Origin: Pseudonocardia autotrophica
Lineage (GTDB): Bacteria; Actinomycetota; Actinomycetes; Mycobacteriales; Pseudonocardiaceae
Length of the DNA: 64,000 nt
Assembly: GCF_003945385.1 (NCBI RefSeq)
Contig: NZ_AP018920.1
Coordinates: forward strand, 930,001-994,000
Direction: 5' to 3'
This document shows, piece after piece, positions 1 through 64,000 of this stretch; the first letter of the stretch is position 1; each line of letters opens with the position of its first letter. A program made the position numbers and the translations under genes. The notes beneath the pieces were generated by a model. The model saw only the letters and a program-made list of their open reading frames with translations. It was not told where the DNA came from and ran no database searches.

Positions 1-1
1 C

Positions 2-439
2 CGCTGGTACCTGCTGCGCTCGTCGGCCCGCCGGGGGCTGTCGCTGCCGTTCGCGATCACCGTCGACGGTGTGCTCGCGGGCCACGTGATGGTCGGGAAC
101 ATCGTGCGTGAGCCGCTGCTCTCGGCCTACGTCGGTTACTGGTGCGACTCGCGGTTCGCCCGCCGGGGGATCACGACGGCCGCGGTCGCGATGGTGCTCG
201 ACCACTGCTTCGGGTCGGTCCGGCTGCACCGGGTGGAAGCGACCGTCCGACCGGAGAACGTGGCCAGCATCACCGTGCTGTGCAAGCTCGGTTTCCGGCG
301 CGAGGGGCTGCTGCTGCGCTATCTCGACGTCGACGGCGGATGGCGCGACCACTACGCCTATGCCATGACCGTGGAGGAACGCCCGGTCGGCGGTTTCGCG
401 GCGAAGCTGATCCGGGACGGCCGGGCGGCCCGCGCCTGA
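2..439 (+). CDS. GNAT N-acetyltransferase, RimJ/RimL type (5' end outside window)
   Basis: The frame is already open at base 2, so the N-terminus is missing; 145 residues are visible. The text YVGYWCDSRFARRGI followed by TTAAVAMVLDH is the acetyl-CoA pyrophosphate-binding loop and following helix of GNAT enzymes. ENVASITVLCKLGFRREGL is the typical RimJ/RimL end of the fold (Asn-Xaa-Ala-Ser-Ile ... LGF). Such enzymes transfer acetyl from acetyl-CoA to protein N-termini or small amines. The next gene downstream is GlpR/SepX, and rimJ-glpR adjacency, behind galU and a moeA-like gene, is common in actinobacteria; this supports the RimJ-like assignment. The substrate cannot be told from sequence. 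Confidence 0.85.
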   Translation, partial: RWYLLRSSARRGLSLPFAITVDGVLAGHVMVGNIVREPLLSAYVGYWCDSRFARRGITTAAVAMVLDHCFGSVRLHRVEATVRPENVASITVLCKLGFRREGLLLRYLDVDGGWRDHYAYAMTVEERPVGGFAAKLIRDGRAARA

Positions 440-618
440 TTCGTCACCCTCCGGAGTCACTGGCGTACCGCTCGTCCCTCACGTTCTGCCGTCCGTCCGG
501 GGGACCACGGCGCGTCGCGGCCGGGGGCGGCACCGTTCGCCGATTACGGTGATCCTCGGTGGACGGGATCGGGGCCCGGCCATCGGGTGGACTGCGCCGG
601 TCGGGGAGGAGGCAGCCC

Positions 619-1998
619 GTGCCCAGCTCTCTGATCTTCGTTGGTCTGGTCGTGCTGTGGCTGCTCATCCTGGTGCCGACCGTCGCCCGGCGTCAGCAGG
701 AGGTGGCCCGGCTCAGCCCGGCGCTGCTGTCCGGTCGGGTGCTGGAACGCCCGATGCGGCATCGATACCCGGAGGTACTGGTGATGGAGCGATCCGGTCC
801 GAGCACCGTAGGTGAGCTGGTGCAGAGCAGGGACGGCGTTCCCGGCCCGCGCACCGACGGCTACGACGATGCACACGGCGGCGATCACGACCGCGGAGAC
901 CGCGAGCACGGTGACTACGGACGTGGTGACTACGACCGTGGCGACTACGGACGTGGTGACCACGACTACGACGACGGCCTCGACGCGGAGATCGACGACG
1001 ACGGCCGCGTGCACGGCCTGGAGGACGACCACCTCGACGCCGAGCACGCCGAGCACGATGGCTACGACGAGTACGCCGAGTACACCGACGGCGCCGAGCG
1101 TGACGACGCCGAGCGTGACGGCGGCCGTGCCGCGGACCGGGAGCGCGACCCCCGGACCGCCGAGCCGGCCGCCGTCGGTGACGGTGACGAGCCCGGTGAC
1201 GCCGATCCCGCCGACGACCGGTTCGCCGCGGACCGATTCGGCGACGACCGGTTAGTAGACGACCGGTTCACCGACGACGACGCCGAGACCGATCGTGACG
1301 AGATGCTCGAACCGGACGCAACCGGCATCGGTTATCCGGACGACGAGGACGCGAACCACGCGCCGTCCCGGTACCGCCCCGGCCGCGGTGGTTTCGATCC
1401 CGAGGCCGCCGCCGCGGCCGCGCACGCCAAGTACACGTTCCGTCAGCGCGTGGTGCTCGCGCTGCTCGTGCTGCTGGTCGTGGCGGGTGTCACCGCGCTG
1501 CTGGTGTCCACCGTGTTCTGGTGGGTCGCCGGCGTGCTGGGCGCCGGCCTGGTCGGCTACCTCACCTACCTGCGCCGGCAGGTCCGGATCGAGGAGGCCA
1601 TCCGGGCCCGCCGCGCGGCCCGGCTCGCGGCTCCCCGCCGGGCCACGGCCGACGAGCCGGAGCCGCAGGCGCCCGGGCAGATCGACGACCCGGACACCGA
1701 GGCCGTGACCGCGGACGCCGAGCGGCCCGACAACGGTGACGACGACGTCGACTGGACCGCCGACGACGGCGAACCGACCCGGGTGCGCGGGACCGGACAG
1801 CCCCTCGGGGTCCTTCCGGCCCGCCGGCGCACCGTGGAGGGACCGGCCTCGACCGAGCACGAGTCGTCGCTCCCGAGGCTGGTCGCGGCCCCGCCGCCGC
1901 CGGTCCCGGACGGCACGTCGCTGGTCGACGTGGACGCCGAGGAGGAGCCGGACGTCCTCGACGACCCGACCCTGCACCGGCGTGCGGCGGGCGAATAG
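619..1998 (+). CDS. glpR: Divisome-associated membrane protein GlpR/SepX
   Basis: The GTG at 619 is chosen because GGGGAGGAGG stands just upstream and the hydrophobic segment SSLIFVGLVVLWLLILVPTV follows at once; 459 residues. Order: membrane segment (about 2-21), a long Asp/Glu-rich region with DYGRGDYDRGD-type repeats, a double membrane segment starting near residue 275 (RVVLALLVLLVVAGVTALL, then VFWWVAGVLGAGLVGYLTYL), and an Arg-rich then acidic tail. This layout is that of the actinobacterial cell-division protein SepX, also called GlpR, the membrane receptor for a gephyrin/MoeA-like protein. The rimJ-like gene before it and tRNA-Ala behind it match the usual locus. The family call rests on architecture and context because the middle is low complexity. 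Confidence 0.72.
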   Translation: MPSSLIFVGLVVLWLLILVPTVARRQQEVARLSPALLSGRVLERPMRHRYPEVLVMERSGPSTVGELVQSRDGVPGPRTDGYDDAHGGDHDRGDREHGDYGRGDYDRGDYGRGDHDYDDGLDAEIDDDGRVHGLEDDHLDAEHAEHDGYDEYAEYTDGAERDDAERDGGRAADRERDPRTAEPAAVGDGDEPGDADPADDRFAADRFGDDRLVDDRFTDDDAETDRDEMLEPDATGIGYPDDEDANHAPSRYRPGRGGFDPEAAAAAAHAKYTFRQRVVLALLVLLVVAGVTALLVSTVFWWVAGVLGAGLVGYLTYLRRQVRIEEAIRARRAARLAAPRRATADEPEPQAPGQIDDPDTEAVTADAERPDNGDDDVDWTADDGEPTRVRGTGQPLGVLPARRRTVEGPASTEHESSLPRLVAAPPPPVPDGTSLVDVDAEEEPDVLDDPTLHRRAAGE

Positions 1999-2042
1999 GG
2001 GTCTGTTAGTGTTCTTCAGGTCAGCCCGCGAGGGCGGGCCGC

Positions 2043-2118
2043 GGGGCTGTAGCGCAGTTGGTAGCGCGTCTCGTTCGCATCGAGAAGGTCAGGGGTTCGA
2101 TTCCCCTCAGCTCCACCA
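2043..2118 (+). tRNA. tRNA-Ala (anticodon CGC)
   Basis: A full cloverleaf can be folded: acceptor GGGGCTG with CAGCTCC, a D arm GCGC/GCGC, anticodon stem TCTCG/CGAGA around loop TTCGCAT, and T arm AGGGG-TTCGATT-CCCCT. The anticodon CGC reads GCG (alanine), and the acceptor stem has the G3:U70 pair that marks alanine tRNAs. The terminal CCA (2116-2118) is encoded. Remnants of mobile DNA begin right behind it, so this may have been an integration site, although I found no second copy of its 3' end. Confidence 0.97.
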
Positions 2119-2132
2119 TAAATGTCTGATCC

Positions 2133-2166
2133 ACACCCCGACCTCCAACAGAGGCCGGGGTGGTGT
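2133..2166 (+). terminator. Hairpin behind the tRNA gene, likely terminator
   Basis: ACACCCCGACCTC (2133-2145) pairs with GAGGCCGGGG plus the following TGGTGT after a 5-nt loop CAACA; there is one A/C mismatch. It begins 15 nt behind the CCA end. There is no U-tract, as is usual for actinobacterial terminators. Confidence 0.6.
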
Positions 2167-2201
2167 CGTTCATGCCCGAGCCGGTCGGTCCGTCTCGACC
2201 G

Positions 2202-2327
2202 TCAGCAGTCGATGGGGCCGGCATCGTCGTAGTGGGCCCGCATCAGGGCTGTGCGCTTGCGCCCGAGCTCGTCGAGGTCCCTCGGTCTCCTGTTCGCCCG
2301 GTCGGTGGGTCTTGCCGGAGTCGGCGC
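2202..2327 (-). pseudogene. Tail fragment of a serine recombinase (relic)
   Basis: On the minus strand an open stretch of about 40 codons ends at a TGA at 2202-2204 and reads LDELGRKRTALMRAHYDDAG just before its end. Large serine recombinases often have a segment of the type 'L-x-E-x-x-R-x-x-L-x-x-A-H-Y-A-D-A-I-P-L-D' near the catalytic-side helix, and this matches it in register. No start, catalytic domain or zinc ribbon remains. The match is short, so the call is tentative. A recombinase relic directly behind a tRNA gene would fit an old integrated element. Confidence 0.35.
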
Positions 2328-2376
2328 TCATCAGGGCTGGAATCCGACCCGGATGCTCGAGCACAGGTGCTAGCTG

Positions 2377-3297
2377 GTGAGGGTGGTGGAGCGAGGGTCT
2401 CGGCGGCACTTGGCGGTGCATCTGGATGGCGATGCTGCGCGTGCTGTCGATGAGTTGCGTTCGGTGTGGGATCCCGTGATGCGTGATGTGGTCCCGGCGC
2501 ACGTCACGGTCGTATACCCGGAAGAGACGGTCGATGCCGAACTGTTGTTGGAGCGGGCGGCGCGCGCAGCCGACGAGATGCCGGCGTTTCCGATCCGGCT
2601 CGGAGCCTTCGGCTGTGCGGAGGGTCGAGGTGGGGTTTTCGTCATGGTCGAGGATTCCCGGGGCGGCTTGGAGGCGCTGAGGGATCGGCTGCTTCTTCCG
2701 CCCCAGAGATTCAGCGGGTACCCGTTCCACGCGACCGTCGCCCACCCCAGCACTGCACAGTCGTTGTCTGCGTGTTGGACGCAGCTGAGTGGCAGCGGCC
2801 TGGACGTGTCGTTCAGGGTGAGGGAGCTGCTGTGGACGGTGACCGATGCCTCCACGCGGACGGTGCTCGAACGGTTCGCCCTCACCGGCAGCTCGGCGTC
2901 CTCGCGGGTCGCGCTGGTGGGTGGGGTGCTCATGGACGGTGACCGGGTGCTGCTGGGGCTGAGGCATCCGGATCGTGTCTCGTTCCCCGGCGTGTGGGAT
3001 GTTCCGGGCGGACACGTGGAACCGGGCGAATCTCCTCGCCGGGCCCTGCGTCGCGAACTGCGCGAGGAACTGGGCATCGAGGCCACCGTCGAGGAGCCCT
3101 GGAGCCGTCTGGCCGACGACGATCTGGGGATCGACCTGTCGCTGTGGCTCATCCGTCACTGGCACGGAGACATCAGAAACCTCGCCCCGCACGAGCATCA
3201 ACAGCTCCGCTGGTTCACCGCGCGCGACCTCCTCGACTCCCTCCCCCTGGCGCACCCGACCTACGTGACTCTTCTCGGGGACGCACTCAGCATCTGA
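2377..3297 (+). CDS. Fusion of a 2'-5' RNA ligase-like (2H phosphoesterase) domain with a NUDIX hydrolase
   Basis: The 306-residue protein has two recognisable halves. The N-terminal half carries the paired 2H motifs HVTVVYP (His42) and HATVAHP (His118) of the LigT/2H phosphoesterase fold. The C-terminal half (about 175-306) has a full Nudix box at 211-234, with GHVEPGESPRRALRRELREE showing the G-x5-E-x7-R-E-x2-E-E pattern. Both halves thus keep their catalytic residues. 2H enzymes act on 2'-5' or cyclic phosphodiesters and NUDIX enzymes hydrolyse nucleoside-diphosphate derivatives, so a joint role in RNA-end or nucleotide metabolism is possible. The start is uncertain (GTG at 2377, 2383 or 2386; no clear ribosome site). 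It stands alone in a decayed region. Confidence 0.85.
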   Translation: MRVVERGSRRHLAVHLDGDAARAVDELRSVWDPVMRDVVPAHVTVVYPEETVDAELLLERAARAADEMPAFPIRLGAFGCAEGRGGVFVMVEDSRGGLEALRDRLLLPPQRFSGYPFHATVAHPSTAQSLSACWTQLSGSGLDVSFRVRELLWTVTDASTRTVLERFALTGSSASSRVALVGGVLMDGDRVLLGLRHPDRVSFPGVWDVPGGHVEPGESPRRALRRELREELGIEATVEEPWSRLADDDLGIDLSLWLIRHWHGDIRNLAPHEHQQLRWFTARDLLDSLPLAHPTYVTLLGDALSI

Positions 3298-3609
3298 TTC
3301 CCCGCCCGTGGGTCCTCGCGGGCTCCGTGGGCGTACGCCGTCCTGGAGACACTCACCGGGTGATCCAAGATCGCAGTCGTCGCAGGCATCCCACCCCGGA
3401 CGTACCTCGTTGCGTCACTCCGACGGCGAGTCCTGCCGGGACGGCCAGGACCTCGGTCTGCCGGGACCGGGTCCCTGCGGACGCCATGGACGAAGGCGGG
3501 CAGGATCGAGGTGGCGCTGACGTATCCGGCGGAGAAGGTGATCCGGATGGCCGCCCCGGCGGCGATCGTCTGGCGAGCCAACGGCCTCACACGCAGGGGG
3601 AGACCAGGA
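3298..3609. other. Gene-free stretch of the decayed island
   Basis: I see no supported gene, repeat or clear promoter here. Reading frames on both strands lack family motifs. The stretch ends with an AGGGGGAG ribosome site for the interrupted gene that begins at 3610. Confidence 0.4.
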
Positions 3610-3709
3610 ATGCCGAGCACTCGAGTCTGGGGTCCGGTCATCCTGCAGGCGGCTGAGTCGCTCGTCGAGCACCAGATCAACCCGGGTAGTCAAGATCTGG
3701 TTGAGACCT

Positions 3710-3729
3710 ACTGAACCCTTTCCAACTTG
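3710..3729 (+). repeat. Left end of the IS: target copy ACT and inverted repeat
   Basis: ACT (3710-3712) is followed by GAACCCTTTCCAACTTG (3713-3729), which agrees with the reverse complement of the right end at 14 of 17 positions. Confidence 0.85.
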
Positions 3730-4648
3730 ATCTCAGGCGGTCTGGATCAGCACCATCACCGCTTGGACCAGGGTCGTCGCGCGGCGCGGGCAGCTGCGGA
3801 TCTTGCGGAGCACCTGCCACGACTTGAGCTGGGCGTTCGCTCGCTCCCCGGGACCGCGTTGACGGGCGTGTGCGGCGTTGACCTGCTTCTGCGCCCGCGA
3901 CAGCTGCCGGTAGCGGCCGGTGTCGGGGTCGAGGCGGCGACGGCGCTGCGGGACCCGGATCGCCGAACCACCACCCTGGTACGCGGTATCGGCGACGACG
4001 TGGATCCCGGTGTCGTTGAGCGCGTCGATCAGGCCGTGTTCGCAGGCGGCGCCCATGTCGTGGCGGGCACCGGGCAGAGCTGGTGAGGCCCACACCAGCC
4101 GACCAGACGGGTCGGCGAGGACTTGGACGTTCACGCCGTGACGTTTGTGTTTGCCGGAGTAGAACGCCCGGTCATAGCCCGATCCCATGCCGACCCGATC
4201 GATCGCCAGCAGGGTGCCGTCCAGGATCACGAACGCCTTGCGCCGGGCGACATCGAGGGCCTCGTCGAGGGTCGGCGCGAGTGCGGCGAGGACGTCGATG
4301 CCCTCGTGGACGTAGCGGAACACCGTGGTGGTGCCGACACCGAATCCGCCCGCCAGCGCGGTGTAGGTCTCGCCCTTGTTCAGATGTGCCAGCACCAGCA
4401 GCGCCTGCTCGCCGGCGGTGAGTCGCCGCCATCGGCTTCCGAGGACGGTGCGGCGGTGGCGCAGCGCGTCGGCCAGGACCTGCAGGGCGCGGTTGGACAC
4501 GGGCATCGACGACGGGTAGACAAGCACCCTGAAGCTCCTGGTTGGACGAGTTGATCTAGTCAATCGCCCGTCTACCAGGAGCTTCACCTACTTCAGCGAT
4601 GCCGCGCCGCACGTGACCGATCCGACCTCAGCAGGTTGGAAAGAGCTC
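3713..4648 (-). mobile_element. Complete IS5-family (ISL2-like) insertion sequence, 936 bp
   Basis: The element is bounded by imperfect inverted repeats (3713-3729 and 4632-4648, both containing CTTTCCAAC) and by the direct repeat ACT on each side (3710-3712 and 4649-4651). It holds one transposase frame. A 3-bp ANT target is what is known for the ISL2 group of the IS5 family, and the size is near the usual one for that group. Removing it with one ACT copy restores the disrupted frame, which confirms the ends. Confidence 0.88.
3733..4527 (-). CDS. IS5-family transposase (DDE_Tnp_4 type)
   Basis: The protein opens with LVYPSSMPVSNRALQ, the typical start of this common actinobacterial transposase family, so the GTG at 4527 is preferred over an ATG at 4587; 264 residues. 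An N-terminal helix-turn-helix (RLTAGEQALLVLAHLNKGET, then FGVGTTTVFRYV) precedes the catalytic part. The acidic triad is visible in VILDGT, VADTAYQG and GERANAQLKSW, with YSGKHKRHGVNVQVL in between. Length and motifs look intact, so the element may still be able to move. The gene opposes the gene it interrupts. Confidence 0.93.
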   Translation of the reverse strand: MLVYPSSMPVSNRALQVLADALRHRRTVLGSRWRRLTAGEQALLVLAHLNKGETYTALAGGFGVGTTTVFRYVHEGIDVLAALAPTLDEALDVARRKAFVILDGTLLAIDRVGMGSGYDRAFYSGKHKRHGVNVQVLADPSGRLVWASPALPGARHDMGAACEHGLIDALNDTGIHVVADTAYQGGGSAIRVPQRRRRLDPDTGRYRQLSRAQKQVNAAHARQRGPGERANAQLKSWQVLRKIRSCPRRATTLVQAVMVLIQTA

Positions 4649-4651
4649 ACT
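4632..4651 (-). repeat. Right end of the IS: inverted repeat and target copy ACT
   Basis: CAGGTTGGAAAGAGCTC (4632-4648) is followed by the second target copy ACT (4649-4651). It mirrors the left end at 14 of 17 positions. Confidence 0.85.
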
Positions 4652-5288
4652 GGGATATCGTTCTCGCTAATAGTCACCAGTATGCAGTGGAAGATTTCAC
4701 GGAGCGAGCGGACGAAGATCTCGACCAGACAGCTCATGCGCTTGGCCGGGTCCTCAGTCAGGGTTGGCTACGGGGTGACGGTATAGAATCGCCTCAGGCC
4801 GTCTTTACGGAATCCGTCGATGTGCGTCCGATCCATATCGTCAACCCCGTGAGCGACCTGCACGGCGACAAGCCCGAGGGGGCGCTCTGGACGTCCTCTT
4901 TCCTGCCCGACGGTAGCAGCGCATGGGCGCGCGGTGAAGGCAGTGAATTCAGTGGGCTGAACAGGCCGCTTCGGCGTTTTGCATTCGACGAAGTTGCGGC
5001 TGATGCAGTGTTTCTCATTCGCGATCCAGAGGACTACCGAGATCTTGTTACCGAGTATCCTCGCGAACTTCACGACGACCGCGTCGGGGTCGACTGGCGA
5101 TGGGCGGCTGAAGACCTCGTTGCGGTGCGATTGACGGCTTCGGGACTTGCCCTGGCCCACCACCGTCGTGTCACGACGCCAGCGGGTATCGCTCGACTTA
5201 CCGGGTGGGATGCCGAGTCCACTGCGTGGCTTCGCCTGCCGAGCAATGCAAGCTTGAGTGCTCGAATCGCAAGTTGGCGCCGCGCCGG

Positions 5289-5387
5289 GCTGATCAGATC
5301 CTGTGTCGGTGTACTCGCCCCGGTCTTCCCCGCTGCGGTGCGCGCCGCGGATTGGACGCGGCGGAACACCTCATCTCCGGCGGTCAC
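5289..5387 (-). pseudogene. Remnant of AbiEii-type toxin (first ~33 codons only)
   Basis: A GTG at 5387 overlaps the stop of the antitoxin gene by four bases (GTGA), the usual coupling in AbiEi-AbiEii pairs. The product starts VTAGDEVFRRVQSAARTAAG and continues to TPTQDLI, like the N-terminal helices of actinobacterial AbiEii nucleotidyltransferase toxins. Similarity stops there, and the following sequence is the other strand of the unknown gene split by the IS. The nucleotidyltransferase core is absent, so the toxin must be dead. Confidence 0.6.
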
Positions 5388-5980
5388 GCCAGCACCTCCA
5401 GTGCGTGGAGGACTGGAGACTTCGCTCGAGGAAGGCGCGAGGCGATCTCCATCAGCCGGGCAGCCTTCCCGCCGCGGCGCAGCCACTCCTTCAACGCCTC
5501 CCGCGCCAGTTCGTACCCAACCTGGCTACGCAGGCGGAACGCGTCCGCGATGGATCGCTCGGGCGAGTGGATCCCGATCCTCTGATCCGTGCCCGAGATC
5601 GGGATCTCCTCCCGGCCGATGTCGAACGTGGCTCGGTCGAACTGGTGCCAGGCGATCGCACCCGTGGTCACCGGCGTACGTGAGCCGCGCGGGATCGCCA
5701 CATCCAGCGCAGCAGGGATCGCATCGGTCAGGTCATGGTGAGCGAGCGCCGCCGTCAGACAGATCGTCGCCTCCGGGCGACGGGTCGAGGCCTCTGTCCG
5801 GTCCCAGTCCGCCGCCGGGGCATCCGCCGGCAGATAGATGCCGCGAGCGATCCGTTCGAGTCGCCCCTCGCGCGCCGCACGGTACAAGGCGCTGCGCGAC
5901 AGCCCGGCTTGCTCAGCTGTGTCCGAGGGCTTCCGGGAGCGCCGGATGTGCTCGGCCTCCTCGATCGTCCCGGTGGTCAC
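5384..5980 (-). CDS. AbiEi-family antitoxin of a type IV toxin-antitoxin pair (orphan)
   Basis: The N-terminal winged helix reads DTAEQAGLSRSALYRAAREG followed by LERIARGIYLP, the hallmark of AbiEi antitoxins that bind their own promoter. The body has ICLTAALAHHDLTDAIPAAL, GIHSPERSIADAFRLRSQVG and ELAREALKEWLRRGG, all typical of the family's C-terminal part. The GTG at 5980 gives 198 residues; an ATG at 6052 would add 24 less typical residues. In complete systems the antitoxin represses and neutralises the AbiEii nucleotidyltransferase; here the toxin is cut off, so only the antitoxin can be functional. It forms part of the decayed island. Confidence 0.82.
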   Translation of the reverse strand: MTTGTIEEAEHIRRSRKPSDTAEQAGLSRSALYRAAREGRLERIARGIYLPADAPAADWDRTEASTRRPEATICLTAALAHHDLTDAIPAALDVAIPRGSRTPVTTGAIAWHQFDRATFDIGREEIPISGTDQRIGIHSPERSIADAFRLRSQVGYELAREALKEWLRRGGKAARLMEIASRLPRAKSPVLHALEVLA

Positions 5981-6277
5981 CGCCGCGACGTCGACGATGC
6001 GTTGGTGACCGCCGGCGCCGGGCCGCGTGCGTGAGCCGGGTTCAGCCGGCACCTGCGGCGCCGGAGTCTCCGCGCCGGGCGGGGGTGCCGTAGGGCTGCA
6101 GTACCTGCCTGACGTGGTCGGGATCGGGGACGCTCAACCGGTGTCGCGCCGCGGCCCGGCGCGAGCGTGCCTCGGCCAGGGCCGAACGAACCGGTCACGA
6201 ATCGAGAAGCACGGGTCGTCGTGGCCCACCTAGCGTTGCCGTCACCGCAGGAAATCAGACGAACGAGGTGACGTGAG

Positions 6278-6895
6278 ATGGGTACCAGCACCGTGACGGG
6301 GATCGATTCGGTGATCATCGAATCGGATGACGCGGCGAGCACGCAGCGGTTCGTGGACGAGGCCCTCGGGCTCGGGGACATCGTGAAGGTGCGCGCCTCG
6401 GACGAGCCGACGGCAGGGTTCCGGGGCTTCAGCCTCTCGTTGGTCTTCGAGCAGCCGGCCGATGTGGACCGCGTCGCGGCCGCCGCACTGGCGGGTGGTG
6501 CGACGCAGGTCAAGCCGGTGGCGAAGAGCTTCTGGGGATACGGCGGCTCGGTGCGCGCGCCGGACGGGACGGTCTGGACGCTCGCCTCGTCGTCGAAGAA
6601 GAACACCGCGGAGGTCACCGGGCGGGTCGCCCAGGTGGTGCTGTTGCTGGGAGTGTCCGACGTCCGCGTGACGAAGGCGTTCTACGACGGGGCCGGGCTC
6701 GCGATCGGCCGGAGCTTCGGTTCCAAGTACGTCGAGTTCGATACCCCGGGCGCAGCGGTGACGCTGGCGCTGCAGAGCCGTCGCGCCGTGGCGAAGAACG
6801 CCGGCGTCGACGCCGACGGAACGGGATCGCACCGGCTGCGCATCTCCGGTGGGCTGGGTCGGCTCACCGATCCCGACGGATTCACCTGGGAGTGA
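6278..6895 (+). CDS. VOC-superfamily (glyoxalase/bleomycin-resistance-like) protein
   Basis: A 205-residue protein made of two beta-alpha-beta-beta-beta modules: residues 1-100 (TGIDSVIIESDDAASTQRFV … FWGYGGSVRAPDGTVWTLA) and 110-205 (VAQVVLLLGVSDVRVTKAFY … SGGLGRLTDPDGFTWE). The APDGT and DPDGF turns are typical of VOC domains. GAGGTGAC precedes the ATG. VOC proteins bind metals and act in isomerisation, extradiol cleavage or drug sequestration; the substrate cannot be inferred. It stands just outside the decayed island. Confidence 0.85.
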   Translation: MGTSTVTGIDSVIIESDDAASTQRFVDEALGLGDIVKVRASDEPTAGFRGFSLSLVFEQPADVDRVAAAALAGGATQVKPVAKSFWGYGGSVRAPDGTVWTLASSSKKNTAEVTGRVAQVVLLLGVSDVRVTKAFYDGAGLAIGRSFGSKYVEFDTPGAAVTLALQSRRAVAKNAGVDADGTGSHRLRISGGLGRLTDPDGFTWE

Positions 6896-6899
6896 CGAG

Positions 6900-7079
6900 A
6901 TGTGCTGGCAGGCGGCCGCAGCGGCGCGAGCGGGCCGGCAGGGAGTGCCCTCCGGGACGAGGGCGGCCGACGACGGCGCCACGCCGCCCGCGGAGGAAAC
7001 GGCTCCGGCGGACGAGCTGCTCGCCGATGCGGCGGCGGATCACGACGAGCTGCTCGCCGAGGTCGGACCCCAGCGGTAG
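6900..7079 (+). CDS. Possible 59-residue acidic peptide, unknown
   Basis: An ATG five bases behind the VOC gene opens a frame ending in PADELLADAAADHDELLAEV with two similar DELLA segments. The composition fits a coding frame, and the spacing suggests translation coupled to the VOC gene. No family is recognised and there is no independent ribosome site, so it may also be chance. Confidence 0.25.
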   Translation: MCWQAAAAARAGRQGVPSGTRAADDGATPPAEETAPADELLADAAADHDELLAEVGPQR

Positions 7080-7363
7080 ATCCGTGATCGGCGGGGATCC
7101 CTGGTTCGGCCTCCTCTGCACGGAGTTGCCGATCTCACGGCCGGGACCGGGTTCGCTGCGGGGATCGGGTGGGCCCTGTCCGCCACCGGGCCATGCCCGC
7201 GGCGAGGGGGTCGCCCTCTCCGTCGGTCCGCGTCGTCCCGGGCAGCGGGATCCACAGAGTTGGGGAGTACCGGCGGTAACGGTGGCTACGGAGGAAACGG
7301 ACGAAACGTCGCTGCCGATGCAGTGAGTGCGACACCGGACACGGTGCGTGACTCAACGAAACG

Positions 7364-8212
7364 GTGGCGACGGACGTGAACGGGCACCTGCACTCCGGCT
7401 GGCACGACGACTCCCCGACCGAGCGCCTTCCGGTGGTGGGAACCCGGGCGAAGCGCAATCGGCTCGCGACGACGGGCATCGTCCTCGTGCTGCTCGCGGC
7501 GGTCTCCACCCCGTTCTCGGCCACGGCGCCGTTCGGCGTTCTGTTCGCGTTCGCCGCCCTGTTCTGCGCCGCGATCGCCGTGTGGCGGAGCCGGGAGGGC
7601 CGGGTCCCGAATCGGGGCCGGGCGATGACCGCGCTCATCGCGGCGCCGGTGCTGCTCGTGCTCGCGGTGGCCATGACCCCGCCGGTCGATCGCGCGGCGA
7701 GCGAGCGGACCGCAGCCGCCACCGCCGAGGCCACCGAGGCGCGGGCGATCGCGGCGGTCGAGCAGGAACGGGCTGAGCAGGAACGGATCGAGCAGGCGCG
7801 CGTCGAACAGGAACGCGTCGAGCGGGAACGGGTCGAGCAGGAGCAGGCCGAACAGGCACGGGTCGCCGAGCAGCAGCGGGTCGAGCAGGAACGCGCCGAG
7901 CAGGCGCGGGTCGCGGAGCGGGAGCGGGTCGAGCAGGAACAGCAGGCGCGGGCCCGGGCCGACCAGCAGGCACCGCTTCGGGCGGCACCCGCCCCGCAGG
8001 CTCCGCCGCAGCGCCCGGCCCCCGCGGCTGCCCCCTCCTGCAACTCCTCGTCGCACTACATCAACTCCGACGGCAACTGCGTGCAGCGGCCGACCCAAGC
8101 CTCGAGTGCGCCGCCGGGGGCGACCGCGAAGTGCAAGAACGGCAGCTACAGCTTCAGCCAGAACCGGTCGGGGACCTGCTCGCGCAACGGGGGCGTCGCG
8201 CAGTGGCTGTGA
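7364..8212 (+). CDS. Membrane protein with Glu/Gln/Arg repeat stalk and C-terminal DUF3761
   Basis: The 282-residue protein has three hydrophobic segments (ATTGIVLVLLAAVSTPFSAT; FGVLFAFAALFCAAIAVW; MTALIAAPVLLVLAVAM). A stalk of about 85 residues follows, built of near-identical pentads such as VEQER and AEQAR, which must be an extended helix or coiled coil. After a Pro/Ala linker there is a Cys-containing end: CNSSSHYINSDGNCV, then CKNGSYSFSQNRSGTCSRNG and GVAQWL, which is the DUF3761 signature. The Cys residues suggest an extracytoplasmic, disulfide-bonded domain. The start (GTG 7364) lacks a clear ribosome site; GTG 7376 is an alternative. Function unknown. Confidence 0.8.
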   Translation: MATDVNGHLHSGWHDDSPTERLPVVGTRAKRNRLATTGIVLVLLAAVSTPFSATAPFGVLFAFAALFCAAIAVWRSREGRVPNRGRAMTALIAAPVLLVLAVAMTPPVDRAASERTAAATAEATEARAIAAVEQERAEQERIEQARVEQERVERERVEQEQAEQARVAEQQRVEQERAEQARVAERERVEQEQQARARADQQAPLRAAPAPQAPPQRPAPAAAPSCNSSSHYINSDGNCVQRPTQASSAPPGATAKCKNGSYSFSQNRSGTCSRNGGVAQWL

Positions 8213-8381
8213 CGGGTGACCGCACGGACCGGGCGACGGCCACCCCGGCGACGGAATCGGCCCGGCCCCGCACCACGGCCCGGTCGATCCAGCACCGAGA
8301 TCGGGCAAGGCCGTCCGGGAACAGTCCGGCCGGAGCGGGCGTTGCAGGTCTGCCCCGTCGCCCGGCCCCGGAGGTCTCCGC

Positions 8382-8999
8382 ATGCCCGCACCCGTCCTGC
8401 CGCCCGTCACCGACCAGGCCGAGCGGCTGATCTCGCTCGGCGCGACCGGAGCGTTCACCCCGGACGCCCTGCGCTCCGAGGCGGCGGCACTGCCGGACCG
8501 GCCCGGACTGCTCGTCGTCGGTGGATTGCGGCCATCGGAGCTGGCGCCGCTGATGCGCCGCGCGGACCGGCCGGGATTCGTGGTCGAGGACATGACCGAC
8601 GTCGACGACTTCGCCCCGGTCGCCGAGGTGCCCGACGCCGCGGTCTGGTTGCTGGCCGACCCGGACCGCGGCGACCTGCTGGCGAACGCCTCACCCGCCG
8701 AGGCCGACGCCCGGTTCACCCAGGACGGGCGGACCCCGATGCTGCTCACCGAAGGTGTCCAGTGGGTGCTGCAGGCGCCCGAGGTGCTGGAACGCAACTC
8801 CTGCTTCATGACGATCGGGTCCAGGGTGCGCAGACCGTCCGGCCGGTTCGACGCCCGCACCCCGGCCGTCTGGATCTCCGGTGGCACCGGACGCGACGGC
8901 CGCGAACGCAAGGACGCGGCGAAGGTCGGCTGGTGCTGGTGGAACAACCGGCACACCTGGCTGGGCTTCGGCTCCGGCAGCGCACGCCTCGCCGGCTGA
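8382..8999 (+). CDS. DUF5701 family protein
   Basis: GGAGGT stands nine bases before the ATG. The 205-residue product has the run of an actinobacterial DUF5701 protein: FTPDALRSEAAALPDRPGLL, GFVVEDMTDVDDFAP, WLLADPDRGDLLANASPAEA and a C-terminal WCWWNNRHTWLGFGS. No membrane segment or catalytic motif is recognised. The family has no assigned role; the Trp-rich end suggests a ligand pocket, which is inference. It stands alone. Confidence 0.75.
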   Translation: MPAPVLPPVTDQAERLISLGATGAFTPDALRSEAAALPDRPGLLVVGGLRPSELAPLMRRADRPGFVVEDMTDVDDFAPVAEVPDAAVWLLADPDRGDLLANASPAEADARFTQDGRTPMLLTEGVQWVLQAPEVLERNSCFMTIGSRVRRPSGRFDARTPAVWISGGTGRDGRERKDAAKVGWCWWNNRHTWLGFGSGSARLAG

Positions 9000-9039
9000 C
9001 CGGGATCCCGGCCCACATCGCCTGCCCGGCCGGTCCGGG

Positions 9040-9990
9040 TCAGGCGGTGCGGGTGAGGGTCGCCGCGACGCCGACCGCGGCGAGCAGCAGCACGATCTCC
9101 ATCCCCGCCCAGGCGAGCACCGGCACCCGGCCGGCGCGCAGCCGTCGCCGGGTGAGGCCGCCGAGCGCGGCCGCACCGGCCAGCAACACGATCTTCACCA
9201 GCACCAGGGCACCGTAGGCACCGCCGACGAGCTCAGCCGGGGAGCCCAGCCGCGCCGTCGCGGCGAGCAGCCCGGAGACCGCCAGCACCCCGACGCTCCA
9301 TCCGGCCAGCCGGGAGAACCGGGGCAGCGCGTCCGCCAGCAGCACCGGGTCGCGGGCGAGCACCAGCACCGCACCGAGCCCGCCGACCCACAGCAGCGCC
9401 GCGGCCACGTGCAGCACCACGCCGGGGACGGCGATCACCGCGTTCGCCGACGCGGCCGCGTGTCCGAACGCCGGAGGTGCGGCCGCCCCGGCGACCGCGA
9501 TGACCAGCACCAGCACCGCCGGACCGGCGCCGTGGCCGGAGCCGGCCGGGAGCCCGGCGGCACAGCCGAGCAGCAGCAGCGTGGCCGTCCCGGCCACGAT
9601 CAGGCCGGTCCCGGCGGCCGGGCCGGTCAGGTAGCCGACGACGTCGGCGGGGCGCACCGTCGCCGGCGACTCCCCGGCCATGATCGAACTCCGGACGACC
9701 GCCTCCACCAGCAGGACCGCGAACCAGGCCGGTACGGCGGCGATCAGCATCCGGCCCGCGCCGGGGACCCGCCCCGGCGCCAGGATCATGGCGAGTGCCG
9801 CCCCGGCGACGAGCAGCGCTGCCAGATCGGCGCCGCCCCGCACGACGGTCGCGGCGAGACCGAGCGGGACCGAGTCGGCTGCGATGCCGCCGCTCGCCCC
9901 GGCCGCGACCACGGCGGCACCCAGTGCGATCGCGCACCAGCCCGTGACGACGGCCGGTCCGGCGTCGTGCCGTGCGGTGTCGCCGGTCAT
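9040..9990 (-). CDS. copD: CopD-family copper resistance membrane protein
   Basis: The product of 316 residues consists almost wholly of about eight to nine hydrophobic helices (for example GWCAIALGAAVVAAGASGG, VLVLVIAVAGAAAPPAFGHA, VVLHVAAALLWVGGLGAVLV). The HVAAALLWVGGLGAV helix and the final LVLVKIVLLAGAAALGGLTR with Lys/Arg end are typical of CopD/YcnJ copper importers. The ATG at 9990 stands 17 bp behind the copC stop, so the two are one leftward operon. CopD proteins are thought to pass copper across the membrane, with CopC as the outer donor. Confidence 0.88.
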   Translation of the reverse strand: MTGDTARHDAGPAVVTGWCAIALGAAVVAAGASGGIAADSVPLGLAATVVRGGADLAALLVAGAALAMILAPGRVPGAGRMLIAAVPAWFAVLLVEAVVRSSIMAGESPATVRPADVVGYLTGPAAGTGLIVAGTATLLLLGCAAGLPAGSGHGAGPAVLVLVIAVAGAAAPPAFGHAAASANAVIAVPGVVLHVAAALLWVGGLGAVLVLARDPVLLADALPRFSRLAGWSVGVLAVSGLLAATARLGSPAELVGGAYGALVLVKIVLLAGAAALGGLTRRRLRAGRVPVLAWAGMEIVLLLAAVGVAATLTRTA

Positions 9991-10007
9991 GGCGTCGCCG
10001 GTCGGGA

Positions 10008-10634
10008 TCAACCCGGACGGCGGCGCAGCGCGAGCGCCACCCCACCCCCGAGCACGACGACGGCGAGCAGCACCCACGGCCAGACCGGGGCGCCGCCCGC
10101 GCCGTCGTCGGCACCCTCGGCGGCCGCCGGTGCCGGTGTCGCGGGCGGGACGGCGGACGGGGCCGGCGCGCTGTTCGCCGCCGCACCGGCCGGTCCGGGC
10201 CGGGTCAGGGTGAAGGGGACCGTGCCGGCGACCGGATGGCCGTCGTCGGACACGACCCGGTACTCGATCGTGTAGGTGCCGGCCACACCCAGCGGCTCGA
10301 GCGGCACGGTCAGGGTGCCGGCGTCCTCGGTGGCGGGGCCCCCGACACGGTCGGCGCCGTCCGGGCCGCGCACGGTGATCTCGGCGGTGCCCGCGGACAC
10401 GTCCTCGGAGAAGGTCAGGGAGATCTCGGACGGTGCCTGCGCTACCTCGGCGTTCTCGGCGGGGGTGCTGGACTCGAGCTCGGTGTGCGCCCACGCGGGC
10501 GCCGCGCCGAGCAGCAGCGCGACCAGGACCACGGGCAGGACGAGGGTGACCCGGCGGATCGGGGAGGGTACGGGTATCACCGGGAAGGAGTCGGCCGTCG
10601 CCGGCGCCCGGTTCCCCGGGGTGGCCCGGGTCAC
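10008..10634 (-). CDS. copC: CopC-domain copper-binding exported protein
   Basis: A signal peptide (VTLVLPVVLVALLLGAAPAWA) is followed by HTELESSTPAENAEV, which places a His at the mature N-terminus as in Cu(II)-binding CopC. The single beta-barrel domain contains PSEISLTFSEDV, LGVAGTYTIEYRVVSDDGHP and VAGTVPFTL, all family hallmarks. A Pro/Ala-rich linker leads to one C-terminal membrane helix (VWPWVLLAVVVLGGGVALAL) with RRRPG anchor, so the protein is membrane-tethered. The GTG at 10634 gives 208 residues; a GTG at 10580 is an alternative start. The gene precedes copD in one operon. Confidence 0.92.
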   Translation of the reverse strand: MTRATPGNRAPATADSFPVIPVPSPIRRVTLVLPVVLVALLLGAAPAWAHTELESSTPAENAEVAQAPSEISLTFSEDVSAGTAEITVRGPDGADRVGGPATEDAGTLTVPLEPLGVAGTYTIEYRVVSDDGHPVAGTVPFTLTRPGPAGAAANSAPAPSAVPPATPAPAAAEGADDGAGGAPVWPWVLLAVVVLGGGVALALRRRPG

Positions 10635-10653
10635 CCGTCCGGCGCAGCCCGGG

Positions 10654-12249
10654 TCAGCGCCACGACGGCAGCCACAGCTGCGCCTGCCAGTGCTCCGGGG
10701 TGATCGGATCGCCCACCAGGATCGGCCACAGCCACACGAAGTTGACCAGGATCAGCGCCACCCAGGCCGAGACCGCCAGCAGGCCGGTCCGGCGTCGTCG
10801 TTCGGACTGCCCCGCGTACCCGAGCAGCTGGCCCATCGCGAGCGTGGCCGCCAGCACCAGGAACGGCGCCACCGGCATCATGTAGAAGAAGTACATCTGC
10901 CGGTCGAGGTTCATGAACCACGGCAGGAATCCGGCGCCGTAGCCGACCAGCACGGCCGTCCAGCGCCAGTCCACCCGGGTGACCGCCCGCCACAGGCCCC
11001 ACAGCAGGACCGGGATCGACGCCCACCACAGCGTCGGCGTGCCGATCAGCATCACCGCCGAGACGCACTCGGAGGCACCGCAGCCGGTGGCCTCGTCGGA
11101 GTAGCGGTAGAGCATCGGCCGCAGGCCCATCGGCCACGTCCACGGCTTGGACTCCCAGGGATGCTGCCCGGCGCTGCCGGTGGTCAGGTTCGCGTGGAAC
11201 GCCAGCGCCTGACCGTGGTAGTACCAGAGCGACCGCAGCGCGTCCGGCACCCAGGCGAACGGCCCGCCGACGCCGATCTCGCGGCCCACCTGGTGCCGGT
11301 CGATCCCGGTCTCGCTGCCGAACCACGCCCACCAGGACGCGACGTAGGTGACGATCGGGACCAGCGCCAGCGCCCACAGGGCGGGGGCGAGGTCGCGCAG
11401 CACGGTGCCCGCCCACGGCCGGGCGACGCCGGCACGGCGGCGCAGCGACACGTCCCACAGCACGCAGAGCACGCCGAACGCGGCGACGTAGTAGGAGCCG
11501 CTCCACTTCACGCCGCAGGCCAGCCCGAGACAGACACCGGCGGCGAGCCGCCACCAGCGCACCCCCCAGCGTGGCCCGAACGGCGTATCCCCGACCCGGC
11601 CCTGCGCCACCACCCGGGCCATCCGGGCCCGTACGTCGTCCCGGTCGCAGAGCAGCGCGGTGAACCCGGCCACCACGAACAGTGCGGCGAACACGTCCAG
11701 CATGCCCATCCGGGACTGCACGTGGGACAGGCCGTCCACGATCAGCAGCAGCCCGGCCAGCCCGCCGAGCGCCGAGGACCGGGTGAGCCGCCGCCCGGCC
11801 CGCACGACGAGCAGCACGGTGAGTACCCCGGCCAGCGCGGCGGCCACCCGCCAGCCGACGCCGTCGTAGCCGAACACCATCTGGCCCAGCGCGATGAGGT
11901 GCTTACCCAGCGGTGGATGGACGATCTTCTCGTAGCCGGGGTTGTTCTCCACCCCGCCGTTGCGGACCATCTCCCAGGCCTGCGGCACGTAGTGCTTCTC
12001 GTCGAACACCGGGGTGCCCCGGTCGGTGGGCTGGCCCAGCTCGTAGAAGCGCAGCAGCGCGGCCAGCAGCACCACCCCGGCGGTGATCAGCCAGCCGCGC
12101 AGCCGGTCGGTGGCCGGCGGCGCGCCGAGCCGCGCGGCCGGACCGGGATCGGCACGGCGCAGCGGTGGGGGAGTGCCGCGGGGCGTCAGCCCCGGTTCGG
12201 GGGCCGCTCCCGCGACCCGGCTCCCGGGGTCGGCGGTCGAGGTGGCCAC
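10654..12249 (-). CDS. pmt: Protein O-mannosyltransferase (dolichyl/polyprenyl-phosphate-mannose donor)
   Basis: A GT39 family enzyme of 531 residues with many membrane helices. The first outer loop has the catalytic TPVFDEKHYVPQAWEM (Asp-Glu) and IVHPPLGKHLIALGQ. Later marks are HVQSRMGMLDVFAALFVVAG, GVKWSGSYYVAAFGVL and MPVAPFLVLAATLAMGQ. It transfers mannose from polyprenyl phosphate to Ser/Thr of proteins during Sec export. The GTG at 12249 is chosen because frame use upstream is that of rsmI's other strand. It is divergent from rsmI with only 24 bp between start codons, as in the mycobacterial pmt-rsmI locus. Confidence 0.93.
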   Translation of the reverse strand: MATSTADPGSRVAGAAPEPGLTPRGTPPPLRRADPGPAARLGAPPATDRLRGWLITAGVVLLAALLRFYELGQPTDRGTPVFDEKHYVPQAWEMVRNGGVENNPGYEKIVHPPLGKHLIALGQMVFGYDGVGWRVAAALAGVLTVLLVVRAGRRLTRSSALGGLAGLLLIVDGLSHVQSRMGMLDVFAALFVVAGFTALLCDRDDVRARMARVVAQGRVGDTPFGPRWGVRWWRLAAGVCLGLACGVKWSGSYYVAAFGVLCVLWDVSLRRRAGVARPWAGTVLRDLAPALWALALVPIVTYVASWWAWFGSETGIDRHQVGREIGVGGPFAWVPDALRSLWYYHGQALAFHANLTTGSAGQHPWESKPWTWPMGLRPMLYRYSDEATGCGASECVSAVMLIGTPTLWWASIPVLLWGLWRAVTRVDWRWTAVLVGYGAGFLPWFMNLDRQMYFFYMMPVAPFLVLAATLAMGQLLGYAGQSERRRRTGLLAVSAWVALILVNFVWLWPILVGDPITPEHWQAQLWLPSWR

Positions 12250-12273
12250 AGGGCCCGATCGTAGGGTGGTGCG

Positions 12274-13131
12274 ATGTCCGCATCGACCGCTGCTCCCGGT
12301 GTCCTGGTCCTGGCCGCCACACCGCTGGGTGACCCGCGGGACGCGTCGGTCCGGCTGCGGGAGCTGATCGGCACCGCGGACGTGATCGCGGCCGAGGACA
12401 CCCGCCGGTTCCGCACGCTCGCCGCGGCGCTCGGCGTCACCTACACGGGTAAGATCGTCAGCCACTACGACGCGGTGGAGAGCGAGCGGGCACCCGGCCT
12501 GCTGGCGGCCGTCCGGGACGGGGCGACCGTGCTGGTCGTGTCCGACGCCGGAATGCCCGCCGTGTCCGATCCCGGCTACCGGCTGGTCGCCGCGGCCGCC
12601 GCCGAGGACCTCCCGGTGACGTGCCTGCCCGGCCCGTCCGCGGTGACGACGGCGCTGGTCCTGTCCGGGCTGCCCGCCGAGCGGTTCTGCTTCGAGGGCT
12701 TCCCGCCGCGGCGGCCGGGGGAGCGGCGCCGCTGGCTGGAGACGCTGCGCGACGAACGCCGGGCCGTGGTCTTCTTCGAGTCGCCGCGGCGCACGGCAGA
12801 CTTGTTGCGCGCGGCCGTCGAGGTGCTGGGGCCGGATCGACGGGCCGCGGTGTGCCGGGAGCTGACCAAGACCTACGAGCAGGTCCGGCGCGGCACCCTC
12901 GCGGAGCTGGCCGAGTGGGCGGCGAGCGGGGACGTGCTCGGCGAGGTGACGATGGTGCTGGCCGGCGCCGAAGCCGGGCAGGCGCCGCCGGTGGCGTCGC
13001 TGGTCGACGCCGTCCGGGAGCGGGTCGACGACGGTGAGCGGCTGAAGGACGCCGTCGCCGCCGTCGCCGAGGCGGCCGGGGTGCCGAAGCGGGACCTCTA
13101 CAACGCGACCCTCGCGGCCCGCGACAGCTGA
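12274..13131 (+). CDS. rsmI: 16S rRNA (cytidine1402-2'-O)-methyltransferase RsmI
   Basis: A tetrapyrrole-methylase-fold enzyme of 285 residues. It starts VLVLAATPLGDPRDASVRLR (family GTPxGN-like loop), then has the RsmI signature DVIAAEDTRRFRTL, VSDAGMPAVSDPGYRLV, LPGPSAVTTALVLSGLP and CFEGFPPRR. It uses AdoMet to methylate C1402 at the ribosomal P site. The gene is divergent from pmt and opens the conserved housekeeping series that continues with metG, tatD, rpf and rsmA. Promoter space upstream is only 24 bp, so its promoter must lie inside the pmt 5' region. Confidence 0.95.
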   Translation: MSASTAAPGVLVLAATPLGDPRDASVRLRELIGTADVIAAEDTRRFRTLAAALGVTYTGKIVSHYDAVESERAPGLLAAVRDGATVLVVSDAGMPAVSDPGYRLVAAAAAEDLPVTCLPGPSAVTTALVLSGLPAERFCFEGFPPRRPGERRRWLETLRDERRAVVFFESPRRTADLLRAAVEVLGPDRRAAVCRELTKTYEQVRRGTLAELAEWAASGDVLGEVTMVLAGAEAGQAPPVASLVDAVRERVDDGERLKDAVAAVAEAAGVPKRDLYNATLAARDS

Positions 13132-13157
13132 CCGGCGCGACGCGACCGGCCCGACCC

Positions 13158-13218
13158 GACCGGCGCGGCCCGACCCGTGCGGCCTGAACGGCGCGGATCG
13201 GACCGGCGCGGCCCGACC
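13158..13218. repeat. Two copies of an 18-bp GC repeat between convergent genes
   Basis: GACCGGCGCGGCCCGACC occurs at 13158-13175 and 13201-13218 within the 100-bp gap between rsmI and the antiporter gene. The gap is built of related CCGGCGCGGCCCG-like words and can fold into several hairpins, so it may serve as a two-way terminator. Confidence 0.5.
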
Positions 13219-13231
13219 GGGCCGGGCCGGA

Positions 13232-14407
13232 TCAGACCGGGGTGGCGGGGCGGGTCGGGAACAGCCGCACCAGCGGCTCGACGTAGCGGGCCAGGATCGG
13301 CCCCACCATCGCCATGATCAGCACGTACCCGGTGGCCAGCGAGGACAGCTCGTCGGGCACCGCGGCGTACCCGACGGCCAAGCCGGCGATGACGATGGAG
13401 AACTCGCCCCGGGCGACCAGCGCCGCCCCGGCGCGGGCGCGGCCCATCCGCCCGATCCGGGCCCGGCGGGCCGCCCACCAACCGGTCGCGAACTTGGTGA
13501 CGGTGGTCGACACGACCAGCACGAGCGCCCAGCCGAGCACCGGGGGGATCGTCGCCGGGTCGGTGGACAGCCCGAACACGACGAAGAACACGGCCGCGAA
13601 GAGGTCCCGCAGCGGTTCCAGGAGCCGGGTGGCGTTCTCCGCGGTGGAGCCGGAGATCGCGATCCCGAGCAGGAACGCACCGACCGCCGCCGAGACCTGC
13701 ATCGCCTGCGCGAACCCGGCGACCAGCAGTGCGGCGCCGAGCACCTTGAGCAGGAAGACCTCCTGGTCGTCGGAGTCGACGACGGCGGAGACGTAGCGCC
13801 CGTAGCGCAGCGCGACGACCAGCACCACCGAGATCACCGCGACCGAGATCCCGACCGCGCCGATCCCGCCCCACAGCGTCACCCCGAGCAGCAGCGCGGT
13901 GAGGATCGGCAGGTAGAGGGCCATCACCAGGTCCTCGAACACCAGCACCGACAACACCACCGGGGTCTCCCGGTTACCCAGCCGCCCGAGATCGGACAGC
14001 ACCTTGGCGACGATCCCGGACGACGAGATGTAGGTGACGCCGCCGAGCACCATCGCCCCGACCGGGCCCCAGCCGAGGATCAGCGCGACCGCCACGCCCG
14101 GCGCCGCGTTGAGCACGATGTCGACGATCCCGGCCAGCCAGGACCGGCGGAGCCCGGTGACCAGCTCGGCCGCCGAGTACTCCAGCCCGAGCAGCAACAA
14201 CAGCAGGACGACGCCGACCTCACCGGCCAGCGAGGTGAAGTCACCGATGTCGCCGAGCGGCACGATTCCGCCGACGCCGAACGCGAGCCCGCCGACGAGG
14301 TACAGCGGGATGGGGGACAGTCCGATCCGGTGGGCGAGCCTGCCCAACAGGCCGAGGCCGAAGAAGACGGCGCCGAGTTCGAGCAGTTCGAGCGCGGTGT
14401 GGTCCAA
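13232..14407 (-). CDS. CPA2-family cation:proton antiporter (KhtU-like)
   Basis: The 391-residue protein has about 12 hydrophobic helices and the CPA2/KefB pattern: LELGAVFFGLGLLGRLAHR at the N-terminus, LLLLLLGLEYSAAELVTGL in helix 3 and ITYISSSG-type sequence (GVTYISSSGIVAKVLSDLGR) in the unwound helix, then VLVFEDLVMALYLPIL and VSAAVGAFLLGIAISGS. There is no cytoplasmic TrkA-N domain. The regulator gene directly upstream (6 bp apart) supplies a TrkA-C type domain, as in the KhtTU K+ efflux system. The likely role is K+/H+ or Na+/H+ exchange. Confidence 0.9.
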   Translation of the reverse strand: MDHTALELLELGAVFFGLGLLGRLAHRIGLSPIPLYLVGGLAFGVGGIVPLGDIGDFTSLAGEVGVVLLLLLLGLEYSAAELVTGLRRSWLAGIVDIVLNAAPGVAVALILGWGPVGAMVLGGVTYISSSGIVAKVLSDLGRLGNRETPVVLSVLVFEDLVMALYLPILTALLLGVTLWGGIGAVGISVAVISVVLVVALRYGRYVSAVVDSDDQEVFLLKVLGAALLVAGFAQAMQVSAAVGAFLLGIAISGSTAENATRLLEPLRDLFAAVFFVVFGLSTDPATIPPVLGWALVLVVSTTVTKFATGWWAARRARIGRMGRARAGAALVARGEFSIVIAGLAVGYAAVPDELSSLATGYVLIMAMVGPILARYVEPLVRLFPTRPATPV

Positions 14408-14413
14408 GGCGGC

Positions 14414-14896
14414 TCAGCCGCGGGCCAGTACGTCGGCGGCCTGCTCGAGCTTGTCCGCCTCCCCGACGGCGATCACGATGTCCCCGGCGACGAGCACGAA
14501 GTCCGGGGTGGGCGACGGACACACCTGTCCGGCCCGCATCACGGCCACCACCGACACCTGGGTGCGGGTGCGCAGCGCGGTGTCGCCGAGCGGCCGGCCG
14601 TCGTACGGGCTGTTCGTCCTGATCGGCAGTTTGCGGGTGGTGATGCCGGGCAGGTCGCGGTGCTCGTCGTTGAGCTGGTTCACCAGCTGCGGGGCGCCCA
14701 GCAGGTTCGCCAGTGCACCCGCCTCCTCGGTGCTGAGCGGGATCTCGGCGAGGCACGCGTCCGGATCGTCGGCCCGGGAGAGGATCAGTTCGATCCTGCC
14801 GTCGCGGTGCGCGATGACCCCGACCCGGCGCCCGCTGCGCAGCTCGATCTCCTTGCGCACCCCGATCCCGGGCAGCGGTGTCACGTCCACGTTCAC
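14414..14896 (-). CDS. Antiporter regulatory subunit with TrkA-C domain (KhtT-like)
   Basis: From the GTG at 14896 the product has 160 residues, the usual KhtT length. It opens VNVDVTPLPGIGVRKEIELR as KhtT proteins do; the C-terminal half (ALRTRTQVSVVAVMRAGQVC … PDFVLVAGDIVIAVGEADKL) is a TrkA-C/RCK-C domain that binds small nucleotides in relatives. It precedes the antiporter gene by 6 bp in one leftward operon and should gate it. No strong ribosome site is visible; a GTG six bases downstream is an alternative. Confidence 0.87.
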   Translation of the reverse strand: MNVDVTPLPGIGVRKEIELRSGRRVGVIAHRDGRIELILSRADDPDACLAEIPLSTEEAGALANLLGAPQLVNQLNDEHRDLPGITTRKLPIRTNSPYDGRPLGDTALRTRTQVSVVAVMRAGQVCPSPTPDFVLVAGDIVIAVGEADKLEQAADVLARG

Positions 14897-15085
14897 GGTG
14901 CAACGGTACGCCGCGGCCCTGGTCCGGCGAAGGTCCGGCCGCTGCGCACCGGGGTAAGCGCGGATCAGGGCGGTGCTCCACCCGTCCTCGGGCTCGAGAC
15001 GCTCGGCGTCGGGCTGCGGACCACCGCCGGCGCCCTGCACCTGAGCGGGGACGGCGGCTCCGCGCAGGCGTGAGCCCGGGCCGGG

Positions 15086-15661
15086 TCAGCGGGTCGCCAG
15101 GCAGGACTCGTAGAGCCGGATCCCGTGCTCGAGGGCCTGGCTGCGGGTCACCGGGCTCTCCGGGTCCTGCCAGGCCAGGATGACCTCGGTGAGCCCGCCG
15201 AGGCAGAAGTGCCCGGCCACCCGCAGGTCGTCGGGTTCGATCCGGCTCTCGGCGTTGCCGCTCACCATCAGCTCCGCGAAGCCCCGGTTGGCGCTGCGCC
15301 GCCGGGCGACCAGCGGCGGGCAGCCGATCGCGTCGACCAGGGCGATCACCCGTCGCGGGTCGGTGGCGATGTTGTCGAAGAACGCTTCGAGCGCCGCCCG
15401 CACCCGCGCCATCACGTTCGGTTCGGCCTGCTCGACCGCGCTGAGCGTGGCGGCCGCGCGCTCGTCGACGACCTGGTCGAACACCGCGCACGCCAGGTCG
15501 ACACCGGAGCCGAACTCGTCGGTGCACCCGCCCGCCAGACCGGCCCGCTCGGCGGCGGACGCCAGGTCCACGGCCACCCAGCCGCCGTCCGCCCACTGCT
15601 GCAGAGCCGCGTCCAGCAGGGCGTCGCGGTCCCGCTCGGCAGCATCCATGACGTCCATCAT
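15086..15661 (-). CDS. TetR/AcrR-family transcriptional regulator
   Basis: The 191-residue product begins with tandem Met codons (15661/15658). Residues 8-55 form a TetR-type N-terminal three-helix unit ([40 protein letters not shown]). The recognition helix is diverged. The rest is an all-helical ligand domain ([40 protein letters not shown]). It is divergent from metG (102 bp apart). What it controls cannot be read from sequence; the shared upstream region makes itself the first candidate. Confidence 0.85.
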
Positions 15662-15763
15662 GGCACCGGCCGGATGCGGCGGCCGGTGGATCACCCGGCC
15701 CGGGGATGCGGTGCGGACGTGCCGCCCGGCAACCCGGTGGTCACGGTGAATAGGCTGGGGAGC

Positions 15764-17554
15764 ATGAGTAAAGCCGTGCTGACCGCCGTGGCGTGGCCCT
15801 ACGCCAACGGCCCCCGGCACATCGGCCACGTCTCCGGCTTCGGTGTGCCCTCCGACGTCTTCGCCCGCTACCGGCGAATGGTGGGGGACCGGGTGCTGAT
15901 GGTCTCCGGCACCGACGAGCACGGCACCCCGATCCAGGTGCAGGCCGACGCCGAGGGCCTGACCCCGCGGCAGCTGGCGGACAAGTACAACAAGGTCATC
16001 ACCTCCGACCTGCAGGGTCTGGGGCTGTCCTACGACCTGTTCACCCGTACCACCACCTCGAACCACTACGAGGTCGTGCAGCAGATCTTCTCGTCGCTGT
16101 ACCGCAACGGCTACATCGTGCCGAAGACGCAGCTGGCCGCGATCAGCCCGTCCACCGGCCGCACCCTGCCGGACCGCTACGTCGAGGGCACCTGCCCGAT
16201 CTGCGGCTACGACGGCGCCCGCGGCGACCAGTGCGACAACTGCGGCAATCAGCTCGACCCGGCCGACCTGAAGAACCCCCGCTCGAAGATCAACGGTGAG
16301 ACGCCGAAGTTCGTCGAGACCGAGCACTTCTTCCTGGATCTCCCCGCGTTCTCCGAGGCGCTGGGCTCCTGGCTGTCCACCCGCACCGACTGGCGGCCGA
16401 ACGTGCTGCGGTTCTCCGCGAACCTGGCCAAGGACCTCAAGCCGCGGGCGATCACCCGGGATCTCGAGTGGGGCGTCCCGGTGCCGCTGGACGGCTGGTC
16501 GGACAATCCGATGAAGCGGATCTACGTCTGGTTCGACGCGGTGATCGGCTACCTGTCCGCGTCGGTGGAGTGGGCCCGGCGCAGCGGCGACCCGGACGCC
16601 TGGAAGCAGTGGTGGACCGACCCGGAGGCCCAGGCGTACTACTTCATGGGCAAGGACAACATCACCTTCCACTCGGTGATGTGGCCGGCGATCATGCTCG
16701 GGCACAACGGCCAGGGCGACCGCGGCGGCGAGCCCGGCGCCTTCGGCACGCTGAACCTGCCCAGCGAGGTCGTGTCCTCGGAGTACCTGACGATGAGCGG
16801 CTCGAAGTTCTCGACCAGCCGCGGCACCGTCATCTACGTCGGCGACTTCCTGCGCGAGTTCGGGCCGGACGCGCTGCGCTACCACATCTCGGTCGCCGGT
16901 CCGGAGAACCAGGACGTCGACTTCACCTGGGACGAGTTCGTCCGCCGGACCAACTTCGAGCTGGCCAACGAGTGGGGCAACCTGGTCAACCGGTCGATCT
17001 CGATGGCCCACAAGAACGTCGGCGCGATCCCGACGCCGGCGGCACCGGCCCCGGCCGATGCCGAACTGCTCGCCTACTCGCGGGCCGGGTTCGACACGGT
17101 CGGCGGGCTGCTCGCCCGGAACCGGTTCAAGCAGGCGGCCGGCGAGGCCATGCGCGTGGTCACCGCTGCGAACCGGTACCTCTCCGACCAGGAGCCGTGG
17201 AAGCGCAAGGACGAGCCGGAGCGCCGGGACACCATCCTGCACACCGCGCTGCAGGTCGTACAGGACGCGAACACGATGCTCACCCCGTTCCTGCCGCACT
17301 CCGCGCAGCAGGTGCACGAGGCGCTGGGCGGCAGCGGGGTGTGGGCGGCCCAGCCGGAGTGCCAGGAGGTCGAGGATCTCGGCGACGGGCCGTCGTACCC
17401 GGTCCTGACCGGCGACTACGCCGCCGAGCAGGCGCACTGGGGCTCCACCCCGATCGAGGTCGGGCGCCCGCTGGCCAAGCCGTCGCCGATCTTCACCAAG
17501 CTCGCGCCCGAGCTGGGGGAGACGGGCCCGGACTGGGCCCCGATCCAGCAGTGA
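15764..17554 (+). CDS. metG: Methionyl-tRNA synthetase
   Basis: A class Ia synthetase of 596 residues. The ATP site is seen in [20 protein letters not shown] (HIGH) and in [11 protein letters not shown], the KMSKS equivalent. A zinc knuckle [18 protein letters not shown] lies between the halves of the Rossmann domain, followed by the anticodon domain ([19 protein letters not shown]). The KFSTS form and the length are typical of actinobacterial enzymes. Its last codon overlaps the tatD start by four bases (GTGA), so both genes are coupled. The order metG-tatD-rpf-rsmA equals the mycobacterial one. Confidence 0.97.
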
Positions 17555-18399
17555 GCGAGCAGGGGAGTCCGCCGCACGGCAGGCGACCCAGGCCGGACCC
17601 GCCGGAACCCCTCGCCGCGCCGACGATCGACAGCCACACCCATCTCGACGCCTGCGGCTGCGAGACCGACGCCGACGTCGTCGCCCTGATGGACCGGGCG
17701 GCGGCGGTCGGCGTGGTCGGCGCGGTGACGATCGCGGACGACCTGGCGGCCGCCAGGTTCGCGGTGCGCGCCGCGCACGCCGACCGGCGGGTGTGGGCGG
17801 CGGTCGCGCTGCACCCGACCCGGACCGCGTCGGTGCCGGCCGCCGATCTCGCCGAGATCGAGCGGCTGGCCGCCGACGATCGGGTGGTCGCGATCGGCGA
17901 GACCGGCCTGGACTACTACTGGGACCACTCGCCGCCGTCCGCCCAGCAGGACGCATTCCGCTGGCACATCGGGCTGGCCAAGCGCACCGGCAAGCCGCTG
18001 ATGATCCACGACCGGGACGCGCACGACGACGTGCTGCGCATCCTGCGCGAGGAGGGGGCACCGGACACGGTGGTGTTCCACTGCTTCTCCGGTGACGCGG
18101 CGATGGCCCGCGAATGCGTGGACGCCGGTTACCTGCTGTCGTTCGCCGGTCCGGTCACCTTCAAGCGGAACGACGAGCTGCGGGCCGCCGCGGCACTCGT
18201 GCCCGACGAGCAGTACCTCGTCGAGACCGACGCGCCGTTCCTCACCCCGCATCCGCACCGCGGCCGGGCCAACGAATCCTACGTACTGCCCTGGACGGTC
18301 CGCGGGATGGCCGCGACGCGCGGGGAGACGGAAGCACGTGTCGCCGAGATGGCTCGATGCAACGCCGAGCGGGTCTTCCGGACGGGCGCAACCGAATAA
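17551..18399 (+). CDS. tatD: TatD-family metal-dependent hydrolase (DNase-like)
   Basis: A TIM-barrel hydrolase of 282 residues starting at the GTG that overlaps the metG stop. Metal ligands are visible in [11 protein letters not shown] (HxH), [14 protein letters not shown] (Glu), [10 protein letters not shown] (His), VVFHCFSGD (His) and [15 protein letters not shown] (Asp). TatD enzymes are 3'-5' DNases or related hydrolases. The first 25 residues (Pro/Arg rich) are extra relative to the family. It is coupled to metG. Confidence 0.93.
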
Positions 18400-18405
18400 C
18401 GCCGT

Positions 18406-18421
18406 CCGCCGAGCCCGGCGG
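18406..18421 (+). terminator. Hairpin behind tatD, possible terminator
   Basis: CCGCCG (18406-18411) and CGGCGG (18416-18421) pair perfectly around the loop AGCC, seven bases behind the tatD stop. No U-tract follows. Confidence 0.45.
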
Positions 18422-18484
18422 CGACCCGGTCGTCACTCACCGTCGATCACGAGCCGCTCGCCGCGGCAAGCGCGTCGGGTGCCC

Positions 18485-18530
18485 CCCGGTGGGTCACGGT
18501 CCGCTAACGTCCTGCCTCGTACCCACCGGG
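18485..18530 (+). promoter_or_regulatory. Perfect 10-bp inverted repeat in the rpf leader
   Basis: CCCGGTGGGT (18485-18494) and ACCCACCGGG (18521-18530) are exact complements around a 26-nt loop that contains CCGCTAACG. It lies 135 bp before the rpf start and could be an RNA switch stem, a terminator or a protein site. I could not match it to a named riboswitch. Confidence 0.5.
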
Positions 18531-18554
18531 ATGGGAATTCCCCCTGACCCGCGG

Positions 18555-18616
18555 GACGACGGCCGGTCCGCTCCCCAGCATCGGTTCCGCTCCCCGGCTC
18601 CGCGCCGGCCGTCGTC
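18555..18616 (+). promoter_or_regulatory. Perfect 12-bp inverted repeat in the rpf leader
   Basis: GACGACGGCCGG (18555-18566) and CCGGCCGTCGTC (18605-18616) are exact complements around a 38-nt loop carrying CCGCTCCCC twice. The stem ends 48 bases before the rpf start codon. It follows the first long stem, so the two could be parts of one leader structure. Confidence 0.5.
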
Positions 18617-18664
18617 TCCGCTGGTCAGACCCCCTGCCCGGAGAGCCGAGTCCCCCGGGAAGTC

Positions 18665-19543
18665 ATGTTCGAGCGCAACGTTGGTGTGTCCGGAGACGAC
18701 GACGTCACGCGTCCGCTTCCCATTTCCGCACCGGCCGGTCTGGACGGTGCCGGGTACGAGGGCAGGCACCGTTCCTCCGGCCGTTCGAAGGCGGGTGTAC
18801 GCACCGTCGCCGCGGCGGCGCTGTTCTCGCTGCCGACCGGTGGCCTCGCCGCGGCCGTGATGGCGCCGCAGGCCGAGTCCGAGACGCAGACGCTGCGCGC
18901 CGACCTGGCTGCCGGCGCGACCGATCTCGGCACCGCGACGATGGCGCTGGAGAACACCGCCTCCCCGGCGTCGTTCGCCCCGGTCGCCGCACCGGCGAGT
19001 GCATCGGACATCGTCGACGCACAGGTCGTCGAACTGCTGAAGCTCCCCGTCCCGGAGCAGGAGGTGGCGGACCCGACCCTCGAGGAGGGCACCCGCACCA
19101 TCGTCGATCCGGGCGCCGAGGGTGAACGCAGCGTGATCTGGCGCGTCACCTACGACCAGGGCGACGAGGTCTCCCGTGAGCGGATCGGCGCCGGCCAGGA
19201 CACCCCGGCGACCCCGCGGGTCGTGAAGGTCGGCACGAAGAAGAAGGTCGAGGAGCCGGCGCCGGAGAGCCCGTCGGCGCCCGCCGTGTCGAACGGTGGC
19301 TCCTGGGACAAGCTCGCCCAGTGCGAGTCCGGCGGCAACTGGTCGATCAACACCGGCAACGGCTACCACGGTGGCCTGCAGTTCAACAAGCAGACCTGGC
19401 AGGCCTACGGCGGCGGCAAGTATGCGCCCACCGCCGACAAGGCGAGCCGCGAGCAGCAGATCGACATCGCCGAGAACGTGCGCGACGACCGCGGCGGCTA
19501 CGGGGCATGGCCCGCCTGCTCGCGCAAGCTCGGCCTGCGCTGA
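18665..19543 (+). CDS. Resuscitation-promoting factor (RpfB-like: G5 plus transglycosylase-like domain)
   Basis: GGGAAG precedes the ATG; 292 residues. A membrane segment ([20 protein letters not shown]) anchors or exports the protein. A G5 domain (about 120-190: [20 protein letters not shown] … [20 protein letters not shown]) and the catalytic Rpf domain follow. The latter reads [20 protein letters not shown], then [18 protein letters not shown], with the catalytic Glu in CESGG and two Cys. Rpf proteins cleave peptidoglycan and help dormant cells regrow. Compared with mycobacterial RpfB the DUF348 repeats are missing. It stands between tatD and rsmA as in mycobacteria and has a long structured leader. 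Confidence 0.93.
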
Positions 19544-19587
19544 TCCCCGGCTCGTCCGCCCCGCGGGCGCCCCGCGACAATGGGGCC

Positions 19588-20472
19588 GTGAGCGACAACG
19601 GGACCGCCCGGATGCTGGGCCCCGCCGACGTCCGGGTGCTGGCCGACCGGCTCGGCCTGCGCCCCACCAAGAAGCTCGGCCAGAACTTCGTGCACGACGG
19701 CAACACCGTCCGGCGGATCGTGAAGGTCGCCGGCGTCGGCCCCGACGACGTGGTGCTGGAGGTCGGCCCCGGACTCGGGTCGCTCACCCTGGCGCTGCTC
19801 CCCGCCGTCGCCCGGGTGCACGCGGTCGAGATCGACCCGGTGCTGGCCGGGGTGCTCACCGAGACCGTCGCCGAGCGGGCGCCCGGTCTCGCGGACCGGC
19901 TCACCGTCACCGCAGCGGACGCCCTGCGGATCACCGCCGCGGAGCTGGCCGCCGCCGCGGGACCCGGCGCCGCCGCCCCGACCGCGATCGTCGCGAACCT
20001 GCCGTACAACGTCGCCGTCCCGGTCCTGCTGCACCTGCTCGCCGAGCTGCCCGGTATCGAGCGCGGGCTGGTCATGGTGCAGGCCGAGGTCGCCGACCGG
20101 CTCGCCGCCCGTCCGGGCTCCAGGGAGTACGGCGCGCCCAGCGCGAAGCTCGCCTGGTACGCCGACGCCCGCCGGGCCGGGCCGGTGCCGCGCGCGGTGT
20201 TCTGGCCGGTCCCCGGCGTCGACTCGGGACTGCTCGGGTTCGTCCGGCAGGATCCGCCGGCCGGCGCCGACCGGCGGATGACGTTCGCGGTGATCGAGGC
20301 CGCGTTCGCCCAGCGGCGCAAGGCATTGCGCGGGGCGCTCGCCGGCTGGGCCGGGTCACCGGCCGCCGCCGAGGCGGCGCTGCGGGCCGCCGGGATCGAT
20401 CCCGTCACCCGGGCCGAGCGGCTCTCGGTGGCCGACTTCGCGGCCGTCGCTGCGGCTCACCACCCCGGCTGA
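19588..20472 (+). CDS. rsmA: 16S rRNA (adenine1518/1519-N6)-dimethyltransferase
   Basis: A 294-residue AdoMet enzyme: [20 protein letters not shown] at the start, [17 protein letters not shown] (motif I), [14 protein letters not shown] (acidic end of strand 2), and [18 protein letters not shown] (catalytic NLPY). [18 protein letters not shown] is the C-terminal family block. It dimethylates two adenines near the 3' end of 16S rRNA. The GTG at 19588 is used; an ATG 24 bases later is possible. In mycobacteria ispE follows directly, but here about 10 kb of other genes intervene. Confidence 0.96.
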
Positions 20473-20492
20473 GCCGCGCGCGGGCGGGCAGC

Positions 20493-21278
20493 TCAGAGCA
20501 GGGGTACGCAGCCCCGGACGGTGGAACCGTCCGGGCCGGTGCCGGTGAGCACCCGGACCGGGCCGCCGTAGACCCGGGTCAGTTCGGACTCGGTCAGCAC
20601 CTCGGCCGGTGTGCCGGTCCGCAACACGCCGTCGCGGTCGAGCAGCGCGGCGGTGTCCGCGACGGCGAAGGCGTGCTCGGGGGCGTGCGAGATCATCACG
20701 ACGGCCGGGCCGCCGGCCGCCAGGTCGCGGACCGTCCGCAGCAGCATGGCCTGGTTGCCCAGGTCGAGATCCGAGGCGGGTTCGTCGAGCAGGAGCAGCC
20801 GCGGCTGCTGGGCCAGCGCCCGGGCCACCAGCACCAGCTGGCGCTCCCCGCCGCTGGTCACGGTGTAGGGGCGGTGCGCGAGGTGGCCGATCCCGAGCCG
20901 TTCGAGGCACCGGGCGGCGATCTCCCGGTCGGCCCGCCCGGGTGAGCGGGCCACACCCAGGTGCGGCGTGCGACCCATCAGCACGACCTCCGCCACGGTG
21001 AACGGGAACGGGGCGGCCGCGGCCTGCGGCACGTGCGCCACGGTGCGGGCGAGCGCGCGCCGCCTCCACTCACCGACGTCCCGGCCGGCGATCCGCACCC
21101 GTCCGGCGCGCAGCTGCAGTGATCCGAGCACGGCGCGCAGCAGCGTCGACTTGCCGACCCCGTTCGGCCCGAGCAGGCACAGCACCTCGGACTCGGCGAC
21201 CCGCAGCGAGACGTCGGTGAACAGGTCGGTGTCCCGATACCCGCAGCACACCCGGTCGAGGTCCAGCACTACCGCCAT
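20493..21278 (-). CDS. ABC transporter ATP-binding protein, iron-siderophore/B12 type (FecE-like)
   Basis: A 261-residue ATPase with Walker A LLGPNGVGKSTLLRAVLGSL, signature VTSGGERQLVLVARALAQ, Walker B PRLLLLDEPASDLDLGN and switch VVMISHAPEHAF. DVGEWRRRALARTVAHVPQA is the Q-loop region typical of the FecE/BtuD group. Its start overlaps the permease stop by ten bases, so it is the last gene of a three-gene leftward operon. It should energise uptake of an iron chelate, haem or corrinoid. Confidence 0.92.
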   Translation of the reverse strand: MAVVLDLDRVCCGYRDTDLFTDVSLRVAESEVLCLLGPNGVGKSTLLRAVLGSLQLRAGRVRIAGRDVGEWRRRALARTVAHVPQAAAAPFPFTVAEVVLMGRTPHLGVARSPGRADREIAARCLERLGIGHLAHRPYTVTSGGERQLVLVARALAQQPRLLLLDEPASDLDLGNQAMLLRTVRDLAAGGPAVVMISHAPEHAFAVADTAALLDRDGVLRTGTPAEVLTESELTRVYGGPVRVLTGTGPDGSTVRGCVPLL

Positions 21279-22300
21279 GCCCGCCCCCGCCGGGCGAGCA
21301 GCACCAGGAAGAACGGCGCGCCGATCAACGCGGTGAGGATGCCGATCGGCACCTCGGCGGGCAGCAGGACGCGCACCACGTTGTCCACGACCAGCAGGAA
21401 CAACGCGCCCAGCAGTGCGGCGACCGGCAGTGCGCGACGCAGATCCGGCCCGACGAGCAGCCGGGCGGCGTGCGGGACGACGAGCCCGACCCAGCCGATC
21501 ACACCGGCCGCGGACACCGCGGCAGCGGTCATCAGCGTCGCCCCGACGATCACCAGTCCGGTCACCAGCCGGGTGTCCACCCCGAGGGTCGCGGCGTCGT
21601 CGTCACCGGTGGAGAGCACCGTCAGCTGCCACCGCAGCACGACCAGCGGAAGCAGGCCCAGTGCGACCGGAGCCAGGATCGGCAACAGGTTGCCGCGCAG
21701 CGTCACCGAGTCCAGGCCGCCGAGCAGCCAGAACGTGATCTGGGGGAGCGCATCGTCGGGGTCGGCCAGGTACTTCGCCAGCGAGATCAGTGCCGAGCAC
21801 AGGCTGGAGACGACGATGCCGGTCAGCACGAGTGTCAGGGTGCTGTCGGCGCCCCGCCCGACGGCCCGGCCGACGGTGTAGGTCGCCGCGACCGCGGCCA
21901 GCCCGCAGGCGAACGCGGCGACCTGCACGGCGGGGGCGCTCCACGCCAGCAGGATGCCGGTCGCGGCGCCCACCCCCGCTCCGCCGGAGGCGCCCAGCAG
22001 GTCCGGCGACACCATCGGGTTGCGGAACAGTGCCTGGTACGCGGTTCCGGCTGCGGCGAGCGCCGCGCCGACCACGACGGCGGCCACGATCCGGGGCATC
22101 CGGATCAGCCAGATCGTCGTGTCGTCGATCTCCGCCGCACCGGAGGCGGGCCCGCCCAGATGCTCGACCAGGACCCGGGCCACCAGACCCGGCGGGTAGC
22201 CGGTCACCCCCAGCACGAACGACACGATCACCGTTCCGGTGAGCAGGACCGCCAGAACGGCGATCGTCCGCCCGCCCCGCACCGCCGGTGGTGCGCTCAC
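21269..22300 (-). CDS. FecCD-family ABC transporter permease
   Basis: Starting at the GTG that overlaps the binding-protein stop by four bases, the 343-residue protein has about ten helices. Family marks: WLIRMPRIVAAVVVGAALAA, GTAYQALFRNPMVSPDLLGA, GAGVGAATGILL, and VSAAGVIGWVGLVVPHAARL followed by GPDLRRALPVAALLGA (the coupling helix for the ATPase). This is the BtuC/FecCD fold for import of metal chelates. A single permease gene is present, so it should work as a homodimer. Confidence 0.93.
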   Translation of the reverse strand: MSAPPAVRGGRTIAVLAVLLTGTVIVSFVLGVTGYPPGLVARVLVEHLGGPASGAAEIDDTTIWLIRMPRIVAAVVVGAALAAAGTAYQALFRNPMVSPDLLGASGGAGVGAATGILLAWSAPAVQVAAFACGLAAVAATYTVGRAVGRGADSTLTLVLTGIVVSSLCSALISLAKYLADPDDALPQITFWLLGGLDSVTLRGNLLPILAPVALGLLPLVVLRWQLTVLSTGDDDAATLGVDTRLVTGLVIVGATLMTAAAVSAAGVIGWVGLVVPHAARLLVGPDLRRALPVAALLGALFLLVVDNVVRVLLPAEVPIGILTALIGAPFFLVLLARRGRAWR

Positions 22301-23361
22301 TCCGGATCTTGGGCGGCGAGCATCCGCCGCGCCTGCGCGTCGTCCAGCGGGTGATCCAGGAACTGCTGGTAGAACGACCGGGTCTCGGCGACCATGTCGA
22401 TGTCGCCGAACCGGTCCGGGTGCAGGACCGTGGCCGCCCAGCGCAGCTGGAGTGCGGACTCGACGCCGTAGCGGGCCCAGTGCCATCCGCCGGCCGGGTT
22501 GACCACGACCCGGTCTCCCGCCACCGCGGGCAGCCTGCTCCAGAACGGGTCGGCGCGCAGCTTGTCCACGGTCTGGGCACCGGTGTCGCGGGCGACGAAC
22601 GCGCTCTTCGCGAGAATCACCACGTCCGGATTCCAGGCCGCGACCTGTTCGGTCGAGACCGGGGTGACGTTGCCCTGCACCTGGGCGGCGTTGCGACCAC
22701 CCGCCGCGGTGATCCACTCGTCGATGATGCTGCCGGTGCCGTCCACGACGAGCGGATCGAGCGAATAGACGTGCAGCACGCTCGGGCGGGCCTGCTCGGG
22801 AAGATCCCGTGTACGGCCGGTGACCTGCGCGAGCGTCCGGTCGAGATAGTCGTTGTAGGCCACGGCCCTGGCGGGTGCGTCACCGCCGAGCACCTCGGCG
22901 GTCGTGCTGACCATCTGCTTGAGGTCCGGGTAGTTCTGGAAGCCCAGCTGCACGGTCGGGATGCCGAGCTCGTCGGTCTTCGCCGCGATCTGCGTTCCCC
23001 GGTCGGTGAACAGCACGTCCGGACGGGTCTGCAGCAGCTCCTCGGTGGACACCGTGGAGTTGGTGAACACCGTCGGCACCCGGTCGAGCGAGGGCTGGAT
23101 CTCGTAGAGCCAGGGTGCCGCGGACCGGGTGAGCACGGTGGCGACGATCCGGTCACCCGCGCCGAGCATGCGCACGACCTCGGTGTGCGCCGGCCAGGCG
23201 TCGGCGATCCGGTCCACCGTGGCGGGCAGGGCCACCGCCGCCCCGGTCGCATCGATCACCGTGCGCGGTGGTGCCGCCGGGGCGGCCCCCTGCGCGCAGC
23301 CCGCCGACAACGCCATCACCAGCACGGCGGCGAGTACCGCCCGGAGCCGTGTTCCCGCCAT
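22297..23361 (-). CDS. ABC transporter substrate-binding lipoprotein (iron/cobalamin class)
   Basis: The ATG at 23361 follows GGAGGT and starts a lipoprotein signal (LRAVLAAVLVMALSAGC, lipobox LSAGC); 354 residues. The body is a class III (BtuF/FhuD-like) binding protein with a long middle helix: IVATVLTRSAAPWL, TEELLQTRPDVLFTDRG, VAAWNPDVVILAKSAFVARD and PAGGWHWARYGVESALQL. The Trp-rich end may form the ligand site. It is first in an operon with a permease and an ATPase. The exact ligand (ferric siderophore, haem or other) cannot be read out. Confidence 0.9.
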   Translation of the reverse strand: MAGTRLRAVLAAVLVMALSAGCAQGAAPAAPPRTVIDATGAAVALPATVDRIADAWPAHTEVVRMLGAGDRIVATVLTRSAAPWLYEIQPSLDRVPTVFTNSTVSTEELLQTRPDVLFTDRGTQIAAKTDELGIPTVQLGFQNYPDLKQMVSTTAEVLGGDAPARAVAYNDYLDRTLAQVTGRTRDLPEQARPSVLHVYSLDPLVVDGTGSIIDEWITAAGGRNAAQVQGNVTPVSTEQVAAWNPDVVILAKSAFVARDTGAQTVDKLRADPFWSRLPAVAGDRVVVNPAGGWHWARYGVESALQLRWAATVLHPDRFGDIDMVAETRSFYQQFLDHPLDDAQARRMLAAQDPE

Positions 23362-23464
23362 CCCGACCTCCACCCGGCCTTGCGCATCGCAACCGGCACA
23401 GTAGATCACGTAGTCCGCAGTTGCGGTCGTGAGAGCCGGGACGATCCGAATCATCGGAGAAGGC

Positions 23465-24235
23465 TCAGGGTTGCTCCGGCAGTCTGCCGCCCACCTCCCG
23501 CACCAGGTCGGCCATGATCTCCCGATCGTCGTCGCCGACGTGCTCGGCGTAGTAGGCGTAGAGGGTCTCCCGAGCCAGCCGGGACGCCAGCAGCCCGTCC
23601 CGGTCGGCGATCGCGTCGAACACCGCGCGGTGGTGGCGCACCGACCGCAGCATCAGGGTGTGCCGGTCGTCGGCGTCGATGATCGTGCGCTGGATCATCC
23701 CGAGCACCGCCTCCCGGGTCACGTCGCCGTAGAGCTGCACCAGCCGGTTCCCGGCGGCCCCGGCGATGATCTCGTGGAACTCCAGGTCGGCGAGTCCGAA
23801 CTCGACGTAGCCGGCGCCGATGGCGGTGCGCATCCGGGCCGTGTTGCGTTCCAGGGCGACCAGGTCGGCCGGGGTGCGCCTGCGGGCGGCGAGCAGGTTC
23901 GCCGAGGCGTCGGCGACCATCCGGAACTGTACCAGCTCGGCCAGCCCGAAGCCGGCGGTGCTGGTGAAGGTGGCGATCGAGCGGCGGGCCGGGCCGGGGG
24001 AGGGGGCCAGTACGAGCGGTCCGCGCGGGTCGCGGGGCTGCGACCGGATCAGCCCGGCGTGCTCGAGCACCCGCAGCGCCTCGCGGACCGAGGTCCGGGC
24101 GATCGCGAACCGCTCGCCGAGCTCGCGCTCGCTGGGCAGCCGGTCGCCGGGGGTGATCTCGCCCCCGGCGATCGCCCGCTCGACGTGGTCGACCACCCGC
24201 TGGAACACCCGGTGGTCGGCGTCCCCGGTCGTCAC
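23465..24235 (-). CDS. GntR-family regulator, FadR/FCD subgroup
   Basis: A winged helix (LPSERELGERFAIARTSVRE, ALRVLEHAGLIRS) is followed by an FCD ligand domain with metal-binding His/Asp positions (DLEFHEIIAG, LRSVRHHRAVFDAIADRDG); 256 residues. The GTG start at 24235 overlaps the stop of the dehydrogenase gene by four bases, so both are co-transcribed and the regulator may sense that enzyme's substrate. FCD regulators usually bind small carboxylic acids. Confidence 0.9.
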   Translation of the reverse strand: MTTGDADHRVFQRVVDHVERAIAGGEITPGDRLPSERELGERFAIARTSVREALRVLEHAGLIRSQPRDPRGPLVLAPSPGPARRSIATFTSTAGFGLAELVQFRMVADASANLLAARRRTPADLVALERNTARMRTAIGAGYVEFGLADLEFHEIIAGAAGNRLVQLYGDVTREAVLGMIQRTIIDADDRHTLMLRSVRHHRAVFDAIADRDGLLASRLARETLYAYYAEHVGDDDREIMADLVREVGGRLPEQP

Positions 24236-25368
24236 GCCGGTGCGGTCCGGCGCGGCGCGAGACCGGCGAACGCCGCGACGAACGACGTCGCCGGATCACC
24301 GATCGGCGCGGCGCTGCCGACCCGCTCGGCGATCCGGGCCCCGATCGTCGCGGTGTCGGCGCCCATCGCCGGTCCGGCGAGGGCGGGCAGCTCCGCGAGC
24401 ACGGACGCGGTCGCCGCCTCCAGGGCCAGTGCGGCCTCCGCCTCGCCGAGCCCGGCCAGGCACATCGCGGCCGACAGCGCCGCCGCGGCCGGGTTCGCCC
24501 CGCCGGTCCCGGCGATGTCGGGCGCCGAGCCGTGCACCGGCTCGAACATGCTGGGCCCGTCGCCGTGCGGGTTGTGGTTGGCGCTGGCGGCCAGCCCGAG
24601 ACCGCCCTGCACGGTGGCGCCGAGGTCGCTGATGATGTCGCCGAACAGGTTGTCGGTGACCACCACGTCGAAGCGGCCGGGATCCAGTGGCAGGTGCTGG
24701 CACATGGCGTCGGCGTGCACGTAGTCGTGCTCGACATCGGGGAAGTCCGCGGCGACCTGCTCCACCACGTCGGACCACAGCCGCCCTGCGTGCACCAGGA
24801 CGTTCGTCTTGTGGCACAGCGTGAGCCGGCCCCGGCGGGCGGCGGCCAGCCGGAACGCGAACTGCACCGCGTCGTGGGTGGCGGCGGTGGTGGTCACCGA
24901 GTGCTGCAGGGCGATGGCGTGCGGCGTCCCGGCGTGCGAGGTGGAACCGCCGCCGCTGTAGAGGCCCTCGGTGTTCTCCCGGACGATCACCAGGTCGCAG
25001 TTGTCCGGGGTGACGCCGGTGACCGGGCTGGTCACGCCGGGGTACAGCCGGACCGGTCGCAGGTTCACCGACTGGCGCAGCGCGACCCGCAGCGCGATCA
25101 CCAGGCCCTGCTCCAGCACGCCGGGCGGGACCCGCGGATCGCCGACGGCGCCGAGCAGGATCGCGTCGTGCCCGCGCAGCGCGGCGACGGCGTCGTCGTC
25201 CAGCACGGTGCCGGTACGCAGGTAGCGCTCGGCGCCGAGATCGTGCCGGGTGGTGCGGATCGCGAAGCCGAAGCGGCCGGCCGCGGCCAGCACACCGGCC
25301 AGGGCGGCGTCGGTGACGTCCGGGCCGATCCCGTCCCCGCCGACGACGGCCAGGTCGTACTCACGCAT
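24232..25368 (-). CDS. Isocitrate/isopropylmalate dehydrogenase family enzyme (tartrate/D-malate dehydrogenase-like)
   Basis: A 378-residue beta-decarboxylating dehydrogenase: VVGGDGIGPDVTDAALAGVL at the N-terminus, LRQSVNLRPVRLYPGV, VIVRENTEGLYSGGG, LCHKTNVLVHAGRLWSDVV and DVVVTDNLFGDIISDLGATV with metal-binding Asp residues, then PVHGSAPDIAGTGGANP for NAD binding. AAGGA precedes the ATG. The catabolic setting (GntR regulators, hydantoinase remnant, aldehyde dehydrogenase, SDR) speaks against a role in leucine synthesis and for a hydroxy-diacid such as tartrate or malate; this is inference. Confidence 0.87.
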   Translation of the reverse strand: MREYDLAVVGGDGIGPDVTDAALAGVLAAAGRFGFAIRTTRHDLGAERYLRTGTVLDDDAVAALRGHDAILLGAVGDPRVPPGVLEQGLVIALRVALRQSVNLRPVRLYPGVTSPVTGVTPDNCDLVIVRENTEGLYSGGGSTSHAGTPHAIALQHSVTTTAATHDAVQFAFRLAAARRGRLTLCHKTNVLVHAGRLWSDVVEQVAADFPDVEHDYVHADAMCQHLPLDPGRFDVVVTDNLFGDIISDLGATVQGGLGLAASANHNPHGDGPSMFEPVHGSAPDIAGTGGANPAAAALSAAMCLAGLGEAEAALALEAATASVLAELPALAGPAMGADTATIGARIAERVGSAAPIGDPATSFVAAFAGLAPRRTAPA

Positions 25369-25603
25369 GGGTGGTTCCTTCCGAGGAGGAGCGGTGCGAC
25401 CGGGCGCCGGGGCCCGGCAGCCGGCCGATGATCCCGGTGCGGCCGGGCACCGCGAGTCGGTGCGTGCCCGGCACGCCGGTTACCTGCGCCGGGTCCTCGG
25501 GCACGGTCGACGACCTGCGGCGGCCGGTCGGGCCGGAGTCGTCGATCACGACCGTGTCGGTGAAGGTCCCACCGATGTCGGACGCGACGTAGCAGGTGCT
25601 CAT
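25361..25603 (-). pseudogene. N-terminal remnant of hydantoinase/oxoprolinase A (HyuA)
   Basis: A ribosome site (GAGGGAG) and ATG at 25603 start MSTCYVASDIGGTFTDTVVI, the phosphate-binding start of HyuA/ATP-dependent oxoprolinases, followed by SSTVPEDPAQV. The family is about 650-700 residues long, but after some 40 residues the text turns into unrelated GRTGIIGRLPGPGARS and stops at residue 80, overlapping the dehydrogenase start by eight bases. An internal deletion of almost the whole gene explains this. The short frame may persist as a translation lead-in for the next gene. Confidence 0.7.
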
Positions 25604-25618
25604 CCGGTCACTCCCTCG

Positions 25619-26287
25619 TCATCGCCGGGCGTGCGCCGCATCGCCGCGCAGCTGCTCGATGGTCGTCTCGATGTGGGCTCTGGCCAGTCGTTCCGCCGCG
25701 GCTTCGTCGCCGGCCTCGACGGCGCCGACGATCGCGGTGTGCTCGGTGACCGCCCGCCGGGCACCGGCCGGGTCGATCAGCGCCACCGGGGTGAACACCT
25801 GTGCGGTCATCCGCAGCAGCGGTGCGCGGTCGAGCAGGAACTCGTTCCCCGACAGGTGCAGCAGGTGCTCGTGGAAGTCCACGTTGGCCGCGGTGTAGGT
25901 GCGGGCCTCCCACGGGTCGAGTGCGGCGCGCTGGGCCGCCAGGATCGCCCGCAGCTCGCGGATCCGCCCCGCCCCGGGGCGGGCCCGGGCGGCGAGGCGT
26001 GCGGCCAGCCCGTCGACGACCGCGCGCAGCTCGTAGGCCTGCAGCAGGGTGTCGCGGTCGCCGGAGACCACCCGGGCGCCGTTTCGCGGATCGACCCGGA
26101 GCAACCCGTCCTGTTCGAGCTGCCGGATCGCCTCGCGCAGCGGGGTGCGGCTCACCCCGAGCTCGCCGGCGAGCCCCTCCTGGCGCAGGCGTTCGCCGGG
26201 CGCGAGGCGCCCGGCGTAGATCCGCTCGCGCAGCACCGACGCGACCTCCTCGACCAGGCCGGACGCGGCCGGGCGGGGCTCGGTCAT
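25619..26287 (-). CDS. GntR-family regulator, FCD subgroup
   Basis: GGAGGT stands before the ATG at 26287; 222 residues. The winged helix (LRQEGLAGELGVSRTPLREA, IRQLEQDGLLRV) is textbook GntR; the FCD domain shows NVDFHEHLLHLSGNEFLL and VTEHTAIVGAVEAGDEAAA with the metal-binding His residues. It heads the leftward remnant-dehydrogenase-regulator set and is divergent from the aldehyde dehydrogenase gene, so it likely controls both directions. Confidence 0.92.
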   Translation of the reverse strand: MTEPRPAASGLVEEVASVLRERIYAGRLAPGERLRQEGLAGELGVSRTPLREAIRQLEQDGLLRVDPRNGARVVSGDRDTLLQAYELRAVVDGLAARLAARARPGAGRIRELRAILAAQRAALDPWEARTYTAANVDFHEHLLHLSGNEFLLDRAPLLRMTAQVFTPVALIDPAGARRAVTEHTAIVGAVEAGDEAAAERLARAHIETTIEQLRGDAAHARR

Positions 26288-26330
26288 CGACGACCTCCGT
26301 CGGTGGGGCGGTGAATCCGGATCCGGTGGA

Positions 26331-26346
26331 TGCATCAGTGGATACA
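26331..26346. promoter_or_regulatory. Candidate GntR operator between divergent genes
   Basis: TGCATCAGTGGATACA is a 16-bp palindrome (TGCATC/GATACA) with one mismatch. It lies 44 bp before the gntR start in the 230-bp divergent gap (26288-26517), between that start and a TTGACA reading toward gntR. The place and TGyATC half-sites suit autoregulation by the adjacent FCD regulator. Confidence 0.4.
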
Positions 26347-26517
26347 GGATCGAGATTGACCCGCCGCGACGACGCATGTCAAGAGTCATGGGCTTTCACC
26401 TGCATCAACGCGGCTTGACGCGCAGCGGCCGGGGTATGCATGCTGCGCTGAAGCCGGAGCTGGTCTGACCAGATCCCGCGCCGTTCCCGACATCGCGGTC
26501 CCGAGGAGTGCCCGTCC

Positions 26518-27969
26518 ATGACCTTCGTGCTGCCCGAGCTCCCGCCAGGCCTGCCGATCGGAGCCGGTCACCGGACCGACACCGGGTCCGCCCCGGTGGT
26601 GTTCCCCTACGACGGCTCCGAGGTCGCCGGGGCCCCGGTCGGGCGGATCGAGCACGCGACGGCCGCGCTGGACGCCGGTGCCGCCGCCGTCCGCCCTGCC
26701 GCCCGGCTCGCGGCGGGAACCCGCCGGGCCGTGCTGCTCGACGTGCACCGCGAGCTGGCCGGGCACCGCGACGCGTTCGTCGAGCTGCTGATCGCCGAGA
26801 CCGGCAGGACCCGCGCCGACTGCACGGTCGAGGTCGACCGCACCCTGTTCACCTGGGAGGCGGCCGCCGAGGAGATCGGCCACCTGCACGGCGAGACGGT
26901 CCCGCTGGACCTGCAGCCCTCCGGCGAGGGTCTGGTCGGCTTCTGGGTGCGCAAGCCGATCGGGCTCGTCGTCGGGATCGCCGGGTTCAACGCCCCGTTC
27001 CTGCTCGCCTCGCACAAGATCGCGCCGGCGCTCGCCGCGGGCTGCCCGGTGATCTGCAAGCCGGCCCCGGCCACCCCGCTGGCCACGCTGTGGCTGGCCG
27101 ACGTCGTCCGCCGGGCACTCGTCGCGCACGGTGCCCCCGCCGAGCTCGTGCAGGTCGTCACCGGCGACGCCGAGGTCGGGCGGACCCTGGTCACCGATCC
27201 CCGGGTCGCCGCGGTGTCGTTCACCGGCTCCGCGGCCGTCGGGCACGCCATCGCCCGTGCCGCCGCGCCCCGCAAGACCCTGCTCGAGCTGGGCTCGAAC
27301 ACCGCGCTGGTGGTCGCCGCGGACGCCGACCTCGATCGGGCCGCCGACGCCGTGCTGCGTGGCGGCTTCTACTTCAACGGCCAGGCCTGCATCGCGGTGC
27401 AGCGGGTACTCGTCTGCGAGCCGGTCCGCGAGGAGTTCGTCGCCCGATTGACGGCGCGGATGGGGGAGCTGACCGTGGGCGACCCGCGGGAGCCCTCCAC
27501 CCGCGTCGCCCCGCTGATCGACGCGGCCGCCACCGAGCGGGTGCTCTCCTGGATCGACCGGGCACGACAGGCCGGTGCGACCGTGCCGCACGGCGGCCGG
27601 GTGATCGACCGGACCGTCGAGCCGACCCTGCTGCTCGACGTCCCTGAGTCCGCGGACGCGTGGTGCGAGGAGATCTTCGGCCCGGTCGTCGCGATCCGCT
27701 CGGTGCCCGACCTGCCCGCCGCGTTCGAGGCGGTCAACCGGTCCCGCTACGGCCTGCACGCCGCCGTGTTCACCCGCTCGCTGGCCACCGCCTTCACCGC
27801 GTTGGACGAGCTGGAGGTGGGTGGCGTGGTGGTCAACGAGGTGCCCGGTTTCCGCTCCGACGTCATGCCCTACGGGGGCGTGAAGGACTCCGGCATCGGC
27901 CGGGAGGGCCCCCGCTTCGCGATCGAGGAACTGACCGTCACCCGGATGGCCGTGATCCGGCCGGAATGA
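26518..27969 (+). CDS. NAD(P)-dependent aldehyde dehydrogenase
   Basis: A 483-residue ALDH. The general base Glu257 sits in LLELGSNTALVVAADADLD and the catalytic Cys291 in FYFNGQACIAVQRVLV. Other marks are VGIAGFNAPFLLASHKIAPA (cofactor site), VSFTGSAAVGHAI and EEIFGPVVAIRSVPD. Its stop overlaps the SDR start by four bases (ATGA). It is divergent from a GntR regulator, which points to substrate-induced catabolism of an aldehyde. The usual GG after ELG is SN here (ELGSN). Confidence 0.95.
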   Translation: MTFVLPELPPGLPIGAGHRTDTGSAPVVFPYDGSEVAGAPVGRIEHATAALDAGAAAVRPAARLAAGTRRAVLLDVHRELAGHRDAFVELLIAETGRTRADCTVEVDRTLFTWEAAAEEIGHLHGETVPLDLQPSGEGLVGFWVRKPIGLVVGIAGFNAPFLLASHKIAPALAAGCPVICKPAPATPLATLWLADVVRRALVAHGAPAELVQVVTGDAEVGRTLVTDPRVAAVSFTGSAAVGHAIARAAAPRKTLLELGSNTALVVAADADLDRAADAVLRGGFYFNGQACIAVQRVLVCEPVREEFVARLTARMGELTVGDPREPSTRVAPLIDAAATERVLSWIDRARQAGATVPHGGRVIDRTVEPTLLLDVPESADAWCEEIFGPVVAIRSVPDLPAAFEAVNRSRYGLHAAVFTRSLATAFTALDELEVGGVVVNEVPGFRSDVMPYGGVKDSGIGREGPRFAIEELTVTRMAVIRPE

Positions 27970-28772
27970 GCGAGACGACCGACATGACCGACATGACCGA
28001 CATGACCGACAACCCGTACTCCGGCCTGTTCCGCCTCGACGGCCGGCGGGCCGTGCTGATCGGTGCCGGTGGGATCGGCCACGAGCTCGCGCTCGGGCTG
28101 GCCGCGCACGGTGCGCAGGTGATCTGCGCCGATCGCGACGCCGACGTCGCACGGGCCGCCGCCGCGGCGACCGGCGGGGAGCCGCTGGTGCTCGACGTCA
28201 CCGATCCGGCCGCCGTCGAGCGGGCCGCCCGCGACGCCGGCCCGGTCGACGTGCTCGTGCACACCGCCGCGACCAACGTCCGCAAGCGGATCCTCGACTA
28301 CTCGCTCGACGAGTTCGACCGGGTCGTCGGCCTCAACCTGCGCGCGACCTTCTCGGTGGTGCAGGCGTTCGGCCGCGGGATGGTCGAGCGCGGCACCGGC
28401 AGCATGATCCTCTTCTCGTCCATCCGCGGTTCCGTGGTCGAGCCGGGGCAGTCCGTCTACGCGGCGACCAAGGCGGGCACCGAGCAGCTGGTGAAGACGG
28501 CGGCCGTGGAGTTCGGCGAGGCCGGGGTGCGGGTCAACGCGATCGCGCCGGGCGTCGTCGAGACGCCGCTGACCGCCCAGATCCGCAACGACGACGCCTG
28601 GTACACCGCCTACGCCACCAAGGGGGCGCTCGGCCGGTGGGCCAGGCCGTCCGAGCTGACCGGTGCGGTGGTCTACCTCGCCTCGGAGGCGGCCGCCTTC
28701 GTCACCGGCTCGACCCTGTTCGTCGACGGTGGCTGGACCGCGGTGGACGGGCGCTTCACCCCACCGGCCTGA
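27966..28772 (+). CDS. SDR-family oxidoreductase
   Basis: A 268-residue classical short-chain dehydrogenase: VLIGAGGIGHELALGLAAHG (cofactor loop), VLDVTDPAAV, and SIRGSVVEPGQSVYAATKAG with catalytic Ser and YxxxK, then APGVVETPLT and VTGSTLFVDGGWTAVDG. The N-terminus carries the repeat DMTDMTDMTD encoded by a 9-bp tandem repeat. The gene is coupled to the aldehyde dehydrogenase. Together they could oxidise an alcohol to an acid; the substrate is unknown. Confidence 0.93.
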   Translation: MSETTDMTDMTDMTDNPYSGLFRLDGRRAVLIGAGGIGHELALGLAAHGAQVICADRDADVARAAAAATGGEPLVLDVTDPAAVERAARDAGPVDVLVHTAATNVRKRILDYSLDEFDRVVGLNLRATFSVVQAFGRGMVERGTGSMILFSSIRGSVVEPGQSVYAATKAGTEQLVKTAAVEFGEAGVRVNAIAPGVVETPLTAQIRNDDAWYTAYATKGALGRWARPSELTGAVVYLASEAAAFVTGSTLFVDGGWTAVDGRFTPPA

Positions 28773-28848
28773 GCGACGCTCCGGGAGGCCGGCGCGGAAG
28801 CGGGAGCCCGTCGCGGCGGGCCGGGCCCGTGGGTCGCATGATGGTCGG

Positions 28849-30336
28849 GTGACGAGGGCACGCGAGGCGGTCGTGAGCGCGGACGGGACGAGTCCGTGGC
28901 CGGCGCTCTGGGCGCTCGTCATCGGCTTCTTCATGATTCTCGTCGACGCGACAATCGTCACCGTCGCGACGCCGGCGCTGCTGGTCGCGTTCGGCACCGA
29001 CGTCAACACCGTGGTCTGGGTGACGAGCGCCTACCTGCTCGCCTACGCCGTGCCGTTGCTGGTCACCGGCCGGCTCGGTGACCGGTTCGGGCCCAAGAAC
29101 GTCTACCTGGCCGGGCTCGCCGTGTTCACCGTGGCGTCGCTGTGGTGCGGCCTGACCGGGACCATCGGCGAGCTGATCGTCGCCCGCGTCGCGCAGGGGC
29201 TCGGCGCGGCGATGATGACCCCGCAGACGATGGCCGTGATCACCCGGACCTTCCCGGCGGCCCAGCGCGGGCGGGCGATGAGCCTGTGGGGCGCGGTGGC
29301 CGGGGTCGCGACACTCACCGGGCCGGTACTCGGCGGGGTGCTGGTCGGCGCGCTCGGCTGGGAGTGGATCTTCTTCGTGAACGTGCCGCTCGGCGTCGTC
29401 GCGTTCGCCGCCGTCTGGTACCTGGTGCCGTCGCTGGAGACCTCGAAGCGGCGGTTCGACCTGGTCGGCGTGGTGCTGTCGGCGACCGGGGTGTTCCTGC
29501 TGGTCTTCGGCATCCAGGAGGGTCAGCGGTACGACTGGGGGCCGATCGTCGGCCCGATCCCGGTGTGGATGCTGATCGTCGCCGGCGCGGTGGTGCTGGT
29601 CGTCTTCGTGTGGTGGCAGTCCCGCACCCGCTCCGAGCCGCTGGTCGCGTTGCAGCTGTTCCGCGACCGCAACTTCTCGCTCGCCAACATCGCGATCTGC
29701 ACGGTCGGCTTCGCGATCACCGCGCAGGGCTTCCCGCTGATGATCTACGCCCAGAACGTCCGCGGGTTCTCGCCGACCGAGGCGGCGCTGCTGCTGGTGC
29801 CGCTCGCGGTCCTCTCCGGGGCGCTGGCCCCGTGGACGGGGCGGCTCACCGACCGGATCCATCCGCGGCTGATCGGCGGCTTCGGCATGGCGACGTTCGC
29901 GATCGGGCTGTTCTGGCTGGCCGCGGTGATGAGCCCGGACACGCCGGTCTGGCAGCTGCTGCTGCCGATCTCACTGCTCGGCATCTCGAACTCCTGCGTG
30001 TGGGCGCCGATCTCGACCAGTGCGACCCGGAACCTGCCGATGGAGCAGGCCGGATCGGGGTCCGGTGTCTACAACACCACCCGGCAGCTGGGTGCGGTAC
30101 TGGGCAGCGCGGGCATCGCGGTGCTGATGGAGGCCCGGATCACCGCACTGGTGCCGGGGGCGGCGGCCACCCCGGACTCCGCCTTCGCGGCCGGCGCACT
30201 GCCCGACGAGCTGCGCGAACCCTTCGCGACGGCGATGGCGCAGTCGGTGCTGCTGCCCGCCGCGGTGCTGGTGGTCGGGTTCGTGGCCGTCGCCTGCTTC
30301 GCCCTGCCGCAGCACATGCGCAGCCGCGGCCGGTGA
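28849..30336 (+). CDS. MFS transporter, DHA2 (EmrB/QacA) type
   Basis: A 495-residue protein with about 14 helices. LVTGRLGDRFGPKNVYLAGL is the family A motif, and GPVLGGVLVGALGWEWIFFV with NVPLGVVAFAAVW is motif C plus the typical DHA2 continuation. VDATIVTVATPALLVAFG in helix 1 has the Asp usual for this group. It should export drugs or metabolites with proton antiport. It follows the ALDH-SDR pair by 76 bp in the same direction and may export or import their substrate. The start is GTG 28849; GTG 28873 behind GAGGCG is an alternative. Confidence 0.92.
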   Translation: MTRAREAVVSADGTSPWPALWALVIGFFMILVDATIVTVATPALLVAFGTDVNTVVWVTSAYLLAYAVPLLVTGRLGDRFGPKNVYLAGLAVFTVASLWCGLTGTIGELIVARVAQGLGAAMMTPQTMAVITRTFPAAQRGRAMSLWGAVAGVATLTGPVLGGVLVGALGWEWIFFVNVPLGVVAFAAVWYLVPSLETSKRRFDLVGVVLSATGVFLLVFGIQEGQRYDWGPIVGPIPVWMLIVAGAVVLVVFVWWQSRTRSEPLVALQLFRDRNFSLANIAICTVGFAITAQGFPLMIYAQNVRGFSPTEAALLLVPLAVLSGALAPWTGRLTDRIHPRLIGGFGMATFAIGLFWLAAVMSPDTPVWQLLLPISLLGISNSCVWAPISTSATRNLPMEQAGSGSGVYNTTRQLGAVLGSAGIAVLMEARITALVPGAAATPDSAFAAGALPDELREPFATAMAQSVLLPAAVLVVGFVAVACFALPQHMRSRGR

Positions 30337-30398
30337 GCCGGGCCACCCGTCCGCCCGGGTGGCGGCACGCCGCGCGGCGCTGCCCGTAGGGTTGAGCG

Positions 30399-31376
30399 GT
30401 GCTGTCCGCCGTGCCGCGACCGGTCACCGTCCGGGTACCCGCGAAGATCAACCTGCATCTCGCCGTGGGCGGGGTGCGGCCGGACGGATTCCATGACCTG
30501 GTCACCGTGTTCCACGCGGTGAGCCTGTTCGACGAGGTGTCGGTCGAGCCGGCCGAGGAGCCCACGCTCGATGTGCACGGCGACGGCGTCGCCGAAGTGC
30601 CGCTGGACGCCACCAACCTGGCCTGGCGTGCGGTCGAGCTGCTGGCCGAGCGGGCCGGCCGTGCACCGGACGTCCGGGTCACCCTGCGCAAGGGCATCCC
30701 GGTCGCCGGCGGGATGGCGGGTGGCTCCGCCGATGCCGCGGGCGCGCTGGTCGCACTGTCCGCGCTGTGGCGGATGGAGCTGGGCCGCGAGGAGCTGTCC
30801 GGGCTCGCCGCCGAGCTCGGCTCGGACGTCACGTTCGGCCTGCACGGCGGCACCGCGCTCGGCACCGGCCGCGGTGAGCAGGTCATCCCGGTGCTCGCCC
30901 GGCACCGGCTGCACTGGGTGATCGCACTGGCCCGCGGCGGGCTGTCCACCCCGGCGGTGTTCGGGGAGCTGGACCGGCTGCGCGGTGGCGCCGAGCCGCC
31001 CGAGCGCCCGGTCGAACCGGTGCTGGAGGCACTGGCCGGCGGGGATCCCCGCCAGCTCGCCCTGAACCTGGGCAACGACCTGCAGGCCGCCGCCGTCTCG
31101 ATGGCGCCGGACCTGCGCCGCACGCTGCGCGCCGGGGTGAACGCCGGGGCGATCGCCGGGCTGGTCTCCGGATCGGGGCCGACCTGCGCGTTCCTCTGCG
31201 CGGACTCCGACGCCGCCGTCGAGGTGGCCACCGAGCTGGCCGGGATGGGCGTGTGCCGCACCGTCCGCGTCGCGCACGGACCGGTCGGCGGCGCGCGGGT
31301 GATCGACGAACACGAGCCGCCGCCGGGACGTGGCGGTCCGACCGGATCCGGCAGCTGGCCGCCGGCACGTGCCTGA
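30399..31376 (+). CDS. ispE: 4-diphosphocytidyl-2-C-methyl-D-erythritol kinase
   Basis: A GHMP kinase of 325 residues: [20 protein letters not shown] (substrate site with AKINL), [20 protein letters not shown] (ATP loop) and [20 protein letters not shown] (motif 3). It phosphorylates CDP-ME in the MEP route to isoprenoids. The C-terminus has an extra Pro/Gly-rich tail. The ABC-F gene follows after 15 bp. In mycobacteria it stands directly behind rsmA. Confidence 0.96.
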
Positions 31377-31391
31377 GGGCCGGAGGAACTG

Positions 31392-33227
31392 ATGCCCGAG
31401 AACCTGCTCAACCTGGAGAACGTCACCGCGCACGTGCCCGGTGACGCCTCGCGGGTGCTGCTCGACGCCGTCTCGCTGGGGGTGGAACGCGGCGAGCGGA
31501 TCGGCGTCGTCGGCCTCAACGGCGGCGGCAAGACCACCCTGCTCGACGTGATCACCGGGGAACGCCCCACCGAGGGCGGCCGGGTCAGCAGGCTCGGCGG
31601 CCTGCGGATGGCGCACCTCGCCCAGCGGGACCGGTTCCCGGCCGGGTCGACCGTGCGCGACATCGTGCTGCAGCACTACGGCGCCGATCACGAGTGGGCG
31701 TCCGATCCGCGGGTGCGGGACGTGCTGGACGGACTCGGGATCACGCCGCGGAGCGGAGCGGGAGCGTCCGTCGACACCGCACTGGAGCGGCCCACCGACG
31801 GGCTCTCCGGTGGGGAGAAGCGGCGGGTCGCGCTGGCCGCGGCACTCGTCGGCGAGCTCGACCTGGTGGTGCTCGACGAGCCCACCAACCATCTCGACGT
31901 CGAGGGCATCGGCTGGCTGGCGAACCACCTGATCGCCCGCCGGATCGCACTCGTCGTCGTCACGCACGACCGCTGGTTCCTCGACACCGTCTGCACCCGC
32001 ACCTGGGAGGTCGCGAACGGGCAGGTCGAGTCGTATCTCGGCGGCTACGCCGACTGGGTCTACGCCCGGGCCGAGCGCACCCGGCAGGCCGACGCCGCCG
32101 AGCAGCGCCGCCGCAACCTCGCCCGCAAGGAACTGGCCTGGCTGCGGCGTGGCCCGCCCGCCCGCACCTCGAAGCCGCGGTACCGGATCGAGGCCGCCGA
32201 GGCGCTGATCGCGGACGTCCCGGCCGCGCGCAACACCGTCGAGCTGATGCAGTTCGCCACCAACCGGCTCGGCCGCACCGTGCTGGAGCTGGAGGACGCC
32301 ACGGTCGAGATCGCCGGGCGGACCCTGCTGGACCGGGTGACCTGGCGGCTCGGCCCGGGCGACCGGGTCGGCATCGTCGGGATCAACGGATCCGGGAAGA
32401 CGACGCTGCTGCGCGCGCTGACCGGTGAGCGGGAGCTGGACTCCGGCCGCCGGGTGCAGGGCAGCACGGTGAAGCTGGCGCAGCTGACCCAGGAGCTGAT
32501 CGACCTGCCCGCCGAGATGCGGGTGCTGGAGGCGACCGAGGCCGTCGCCAAGTACGTGCGGCTCGGGAAGCAGGAGATGACGGCGTCGCAGGTGCTGGAA
32601 CAGCTCGGGTTCCCCGCGGCCCGGCAGTGGACACCGGTCGGACGGCTCTCCGGCGGCGAGCGTCGCCGGTTGCAGCTGACCCGGCTGCTGATGGACGAGC
32701 CGAACGTGCTGCTGCTCGACGAACCGACGAACGATCTCGACGTCGACACCCTCGCCGGGCTGGAGGACCTGCTCGACGGCTGGCCGGGGACGCTGGTCGT
32801 CGTCAGCCACGACAGGTACCTCACCGAGCGGGTCTGCGACCAGGTGCTGGCGCTGTTCGGCGACGGGAACCTGACCCACCTGCCCGGTGGGATCGGCGAT
32901 TACCTGCAGCGCCGGGCGGCCGCGGGCCGCGGCCCGGCCGGGCAGGCCTCCGCCGCACCGGCATCCGCGTCGGCCCCGGCCCGGGCCGGGGACGCCCCGA
33001 AGGTGGACGCCGCCGCGCAGCGGACCGCCCGCAAGGACGCGCAGCGTCTCGAACGGCGGATGGAACAGCTCACGAAGCGTGAGGAGCGGCTGCACGGCCA
33101 GCTGGCCGAGGCGGCCACCGACCCGGACCGGCTGATGGAGCTGGACCGGGAGCTCAAGGCGGTCGTCGCCGAGCGGGAGACGGTCGAGATCGAGTGGCTG
33201 GCGGCCGCCGAGCGCGCCGAAGGATAG
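31392..33227 (+). CDS. ABC-F family ATPase (ribosome-associated)
   Basis: GGAGGAACTG precedes the ATG; 611 residues with two ATPase domains and no membrane part. First domain: GVVGLNGGGKTTLLDVITGE, LSGGEKRRVALAAALVGE, LVVLDEPTNHLDVEGIGWLA. Second: GIVGINGSGKTTLLRALTGE, LSGGERRRLQLTRLLMDE, VLLLDEPTNDLDVDTLAGLE. The inter-domain linker is charged and helical, and a C-terminal coiled coil (KDAQRLERRMEQLTKREERL) follows. ABC-F proteins act on the ribosomal E site as translation factors or antibiotic protectors. The ispE neighbourhood suggests the housekeeping type. Confidence 0.94.
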   Translation: MPENLLNLENVTAHVPGDASRVLLDAVSLGVERGERIGVVGLNGGGKTTLLDVITGERPTEGGRVSRLGGLRMAHLAQRDRFPAGSTVRDIVLQHYGADHEWASDPRVRDVLDGLGITPRSGAGASVDTALERPTDGLSGGEKRRVALAAALVGELDLVVLDEPTNHLDVEGIGWLANHLIARRIALVVVTHDRWFLDTVCTRTWEVANGQVESYLGGYADWVYARAERTRQADAAEQRRRNLARKELAWLRRGPPARTSKPRYRIEAAEALIADVPAARNTVELMQFATNRLGRTVLELEDATVEIAGRTLLDRVTWRLGPGDRVGIVGINGSGKTTLLRALTGERELDSGRRVQGSTVKLAQLTQELIDLPAEMRVLEATEAVAKYVRLGKQEMTASQVLEQLGFPAARQWTPVGRLSGGERRRLQLTRLLMDEPNVLLLDEPTNDLDVDTLAGLEDLLDGWPGTLVVVSHDRYLTERVCDQVLALFGDGNLTHLPGGIGDYLQRRAAAGRGPAGQASAAPASASAPARAGDAPKVDAAAQRTARKDAQRLERRMEQLTKREERLHGQLAEAATDPDRLMELDRELKAVVAERETVEIEWLAAAERAEG

Positions 33228-33232
33228 GGCGT

Positions 33233-33254
33233 TCCTCCTACCTCGGTAGGAGGA
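33233..33254 (+). terminator. Perfect 22-bp palindromic hairpin behind the ABC-F gene
   Basis: TCCTCCTACC (33233-33242) and GGTAGGAGGA (33245-33254) pair exactly around TC, six bases behind the stop. A CTCG tetraloop would close a 9-bp stem. This may be a terminator; as a perfect palindrome 340 bp ahead of an exporter gene it could also be an operator. Confidence 0.55.
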
Positions 33255-33320
33255 GCCGGGGGTTGGAGATCAGTACTTCGACCGATACGGACGCCTTCTC
33301 CAGCGGATACCGTCGAACAC

Positions 33321-33351
33321 GTCACGGCGGGCTGGGGAGCGTCGCCGTGAC
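33321..33351 (+). promoter_or_regulatory. 9-bp perfect inverted repeat ahead of the exporter operon
   Basis: GTCACGGCG (33321-33329) and CGCCGTGAC (33343-33351) are exact complements with a 13-nt spacer. It lies in the gene-free stretch 33228-33594, about 100 bp before the 11-bp repeat array. Role unknown. Confidence 0.4.
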
Positions 33352-33447
33352 GGGGGGAGCGGTTCGGTTCCGCCGCCGCCGTCGGGGGGTGGCGGTGGGA
33401 CCGGGCCGATCGCCGGTGTGAGGTCGCCGCCGGCAGCGATCCGATCC

Positions 33448-33577
33448 TGTCCGGCCCTGTCAGGGCCGTGTCGGAGCAGTGTCAGAGCCGCGTCCGGGCC
33501 GTGCCAGGGCAGCGCCAGAAAAGTGCCAGGTGTATCGGAGCCCGTGTCAGGGCCGTGCCAGCCCGGTGCCAGCGCCC
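33448..33577 (+). promoter_or_regulatory. Array of about eleven 11-bp tandem repeats before the drrAB-like operon (candidate SARP sites)
   Basis: Units related to TGYCAGRGCCG start at 33448, 33458, 33469, 33480, 33491, 33502, 33513, 33524, 33545, 33556 and 33567. Spacing is 11 bp almost throughout (one 10, one 21 that can hold a degenerate unit). All units therefore face the same side of the helix. The array ends 17 bp before the ATG of the exporter ATPase gene. SARP activators are known to bind direct repeats spaced by 11 bp, and a SARP-type regulator is encoded just behind the exporter genes. Confidence 0.7.
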
Positions 33578-33594
33578 GGGCGCACCCTGGACCC

Positions 33595-34560
33595 ATGAAT
33601 GCTCTTCCGCCCGCCATCGAGGTCGACGGGCTGGTCCGCACCTTCGGCGACGTCCGCGCCGTCGACGGCATCTCCTTCACCGCACATCCCGGTCAGGTAC
33701 TCGGTCTGCTCGGCCCGAACGGCTCCGGCAAGACCACCACCGTCCGGATGCTCGCCACGCTGCTGCCACCGACGGCGGGGCGGGCCGCCGTACTCGGGCA
33801 CGACGTCGTCGCCGATCCCGCCGGTGTGCGCCGCCGGATTGGTCTCACCGGGCAGTACGCCGCGGTCGACGAGGCGCTCACCGGCCGCGACAACCTGGTG
33901 CTCATCGCCCGGCTGCTGGATCTCCCCGGCCGGGCCGCGCGGGCCCGTGCCGACGAGCTGATCGAGCGGTTCGGGCTCACCGAGGCCGCCGGGCGCCGGG
34001 TCCGCACCTACTCCGGCGGCATGCGCCGCCGGCTCGACCTCGCCGCCAGCCTGGTCGGGGACCCGGAGGTGCTGTTCCTCGACGAGCCGACCACCGGGCT
34101 CGACCCGCGGCACCGCAACGAGGTGTGGGAGGCCGTCCGCCGGCTGGCCGACGAGGGCGTCACCGTCCTGCTCACCACCCAGTACCTGGAGGAGGCCGAT
34201 CAGCTCGCCCACGATCTGGTCGTCCTCGACCGGGGCCGGGTGATCGCCGCCGGGACGGCGGCCGAGCTGAAGTCGCAGACCGGCGGCCAGCTCCTGCACG
34301 TGCGTCCGGTCCGCCAGGGCGACGCCCGGCAGGTCGCCGCGGTCGTCGCGGCCGAGACCGGCGCCGAGCCCTCGATCGCGCCCTCCGGCGAGGTCAGCGT
34401 CGCCGCCGCCGACCCGGGCGCGCTGGGCCGCACCGACATCCGGCTGACCGAGGCGGGGATCGCGGTCGCCGAGATCGGCCTGCGGCTGCCCAGCCTCGAC
34501 GACGTCTTCCTCAGCCTCACCGGCCACCAGACCGGCACCACCGACGGAGAATCCGCGTGA
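33595..34560 (+). CDS. ABC exporter ATPase, DrrA (daunorubicin resistance) family
   Basis: A 321-residue ATPase: LLGPNGSGKTTTVRMLATLL (Walker A), VRTYSGGMRRRLDLAASLVG (signature), EVLFLDEPTTGLDPRHRNEV (Walker B) and VTVLLTTQYLEEADQLAHDL (switch). The DrrA-type C-terminal domain follows, ending LRLPSLDDVFLSLTGH. The start ATG at 33595 lies 17 bp behind a repeat array and has no ribosome site, so the mRNA may be leaderless (inference). The stop overlaps the permease GTG by four bases. Drug or metabolite export is the family role. Confidence 0.93.
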   Translation: MNALPPAIEVDGLVRTFGDVRAVDGISFTAHPGQVLGLLGPNGSGKTTTVRMLATLLPPTAGRAAVLGHDVVADPAGVRRRIGLTGQYAAVDEALTGRDNLVLIARLLDLPGRAARARADELIERFGLTEAAGRRVRTYSGGMRRRLDLAASLVGDPEVLFLDEPTTGLDPRHRNEVWEAVRRLADEGVTVLLTTQYLEEADQLAHDLVVLDRGRVIAAGTAAELKSQTGGQLLHVRPVRQGDARQVAAVVAAETGAEPSIAPSGEVSVAAADPGALGRTDIRLTEAGIAVAEIGLRLPSLDDVFLSLTGHQTGTTDGESA

Positions 34561-35387
34561 CCGCCACCCTGACCGAGCACCCGCCGACGCCCGGCCCGAC
34601 GGCGCCGGCTGCCGCCCGCCGCAGCTGGGTGCCCGCCCCGCTGCGGCACAGCGCCGCGCTCGCCCGCCGCGGGCTGATCAAGACGATCCACTCGCCGGAG
34701 GCGCTGCTGGACGTGACACTGCAGCCGATCATCTTCCTGCTGCTGTTCGTCTACGTGTTCGGTGGTGCGATCGCCGGCAGCAGCGACGACTACCTGCAGT
34801 ACGCGCTGCCCGGGGTACTGCTGCAGACCGTCGTGTTCGCCTCGGCCGGAACCGGTGTCGGCCTGGCGGAGGACCTCAAGACCGGGATCTTCGACCGGTT
34901 CCGCAGCCTGCCGATCTCCCGGGCGGCGCCGCTGGTCGGCGCGGTCGGCGCCGACCTGGTCCGCTACATCACCTCCGGCGTGATCATGCTGGCCTTCGGT
35001 TTCGCGCTCGGCTACCGGACCTCGGCCGGTCCGCTCGCGGTGCTGGGTGCGTTCGGCCTGGTGGTGCTGTTCGCCTTCGCGATGTGCTGGATCTTCACCG
35101 CACTCGGGGTGGTGTCCCGCGAGCCGCGTTCGGTGCAGGGCATCAGCGCGATGATCATGCTGCCGCTGACGTTCGCCAGCTCGGTGTTCGTCCCGGTCGA
35201 GACCATGCCGGACTGGCTGCGTCCGTTCGCCGAGGTGAACCCGGTCAGCCGGTGTGCCGACGCGGTCCGGGCCCTGCTGGCCGGTGAGCCCGCCGCGGCG
35301 GCGACCACCGCTTCGCTGGTGACGTCGGCGATCGTCGTTGCGATCTTCGCGCCGCTGGCGGTCACCCTGTACCGGCGGCGGACCTGA
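34557..35387 (+). CDS. ABC-2 type exporter permease, DrrB family
   Basis: The 276-residue protein has six helices with the ABC-2 pattern: LLDVTLQPIIFLLLFVYVFG in the first helix, then LQYALPGVLLQTVVF, LKTGIFDRFRSLPISRAAPL (the coupling loop) and PLTFASSVFVPVETMPDWLR followed by PFAEVNPVSRCADAVRALLA. It pairs with the upstream ATPase. Its 3' end overlaps the 3' end of the converging SARP gene by 26 bp, so transcription of one could hinder the other. Confidence 0.93.
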   Translation: MTATLTEHPPTPGPTAPAAARRSWVPAPLRHSAALARRGLIKTIHSPEALLDVTLQPIIFLLLFVYVFGGAIAGSSDDYLQYALPGVLLQTVVFASAGTGVGLAEDLKTGIFDRFRSLPISRAAPLVGAVGADLVRYITSGVIMLAFGFALGYRTSAGPLAVLGAFGLVVLFAFAMCWIFTALGVVSREPRSVQGISAMIMLPLTFASSVFVPVETMPDWLRPFAEVNPVSRCADAVRALLAGEPAAAATTASLVTSAIVVAIFAPLAVTLYRRRT

Positions 35388-38300
35388 CGTCGTGAGATCG
35401 CAGCGGCCGGGGAGCGACGTCGCGGGCGGCGACCCGGCCGCGGGCGATCGCGGTGTCCGCGCCACCCCGGCCGAGCGCGGCGACGACGGCGTCGCGGGTC
35501 GCGATCACGTCCGGGTCGCCGAGATGCAGGGTTCCCCGCCGGGCGATCGCGATACCGAGCAGCTCACCGGCCCGTTCCGGGTCGCCGACGGCGACCGCCC
35601 AGCGGGCCGATCCCTCGGCGGCCATGCCGAGCACCGGGCCGTCGTTGCTCTCCAGGGCGGTGTCCGCGGCGGTGTCGAGGAACTCCCGGGCGGCGTCGAT
35701 CCGGCCGAGGTCGAGCTCGGCGGCGGCCGCGAAGAGATGCTGCAGGGTCACCCGCTGGAGCCGGCCCGCCTCGGGCCCGCTGACGGTCCAGGACTCGTCG
35801 AGGAGGGTCCGGGCACGGGCCGGCCTGCCGAGCCGTCGCTCGACGTCGGCGCGGCCCCAGTCGATCCAGGACATGGTGCGCTGGCGGGGGTGTTCACGCA
35901 GGTGCCTCTCGGTGAGCTCCAGCTGTTCGCGGGCCGCGGACTCGTCGCCGCGGCGGGCCGCGAGACCGGCCAGCTGCATGCGGAAGTGCGGGAGGTCGTC
36001 GAGATTGCCCAGCTCCGCGGTCAGCGCGATCGACTCGGTCCAGGCGGCGCAGGCGGCCTCCCCGTTGCCGGCGAGATCCTCCAGCTCGCCGAGCGACGCG
36101 ACGGCCAGCCCGAGTCCGTATCGGTCACCGACCGCGCGGAACAGCGGGTGCGCGACCCGCAGGTAGGCGCGCTGCTCGTCGATGTCGCCCTCGTTCTCGG
36201 CGTGCACCGCCGCCAGGAGCGCGGCCGCGCCGCGCAGCCAGGGGGCCTCATCCCCGGTGACCAGGGCGCCCAGCTCGGAGCGGTCACCCGAGCTGAATGC
36301 CCGCGCGGCCGGTCCGGCGAGGACGACGGCCGGGTGCCGTGGGTGCGGCAGGCCGGGGAGCGCGGCCTCCACGGCGTCGATCTCGGCGGGCGCACCCTCG
36401 ACGGCGACGTAGCCGGCGAGCAGGAGTGCCCGGATCGCCCGGTTCGTGGTCGCCGCCGGCTCCCCCTCCGGCGGGTCGAGCCGGGCAACCAGGTCGGACC
36501 AGTGGAGCAGCGCGATGTTCTCGCCGCGGATCACCCAGCTCCAGGACACCGCCGCCAGCAGCCGGTGTGCGTGCGCGGGCCGGGGATCGGTGACCGCCCG
36601 GTCGAGGGCCCGGAACGCTTCGCCCTCCACCCGGCGCAGTACCGCCAGCCGGTCGAGCTGGCTGCGGGTGCGCAGCACCGGCTCGCCGGGTTCGAGCACC
36701 GCCAGCAGCCAGTCGGCGTGCGCCCGCACCACCGGTCCGGACTCTCCGGACTCGGCCAGCCGGGCCGCCGCATACTCCCGGATCGTCTCCAGCATCCGGT
36801 AGCGAGTGGGCCCGCCATCGGGATCCTGCGTCGCGACGACCAGGGACTTCTCGACCAGCGAGTCCAGCAGGCCGAGCGGGTCGCCGTCGAGATCGCCGGC
36901 ACCGCACACGACCTCCACGGCATTCGCCTCGACCGGCCCGGCGAACACGCCGAACCGCCCGGCCAGGACGCGTTCGGGCCCGCCGAGCAGGTCCCAGCTC
37001 CAGTCGACGACCGCGCGCAGCGTCTGGTGCCTGGGCAGCGCCGTGCGGCTGCCGGAGACCAGCAGCCGGAACCGGTCGGCCAGGCGGTCGGCGATCTCGC
37101 GGGCGCTCAGCGTCCGGGCGCGGGCCGCGGCCAGCTCGATCGGCAGCGGCTGCCCGTCGAGCCTGCGACAGATCTCGGTGACGGTCGCGGGATCCGCGGT
37201 GAACCCGGGGGCGACCGCCGCCGCGCGGTCGGTGAACAGCCGGGCGGCCTGCGCGTCGTCGAGCGCGCCGAGCGGGTGCAGCAGCTCGCCGGGCACCCCC
37301 AGCGGCTCCCGGCTGGTGGCGAGCACCGTCAGGCCCGGCACCGTGCCCAGCAGGTCGTCCACGAGCCCGGCGACGGAGTCGATCAGGTGCTCGCAGTTGT
37401 CCAGCACCAGCAGCAGCTCACGGCGGGCCAGCGTGCTGCGCAACCGGGTCAGGGTGTCCGGCCCGGTGCGGTCGCCGAGGGCGAGATCGGGGCCGCCGAC
37501 GGCGTGCAGCACGGTCGCCGCGAGCTGCTCGGCCCCGGCGAGCGGCGCCAGCTCGGCCACCTCCACCGGGCGGTCGAGATCGCGCACGACCTCGCTGACG
37601 ACCCGGGTCTTCCCGGCCCCGCCCGGTCCGGTGACGGTGATCAGGCGGGCACTCGGGAGCAGCGAACGGAGCCGGGCGAGATCGTCGTCCCGGCCGACGA
37701 ACGAGGTCAGCGCGGGTGCCCGGTGGCGCGGGGTCACCGCCGGTTCGGCCCTGGTGACCACCGTTCCGGCCCTGGTCATCGCCGTTTCGGCACTGTGAGC
37801 TGCCGTCCCGGCACCGGGCACTGCTGTCCCGGCACCGGGCACTGCCGTCCCGCCGTCGGCTACCGCGGTCCCGTCGGCGGCTACCGCGGTCCCGCCGTTG
37901 GTCACCGCGGTCCCGGCCCGGGCCGCCGGCGCCCGACCGGCGCCCGGGCCGTTGCCGGAGGGGGCGTCGTGCAGCAGCTCGGTCCGGGCGGCCCGCAGCT
38001 CCGGGCCCGGGTCGACACCGAGCTCCTCGGCCAGCGCGGAGCGGGTGCGATCCAGCACGGCGAGTGCGTCGGCCCGGTGCCCGGTCGCGTGCAGCACCCT
38101 GGCCAGCGCGACGGCGGAGGACTCCCGCAGCGGCTGCTCGGTCAGTACGTCGGACAGCACACCGCTGACCGCCCCGGGCCCGGGTACTCCGTCGTCGATC
38201 GTGCGGCGGGCCAGCTCCTCGGCCACCGCGGCACGGGCCTCGGCCAGCCGGGCCGCCGCCGGTCCGGCGAACGGGACCTCCCGCAGGTCGGCCAGCGCCG

Positions 38301-38685
38301 GGCCGGACCACAGACCGAGCGCCCGTTCCAGGAGGTCACGGGCCCGGGCACGATCCGGTTCGGCTCCGGCGTCGCGCCGCAGCGCCGCGAACCGCAACGC
38401 GTCGACCGCGCCGGTGCCGACGTCGAGCCGGTAGCCACCCGGTACCGAACGGACCCGGTCGGCGCCCAGGGATCGCCGCAGCCGGGACACCAGCGACTGC
38501 AGCGCGTTCGCCGTCGACGGCGGGGCCGGGCCCCACAGGGCGTCGACCAGGGTGCCGGCGTCGACCGGATGGCCGGCGTCCAGCGCCAGGCGGGCCAGCA
38601 GCCCGCGCAGCCGCGGACCGGCAGGCAGCAGCTCCGTACCGGACCCGTCGAGCGCGGACACGGTGCCGAGCAGCCGGATTTCCAT
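35362..38685 (-). CDS. Large SARP/AfsR-type regulator (winged helix, BTAD, NB-ARC ATPase, TPR)
   Basis: Order in the 1107 residues: OmpR-like winged helix (1-90, MEIRLLGTVSALDGSGTELL … GADRVRSVPGGYRLDV), BTAD (about 95-240, ALLRDAGAEPDR-like RARDLLERALGLWSGPALAD), a linker of nine 7-residue repeats (256-318, units such as GGTAVAA), an NTPase domain (ITVTGPGGAGKTRVVSEVVR; LLLVLDNCEHLIDSVAGLVD; LTVLATSREPLGVPGELLHP) and a C-terminal TPR-like helical half. Such proteins activate specialised-metabolite or exporter genes by binding direct repeats. The array of 11-bp repeats before the converging exporter operon is a likely target. It starts 20-44 bp from the divergent hydrolase gene. Confidence 0.95.
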   Translation of the reverse strand: MEIRLLGTVSALDGSGTELLPAGPRLRGLLARLALDAGHPVDAGTLVDALWGPAPPSTANALQSLVSRLRRSLGADRVRSVPGGYRLDVGTGAVDALRFAALRRDAGAEPDRARARDLLERALGLWSGPALADLREVPFAGPAAARLAEARAAVAEELARRTIDDGVPGPGAVSGVLSDVLTEQPLRESSAVALARVLHATGHRADALAVLDRTRSALAEELGVDPGPELRAARTELLHDAPSGNGPGAGRAPAARAGTAVTNGGTAVAADGTAVADGGTAVPGAGTAVPGAGTAAHSAETAMTRAGTVVTRAEPAVTPRHRAPALTSFVGRDDDLARLRSLLPSARLITVTGPGGAGKTRVVSEVVRDLDRPVEVAELAPLAGAEQLAATVLHAVGGPDLALGDRTGPDTLTRLRSTLARRELLLVLDNCEHLIDSVAGLVDDLLGTVPGLTVLATSREPLGVPGELLHPLGALDDAQAARLFTDRAAAVAPGFTADPATVTEICRRLDGQPLPIELAAARARTLSAREIADRLADRFRLLVSGSRTALPRHQTLRAVVDWSWDLLGGPERVLAGRFGVFAGPVEANAVEVVCGAGDLDGDPLGLLDSLVEKSLVVATQDPDGGPTRYRMLETIREYAAARLAESGESGPVVRAHADWLLAVLEPGEPVLRTRSQLDRLAVLRRVEGEAFRALDRAVTDPRPAHAHRLLAAVSWSWVIRGENIALLHWSDLVARLDPPEGEPAATTNRAIRALLLAGYVAVEGAPAEIDAVEAALPGLPHPRHPAVVLAGPAARAFSSGDRSELGALVTGDEAPWLRGAAALLAAVHAENEGDIDEQRAYLRVAHPLFRAVGDRYGLGLAVASLGELEDLAGNGEAACAAWTESIALTAELGNLDDLPHFRMQLAGLAARRGDESAAREQLELTERHLREHPRQRTMSWIDWGRADVERRLGRPARARTLLDESWTVSGPEAGRLQRVTLQHLFAAAAELDLGRIDAAREFLDTAADTALESNDGPVLGMAAEGSARWAVAVGDPERAGELLGIAIARRGTLHLGDPDVIATRDAVVAALGRGGADTAIARGRVAARDVAPRPLRSHDVRSAAGTG

Positions 38686-38729
38686 CGAGGCTCATTCTGC
38701 CCGCAGTGTGCGACGCTCCGCCTGTGGAT

Positions 38730-39569
38730 ATGGACGAGGCATGCACCGTCGACGGTCATCGAGTGCGGTGGACGGCCCGGGGTTCCGGTCCGCCGGTGGT
38801 GTTCTGCCACGGCACACCGTGGTCGTCACGACTGTGGGGGCCGGTGGCGGAGGCGGTGGCGTCGTCGCACCGGGTGTACCTGTGGGACATGCCCGGCTAC
38901 GGGGTCTCGTCGAAGAGCGGGGACGTGTCGCTCGACGTCCAGGGCCGGATACTCGCCACCCTGCTCGGCCGGTGGGATCTCGACGAGGCGCCGCACGTCG
39001 TCGCGCACGACTACGGCGGTGCCGTCGCGCTGCGGGCGCACCTGCTGCACGGTGCGGCGTACACCTCGCTGACGCTGGTCGACGTGGTCGCACTCGCCCC
39101 GTGGGGATCGGAGTTCTTCCGGCTCGTCCGGGACAACGCCGACGTCTTCGCCGCGTTGCCCGAGCCGCTGCACGAGGCGCTGGTCCGCGCCTACGTGCGC
39201 GGCGCGGCGTTCCGGCCGCTGCGCCCGGGCGACGAGGACATGCTGGTCACGCCCTGGCTGGGGGAGGAGGGGCAGGCGGCGTTCTACCGGCAGATCGCGC
39301 AGGCCGACCAGCGCTTCACCGACGAGATCGAGCCGCGCTACGGCGAGCTCGACCTGCCGGTACGGATCGTGTGGGGTACCGAGGACACCTGGATCCCGGT
39401 GGACCGGGCGCACCGGCTCGCCGCCGCGATCCCGGGCGCCGAACTGCATCTGGTGCCCGCCGCCGGGCACCTGATCCAACTCGACGCCCCGGAGGCGCTG
39501 ACGGCGCTGGTGCTCGGCGGGCTCAGCGGGAGCGCTGCACCACCTGCGCCAGCTCGTCCAGCTTCGTGA
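38730..39569 (+). CDS. Alpha/beta hydrolase, haloalkane dehalogenase/epoxide hydrolase-like (Asp nucleophile)
   Basis: The ATG at 38730 gives 279 residues; a GTG at 38706 would add eight. RWTARGSGPPVVFCHGTPWS is the oxyanion strand (HGTP). At the nucleophile elbow stands HVVAHDYGGAVALRAHL, thus Asp instead of Ser, as in dehalogenases and epoxide hydrolases. The acid is in RIVWGTEDTWIPVDRAH, and the catalytic His in VPAAGHLIQLDAPEAL. Its 3' end overlaps the converging LLM gene by 47 bp. A damaged copy of its last third lies at 40419-40566. Confidence 0.9.
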   Translation: MDEACTVDGHRVRWTARGSGPPVVFCHGTPWSSRLWGPVAEAVASSHRVYLWDMPGYGVSSKSGDVSLDVQGRILATLLGRWDLDEAPHVVAHDYGGAVALRAHLLHGAAYTSLTLVDVVALAPWGSEFFRLVRDNADVFAALPEPLHEALVRAYVRGAAFRPLRPGDEDMLVTPWLGEEGQAAFYRQIAQADQRFTDEIEPRYGELDLPVRIVWGTEDTWIPVDRAHRLAAAIPGAELHLVPAAGHLIQLDAPEALTALVLGGLSGSAAPPAPARPAS

Positions 39570-40353
39570 GGGTCTCCCGCTCGGGCCGCGTCGGCAGCAG
39601 GAACGTCACCCGCTCGACGCCGATGTCGGCGTATCCGGCCACCGTCTCCGGGTCCGGCTGGGCGGCGAACACGGTGGTCGGCACGTCCGGCTTCCCGCGG
39701 TCGGCGAGATCGGCCCGGACCCGGCGGATCTCGTCGAACGACAGGTGCCCGCGCGGCAGCCAGCCGTCACCGACCGCGGCGAGCCGGTTCAGGGCGGCCT
39801 CGCTCTCCCCGCCGAGGTAGATCGGCGGGTGCGGCTCGCGGGCCGGCTTCGGCCGGCAGAACGACCGCTCGAGGTGCACGTGCTCGCCGTGGAACTCGGC
39901 CTCCTCCTCGGTCCACAGTGCCTTCAGCGCGTGCAGCTGCTCGGTCATCAGCGGGCCGCGCTTCGCCGGATCGGTGCCGTGGTTGCGCATCTCCTCCCGG
40001 TTCCAGCCGGCGCCGACGCCGAACAGCAGCCGTCCGCCGGACAGCAGGTCCAGGCTCGCGGCGGACTTCGCGGTGTGGATGACGTCGCGCTGCGGCAGCA
40101 GCACGATCCCGGTGCCGAGCAGCAGATCGGTCGTCGTCGCCGCCATCGCGGTGAGCGCGACGAACGGATCGAGCGTCCGGTAGTAGACGCGCGGCAGGTC
40201 ACCGCCACCGGGATAGGGCGACTCGCGGCTGACCGGGATGTGCGAGTGCTCCGCGAGGAAGACCGAGTCGAACCCGCGCTCCTCCAATGCCCGGCCCAGC
40301 GGGCCCGGCCGGATGCCCTCGTCGGTCACGAACGTGGCGATACCGAACTTCAT
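39523..40353 (-). CDS. LLM-class (probably F420-dependent) oxidoreductase
   Basis: A 276-residue TIM barrel of the luciferase-like family: GRALEERGFDSVFLAEHSHI, PFVALTAMAATTTDLLLGTG, IVLLPQRDVIHTAKSAASLD, LSGGRLLFGVGAGWNREEMR, and HPPIYLGGESEAALNRLAAV with DGWLPRGHLSFDEI. The short form and these blocks match actinobacterial F420-dependent enzymes of the TIGR03619 type. It would reduce or oxidise an unknown substrate with F420. It lies between the hydrolase gene and the hydrolase fragment. Confidence 0.92.
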   Translation of the reverse strand: MKFGIATFVTDEGIRPGPLGRALEERGFDSVFLAEHSHIPVSRESPYPGGGDLPRVYYRTLDPFVALTAMAATTTDLLLGTGIVLLPQRDVIHTAKSAASLDLLSGGRLLFGVGAGWNREEMRNHGTDPAKRGPLMTEQLHALKALWTEEEAEFHGEHVHLERSFCRPKPAREPHPPIYLGGESEAALNRLAAVGDGWLPRGHLSFDEIRRVRADLADRGKPDVPTTVFAAQPDPETVAGYADIGVERVTFLLPTRPERETLTKLDELAQVVQRSR

Positions 40354-40418
40354 GGTGCCAGTGATACCCGCTCCGGCCGGGCGGCAGTCGGTCGGCCGGG
40401 CCGAGCGGCGCTTCGCCC

Positions 40419-40566
40419 GACCTGCCGGTGCGGATCGTGTGCGGGTACCGAGGACACCCGGACCCCGGAGGACCGGTGCCCAGCGGGATCCGCTGCCGGG
40501 CAGCGGATCCGGCTCGACGCCCCGGAGGCGCTGACCGGACCGGTGGTCAGGGGCGTCCGTCGATGA
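40419..40566 (+). pseudogene. Degenerate partial copy of the neighbouring alpha/beta hydrolase gene (3' third)
   Basis: The DNA from GACCTGCCGGTGCGGATCGT (40419) on repeats the hydrolase gene from 39352: the acid-residue region TACCGAGGACACC, then, after a deletion of about 60 bp, CTCGACGCCCCGGAGGCGCT as at 39480. A base change and a frameshift near GTGTGCGGG break the frame (readable pieces: GTEDTRTPEDR and IRLDAPEALTGPVV). The 3' end overlaps the wHTH gene. It marks a local duplication flanking the LLM gene. Confidence 0.75.
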
Positions 40567-41074
40567 CCAGGAACCGTTCGGAGGGGTCGTAGCGGTAACC
40601 GACGCCGCGGACGGTGACCACCGGTGCCGGGGTCCAGGTGAGCTTGGCCCGCAACCGGGACAGGATGACGTCGACGGCGCGCGGACCGAGCGACCCGTCC
40701 GCGTCGTCCAGGCGTTCGCAGAGCTCCTGGCGTGACACCGGCTGGTGCGGACGTTGCACGAGATGGGTGAGCACGGTCGACTCCCGTGGTGTCAGCCGGA
40801 CCTCCACCCCGTCGACGAGCAGCTCCTGGGCGCCGAGCTCGTAGACCCCGCGGGTGGCGAGCGGGTGCTTGGCCGAGCCGAGCACGGACACCGTCGGGAC
40901 GTGATGGCCGGGCGCGACCCGGGGCAGCCGGTCGAGCAGGGTGCGCACCACGTCAGCGACGTCGTGTGCGGACTCCGCTGGATCGGCGGTCTCGATCTCG
41001 ACCAGCAGCCGGACCCGCGGCCGGGTGGGCGGGTCCGCCGGGCCGGGCCCGGTCGTGGTCGGCTCCGATGTCAT
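40547..41074 (-). CDS. Winged-helix DNA-binding protein (OmpR-type effector domain, no receiver)
   Basis: The C-terminal 100 of 175 residues are an OmpR/PhoB-type winged helix: VEVRLTPRESTVLTHLVQRP, HQPVSRQELCERLDDAD, SLGPRAVDVILSRLRAKL and VVTVRGVGYRYDPSERFL. The N-terminal part has a short unrelated alpha/beta text (VRLLVEIETADPAESAHDVA) and no phospho-acceptor domain. The start overlaps the HAD gene stop (ATGA). As last gene of the nicotinamide salvage operon it is a candidate for its regulator. Confidence 0.88.
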   Translation of the reverse strand: MTSEPTTTGPGPADPPTRPRVRLLVEIETADPAESAHDVADVVRTLLDRLPRVAPGHHVPTVSVLGSAKHPLATRGVYELGAQELLVDGVEVRLTPRESTVLTHLVQRPHQPVSRQELCERLDDADGSLGPRAVDVILSRLRAKLTWTPAPVVTVRGVGYRYDPSERFLVIDGRP

Positions 41075-41724
41075 CCGGCTCCTTCCCGGACCGCCCGGTC
41101 CTGCAGCAGCCCGCGTCCGGCGGCGTAGGCCTCCCGCAGGTCGTCGCCGTCGTAACTGAGCCGGGCGAGTCCCTTGATCTCGTCGTCGGCGTTGACCGCC
41201 ACCGAGAGCGGGACGGCCCGGAACAGCGGTACGTCGGTGTAGGAGTCGCCGTAGGCGACACAGTCGCGGGGCGTGAGAGCGTGCTGTCGCAACAGGTCCG
41301 CCACGATCGTGACCTTCGCCGCGGCGGTCAGCACCCGCTCCTCGTCCAGCGGCCCGGCGATCGGCACGTCGGTGGCGTGCACCGCGTCCGCCCCCCACCC
41401 GCGCAGCCGGTCCACGAAGAAGCGCGGGGACATGGACACGACGACCGAGTGCTCACCACGCCCGGAGATGTCCGCCCACACCTCGGCGATGCCCTGCAAC
41501 CAGGGGGCGCCCCGGAAGGCCGCGTCGATGTCCTGGTCGGTCAGGGTCTGCCAGATGGGGTGACAGGCGCGGTGGAATTCCAGGTTGTCGATCTCACCGG
41601 CGGAGGACGCGACCTCCAGCACCTCGATCTCGGAGAGCCTGCCGATCCGCCTGCCGATCTCCAGGCTCGCGCTGGTCCCGCGCAGCAGCGTGCCGTCCAT
41701 GTCGAAGACGTGCAGCGCGCTCAC
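41071..41724 (-). CDS. HAD-superfamily phosphatase (SerB-like, HAD-IB)
   Basis: The 217-residue protein starts LHVFDMDGTLLRGTSASLEI (motif I, nucleophile and acid Asp), with a helical cap, motif II in SVVVSMSPRFFVDRLRGWGA, and the C-terminal block CVAYGDSYTDVPLFRAVPLS (motif IV). This is the HAD-IB/SerB arrangement. It overlaps both neighbours by four bases. In an operon for NAD precursors it could act on a nucleotide or a phosphorylated by-product; this is inference. Confidence 0.92.
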   Translation of the reverse strand: MSALHVFDMDGTLLRGTSASLEIGRRIGRLSEIEVLEVASSAGEIDNLEFHRACHPIWQTLTDQDIDAAFRGAPWLQGIAEVWADISGRGEHSVVVSMSPRFFVDRLRGWGADAVHATDVPIAGPLDEERVLTAAAKVTIVADLLRQHALTPRDCVAYGDSYTDVPLFRAVPLSVAVNADDEIKGLARLSYDGDDLREAYAAGRGLLQDRAVREGAG

Positions 41725-42233
41725 CGCGCATCACTGCCGCCGAGCTGGTCCCCGAGCAGCCGCAGCGCGGCCTCGACGGCCTGCAGCTTGACGGCCGTCC
41801 GGTCCCCGTCGAACACGTGTCGTTCGGTCACGATCTTCCCGTCGCGCAGGACGGCCGAGGTGTAGACGGTGCCGACCGGATCGCGGTCGTTGCCCCCGGT
41901 GGGGCCGGCGTACCCGGTGAGCGCCACCCCGGCGTCGGCGGCGGAGTGCTCCAGGATGCCGTTGGCGATGCCCTCGGTGACGGCGGCGCTGACCAGCCCG
42001 TGCTCCTGCGCGATCTCGGGCCCGACGCCGAGCCCGACCGCCTTGACCGAGGCGTGGTAGAGGACGAACCCGCGCTCGAACACGGTCGAGGCACCCGCGA
42101 CCGAGGTCAGCGCGGCGGCCACCAGGCCCCCGGTGACGGTCTCGGCGGTGGCGATGCGGAGCCCGGCCCGGCGCGCGCTGTCGAGCACCTGCGCGGCCTG
42201 GTCGAGGAGCTCGCTGTCGAAAAGCTCGGACAT
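41721..42233 (-). CDS. CinA C-terminal domain protein (PncC-like NMN amidohydrolase)
   Basis: AAGGAGAG precedes the ATG; 170 residues, a single CinA-C domain as in stand-alone PncC. The core reads RIATAETVTGGLVAAALTSV, FERGFVLYHASVKAVGLGV and ALTGYAGPTGGNDRDPVGTV. PncC converts nicotinamide mononucleotide to nicotinate mononucleotide. The usual AESCTGG is AETVTGG here, so the expected catalytic Ser is Thr; Tyr and Lys of the YxxxxK element are kept. Place in an operon behind NAMPT fits the NMN role. Confidence 0.88.
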   Translation of the reverse strand: MSELFDSELLDQAAQVLDSARRAGLRIATAETVTGGLVAAALTSVAGASTVFERGFVLYHASVKAVGLGVGPEIAQEHGLVSAAVTEGIANGILEHSAADAGVALTGYAGPTGGNDRDPVGTVYTSAVLRDGKIVTERHVFDGDRTAVKLQAVEAALRLLGDQLGGSDAR

Positions 42234-42302
42234 GGTCCGCTCTCCTTGTGATCGTGCTGTCGTGTGATCGTGCGGTTGTGGGGGCACCGGACGGTGGCGT
42301 GC

Positions 42303-43025
42303 TCAGGTCCTGGTGGCACGCTCCGCGGCGTCGCCGGCCAACCGCCGGGCAGCCTCGAGCGGATCGGGCGCGGCGTGCACGGCTCGCCCGACGATCGCGA
42401 TGGCCCGGGGACCGCGCACCGCACGGAGGGCGTCGAGGACGGGTGTCGCGTCGCCACCCACCCCGGGGACGAAGAACGTGAGGCCGTCGTGCCGTTCGAC
42501 GAGTGCCGCGGTGACGGCCGCCGCCCGGCCGAGATCGTGCGCGGGGACGACGAGGTCGCGTGCGCCGTGCTGCACCGCCAGTTCGGTGACCCGGGCGAGC
42601 ACGTCGTCGGCGATCCAGCCGCCGCCCGAGACCGTGTAGTCCGCCAGCGGGAGTGCGGCGCCGACGATCGGCCGCACCCGATGGTCGAGCGCGCTCCGCA
42701 CGAAGCCCTGTACCGCGCTCGGACCGGCGACCGGGAAGACGATCAGGCCGTCGACGCCGGCCGCGGCCACCGTGGCGGCGAGACCCGGCCCGTTGGACGG
42801 GATGTCCAGACCGGCCTTCTGGTGGTCGTAGTACAGCGGCAGATCGGTGACCTCGCGCAGCGCGCGGACGGTGTGGGCCAGCCCGGAGGCCAGCACCGGC
42901 TGCAGGCCGATCTTGAAACCGAGCACCCCCGGCACGGTGGCGGTGGCCTCGGCCAGCCTCCGGGCGGTGTCGATGTCGGGTACGTCGAGGGCCGGGACGA
43001 TCCCGGACGTGGGACGGTCGGGCAC
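42303..43025 (-). CDS. Orotidine-5'-phosphate decarboxylase-like protein
   Basis: The GTG at 43025 follows GAGGAGAG; 240 residues. The barrel shows GIVPALDVPDIDTARRLAEA, LPLYYDHQKAGLDIPSNGPG (the catalytic D..K…D with DIP) and VVPAHDLGRAA, then FFVPGVGGDATPVLDA and AIAIVGRAVHAAPDPLEAA (phosphate site). These are marks of the OMPDC superfamily; the DHQKAGxDIP form is a minor variant. It stands directly behind the NAMPT gene, far from pyrimidine genes, so its substrate may not be OMP. The alternative is a second PyrF. Confidence 0.85.
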   Translation of the reverse strand: MPDRPTSGIVPALDVPDIDTARRLAEATATVPGVLGFKIGLQPVLASGLAHTVRALREVTDLPLYYDHQKAGLDIPSNGPGLAATVAAAGVDGLIVFPVAGPSAVQGFVRSALDHRVRPIVGAALPLADYTVSGGGWIADDVLARVTELAVQHGARDLVVPAHDLGRAAAVTAALVERHDGLTFFVPGVGGDATPVLDALRAVRGPRAIAIVGRAVHAAPDPLEAARRLAGDAAERATRT

Positions 43026-43099
43026 GGGGACTCTCCTCGGTGGTACCGCTCCCGGTCGTCCCGGCACAGGCCGGGACGACCGGGAACAGCAGGTGTCGG

Positions 43100-44572
43100 T
43101 CAGGCGCCGGCCGAGGGCAGGGGCTGCTGCTCGGCGGAGGACTCCTCGGGCAGCACCGGCGCGTAGTACTCGCGCGGCACGGTCCGCTCACTGCGCTCGA
43201 TCAGGTCGAGCAAGTCCCAGCGGCGCAACAGCTTGCCGTTGCGGTACACGGGCTGGAGCAGGTTCTCCTCCGGAGCCACCGCGTCCCGGGGCACGGTCTC
43301 GATCCGGCCGTCGACCTGGCGGACGGCCAGCCGCCCCCGCTTGGAGGCCTTCAGGTCGACCCCGTTCGGGCTCTTCCAGATGTCGACCCAGCGCCCGTCG
43401 ATCCGCACCGCGTTGGCCTTCTGGGCGAAGTGCAGGGTGTCCCGGTTGACCTGCTGCAGCAGGCCGCCGCCCATCCCGAAGTAGACGTTGTCCGCCGCGA
43501 GCCTCCTGCGGTCGAGCTCGGCGTAGATGGCGCGCAGGCTGTCGAGGGTGATCCCGTCGCCCTGGCAGACCCGGATCCGGTCGGGCAGCACCCGGTAGCC
43601 CTTGCTGTTCTCGATCGCGCCGTAGTGCTCGATCAGGCCCTCGATGGTGTCCGAGACGACCTGCACGGGATCCCCGGAGTCCGGCCGGACGAACACCGTG
43701 CCGGGGTGGTTGTCCACGAGCTCCTTGAGCTCGCCACCGAAGATGTTGTGCACGGCGTTGTCGAGGTCGTAGGAGTCGGAGACGATCACGACGATCGGCC
43801 AGCCCCGGTACTTGTGGATCGCGTTCGCGTAGGCCTTCGCCTCGTTCTCCCGCCCCCACGCCGTCATCGTGGAGTGCTCGGAGTTGGGGCCCGATGCGCC
43901 GGGGGCGATCGCGTTGTAATAGCGCTGGGCGGCCAGCGAGCCCAAGATCGTGTCGGTCTGCTCGAAGTTCACCAGGTGCGCGAGGCCGCCGAGCGCCGCC
44001 GACTGCTGCGAGCTCACGCCGCGCGCGCCGTAGTCGTGAAGCAGGTCCCGGATGATCTCCGGGTGGTCGGAGGTCCGATCGAGCGCGTGCCGGATGATCT
44101 GCTTGGACAGCCAGCTCAGCGTGCCGACCGACGTCGGGTACCAGATCGCACGCAGCAGCGGGGTCTCGACGAAGCTGGTCAGCCAGAAGTACTTCGGGTC
44201 GGTGTTGATGACCTGCACGAGTGCGTTGCGGACCGGCAGCACCGTGCCCTCGGGGATCGCCTCGATCTCGAGCGGCAGGTAGCCGTCGTGCTCGTTGAGG
44301 ATCCCCAGCCAGCCGTCCCGGTTGAACGGGATCTTGTGCTGGCGGGTCACGATCTCCGCCTCGTCGATGTCCTCGATCGTGATCGGCTTGAGCAGGTACT
44401 CCTTGATGAAGGCCTGGAGCCCGACGAACAGGTGTGCCGGAAAGGGCCCGCCACGGGACTCGACATAGCTGGATACGTACTCCGTCCCGGGCGGGTAGAG
44501 AACGTGATGGGAATGCTTGTAGCTGTCGGTGTTGAGAATGATGTTGCCGAAATCGGAGAACTTGCTGACCAT
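43100..44572 (-). CDS. nadV: Nicotinamide phosphoribosyltransferase (NAMPT/NadV)
   Basis: AGAGGAAA precedes the ATG; 490 residues, the usual NAMPT length. Clear blocks: NIILNTDSYKHSHHVLYPPG, YVESRGGPFPAHLFVGLQAF, DYGARGVSSQQSAALGGLAH, VSDSYDLDNAVHNIFGGELK, TVFVRPDSGDPVQVVSDTIE and YFGMGGGLLQQVNRDTLHFA. The enzyme joins nicotinamide and PRPP to NMN, the salvage entry to NAD. It is the first long gene of a five-gene leftward operon with PncC, so NMN could pass on to nicotinate mononucleotide. A structured 300-nt leader lies upstream. Confidence 0.95.
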   Translation of the reverse strand: MVSKFSDFGNIILNTDSYKHSHHVLYPPGTEYVSSYVESRGGPFPAHLFVGLQAFIKEYLLKPITIEDIDEAEIVTRQHKIPFNRDGWLGILNEHDGYLPLEIEAIPEGTVLPVRNALVQVINTDPKYFWLTSFVETPLLRAIWYPTSVGTLSWLSKQIIRHALDRTSDHPEIIRDLLHDYGARGVSSQQSAALGGLAHLVNFEQTDTILGSLAAQRYYNAIAPGASGPNSEHSTMTAWGRENEAKAYANAIHKYRGWPIVVIVSDSYDLDNAVHNIFGGELKELVDNHPGTVFVRPDSGDPVQVVSDTIEGLIEHYGAIENSKGYRVLPDRIRVCQGDGITLDSLRAIYAELDRRRLAADNVYFGMGGGLLQQVNRDTLHFAQKANAVRIDGRWVDIWKSPNGVDLKASKRGRLAVRQVDGRIETVPRDAVAPEENLLQPVYRNGKLLRRWDLLDLIERSERTVPREYYAPVLPEESSAEQQPLPSAGA

Positions 44573-45016
44573 TGTTTCCTCTGTGTGTCGAGGTCGGTCC
44601 GGCGACGATCCACCGAGAGAGCGAGCGGGGCCGCAGTGGTGGGGATCGTGTCCGAGGGGCGTGGTCCGACGGCGAGGTAATGCCATCGGTTCGGAGTCCG
44701 TGCCGTGGCTCGCCGCAGGTCAGGCGGGGGACGGCAGGATCGCCCAGTGATGTGTGCGCCGACGGAGGAGGTCAGGCGTCAGTGACGACAGCGACAGTGA
44801 CGGCGACAGCGGACGGCCCGGGCACCGGGCTCGTCCGCCGCTGCATCGAGAGACTCGATGATCTGTCGCATGGTTCGAAGATACGAACCCGGAAGATATG
44901 CGAACAAGGGACTGTGCGAGCTATCACACTGTTTCGTTCGTTTCAAAGATTTCGATCGTTGCAATTGTTGGTCGAGCGATTCCGGGAATGTCCGATTTCG
45001 GCCGGTGGCCGGGTGC
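44573..45016 (-). promoter_or_regulatory. Promoter and leader region of the nicotinamide salvage operon
   Basis: The minus strand has TTGTTC, an 18-bp spacer and TATCTT (44883-44878), with an ATG only seven bases further (44871), as in leaderless promoters. TATCTT is the centre of a perfect inverted repeat GTTCG/CGAAC (44873-44888), a possible operator. About 206 nt lie between the short leader frame and the NAMPT gene and contain CCTCCTCC. The part 44870-45010 is markedly richer in A+T than its surroundings. Confidence 0.5.
44779..44871 (-). CDS. Candidate leaderless leader peptide, 30 codons, Cys/Arg/His-rich end
   Basis: The frame starts at an ATG seven bases behind a -10-like TATCTT, reads MRQIIESLDAAADEPGARAV and ends with RCRRHCRCRH before a TGA. 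The last ten codons come from a short tandem repeat of CGC, TGT and CAC codons. Leaderless small frames ending in Cys runs are known in mycobacteria as cysteine-sensing attenuators. Here Arg and His codons are mixed in. No independent ribosome site exists. Confidence 0.35.
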   Translation of the reverse strand: MRQIIESLDAAADEPGARAVRCRRHCRCRH

Positions 45017-46384
45017 TCAGCCGTTCCCGGCGAGCCGGTGCAGCAGCAGCGCCTCGGCGAGCACGCTCCGGCCGAACATGCCCAGGTGCAGGCTCTCGTC
45101 GATGCCGTGCCAGCGGCTGGCCGGGTCGCCGACACCGGTCACCAGCACCGCGGCGCCCGGGAAGGTGCGCGCGAACTCGGCGATGAACGGGATCGAGCCG
45201 CCGATCCCGGTCTCCACCGCGGAGTTGCCGTACGCGGAGGCGAACGCGGCGCGGGCGTGGTCGTACACCTCGCCGGTCGCGGACAGGCTGAACGGTTCGG
45301 CGACCCCGGTGCCGGGGGTGACCGTGACGTGCGCGCCCCACGGCACGTTGCGCTCCAGGTGCTCGGCGAGCGCCTGCTGCGCCTGCACCGCGTCCTCACC
45401 GGGGGCGAGCCGCATGCTCACCATCGCGCGGGCCCGCGGGAGCAGCACGTTCGAGGCCTCCGCGACCCGCGGCGCGTCGATGCCGAGCACCGCGACCGCC
45501 GGCTTGACATTCACCCGCTCCGGGATGCTGCCGGAGCCGAGCAGCTCGACGCCGTCGAGCAGGCCGGCGTCGGTGCGGTAGGTCGTCTCGTCCGGGTCGG
45601 GGGCGTCGGAGCTGCCGTGGACCAGCCCCGGGACGGCGACCTCGCCCTTGTCGTCGTGCAGGGTCGCGAGTATCCGGCAGAGCGCGGTGAGCGCGTCGCC
45701 GATCGGGCCGCCGTAGACCCCGGAGTGCACCGGCCGCTCCAGCATCGACACCTCGACGACGACGTCGACCAGGCCGCGCAGGCTGGTGGTCAGCGCCGGC
45801 ACGTCGACCGCGGGGTTCGCGGCGTCGGCGATCACGATGACGTCCGCGGCGAGGCTCGCGTGGTGCTCGGCGAGCAGCGCGGTCAGGGTCGGCGAACCGG
45901 ACTCCTCCTCGCCCTCGATGAACAGCACCACCCCGACCGGCGGCGTGCCGCCGTAGGCGCGCAGCACCGCCAGGTGGGTCATGACGCCGGCCTTGTCGTC
46001 CGCTGCGCCCCGGCCGTAGAGCCGGCCGTCCCGCTCGGTCGGCTCGAACGGTGGCGACGTCCAGTGCTCGTCGCCACCGGTGGGCTGGACGTCGTGGTGG
46101 GCGTAGAGCATGACGGTCGGCGTGCCCTCGGGGCCCGGCCAGTGTGCGACGACGGCCGGCGCGCCACCCTCGGCGGCGATCACCCGTACCTCGGCGGCAC
46201 CGGCGTCGCGGGCCAGCTCGGCGACCGCGTCCGCGGAGCGACGCGTGTCGTCGGCGTGTGCCGGATCGGCCCAGATGCTCGGGATGCGGACCAGCGCCTC
46301 CAGATCGGTGCGGGCCCCGGGCAGGACCGCGGTGACCGCCTCGGCGAGCTCGGCCGGCGGAGTGCTGATCGGCTGGTCCGTCAT
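45017..46384 (-). CDS. M20-family metallopeptidase (dipeptidase)
   Basis: A 455-residue di-zinc peptidase: TVMLYAHHDVQPTGGDEHWT (first zinc His and Asp), LYGRGAADDKAGVMTHLAVL (bridging Asp), VLFIEGEEESGSPTLTALLA (catalytic Glu), and the lid domain SGVYGGPIGDALTALCRILA. The final block WHGIDESLHLGMFGRSVLAE has the last His. Such enzymes cleave dipeptides or related amides in the cytosol. It is divergent from the acyl-AMP ligase gene, 90 bp apart. Confidence 0.94.
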   Translation of the reverse strand: MTDQPISTPPAELAEAVTAVLPGARTDLEALVRIPSIWADPAHADDTRRSADAVAELARDAGAAEVRVIAAEGGAPAVVAHWPGPEGTPTVMLYAHHDVQPTGGDEHWTSPPFEPTERDGRLYGRGAADDKAGVMTHLAVLRAYGGTPPVGVVLFIEGEEESGSPTLTALLAEHHASLAADVIVIADAANPAVDVPALTTSLRGLVDVVVEVSMLERPVHSGVYGGPIGDALTALCRILATLHDDKGEVAVPGLVHGSSDAPDPDETTYRTDAGLLDGVELLGSGSIPERVNVKPAVAVLGIDAPRVAEASNVLLPRARAMVSMRLAPGEDAVQAQQALAEHLERNVPWGAHVTVTPGTGVAEPFSLSATGEVYDHARAAFASAYGNSAVETGIGGSIPFIAEFARTFPGAAVLVTGVGDPASRWHGIDESLHLGMFGRSVLAEALLLHRLAGNG

Positions 46385-46474
46385 GGGACCGGATGCTACG
46401 CCCGGCCCACCGGCCACCGATCGTGGCCGCGCGAGGGCCCGGCCGGTCGCCGACGAGGCATTAGTGTCGGGCGC

Positions 46475-48157
46475 ATGTCCCGTTTTCTGGCGACGTTGCT
46501 GGAGTCCGCGACCGGTCCCGACCGGGATCTCCGCGGGATGACCACCGGGGAGCCGCGCGAGCCCGTGCGGCGCAGCTGGGGGGAAGTGCACCGGGAGGCC
46601 CGGTCCTGCGCGGAGGCGCTGCGCCGGCCCGGCGCCGACGGCGAGCCGGCACTCCCGTTCGGCGGCGCGGTCGGGGTGCTCGCCGGCGAGCCCGCGGCGA
46701 TCGCGCCGTGTGCGCAGGCGGTGTGGCTGCAGGGTGGCAGTGTGACGATGCTGCACCAGCCGACCCCCCGGACCGATCTCGCGGAGTGGGCTGCGGACAC
46801 CGTCACCACGCTCAAGATGATCGATGCCTCGATGGTGCTGCTCGGGGCCCCGTTCGACGCGCTCGCCCCGGTGCTGATGGAGCAGGGCATCCCGTTCCGC
46901 ACCCTGGACTCGCTGGCCGGTGACCCGGACGCCTTCGTCGCGGACGCCGCCGTCGCCGACGAGGGCGACACCGCACTGCTGCAGCTGACCAGCGGCTCCA
47001 CCGCGGCGCCGAAGGCCGTCCGGATCACCCACGCGAACCTGCACGCCAACATCGGCTCGATGGTCGCCGCGTCCGAACTGGACGTCGCCTCGGACCGGAT
47101 GGTGTCCTGGCTACCGCTGTTCCACGACATGGGGATGGTCGGTTTCCTGACCATCCCGATGACGGTCGGGCTGGATCTGGTCACGGTCACCCCGGTCGAC
47201 TTCCTCGGGCGGCCGCGGCTGTGGGCCGAGCTGATCTCGAAGTACCGCGGCACGGTCACCGCGGCGCCGAACTTCGCCTATGCGGTGCTGGCCCGTCAGC
47301 TCGCCAGGGTCGACGACGGCGAGCTCGACCTGTCGTCACTGCGGATCGCGCTGAACGGCGCCGAGCCGGTCGATCCGGCGGCCGTCACCGCGTTCACCGA
47401 TGCGGGGGCACGGTTCGGGCTGCGGCCGGAGTCGGTGCTGTGCGCCTACGGGATGGCCGAGACGGCGCTCGGGGTGGCGTTCGCACCGGTCCACACCGGA
47501 CTCACGGTGGACCGGGTGGATGCCGAGTCGCTGGAGGCGCACCGCCGTGCCGAGCCGGCCTCGGACGGTCCGGTGCGGGAGTTCCCCGAGCTCGGGCCGC
47601 CGCTGCCGGGCCTGGAGGTCCGGGCGGTCGACCCCGCCGGCCGGGTGCTCGGGGCGCGCGAGGTCGGCGTGCTGCAGCTGCGCGGCGAGGCGGTGACGCC
47701 CGGCTATCTCACCGTCGACGGCCCGCGGTCCACACAGGACGCCGAGGGCTGGTTCGACACCGGGGACGAGGGCTATCTGACCACGGACGGTGCGGTCGTC
47801 GTCTGTGGCCGGACCAAGGACGTGATCATCATGGGCGGCCGCAACATCTACCCGACCGACATCGAGCGTGCCGCGGGTGCGGCCGACGGGGTGCGGGCCG
47901 GGAACGTCGTCGCGGTGCGGCTGGCGGCCGGCGAAGGGCGCCATCGCGAGTCGTTCGCGGTCGCGGTCGAGGCGAAGGGCGCCGACAGCCCGGAGGCGGT
48001 GAAGGCGATCCGCGACGACGTCACGCACCGGGTGGTGTCCGCCGTCGGCGTGCGCCCGGCCCGGGTCGCGGTGCTGGCGCCGGGGACGCTGCCGAAGACC
48101 CCGTCGGGCAAGCTCCGCCGCGCCGCCACCGCCGACCTGCTCGGCACCGCGGGCTGA
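46475..48157 (+). CDS. Fatty-acyl-AMP ligase / acyl-CoA synthetase family protein
   Basis: A 560-residue adenylating enzyme: ALLQLTSGSTAAPKAVRITH (P-loop), VSWLPLFHDMGMVGFLTIPM (typical of the FAAL branch), LCAYGMAETALGVAFAPVH, GWFDTGDEGYLTTDGAVVVC, RTKDVIIMGGRNIYPTDIER and LPKTPSGKLRR with the catalytic Lys. FAALs activate fatty acids as acyl-AMP for transfer to polyketide or peptide synthases; no such synthase is near. The ATG 46475 is used because it opens the domain. Acyl-CoA synthesis remains possible. Confidence 0.9.
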   Translation: MSRFLATLLESATGPDRDLRGMTTGEPREPVRRSWGEVHREARSCAEALRRPGADGEPALPFGGAVGVLAGEPAAIAPCAQAVWLQGGSVTMLHQPTPRTDLAEWAADTVTTLKMIDASMVLLGAPFDALAPVLMEQGIPFRTLDSLAGDPDAFVADAAVADEGDTALLQLTSGSTAAPKAVRITHANLHANIGSMVAASELDVASDRMVSWLPLFHDMGMVGFLTIPMTVGLDLVTVTPVDFLGRPRLWAELISKYRGTVTAAPNFAYAVLARQLARVDDGELDLSSLRIALNGAEPVDPAAVTAFTDAGARFGLRPESVLCAYGMAETALGVAFAPVHTGLTVDRVDAESLEAHRRAEPASDGPVREFPELGPPLPGLEVRAVDPAGRVLGAREVGVLQLRGEAVTPGYLTVDGPRSTQDAEGWFDTGDEGYLTTDGAVVVCGRTKDVIIMGGRNIYPTDIERAAGAADGVRAGNVVAVRLAAGEGRHRESFAVAVEAKGADSPEAVKAIRDDVTHRVVSAVGVRPARVAVLAPGTLPKTPSGKLRRAATADLLGTAG

Positions 48158-48171
48158 CCCCACCGGCCGGT

Positions 48172-48185
48172 CGACGGGCCCGTCG
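48172..48185. terminator. 14-bp palindrome between convergent genes
   Basis: CGACGGGCCCGTCG is a perfect palindrome in the 43-bp gap between the acyl-AMP ligase and EamA genes; it could end transcription from both sides. Confidence 0.4.
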
Positions 48186-48200
48186 CCGCCGGGGGAGCGC

Positions 48201-49094
48201 TCAGCCGGGCCGTCGACGCAGGTGCCCTCCGTTGGTGAGCACGACCCCGGCGATCACCACCAGCCCGCCGACGACCTGCGCCGAGGTGTAGGGGTCGCCC
48301 ACGATGATCGTGAAGGCGGCGGTGAAGACGGTGATCAGGTTGAGGAACACCCCGGCGCTCCCGGCCGGCAGCACGAGCAGGGCCCTGGTCCACAACAGGT
48401 ACGACAGGACCGAGGGGAACACCACGATGAACAGCAACGAGCCCGTCGACGCCGGATCGCCGGGCAGGGTGACCCCGGTGAGGAGCCCGATCGGGGCGAG
48501 CAGCAGCACCGCCACCGCCGCCTGCGCGGCGGTCGAGGCGATCGGCGGCAGCGGCGGGACGCGTCGGCCGACCACCGCGTAACCGGTCCAGGCGGTGATC
48601 GCACCCAGCATGAGCAGCTCGCCCGGCCCGAATCCGGTGCGGAGCACGCTCGCCGGATCGCCGTCGGTCACGACGATCAGCACGCCGATCAGCGCGACCA
48701 GGATTCCGGCGACCGCGAGCGGGGTCAGCCGTTCGCGCAGGAAGACCGCCCCGGCGAGCGCGATGAGCGCGGGATTGAAGGCGTTGATCAGCGAGGCGTT
48801 GAAGGCGCTGGTGGCCTCGAGGGCGGCGTAGAGGAATCCGGTGTAGGCGAGCAGCCCGAAGAACGACAGCGCCAGCAACCACCGCCAGGCGGCGAGCACC
48901 TGCCGCCAGTCCGGGCGCTCGATCAGCTGCGCGAGCGCCAGCAGCAGCGGGAGCGCCAGCACCCACCTGAGCAGGGTGAGGCTGAACGGGTCGATGCTCT
49001 GCACCGCCCGGGCCCCGACGATGTAGTTACCGGCCCAGAACAGCGTCGCGCCGAGCAGCGAGACGGTGGCGCCGACCAGCCCGGGACGAGACAT
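48201..49094 (-). CDS. EamA/DMT-family transporter
   Basis: The 297-residue protein has ten helices in two EamA repeats: GATLFWAGNYIVGARAVQSI with SLTLLRWVLALPLLLALAQL, and GAITAWTGYAVVGRR with GSLLFIVVFPSVLSYLLWTR. The second repeat ends QVVGGLVVIAGVVLTNGG. Relatives export amino acids or other metabolites. It follows mgsC on the same strand, but a strong hairpin stands between, so cotranscription is unlikely. Confidence 0.92.
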   Translation of the reverse strand: MSRPGLVGATVSLLGATLFWAGNYIVGARAVQSIDPFSLTLLRWVLALPLLLALAQLIERPDWRQVLAAWRWLLALSFFGLLAYTGFLYAALEATSAFNASLINAFNPALIALAGAVFLRERLTPLAVAGILVALIGVLIVVTDGDPASVLRTGFGPGELLMLGAITAWTGYAVVGRRVPPLPPIASTAAQAAVAVLLLAPIGLLTGVTLPGDPASTGSLLFIVVFPSVLSYLLWTRALLVLPAGSAGVFLNLITVFTAAFTIIVGDPYTSAQVVGGLVVIAGVVLTNGGHLRRRPG

Positions 49095-49234
49095 CGGCGG
49101 GGTGGTCCTTCCTGACACGGGCGAGGCGCTCTGCCTACCACGGTGCGCGGCGCGGCAGATCCCCCGGTCCTGCCCGTCCGGGACCACCCGCCCGGCCCGA
49201 CCGCCCGGCCCACCCGGCCCGCCCGGCCGGGATC

Positions 49235-49268
49235 GGCCCCGCCTGGCCGGGATCGCCGGGGCGGGGCC
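49235..49268 (-). terminator. Hairpin behind mgsC, likely terminator
   Basis: GGCCCCGCC (49235-49243) and GGCGGGGCC (49260-49268) pair perfectly over a 16-nt loop, eight bases behind the mgsC stop (leftward). The surrounding 181-bp gap is extremely rich in CCCGGCC words. Confidence 0.6.
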
Positions 49269-49275
49269 GGCCCGC

Positions 49276-50601
49276 TCAGAGTGGCGTCCGCCCCGGGATC
49301 CAGCTGGTCCCGGCGAGCGGGACCCGGGCCATCGCCGCGGCCTCGATGGTCAGCGACACCAGGTCCTCGGGCTCCAGGTGCAGCAGATGCCCCTTCCCGC
49401 AGGCGCGGGCGATGGTCTGCGCCTCCAGCGTGAGCACCCGCAGGTAGTTCGCGATCCGCCGGCCACCCTGCAGCGGATCGAGACGCGCGGCGAGTTCCGG
49501 ATCCTGGGTGGTGATCCCCGCCGGGTCCCGCCCGTCCTGGAAGTCGTCGTAGAAGCCGGCCGCCGAGCCGATGCTCTCGTACTCCTTCGCCCAGCGGGGG
49601 TCGTTGTCGCCCAGCGCGATCAACGCGGCCGTCCCGATCGCGACGGCGTCGGCGCCGAGCGCCATCGCCTTGGCGACGTCGGCGCCGGTCCGGATCCCGC
49701 CGGAGACGACGAGCTGCACCTTGCGGTGCAGTCCGAGCTCGGACAGCGCCTGCACCGCCTGCGGGATCGCCGCGAGGATCGGGATCCCCACGTGCTCGAT
49801 GAAGACCTCCTGGGTGGCGGCGGTGCCGCCCTGCATCCCGTCGACGACGACGACGTCCGCCCCGGCCGCGACGGCCAGCTTGACGTCGTAGTAGGTGCGG
49901 GTGGCCCCGACCTTGACGTAGATCGGCTTCTGCCAGTCGGTGATCTCGCGCAGCTCGAGGATCTTGATGGCGAGATCGTCGGGTCCGGTCCAGTCCGGGT
50001 GCCGGCAGGCGCTGCGCTGGTCGATGCCGGGCGGCAGGGTGCGCATGCCGGCCACCCGGTCGGAGATCTTCTGCCCGAGCAGCATCCCCCCGCCGCCGGG
50101 CTTGGCGCCCTGGCCGAGCACGACCTCGATGGCGTCGGCGGCCCGCAGATGGTCGGGGTTCATCCCGTAGCGGCTGGGCAGCACCTGGTAGACGAGGGTC
50201 TTGGAGTGGCCGCGCTCCTCGTCGGTCATGCCGCCGTCGCCGGTGGTGGTGGAGGTGCCGACCTCGCTGGCCCCGCGACCCAGGGACTCCTTGGCCTGCG
50301 CGGACAGCGCGCCGAAGCTCATCCCGGCGATGGTCACCGGGGTGGACAGGTGCAGTGGCCGCTCGGCGTGCCGGTCACCGAGCACCACGTCGGTGTCGCA
50401 GCGCTCGCGATAGCCCTCCAGCGGATAGCGGGACATCGAGGCGCCGAGGAACAGTAGGTCGTCGAAGTGCGGCAGGGGACGCTTGGCCCCCCAGCCCCGG
50501 ATGTCGTAGACCCCGGTCTCCGCCGCGTGCTGGATCGCGGCGATCGTGGCGCGGTCGAAGGTCGCGGACTCGCGGAGCCCGCGACCGTCGGATGTGCTCA
50601 T
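49276..50601 (-). CDS. mgsC: FMN-binding glutamate synthase-like protein, N-methylglutamate synthase subunit C
   Basis: A 441-residue protein equal to the FMN/2-oxoglutarate domain of glutamate synthase: HLSTPVTIAGMSFGALSAQA, GTSTTTGDGGMTDEERGHSK, DAIEVVLGQGAKPGGGGMLL, PIYVKVGATRTYYDVKLAVA, VVVDGMQGGTAATQEVFIEH and LVVSGGIRTGADVAKAMALG (phosphate of FMN). The separate amidotransferase and GXGXG subunits are encoded directly upstream with overlapping genes. This three-gene split is known for N-methylglutamate synthase (MgsABC) and the rhizobial glx genes. The complex would move methylamine from gamma-glutamylmethylamide to 2-oxoglutarate. NMG versus plain glutamate synthesis rests on context. 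Confidence 0.87.
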   Translation of the reverse strand: MSTSDGRGLRESATFDRATIAAIQHAAETGVYDIRGWGAKRPLPHFDDLLFLGASMSRYPLEGYRERCDTDVVLGDRHAERPLHLSTPVTIAGMSFGALSAQAKESLGRGASEVGTSTTTGDGGMTDEERGHSKTLVYQVLPSRYGMNPDHLRAADAIEVVLGQGAKPGGGGMLLGQKISDRVAGMRTLPPGIDQRSACRHPDWTGPDDLAIKILELREITDWQKPIYVKVGATRTYYDVKLAVAAGADVVVVDGMQGGTAATQEVFIEHVGIPILAAIPQAVQALSELGLHRKVQLVVSGGIRTGADVAKAMALGADAVAIGTAALIALGDNDPRWAKEYESIGSAAGFYDDFQDGRDPAGITTQDPELAARLDPLQGGRRIANYLRVLTLEAQTIARACGKGHLLHLEPEDLVSLTIEAAAMARVPLAGTSWIPGRTPL

Positions 50602-51359
50602 CAGTAGCTCCCCGAGCGCTCGCTGGTGAAGTGGTACAGCCTGCGGGCCGAGCCGAACCGGCGGAACTCCGCCAGCGCGGCCGGATCCCCGGCGAGATCG
50701 GTCATGCCGGCCGCGGTGAGCAGCTCGGCGAGCTCGGACCGGTGCTCGTCGCGGATCTCCTTCTCGATGCAGTCGGCACCGAGCGCCCCGACCTTCCCTC
50801 GGACGTAGAGGCGCGCCTCGTAGATGGAGTCCCCGAGACCGTCCCCGGCGTCGCCGCAGACGACGAGCCGGCCGGCCTGGGCCATGAACGCGCTCATCGG
50901 GCCGACGTCGCCGCCGACGACGATGTCGACGCCCTTCATCGAGATGCCGCACCGCATGGACGCGGTGCCCTCGACCACCAGCAGCCCGCCGCGGGCGGTC
51001 GCCCCGGCCGACTGGGAGGCGTCCCCGCGGACCCGGACCGTCCCGGACATCATGTTCTCGGCCAGGCCGGGGCCGGCGCTGCCGTCGACGACGATGGTGC
51101 CGCCCTGGTTCATCCCGCCGCAGTAGTAGCCGACGTCGCCCTCGACGTGGATGTCGAGCTCGTCGTCGACACCGACCGCGACGGCATGCGCGCCGCGGGG
51201 GGACAGCACCCGGTAGCGGCGCGCCGTGGGGGCGTGCAGCTCGGCGTTCAGCGTGCGCACCGTCGCGGTGGTGAGGTCCACCGTGTGCACCCCGGCGCCG
51301 TCGCGGGCGCTGTCCTGAGGCGATGCGGTGTCATCCGGGTGGTTGCTCAGCGCTGCCAT
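50601..51359 (-). CDS. mgsB: GXGXG-domain glutamate synthase-like protein, N-methylglutamate synthase subunit B
   Basis: A 252-residue right-handed beta-helix like the C-terminal domain of glutamate synthase: VGYYCGGMNQGGTIVVDGSA, GPGLAENMMSGTVRVRGDAS, SAGATARGGLLVVEGTASMR, CGISMKGVDIVVGGDVG and AGRLVVCGDAGDGLGDSIYE. These repeated Gly turns form the structural GXGXG helix. One base overlaps the mgsC start, and its own start lies 13 bp inside mgsA. It should hold the amidotransferase and FMN parts of the complex together. Confidence 0.9.
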   Translation of the reverse strand: MAALSNHPDDTASPQDSARDGAGVHTVDLTTATVRTLNAELHAPTARRYRVLSPRGAHAVAVGVDDELDIHVEGDVGYYCGGMNQGGTIVVDGSAGPGLAENMMSGTVRVRGDASQSAGATARGGLLVVEGTASMRCGISMKGVDIVVGGDVGPMSAFMAQAGRLVVCGDAGDGLGDSIYEARLYVRGKVGALGADCIEKEIRDEHRSELAELLTAAGMTDLAGDPAALAEFRRFGSARRLYHFTSERSGSY

Positions 51360-52231
51360 GCGTACACCTTTCCGGGGTCGGGCTCGAAGACCCGCGCCTG
51401 CGAGATCCCGGGCAGCTCGGCCAGGGAACGGAACTCCGAGGCCATCGCGACCCAGCGCGGATGCTCGGCCACGATCGCCGGCTTGCAGGCGATCTCGTCG
51501 CGGACGACGGCGAACCCGTCGGCGGTGGTGACCAGGAGCGTGTAGAAGCCGTCGAACTCCTGGCCCAGCCGGTGCAGCGCCTTCTCCAGGTCGTCACCGT
51601 CGGCCAGGCAGGCGGCGACGAAGCGGGCGGCCACCTCGGTGTCGTTCTCCGAGTCGAACTCGATCCCCTCGTGGCGCAGTGCGCGCCGGATCGTCGCGTG
51701 GTTGGAGAACGAGCCGTTGTGCACCAGGCAGAGGTCGCGGCCGACCGAGAAGGGGTGGCTGCCCTCGGGGGTGATGGCGGACTCGGTGGCCATCCGGGTG
51801 TGCGCGAGCCCCTGCCAGCCGTGGGCGGAGGCGAGATCGTAGGTCTCGGCGAGCTCGCGCGGGTTGCCGATGTCCTTGTAGACGACGAGCTCGCTGCCGA
51901 TCCCGACGACCTTCGCCTCCGGGGCGACGGACCGGACCGCGGCGGCGAGCGCCTCGGGATCGACGGCGGCGGTGATGACGGTCGTCGCCCCGGCCCGGCT
52001 CGCGGTCACCGCGGGAAGCAGCTGCCCGAGCGCGGCCGCCGGGTCGTCCGGGGCGCCGAGCACCGACACCGCGGAGTGGCCCTCCGGCACGCGCTCCCGG
52101 TCGCCGTAGACGGCGATACCGGCCGCATCCGGCCCGCGTTCGACCGCGCCGGCCAGCATCGTGTCCAGGAGCTGACCCAACCGGGGATACAGGTCGGGGT
52201 CCCGGAGGTGCAGACCGATGATCCCGCACAT
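51347..52231 (-). CDS. mgsA: Class II glutamine amidotransferase-like protein, N-methylglutamate synthase subunit A
   Basis: GGAGG precedes an ATG whose next codon is the catalytic Cys (MCGIIGLHLRDPDLYPRLGQ); 294 residues. The Ntn fold shows QGLAHTRMATESAITPEGSH (Arg of the glutamine site), LCLVHNGSFSNHATIRRALR and ENDTEVAARFVAACLADGDD. It would release the amine from gamma-glutamylmethylamide and channel it to MgsC. It opens the mgsABC group on the minus strand, with purU 105 bp upstream in the same direction. Confidence 0.9.
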   Translation of the reverse strand: MCGIIGLHLRDPDLYPRLGQLLDTMLAGAVERGPDAAGIAVYGDRERVPEGHSAVSVLGAPDDPAAALGQLLPAVTASRAGATTVITAAVDPEALAAAVRSVAPEAKVVGIGSELVVYKDIGNPRELAETYDLASAHGWQGLAHTRMATESAITPEGSHPFSVGRDLCLVHNGSFSNHATIRRALRHEGIEFDSENDTEVAARFVAACLADGDDLEKALHRLGQEFDGFYTLLVTTADGFAVVRDEIACKPAIVAEHPRWVAMASEFRSLAELPGISQARVFEPDPGKVYAWQR

Positions 52232-52336
52232 GTGGACCTCCATTCTCGGCGGTCGGTGCCGCACTCGCTCCGGTGCCGGTGCGCGGCCCGGAGGGTCGGT
52301 GGGAACGCGTCCGGGACGCGCTGCCCTCGTACGTGG

Positions 52337-53266
52337 TCAGAAGACGATCGTGGTGTTCCCGTGCAGCAATACCCTGTCGTCGCAGTGCCACGCGACGGCC
52401 CGCGCCAGCACGATCCGCTCGATGTCCGCGCCCCGCCGGGAGATCTCGCGGGCCGTCAGACGGTGCGAGACCCGGGCGACGTCCTGCTCGATGATGGGCC
52501 CCTCGTCGAGATCCTCGGTGACGTAGTGCGCCGTCGCACCGACCAGCTTGACCCCCCGGTGCTTGGCCTGGACGTACGGGCTCGCCCCGGCGAACGCGGG
52601 GAGGAACGAGTGGTGGATGTTGATCGCCGGAACCCCCAGCCGCTTCAGGAAGTCCCCGCTGAGGATCTGCATGTAGCGGGCGAGGACGACGAGATCGACC
52701 CGGCCGTCCAGCAGCGCGAGCTGCTCGTCCTCGGCGGCGGCCTTGGTCTCGCGGGTCACCGGGATGTGGGTGAACGGGATGTCGAACGCGGCGACGTCGT
52801 CGTGCAGGTCGGGATGGTTCGAGACGACCTGCACGATGTCGATCGGCAGCTCGCCCCGGCGCCACCGCCAGATCAGGTCCAGCAGGCAGTGGTCGACCTT
52901 GGAGACGAACAGCGCCACCCGTTTGGGGATCTCCGCGGTCCGGATCTCGAACGACATGCCGAACCGGGCGGCCACCTCGTCGGCGAACTCGCGCTCGAGT
53001 ACGGGCAGCCGCTCGATCAGCCCGGGGAGGTGGAACTCGATCCGCTGGAAGAACGACCCGCCCTCGGCGTCGGTGGTGTCCTGGTCGGACTGCGCGATGT
53101 TGGCGCCCCTGGCGTGCAGGAACGAGGTCGCCGCGGCGACGATGCCGGGTCCGTCCTGGCAGGACATCAGGAGGCGGCCGACGTCGGCGGTGGAGCTGCG
53201 GCCCACGGGCGAACCGTCCCGGACCCCGTCCGGCAACGGCGCGACGGTCGTCGCGGAGTCTTCCAT
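52337..53266 (-). CDS. purU: Formyltetrahydrofolate deformylase
   Basis: GAGGGG precedes the ATG at 53266; 309 residues. The N-terminal ACT domain (VGRLLMSCQDGPGIVAAATS) is followed by a formyltransferase fold with RVALFVSKVDHCLLDLIWRW, the catalytic INIHHSFLPAFAGASPYVQA (Asn, His) and VGATAHYVTEDLDEGPIIEQ (Asp). It hydrolyses 10-formyl-THF to formate and THF. In this locus it would remove the C1 unit that FolD makes from methylamine carbon. It is divergent from glnT with a large inverted repeat between. Confidence 0.95.
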   Translation of the reverse strand: MEDSATTVAPLPDGVRDGSPVGRSSTADVGRLLMSCQDGPGIVAAATSFLHARGANIAQSDQDTTDAEGGSFFQRIEFHLPGLIERLPVLEREFADEVAARFGMSFEIRTAEIPKRVALFVSKVDHCLLDLIWRWRRGELPIDIVQVVSNHPDLHDDVAAFDIPFTHIPVTRETKAAAEDEQLALLDGRVDLVVLARYMQILSGDFLKRLGVPAINIHHSFLPAFAGASPYVQAKHRGVKLVGATAHYVTEDLDEGPIIEQDVARVSHRLTAREISRRGADIERIVLARAVAWHCDDRVLLHGNTTIVF

Positions 53267-53362
53267 GCTGATCTGCCCCTCGTAACGGCTGCTGCGTGGC
53301 GACGGCCGGAGCATCCGGCGGCCCGGTCGTTCCGGTGCCCGTCCAGGACCTGACGGCCCGAA

Positions 53363-53529
53363 GGTGTTGCTTTAGTACCTTTGGAGAGGCAAGCATCGGC
53401 CGCACGGGAAGTCAACCCCGATCCCCGGTGCTGTGAGACGCCCGTGTCGCCGGCTCGTGACGGGGGTGTGACGGGGTTGACATCCCGCGCCGGGCGGTGT
53501 TGCCTCTCCAAAGGTACTAAGACAACACC
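53363..53529. promoter_or_regulatory. Inverted-duplicated divergent promoters of purU-mgsABC and glnT-mgd operons
   Basis: The arms 53363-53392 and 53500-53529 are inverted copies agreeing at 28 of 30 positions, each holding CTCTCCAAAGGTACTAA when read outward. Before each arm, read outward, stand TTGACW, a 17-bp spacer and TTGCCT (TTGACT at 53415-53410, TTGACA at 53477-53482). The region therefore looks like two promoters with identical operator or leader sequences. The rest of the gap 53267-53705 has no gene. Confidence 0.7.
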
Positions 53530-53705
53530 TTGACTGGGTGGTGATCCATCCGACGCGGCGTGACCTGCGCGTCCATCGCAGCGACCTGACCGGGAAGAGC
53601 CGCTGAGCCGCCGCCCACCGGGCCGGCAGGCGGCCCTCCGAACCCGATGGCAGTACGGCCGTCTCCCGACGGCCGGCGCGTACCGAGACGAGGAGATCCA
53701 CCCCG

Positions 53706-55058
53706 ATGGCAGACCCGCGCGACGCGCTTCGCCGCCGAGCCGAGCAGGACGGCATCGAGTTCTTCCTTGCGATGTTCGTCGACCTGCACGGCAAACCCTG
53801 TGCGAAGGCGGTGCCGATCGAGGCCTACGACCAGCTCGTCGACGGCGGCGCGGGTTTCGCGGGCTACGCCGCCGGTGATCTCGGCCAGTCACCGGCCGAT
53901 CCGGACATCTCGGCGGTCCCCGATCTGTCCAGCTACACGCCGCTGCCCTGGAAGCCGGGGCTCGCGGTGCTGCACTGCGATCCCTACGTCGAGGGGGAGC
54001 CCTGGCCCTACGCACCCCGGGTGATCCTGCGCCGGCTGCTCGACGAGCTCGCGCAGGAGCGCGGCTGGACGCTGAAGACCGGGATCGAGCTGGAGTACTC
54101 GCTGCTGCGGCGCGCCGCCGACGGGAGCCTGGAGTTCGCCGATCCGCACGACACCTCGCACAAGCCCTGCTACGAGGTGAAGGGCCTCACCCGGATGTGG
54201 GATCACCTGCGCGCCGTCTCGCGCAACCTCAACGACCTCGGGTGGGGCAACTACGCGAACGACCACGAGGACGGCACCGGCCAGTTCGAGAACAACTGGC
54301 ACTACGCGGACGCGCTCCGGACCGCGGACCGGGCGATCTTCTTCCGCTACATGACCCACATGCTCGCGCACGACGCGGGCATGATCGCCACCTTCATGCC
54401 GAAGCCCTTCCGCGACGTGACCGGCAACGGGCTGCACCTGCACCAGAGCCTCTGGGACGCCGACGACCAGCCGCTGTTCGCCGACGACGGCGGCGGTGCC
54501 GGCCTGTCGGAGCTGGGCAGGCACTACCTCGCGGGGCTGCTGGCGCACGGTCGCTCGTCGGCCGCGCTGATCTGCCCGACCGTCAACTCCTACAAGCGGA
54601 TCGGGGTCGCCACGACGTCGTCCGGAGCGAGCTGGGCGCCGGCGTACGTGGCGCACGGCGGGAACAACCGGACCCTGCTGCTGCGGGTGCCCGAGGGCGG
54701 CCGGATCGAGCACCGGGGCGTCGACGGCTCGGCGAACCCGTACCTGGCGACGGTGGCGCTGCTGGCGGCCGGGCTCGACGGGATCGACCGCCGGCTGGAC
54801 CCCGGCCCCGCCACCGACGACAACCTCTTCGCGCTCTCCCCGGAGGAGGTCCGGTCGCGCGGGATCGCGCAGCTGCCCAAGACCCTCGAACGCGCGGTGG
54901 AGGAGCTCGTCGAGGACGACGTGCTGCGGGCCGCGCTGGGGAAGACGCGGGGCGGTGACTTCATCGACTACTTCGCCCGGATCAAGCAGGACGAATTCGA
55001 CGAGTACCACTCCGTCGTCTCCGACTGGGAGATCAACCGGTACCTCACCCAGGCCTGA
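53706..55058 (+). CDS. glnT: Type III glutamine synthetase-like ligase, candidate gamma-glutamylmethylamide synthetase (copy 1)
   Basis: GAGGAG precedes the ATG; 450 residues. Blocks: FFLAMFVDLHGKPCAKAVPI, LKTGIELEYSLLRRAADGS, NDHEDGTGQFENNWHYADAL (metal Glu), ATFMPKPFRDVTGNGLHLHQ (metal and ATP site) and CPTVNSYKRIGVATTSSGAS. This is the GlnT/GmaS branch, known to ligate ammonia or methylamine to the gamma-carboxyl of glutamate. Flanking mgs and mgd genes favour methylamine. A paralogue of like length lies at 61710, and which one is GmaS cannot be decided by reading. Confidence 0.9.
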   Translation: MADPRDALRRRAEQDGIEFFLAMFVDLHGKPCAKAVPIEAYDQLVDGGAGFAGYAAGDLGQSPADPDISAVPDLSSYTPLPWKPGLAVLHCDPYVEGEPWPYAPRVILRRLLDELAQERGWTLKTGIELEYSLLRRAADGSLEFADPHDTSHKPCYEVKGLTRMWDHLRAVSRNLNDLGWGNYANDHEDGTGQFENNWHYADALRTADRAIFFRYMTHMLAHDAGMIATFMPKPFRDVTGNGLHLHQSLWDADDQPLFADDGGGAGLSELGRHYLAGLLAHGRSSAALICPTVNSYKRIGVATTSSGASWAPAYVAHGGNNRTLLLRVPEGGRIEHRGVDGSANPYLATVALLAAGLDGIDRRLDPGPATDDNLFALSPEEVRSRGIAQLPKTLERAVEELVEDDVLRAALGKTRGGDFIDYFARIKQDEFDEYHSVVSDWEINRYLTQA

Positions 55059-55114
55059 CCGCGCGGTCCCGGCAGCGCGACCATCCGGTGCGGCCGCACC
55101 GCAGGAAGGAATCC

Positions 55115-56422
55115 ATGTCCAGCTCCAGCAACGGCCGGACGGCGTCCGGCGGCAACGGCCGGCGCCCCGATCGGTTGCGCGACTACTCCGCGTGGCGCCT
55201 GTTCCGGCAGGGCCTGTCGAACGACGAGTGGCCGCGGGCCTGGCACCACCACGACCTGCGCAGCTCCTATGACGTGGTGATCATCGGTGGCGGTGTGCAC
55301 GGCCTCGCCACGGCGTACTACCTCGCCGCGAACCACGGCATCCGCAACGTCGCCGTGCTCGACAAGGCCTACATCGGCAGCGGCGGTTCCGGCCGCAACA
55401 CCGCGATCCTCCGGTCGAACTACCTGACCCCCGAGGGCGTCCGGTTCTACGACCGGTCGGTCACGCTCTACGAGCACCTCGCGGCCGATCTCAACTTCAA
55501 CGTCATGTTCTCCCAGCGGGGGCACCTGACGCTGGCGCACAACGACTCGTCGCTGCGCACCATGCGCTGGCGGGCCGAGGTGAACAAGGTCCAGAAGGTC
55601 GATTCCGAGGTCATCGGCCCGGACAAGGTGTCCGAGCTCGTCCCCTACCTGGACACCTCCGCCCAGACCCGCTATCCGATCCTGGGCGCGCTGTACCACC
55701 CGCCGGGCGGGATCATCCGGCACGACGCCGTGGTGTGGGGGTACGCCAGGGCCGCCGATGCGCACGGCGTGCACATCCACCAGAAGACCGAGGTCCTCGG
55801 GATCGACGTCGACGGTGGCCGGGTGAGCGGGGTGCGGACCAACCGTGGGTCGATCTCGGCGCCGATCGTCGTGAACTGCACCGCCGGATGGTCGACCCTG
55901 ATCTCGGACATGGCCGGTGTCGACATGCCGGTCCAGACGTTCCCGCTGCAGGCCGCGGTCACCGAGCCGGTCAAGCCGTTCCTCGACACCGTGGTCGTCT
56001 CCGGCACGCTGCACGTCTACTGCAGCCAGACCGACCGCGGTGAGCTGGTGTTCGGGGCCTCGGTGGACCCGTTCGCCTCGTACTCGATCCGCGGCTCGCT
56101 GGAGTTCACCGAAGGGGTGGCCGGGCACGTGCTGGAGCTCATGCCTGCGCTGTCGAAGATGCGATTGCTCCGTCAGTGGGCCGGTCTGTGCGACATGACC
56201 CCCGACTACTCGCCGATCATGGGACCGACCCCGGTCGAGGGGTTCTACGTCGATGTCGGCTGGGGCACCTACGGGTTCAAGGCGGGTCCGGTGTCCGGTG
56301 AGGCGATGGCCGAGAACATCGCCACCGGGCGGGTCCCGGAGATCATCGCCCCGTTCGGCCTGGACCGCTTCGCCGACGGCCGGCTGGTGGGGGAGAAGGG
56401 CGCGGCCGCCGTCGGCCACTAG
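55115..56422 (+). CDS. mgdA: FAD-dependent oxidoreductase, sarcosine oxidase beta-like (N-methylglutamate dehydrogenase subunit A)
   Basis: AGGAAGGA precedes the ATG at 55115; 435 residues. The FAD loop is YDVVIIGGGVHGLATAYYLA, followed by VLDKAYIGSGGSGRNTAILR (family GGSGRN, flavin region), VNCTAGWSTLISDMAGVDMP and a C-terminal DYSPIMGPTPVEGFYVDVGW, GTYGFKAGPVSGEAMAENIA. This is the SoxB/MgdA type. With the next three genes it makes the four-subunit enzyme that demethylates the N-methyl amino acid and passes formaldehyde equivalents to THF. Sarcosine as substrate is the alternative. Confidence 0.9.
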   Translation: MSSSSNGRTASGGNGRRPDRLRDYSAWRLFRQGLSNDEWPRAWHHHDLRSSYDVVIIGGGVHGLATAYYLAANHGIRNVAVLDKAYIGSGGSGRNTAILRSNYLTPEGVRFYDRSVTLYEHLAADLNFNVMFSQRGHLTLAHNDSSLRTMRWRAEVNKVQKVDSEVIGPDKVSELVPYLDTSAQTRYPILGALYHPPGGIIRHDAVVWGYARAADAHGVHIHQKTEVLGIDVDGGRVSGVRTNRGSISAPIVVNCTAGWSTLISDMAGVDMPVQTFPLQAAVTEPVKPFLDTVVVSGTLHVYCSQTDRGELVFGASVDPFASYSIRGSLEFTEGVAGHVLELMPALSKMRLLRQWAGLCDMTPDYSPIMGPTPVEGFYVDVGWGTYGFKAGPVSGEAMAENIATGRVPEIIAPFGLDRFADGRLVGEKGAAAVGH

Positions 56423-56497
56423 GCACCCGGAGCGCAACGACCCGACGACCGATCCTGCCGGCCCGGAGGGGCACCGGCAGTGGAAGGACGCAATGCC

Positions 56498-56749
56498 ATG
56501 ATGCTGCTGCCGTGCCCGTGGTGCGGTCCGCGCAACGTCACAGAGTTCCGGTACGGGGGACGAGCCGTCGAACGGCCGGACCCCGGGACGACCTCCCCGG
56601 AGCGGTGGCGCCGCTACCTCCACCTCCAGAAGAACCCGCTCGGGTGGGACACCGAGAACTGGTACCACTCGGCCGGGTGCCGCCGGTATTTCGCCGTGCA
56701 GCGGCACACCGGGACCAACGAGGTCCGCGCCGGGGAGGCATCGACATGA
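56498..56749 (+). CDS. mgdB: Sarcosine oxidase delta-like zinc protein (N-methylglutamate dehydrogenase subunit B)
   Basis: A small protein of 83 residues with CPWCGPRNVTEFRYGGRA and NWYHSAGCRRYFAVQRHTGT, whose Cys3-His zinc site is the mark of SoxD. Two adjacent ATG codons (56498, 56501) could start it. Its stop overlaps the mgdC start (ATGA). It is a structural subunit of the heterotetramer. Confidence 0.93.
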   Translation: MMLLPCPWCGPRNVTEFRYGGRAVERPDPGTTSPERWRRYLHLQKNPLGWDTENWYHSAGCRRYFAVQRHTGTNEVRAGEAST

Positions 56750-59640
56750 CCGTCCCACGGATCGGGCGCCGGGCCGGCCGCACGGACCCGCCCCCGCAGA
56801 CCCATCGGCTCCCGCACCGGGAGTCCGAGGAGATCGACCGCAGCCGCACGCTGCGCTTCCGCTGGAACGGCAGGCCCTACAGCGCGTACCCCGGCGACAC
56901 GATCGTCTCGGCGCTGGCGGCGGCCGGCGAGCGGGTCTTCTCGCGCAGCTACAAGTACCACCGCCCGCGCGGCCTGCTGACCGCCGACTGGCTCGATCCG
57001 GGCACGTCGTTCCAGGTCGCCGACGAACCCAACGTGCGCGGCGCGCACCGCAAGGTGCTCGAAGGCCTCGACGTCCGGTCGCAGAACACCTGGCCGTCGC
57101 TGAAGTTCGACGTCAAGGCCGTCAACGGCCTGGCCGGACGCTTCCTGGCCACCGGCTTCTACTACAAGACCTTCATCAAGCCCGAGGCGCTCTGGCCCAC
57201 CTACGAGAAGGTCCTGCGCCGGTTCGTGCACGCCGGTGAGATCTCGCCGGACACCGCGCACGACCGGTTCGACAAGCGCTACGCCCATCCGGACGTGCTC
57301 GTCGTGGGCGGCGGACCGGCGGGACTGTCCGCGGCCGTCGCCGCGGCCCGCGGCGGTGCGCAGGTGCTGCTCGTCGACGAGCAGCACGCACTGGGCGGGC
57401 ACCTGCGGTGGAGCAGCGACCCCGCACAGCGCGCCCTGCTGCGCGAGCTCGTGGCCCGGGTCGCCGCCGAGCCGTCGATCGAGGTGCTCACCGACGCGGT
57501 GGCGCTGGCGCGCTACGACGACAACTGGATCCCGATCGTCGAGCGCAGCGCCCCGGGCCATCACGAGCGGCTGGTGAAGGCCAGGGCGAAGACCCTGGTG
57601 GTGGCCGGCGGCCTGGTCGAGCGGCCGTACGTCTTCGGCGGCAACGACCTGCCCGGGGTGATGCTCTCCGGCGCGGCCCGCCGTCTGATCAACCTCTACG
57701 GGGTCCGGCCGGGTTCGCGGGCGGTGGTGTTCACCGCCAATGCCGACGGCGACGCCGCGGCCGCGGACCTCGCCGCGGCGGGCGTCGAGATCGCCGAGAT
57801 CGTCGACGCCCGGTCAGGCGGACGGGTGGTCCGGGCTCACGGCCGGGGCGGGCTGTCCGCGGTCGAGCTCGCCGACGGCCGGCGGATCGAGTCCGATCTG
57901 CTGGTCACGGCCACCGGATGGACGGCGCCCACCTCGCTGATCAACCAGTCCGGCCACAACCCGGTCTACGACCCGCGCTCGGCCCGGTTCCGGCCGGATC
58001 CGGCCGCCCTGCCCGACGAGCTGCTCGTGACCGGCGGCATCCTCGGCGACGGCAGCACCGAGCAGCACGTCGAGCACGGCGGGATCGTCGGTGCCGAGGC
58101 GGCCCGGCGGGCGATCGCCGCGCGCGGCCGGTTCACCGCCGCGCCGGGAGCCGGGATCACCGCTGCCGACCCCGGCCCGGTGCACCCGGTGCCGGACCTG
58201 CCTGCCGACGAGCACCCGGCGCTGTTCGCGAGTGGCACCGGCGGGTTCGTCGACCTCTGCGAGGACGTCGGCGCGAAGGACCTCACCACCGCGATCAAGG
58301 AGGGCTACGACTCGGTCGAGCTGCTCAAGCGCTACACCACGGTCACGATGGGACCGACGCAGGGCAAGCTGGAGACGGTCAACACGGTGGCGATCCTCGC
58401 CGAGGCGACCGGCCGCACCATCGCCGAGACCGGGACGACGACGTGGCGCCCGATGTACGCGCCGGTCACCCTGGGCGCACTGGCCGGACGCCCGGCGGAA
58501 CCGGTGCGCCACTCGCCGATGCAGTCCTGGCACGAGCGGCACGGCGCACAGCCACTGGTGGCAGGCCAGTGGATCCGGCCCGAGCACTACGGGGACCCGG
58601 AGGCCGAGGTCCGCGCGGTGCGCTCGGCCGTCGGGATCATCGACGTGACCCCGATCGGGAAGCTGGACCTGCGCGGTCCGGATGTGCCGAAGCTGCTCAA
58701 CCTGCTCTACGTCAACAAGTGGTCGAAGCTGCCGGTCGGCAAGGTCCGCTACGGCGTGATGTGCGCCGAGGACGGCATCGTGTTCGACGACGGCGTCACC
58801 GGCAGACTGGGCGAGGACCACTACCTGATGTCCACCACCTCCTCGGGGGCGGCGTCGGTGTGGGAGTGGGTGGAGAACTGGCTGCAGACCGCGCACCCGC
58901 AGTGGCAGGTGCACGTCACCCCGGTGACGACCTCCTACGCGAGCATCAACATCGCGGGGCCCCGCTCGCGCGAGCTGCTCGGCAGGCTCTGCACCGACGT
59001 CGACCTGTCGAAGGACGCGTTCGGATACATGCAGGTCCGGCGGGGCACCGTCGCCGGTGTCGAGGACTGCGTGCTGTGGCGGATCGGTTTCACCGGTGAG
59101 CTGTCGTACGAGGTCCACGTCCCGGCGGCCTACGGCCTGCACGTCTGGCAGGAGCTGATGGACGCCGGCGCCGACCTGGGCGTGACCCCGTTCGGCGTCG
59201 AGGCCCAGCGGGTGCTGCGCCTGGAGAAGGGGCACTTCATCGTCGGGCAGGACACCGACGGCCTCACCCAGGCCTACAGCGCCGGGCTCGGTGGCCTGGT
59301 CAAGCTGGACAAGGACGACTTCATCGGCAAGCCGGAGCTGCAGTGGCAGCACGAGCGCGGCGACGGTCCGGCGCTGGTCGGCCTGCGTCCGACCGACGGC
59401 GCGATCGTCCCGCCGGAGGCCAGCCAGATCCTGCACCGCGACGGCACCATCGCAGGCCGCGTCACCTCGTCGCGGCGCTCGCCGACGCTGGAACGGTCGA
59501 TCGGGCTCGCCCAGATCGACCGCGGTCTCGCCGGGATCGGCACCGTGGTGACGATCCGGCTGCCGGACGGCCGCGACATCAGTGCCGAGGTCACCGACAC
59601 CGTCCACGTCGATCCGGAGGGGAAGCGCCAGGATGCCTGA
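56746..59640 (+). CDS. mgdC: Sarcosine oxidase alpha-like protein (N-methylglutamate dehydrogenase subunit C)
   Basis: The 964 residues run through a 2Fe-2S-ferredoxin-like N-terminal domain lacking clear cluster Cys (RFRWNGRPYSAYPGDTIVSA, FSRSYKYHRPRGLLTADW), an NAD/FAD domain (DVLVVGGGPAGLSAAVAAAR; LVVAGGLVERPYVFGGNDLP), and a C-terminal aminomethyltransferase (GcvT) domain (VTPIGKLDLRGPDVPKLLNL; TGELSYEVHVPAAYGLHVWQ). The last domain puts the methyl carbon on THF. The start overlaps mgdB by four bases and the end overlaps mgdD by eight. Architecture equals SoxA/MgdC in full. Confidence 0.93.
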   Translation: MTVPRIGRRAGRTDPPPQTHRLPHRESEEIDRSRTLRFRWNGRPYSAYPGDTIVSALAAAGERVFSRSYKYHRPRGLLTADWLDPGTSFQVADEPNVRGAHRKVLEGLDVRSQNTWPSLKFDVKAVNGLAGRFLATGFYYKTFIKPEALWPTYEKVLRRFVHAGEISPDTAHDRFDKRYAHPDVLVVGGGPAGLSAAVAAARGGAQVLLVDEQHALGGHLRWSSDPAQRALLRELVARVAAEPSIEVLTDAVALARYDDNWIPIVERSAPGHHERLVKARAKTLVVAGGLVERPYVFGGNDLPGVMLSGAARRLINLYGVRPGSRAVVFTANADGDAAAADLAAAGVEIAEIVDARSGGRVVRAHGRGGLSAVELADGRRIESDLLVTATGWTAPTSLINQSGHNPVYDPRSARFRPDPAALPDELLVTGGILGDGSTEQHVEHGGIVGAEAARRAIAARGRFTAAPGAGITAADPGPVHPVPDLPADEHPALFASGTGGFVDLCEDVGAKDLTTAIKEGYDSVELLKRYTTVTMGPTQGKLETVNTVAILAEATGRTIAETGTTTWRPMYAPVTLGALAGRPAEPVRHSPMQSWHERHGAQPLVAGQWIRPEHYGDPEAEVRAVRSAVGIIDVTPIGKLDLRGPDVPKLLNLLYVNKWSKLPVGKVRYGVMCAEDGIVFDDGVTGRLGEDHYLMSTTSSGAASVWEWVENWLQTAHPQWQVHVTPVTTSYASINIAGPRSRELLGRLCTDVDLSKDAFGYMQVRRGTVAGVEDCVLWRIGFTGELSYEVHVPAAYGLHVWQELMDAGADLGVTPFGVEAQRVLRLEKGHFIVGQDTDGLTQAYSAGLGGLVKLDKDDFIGKPELQWQHERGDGPALVGLRPTDGAIVPPEASQILHRDGTIAGRVTSSRRSPTLERSIGLAQIDRGLAGIGTVVTIRLPDGRDISAEVTDTVHVDPEGKRQDA

Positions 59641-60334
59641 GCCACGGAGTGTCCCAGCAACGACGGGCCGGCCGAGCACGCCGGTGGCCCGTAGCCCGAT
59701 CGCGGTCGTCGACGGCCACGTCCGGCACGGGTGGGAGATCAGCGCCCGGGCCGCCGCCGCCGAGCTGACCCTGCGCGACGAGTCCCCGCTGGCGAAGGTC
59801 GTCGTCCGCGGACCGTTCGCGGGGTCGGTGCGGTCCCGGCTGGGCGTGCCGTTCGGCCGGATCATCCGGACCGAGATCCCGGACCAGGGCCCGGTGCTGG
59901 TGGTCGGTGCCGGGCCGGGGGAGTGGCTCGTCCTGGGGCCGGTGGGAACCGGTGGCGGGCTGGTGGTCGCGCTGGAGAAGCTGCTCTCGGACACCGGCGA
60001 GTTCGTGTCGGTCGTGGACATCACGCACGGCCGGGCGCTGGTGCGGCTGCACGGCAGCGCCGCCCGGCAGGTACTGGCCAAGGTCACCGGTATCGACCTC
60101 GGCGACGACGCCACCCCGGACGGCTCGGCGTTGCGCACCTCGGTCGCCCGGATCGTGACCGATCTGGTCCGTGACGACCGGGACGGCGCGGTGTCCTACC
60201 TGTTGCACTGCGAGCGGTCGTCGGGGCAGTTCCTGTTCGACCAGCTCGTCGACGCGGGCGCGGAGTTCGGTCTGGACGTCACCGGATTCGACACCGGACC
60301 CGGCACGGTCGCCGACGGCCGGGGGCCGCGCTGA
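59633..60334 (+). CDS. mgdD: Sarcosine oxidase gamma-like protein (N-methylglutamate dehydrogenase subunit D)
   Basis: GGGGAAG precedes the ATG; 233 residues. LTLRDESPLAKVVVRGPF, VLVVGAGPGEWLVLGP, VSVVDITHGRALVRLHGSAA and SVARIVTDLVRDDRDGAVSY, LLHCERSSGQFLFDQLVDAG match the SoxG fold, related to GcvT. Its end, about 30 residues past this fold, is variable. It closes the mgdABCD group and overlaps mgdC, so subunits are made in step. Confidence 0.88.
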   Translation: MPEPRSVPATTGRPSTPVARSPIAVVDGHVRHGWEISARAAAAELTLRDESPLAKVVVRGPFAGSVRSRLGVPFGRIIRTEIPDQGPVLVVGAGPGEWLVLGPVGTGGGLVVALEKLLSDTGEFVSVVDITHGRALVRLHGSAARQVLAKVTGIDLGDDATPDGSALRTSVARIVTDLVRDDRDGAVSYLLHCERSSGQFLFDQLVDAGAEFGLDVTGFDTGPGTVADGRGPR

Positions 60335-60458
60335 CGGCGCCCGGCGACAGCGCAGCGACCGAGCAGTGACCCGAGGAGCGGGCGAGCCGTGGTGCCCCGG
60401 CCGCCCGCTCGCCGGCCCATGCCCCGGCACCGGAACGGCAACGACGAAGGAGATCCCC

Positions 60459-61319
60459 GTGAACGCCACGCTCATCGACGGGAAGGCCGCAGCGGCCGAG
60501 CTCCGGGCCGAGGTCGCCCGGCAGGTCGCCGAACTGCCGGCGAGCCCGGGCCTGGCCACGTTGCTGGTCGGCGACGATCCCGCCTCGGCGATCTACGTCG
60601 CGAACAAACGCAAGCAGTCCACGGCGGTCGGCATCCGCGATCTGCACCGCCACCTGCCTGCCGACGTGGAGCAGGTCGAGCTCGCGGCGGTGCTCGACGA
60701 GCTCGCGGAGGACCCGGAGGTGACCGGGATCCTGCTGCAGCTCCCGCTGCCGCGCCACCTCGATGCCACCGCGCTGCTCGCCCGCATCCCCCCGGAGAAG
60801 GACGTCGACGGCCTGACCGAACGCAGTGCCGGGAAGCTGGCACTCGGCACCGCCGGCCTGCGTCCGTGCACCCCGTCCGGGGTGATCCACCTCCTGGACC
60901 GGGCGGGCGTCCAGCTCGAAGGCGCGGACGCGGTGGTCGTGGGGCGGTCACTGCTGGTCGGCCAGCCACAGGCCCAGATGCTGATGGAACGCAACGCGAC
61001 GGTCACGGTCTGTCACTCCCGGACCCGGGATGTGGCCGCGATGACCCGGCGGGCCGACGTGATCGTCGCGGCGGCGGGAGTGCCACGGATGATCGGCGCC
61101 GATGCGGTGAAGCCGGGCGCGGTGGTCATCGATGTGGGGATGCACCGCCTCGAGTCCGGTCTGTGCGGCGACGTCGACACCGAGGCCGTCGCGCGCACGG
61201 CGTCGGCGATCACGCCGGTTCCGGGCGGTGTGGGGCCGATGACCATTGCGATGCTGCTGCGCAACACCGTCCTCGCCGCACAGCTGACCGATGCCGCGGC
61301 GGTGGGGACCGGTAGGTGA
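60459..61319 (+). CDS. folD: Methylene-THF dehydrogenase/methenyl-THF cyclohydrolase
   Basis: AAGGAG precedes the GTG; 286 residues. LVGDDPASAIYVANKRKQST has the catalytic YxxxK; GILLQLPLPRHLD, IPPEKDVDGLTERSAGKLAL, VVVGRSLLVGQPQAQMLMER and ITPVPGGVGPMTIAMLLRNT are family blocks. It turns methylene-THF from MgdABCD into formyl-THF with NADP. With PurU this frees THF and yields formate. It lies 124 bp behind mgdD and probably belongs to the same transcript. The family consensus S in VVGRS is kept; the V-G-K/R-P loop is diverged. Confidence 0.95.
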   Translation: MNATLIDGKAAAAELRAEVARQVAELPASPGLATLLVGDDPASAIYVANKRKQSTAVGIRDLHRHLPADVEQVELAAVLDELAEDPEVTGILLQLPLPRHLDATALLARIPPEKDVDGLTERSAGKLALGTAGLRPCTPSGVIHLLDRAGVQLEGADAVVVGRSLLVGQPQAQMLMERNATVTVCHSRTRDVAAMTRRADVIVAAAGVPRMIGADAVKPGAVVIDVGMHRLESGLCGDVDTEAVARTASAITPVPGGVGPMTIAMLLRNTVLAAQLTDAAAVGTGR

Positions 61320-61709
61320 CCGCTTCCCGACCGCGCCCGGGCGGCCTCGCCGGCAGCCCGGGTGCTGCGGGGCGTGCGGCCCGGCGACGATGCCGGGGCT
61401 GCCCGCCGCGCGAGCCCACGGAACGTCCGGCCCGGGTGGCCGGGCGGTACCCGGCATCCGGTCGGAGCCGGAGGTCGATCACACAGGGTGACGGTGGGTC
61501 GGTCGTGGCCGATGCCGCTGTGATCCTTGACACCGATCTCGGGCCGTGGCTAGCTTCACCCTGAATGGTCTTTCACTAGGTCCAATGATGTACCGGTGGT
61601 CCTCCCTTCGAGGTCCGGGTCCCGGGGCGGCGCAGCAGCGGGCGCCCCGGCCGGCGGCGGAGGGTGCGGCACCCGTATGTCGTCCGTGCCGACAGAACGG
61701 AAACCAGCC
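61320..61709 (+). promoter_or_regulatory. Gene-free stretch with promoter of the second glnT gene
   Basis: TTGACA (61527-61532), an 18-bp spacer and TAGCTT (61551-61556) form a good sigma-70-type promoter, followed by the less GC-rich GGTCTTTCACTAGGTCC with a direct repeat GGTC. The inverted-repeat sequence of the purU/glnT gap is not present here. The first 180 bases show nothing I can name. Confidence 0.55.
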
Positions 61710-63095
61710 GTGGCCGACAAGACCGAGTCCCTCGAAGAGGTCCGACGGGTCGTCGAGGACAACGACATCGAGTTCATCTTCGCCTCCTTCAGCGAGGTCC
61801 GCGGGAAGTCCAGCGCGAAGCTGGTGCCCGTGTCCCAGCTCGACACCCTGTTCGGTGCCGGCGTCGGGTTCGCCGGGTACGCCGCGGGGGAGATCGGGCA
61901 GGGCCCGCACAGCCCCGACATCGAGCTGATCCCGGATCCGGCGACGCTGCGGATCGTGCCGTGGCGCCCGGGGCTGGCCCATCTCATCGGCGACGCCCGG
62001 GTCGACGGCGGGAGCTGGCCCTACTGCCCCCGCAGCATCCTGCGCCGGCAGATCGCCCGGGCCGCGGAGCTCGGCTACGAGTTCCGGATCGGGTTCGAGG
62101 CGGAGTTCATGCTCGTCGATCACGACGAGAACGGGAAGCTGGTCGTCGCCGACCGCCACGACACGTGGCCGAAGCCCTGCTACGACGTCAAGGGCCTGAC
62201 CAGGCAGTACGACTTCGTGACCCAGCTGTCGCGGTACGTGACCGGGCTCGGCTGGGAGAACTACGCGGTCGACCACGAGGACGCGAACGGCCAGTTCGAG
62301 TGCAACGTGACCTTCGCCGACGCCCTGGAGACCGCCGATCGTGCGGTCTTCTTCCGCTACATGGTCGAGACCGTCGCACAGCAGCACGACATGATCGCCA
62401 CGTTCATGCCGAAGCCGTTCACCGACAACACCGGGAACGGGTTCCACTACACGATGAGCCTCTGGGACCCGGAGACCGAGACCAACCTGTTCGAGGACCC
62501 GCAGGACCCGCTGGGGCTGTCGCAGCTCGGCTACCGGTTCGCCGCCGGGATCCTCGACCACGCCCGCGGTTACGCCGCGATGGTGGCTCCCACGGTCAAC
62601 AGCTACAAGCGGATGAAGGCCGGGACCGACGCGATCCGCACCTGGGTCCCGGTGGCCATGGCCTACGGGGGGAACAACCGTACCCAGATGCTGCGGATCG
62701 CTCGGCCGGGTGCGATCGAGGACCGCACACCGGACTTCTCCGGAAGCCCGTACCTGGGGTTCGCGGCGGCGCTGGCGGCGGGTCTCGACGGTATCGAGCG
62801 CAACCTGCAGGTCGGTGAACCGAACACCGCGAACCTCTACGAGTACTCGCCGCGCCAGCTCCGGGAGCGCGGTCTGGGGCTGCTGCCCGGCAGCCTGCTG
62901 GAGGCGGTCCACTACCTGGAGAAGGACGACGTGCTCCGGTCGGCGTTCGGGACGGTGCCGGTGGACCGCGCGGACGCTCCCGGCGAGGTCGAGGACTTCG
63001 TGGACTACTACGCGCGCCTCAAGCGCGACGAGTTCCACGCCGTGAACGACGTGGTGGCTCAGCACGAGGTCGACCGCTACCTGCAGTTCCCGTGA
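61710..63095 (+). CDS. glnT: Type III glutamine synthetase-like ligase (copy 2)
   Basis: The GTG at 61710 is chosen because the product then starts VADKTESLEEVRRVVEDNDI, aligning with the start of the first copy; an ATG at 61677 would add 11 residues. There are 461 residues with FIFASFSEVRGKSSAKLVPV, FRIGFEAEFMLVDHDENGK, VDHEDANGQFECNVTFADAL, ATFMPKPFTDNTGNGFHYTM and APTVNSYKRMKAGTDAIRTW. The catalytic positions agree with copy 1. It has its own promoter and precedes an Rh-type channel. One copy may make gamma-glutamylmethylamide and the other act on another amine or ammonia. Confidence 0.9.
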   Translation: MADKTESLEEVRRVVEDNDIEFIFASFSEVRGKSSAKLVPVSQLDTLFGAGVGFAGYAAGEIGQGPHSPDIELIPDPATLRIVPWRPGLAHLIGDARVDGGSWPYCPRSILRRQIARAAELGYEFRIGFEAEFMLVDHDENGKLVVADRHDTWPKPCYDVKGLTRQYDFVTQLSRYVTGLGWENYAVDHEDANGQFECNVTFADALETADRAVFFRYMVETVAQQHDMIATFMPKPFTDNTGNGFHYTMSLWDPETETNLFEDPQDPLGLSQLGYRFAAGILDHARGYAAMVAPTVNSYKRMKAGTDAIRTWVPVAMAYGGNNRTQMLRIARPGAIEDRTPDFSGSPYLGFAAALAAGLDGIERNLQVGEPNTANLYEYSPRQLRERGLGLLPGSLLEAVHYLEKDDVLRSAFGTVPVDRADAPGEVEDFVDYYARLKRDEFHAVNDVVAQHEVDRYLQFP

Positions 63096-63130
63096 CCGCG
63101 GCGGGACGACGTACGGAGGGAGGACCGATC

Positions 63131-64000
63131 GTGACGATGCGTCGTGTGCTCGTGGTGGTCGCCATCGCGGTGCTGGCCTCGGTGCTCGGTGGCGGGGTCG
63201 CCTCGGCCGCGGAGGACGGCAGCCTGGAGGCCACGCTGTTCCAGTTCCACCGGGGTCAGGACATCTTCCTGATGCTGATGCTGGTGGCGTTCCTGATGTT
63301 GTTCATCCGCCGCTACGAGTGGGGGGTCTGCCTGGCGACCCTCCTCGTGCTCTCGGTCAGCTGGCCGCTCTACCTGATCGGGCACACCCTGCTGGGGAAC
63401 CCGCTCGACATCGAGGCGGTGATCCTCGGGGTCTTCGCCTCGATCACGCTCGTCATCGCGATCGGGGTGTTCCTGGGGCACATCTCGACGAGCCTGTTCC
63501 TGGTGGCGGCGGTGCTGTTCGTCCCCGGCTACATGCTCAACGAGTGGTTCATGTTCTCCTACCTCGACGGGGTGCTCGACGCAGGTGGGTCGATCCTGGT
63601 CCACATGTTCGCGGCCTACTGGGGCTGGGGCGTGATCCTCGCCCTGCGCAACAGTGCGATCCTCCGGGAACCGATGCGCACCACCACGCACAGTGTCTCG
63701 TTCGTGTGGCTGGCGAGCCTGCTGCTGTTCGTGCTCTGGCCGTCGTTCGTGACGGCGCTGCTGCCGCCGGACCAGATCATCCCGGCCATGATCAACTGCT
63801 ATTTGGCGTTGATGGCGTCCGCGCTGTGCGCCTACCTGCTGATGTACGTGCTGCGCCGGCGGATCGACCCGCTGGCGTACACCTACGCGCTCCTCGCGGG
63901 CGGGGTGGCGATCGGCGCGACGGTCGATCTCGCCACGCCGTGGCAGGCCTGGCTGATCGGTGCCGCCGGCGGGATCGTGTCGACCCTGTCGTTCCTGTAC
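63131..64000 (+). CDS. Rh-type ammonium/methylammonium channel (3' end outside window)
   Basis: GGAGGGAGGA stands before GTG 63131 and ATG 63137. A signal-like helix (VLVVVAIAVLASVLGGGVAS) is followed by at least nine helices. FQFHRGQDIFLMLMLVAFLM then LFIRRYEWG matches the Rh start, DAGGSILVHMFAAYWGWGVI is the Rh block with the pore His, and LAGGVAIGATVDLATPWQAW then IGAAGGIVSTLSFLY is the typical later helix. The Rh/Amt superfamily conducts ammonia or methylammonium. The frame is open at the window end; about 290 of some 400 residues are seen. It is 35 bp behind the second glnT gene. Confidence 0.85.
   Translation, partial: MTMRRVLVVVAIAVLASVLGGGVASAAEDGSLEATLFQFHRGQDIFLMLMLVAFLMLFIRRYEWGVCLATLLVLSVSWPLYLIGHTLLGNPLDIEAVILGVFASITLVIAIGVFLGHISTSLFLVAAVLFVPGYMLNEWFMFSYLDGVLDAGGSILVHMFAAYWGWGVILALRNSAILREPMRTTTHSVSFVWLASLLLFVLWPSFVTALLPPDQIIPAMINCYLALMASALCAYLLMYVLRRRIDPLAYTYALLAGGVAIGATVDLATPWQAWLIGAAGGIVSTLSFLY

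Follow-up and report, generated by a model that had tools for sequence, protein, structure and literature searches.

The systems closest to the one considered here are promoters activated by regulators of the SARP family. According to the accessible text on AfsR and the afs box of afsS in Streptomyces coelicolor (PMC10936776), the repeats of SARP-activated promoters are spaced by 11 or 22 bp, and 8 bp separate the 3' repeat from the −10 element. The same text places the SARP contacts on the first 8 bp of each repeat unit, has T88 of AfsR contacting a base, and gives CACTGT as the −10 element of afsS. For PimR, the regulator of pimM in Streptomyces natalensis, the accessible part of PMC5930380 reports that three repeats are optimal and a fourth adds little, that two triplets lifted expression almost 5-fold, and that operators with up to six repeats have been engineered. 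The sites of DnrI, ActII-ORF4 and other SARPs, as far as the available text of PMC10972967 describes them, are heptamers at 11-bp steps before target genes.

The locus studied here lies in a 64-kb stretch of DNA (the window) that spans positions 930001–994000 of its contig and belongs to a 7.5-Mb Pseudonocardia genome. The gene order is an ABC-F gene (31392–33227), drrA, the overlapping drrB, and then a large SARP gene converging on them; an array of eleven hexamers precedes drrA (Table 1). With the AfsR/afsS system as described in PMC10936776 the locus shares a large SARP that appears to carry NTPase and TPR parts, direct repeats with an 11-bp period, a distance of 8 bp from the contacted 8 bp of the last unit to the −10 element, and a poor −10 element of the form CANNNT (predicted to be CACCCT in the window). 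The afs box differs in having two repeats instead of eleven and a word of the CGTT(T/C)ATCG type instead of TGYCAG, and the target of AfsR is afsS, whereas the putative target of the window SARP is the adjacent exporter. Moreover, the window SARP scores 125.8 bits against the NCBIfam AfsR equivalog NF053617, over residues 4–255 only, and the cut-off of that model is 1430. The PimR operators, judging by the accessible parts of PMC5930380 and PMC10972967, resemble the window in a triplet of 11-bp units with a second upstream block in cis and in a 10-bp step, and differ in that PimR is a SARP-LAL and its target is a regulator gene. The DnrI, ActII-ORF4 and other SARP sites differ in having two or three units and in lying within biosynthetic gene clusters (PMC10972967, accessible text).

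Table 1. Features of the drrAB–SARP locus (window coordinates)
Feature	Position	Strand	Remarks
Leading unit TGTCCG	33448..33457	+	10 bp ahead of the next unit
Distal block, seven 11-bp units sharing register	33458..33534	+	among the compared genomes, only this one has the block
Hexamer-free 10-bp stretch	33535..33544	+	register shifted by 1 bp
Proximal (core) operator triplet, three units sharing register	33545..33577	+	kept in relatives
Predicted −10 element CACCCT, without a −35 element of its own	33583..33588	+	10 bp after the last hexamer; position inferred
drrA-like ABC exporter ATPase, 321 aa	33595..34560	+	TIGR01188, 343.6 bits, above the drrA cut-off of 312.45
drrB-like exporter permease	34557..35387	+	GTG start overlaps the drrA stop; PF01061, PF12698
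Large SARP, 1107 aa, converging on drrB	35362..38685	−	OmpR-type DNA-binding domain, BTAD, NTPase, weak TPR matches
Predicted recognition helix NALQSLVSRLRRSL, SARP residues 60–73	38467..38508	−	alignment to AfsR 8hvr

The permease scores below the NCBIfam drrB cut-offs (TIGR00025, 112.7 vs 146.9 bits; TIGR01247, 87.7 vs 223.05 bits) and hence is called drrB-like. The N-terminus of the SARP matches PF00486 (31.8 bits, cut-off 26.2) followed by the BTAD domain PF03704 (91 bits, cut-off 22.1); in the C-terminal half PF13401 is above its cut-off, and TPR models matched below theirs. Residues 5–242 align to the AfsR structure 8hvr with E 1e-26, and the EmbR structure also matched. Inside the SARP gene, at 37732–37923, 21-bp tandem repeats code for a repetitive linker (about residues 255–318) that joins the BTAD to the NTPase part. 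The minus strand also encodes, at 40547–41398, a protein of 283 aa that carries a C-terminal OmpR-type DNA-binding domain.

Every hexamer of the array (33448–33577) is at most one letter off [TC][GA][TC]CAG, and the steps between them are, from 5' to 3', 10, 11, 11, 11, 11, 11, 11, 21, 11 and 11 bp. The preliminary description spoke of eleven in-phase 11-bp repeats ending 17 bp ahead of the exporter ATG (33595): the eleven hexamers are present and the coordinates of the end agree, but the phase is broken by one 10-bp and one 21-bp step. Given these two slips, the distal block of seven and the proximal block of three were treated separately. Two of the distal units, TGTCGG (33469) and CGTCCG (33491), are degenerate, both lacking the core A. 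Chance periodicity was ruled out by shuffling and by the top rank of the array in the window: a scan of the 64 kb for period 11 gave a best 130-bp segment starting at 33452, within the array; the 11-bp self-match of 33401–33594 is 0.62, compared with a mean of 0.34 (SD 0.04, maximum 0.48) in 2000 dinucleotide shuffles, and the longest chain of TGYCAG-like hexamers in the same region is 10, against at most 4 in the shuffles.

Orthologs of drrA with 67–84% identity were found in 30 genomes besides the window's, out of 60 of the genus that were searched, the next best match having 60%. We aligned the upstream regions of 33 loci (31 from Pseudonocardia, including the window, and two from Actinomycetospora), anchored on the predicted −10 element. 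In this footprint 31 rows were long enough; L110 and L116 were left out as lying on short contigs, and L128 was anchored by eye. In the 31 upstream regions TGTCAG is kept at three places 11 bp apart, with 0.8–2.6 bits in the hexamer columns, and the last conserved hexamer lies 10 bp from a −10-like CANNNT; columns farther upstream than the triplet have at most 0.4 bits. Only three hexamer places being conserved, we take the triplet as the common operator and the eight further units as the window's own. The core A is near-invariant in relatives (85 of 93 unit positions of the core). The distance from the −10 element to the ATG is 6 bp in 9 rows and 7 bp in 23 (32 rows computed), and the leader of L128 is longer; whether a row received a 6-bp or a 7-bp gap was decided on the A and T within the −10 element, so that the invariance of these two letters is partly built in, and the hexamers were not used in it.

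The same alignment bears on a reading in which the array is coding and drrA begins at an in-frame GTG at 33418. The frame is indeed open from 33418 to 34560. However, 22 of the 33 orthologous regions have an in-frame stop in the 240 bp that precede the aligned ATG, and what is conserved is spaced hexamers whose period is not a multiple of three; we rejected this reading and give it practically no credence.

The window promoter agrees with the spacing rule for SARP-activated promoters: its last unit, taken as TGCCAGCG, lies 8 bp from the predicted −10 element CACCCT. When the afsS coordinates are transferred to this last unit, transcription is predicted to begin at the ATG (33595) or immediately beside it, in which case the drrAB mRNA would be leaderless.

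A convergent AfsR-type SARP gene follows drrAB in 29 of the 31 Pseudonocardia loci; in the two exceptions (L038 and L109) the contigs end 1.8 and 1.1 kb past the drrA start. In 25 of the 31 an ABC-F gene is found no more than 7.2 kb upstream, and L114 and L118 have a second SARP-like gene on the opposite strand, some 2.2 kb ahead of drrA. Downstream of drrAB, convergent SARP-like genes are likewise present in loci of Actinomycetospora, Microbacterium, Rhodococcus and Nocardioides; of 20 loci examined in full from a set of 60 further ones, 18 have such a gene. In L244, one of these 20, neither a SARP nor repeats were detected; in L257 the SARP match is only weak, and the shorter locus L215 of the same genome shows a convergent SARP match. 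The pairing of a SARP with DrrAB appears to be widespread in Actinomycetota.

The co-occurrence of the repeats with the SARP was assessed with the word left free, by searching about 150 bp before drrA for three hexamers that resemble one another, are spaced by 11 bp and are followed after 10 bp by NANNNT, with p from 200 shuffles. Loci without a drrA match or with too short an upstream region were dropped beforehand; of the 108 loci taken, 12 with no SARP hit and at most 6.5 kb downstream were excluded from the comparison. The layout was found at p≤0.05 in 47 of 54 SARP-linked loci and in 6 of 42 without a detected SARP, many of the latter not being actinobacterial. As the loci are related, no overall probability is claimed. 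Among the footprint loci (Pseudonocardia and Actinomycetospora) that have a SARP within range and a sufficiently long upstream region the layout is kept in 29 of 29, so that the loss of repeats in relatives retaining the exporter–SARP pair, envisaged in the preliminary description as a possible refutation, was not observed. Outside the footprint set it is found in 18 of 25 SARP-linked loci, the seven misses being L045, L048, L050, L250, L251, L252 and L258. The six positives without a detected SARP are L257 and five loci (L047, L060, L063, L077, L097) whose words do not start with TG. By eye, GTGTAT...ATACGC-like words are seen before drrA in twelve loci without a linked SARP (L071, L072, L074, L076–L081, L083, L085, L087), suggesting a regulator of a different type there.

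The operator word varies among the SARP-linked loci. Pseudonocardia and some relatives have TGTCAG, Nocardioides and other families have TGAAAC/TGAAGG (L240, L245–L248 and L253 are TGAAAC-type loci), and a Rhodococcus locus has TGCAAG; L258, grouped with the TGTCAG type, reads TGACAG, and its layout has p=0.26. All 31 SARPs read beside TGTCAG-like operators have the predicted recognition helix NA(L/V)Q(S/A)L, and all 21 read beside TGAAAC-like operators have K-x-LQV (L104, L109, L126 and L257 were left out of the reading, and L038 was outside the scan); L039 and L041 carry other helices, ASLQTL and NALHTQ. The residue after the helix Q (S or A versus V) aligns with T88 of AfsR. The association tracks related clades and hence represents few independent changes. 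L212/L259, from a genome of the window's own family, combine a TGAAAC-type operator with the K-x-LQV helix, which is one case in which the pairing goes with the SARP and not with the host family.

Matches to the three-unit pattern with at most one mismatch are confined, in the window's genome, to three places within the array; the reversed-pattern control gave none. With up to three mismatches there are fewer matches than in the reversed control (14+11 vs 27+20), and no drrA was found within about 10 kb of two loose matches near 5.18 and 7.08 Mb. Across 62 genomes of the genus, three TGYCAG at 11 bp with at most one mismatch gave 26 matches, that is, 23 distinct places, and only the window's genome had three matches in one array. 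Nine places precede this drrA family and eight are near other SARP-like genes, so that 17 of the 23 lie within 1.5 kb of one or the other; six are near neither drrA nor a SARP. The reversed control yielded 10 places, two of them near a SARP-like gene. SARP homologues near the places were called at E≤1e-4, with weak scores of 56 bits in L142, 75 bits in L147 and 57 bits in the control L262. In L132, L139, L145 and L155, from other Pseudonocardia genomes, a triple TGYCAG stands before short-leader genes with a SARP gene pointing the opposite way; these are probably further SARP operators with the same word, not before drrA. In L136 and L154 the triplet TGTCAG, TGCCAG, TGTGAG precedes a gene, with no SARP match within 1.5 kb.

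The binder might be another OmpR-type winged-helix regulator, such as PhoP, whose sites are likewise direct repeats with an 11-bp period, or a different SARP encoded in the genome. Sites of AfsR and PhoP overlap in Streptomyces (PMC10972967, accessible text), and the genome encodes seven BTAD proteins, so that another SARP could bind. Against this, the repeat layout accompanies the linked SARP, the word varies with the helix of that SARP, and the triple (at most one mismatch) is absent elsewhere in the genome, as expected of a local regulator; we regard a different binder as improbable.

We thus read the repeats, with a probability of about 0.8, as the operator of the drrAB promoter, presumably bound by the neighbouring AfsR-type SARP, with the proximal triplet holding RNA polymerase on a poor −10 element and a leaderless mRNA. 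Linkage, SARP spacing, the occurrence of repeats with a linked SARP and of the word with the helix all point to a SARP-type operator and to the convergent 1107-residue protein as the best candidate binder, in line with the original proposal. We count against this reading the seven of 25 SARP-linked loci outside the footprint set above p 0.05, the six of 23 triple places without drrA or SARP, the two of ten reversed places near a SARP-like gene, and the distal block, which is not conserved and has two degenerate units. We infer binding, activation, leaderlessness and sensing as follows. SARP protomers would occupy the three proximal units as neighbours, with the last unit located where a −35 element would act; the bound SARP would hold RNA polymerase at CACCCT, and transcription from or next to the ATG would give a leaderless drrAB mRNA. 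A compound, or the effect of one, is presumably sensed by the NTPase/TPR half, which would then govern the DNA-binding half in the way that ATP does in AfsR.

The array length was rightly described as unusual. Among 57 loci (the 54 SARP-linked ones plus L038, L109 and L257, with the word fixed by helix type) the longest chains contain 11 units in the window, 5 in seven loci, 4 in 15, 3 in 30 and 2 in four. No relative with a long array was found in these loci; the nearest ortholog found, L101 (85% in drrA), has three units by loose count and two above the score threshold. L111, L113 and L115 have two extra units of the CGTCAC or CGTCAG type 22 bp above the triplet and are the second-longest operators after the window's.

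Two readings of the eight upstream units were weighed. In the seven distal units, letters depart from the consensus, which was derived from these same units, at 4 of 42 hexamer positions and 12 of 35 linker positions (p=0.008); the distal hexamers are moderately better kept than the linkers, which leans towards constraint on these units. When T is demanded at position 3, the hexamer departures become 7 of 42 (p=0.064). The triplet with an upstream block resembles the two-triplet case of PimR, and on this analogy we give slightly better than even odds that the eight units serve this lineage as additional SARP sites, bound and raising the occupancy of the core triplet. It is also quite conceivable, at somewhat under even odds, that the proximal triplet alone is the operator and that tandem duplication starting from it produced the upstream units, which would be tolerated but have no effect; the absence of more than five units from every other locus of the 57, the loss of the core A in two distal units and the small gain from a fourth repeat for PimR (PMC5930380, accessible text) speak for this, and the lower variation of hexamers than of linkers speaks against it, at the p values just given. 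Bolder, and in our opinion rather unlikely, is the idea that a stand-alone efflux switch, widespread in Actinomycetota and made up of drrAB and a convergent STAND-type SARP whose operator word changes with the recognition helix, has grown an eleven-unit antenna here, on which SARP protomers would assemble as a row and turn an on/off promoter into a graded or ultrasensitive one.

No SARP–drrAB operator or long SARP array was found in literature titles and the openings of abstracts, which is weak evidence, as subscription papers are mostly outside this scope. The kind of system, a SARP operator, is already known; new are the array length and the apparent breadth of the SARP–DrrAB pairing together with the operator–helix pairing. 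The circuit of regulator, operator and exporter is predictable from sequence, with one testable rule for the promoter, in which three hexamers are followed after 10 bp by CANNNT and, about 7 bp further on, by the ATG. The pairing of helix and word might allow SARP sites to be predicted from protein sequence, and the long array offers a natural experiment in how many activator sites one promoter can use.
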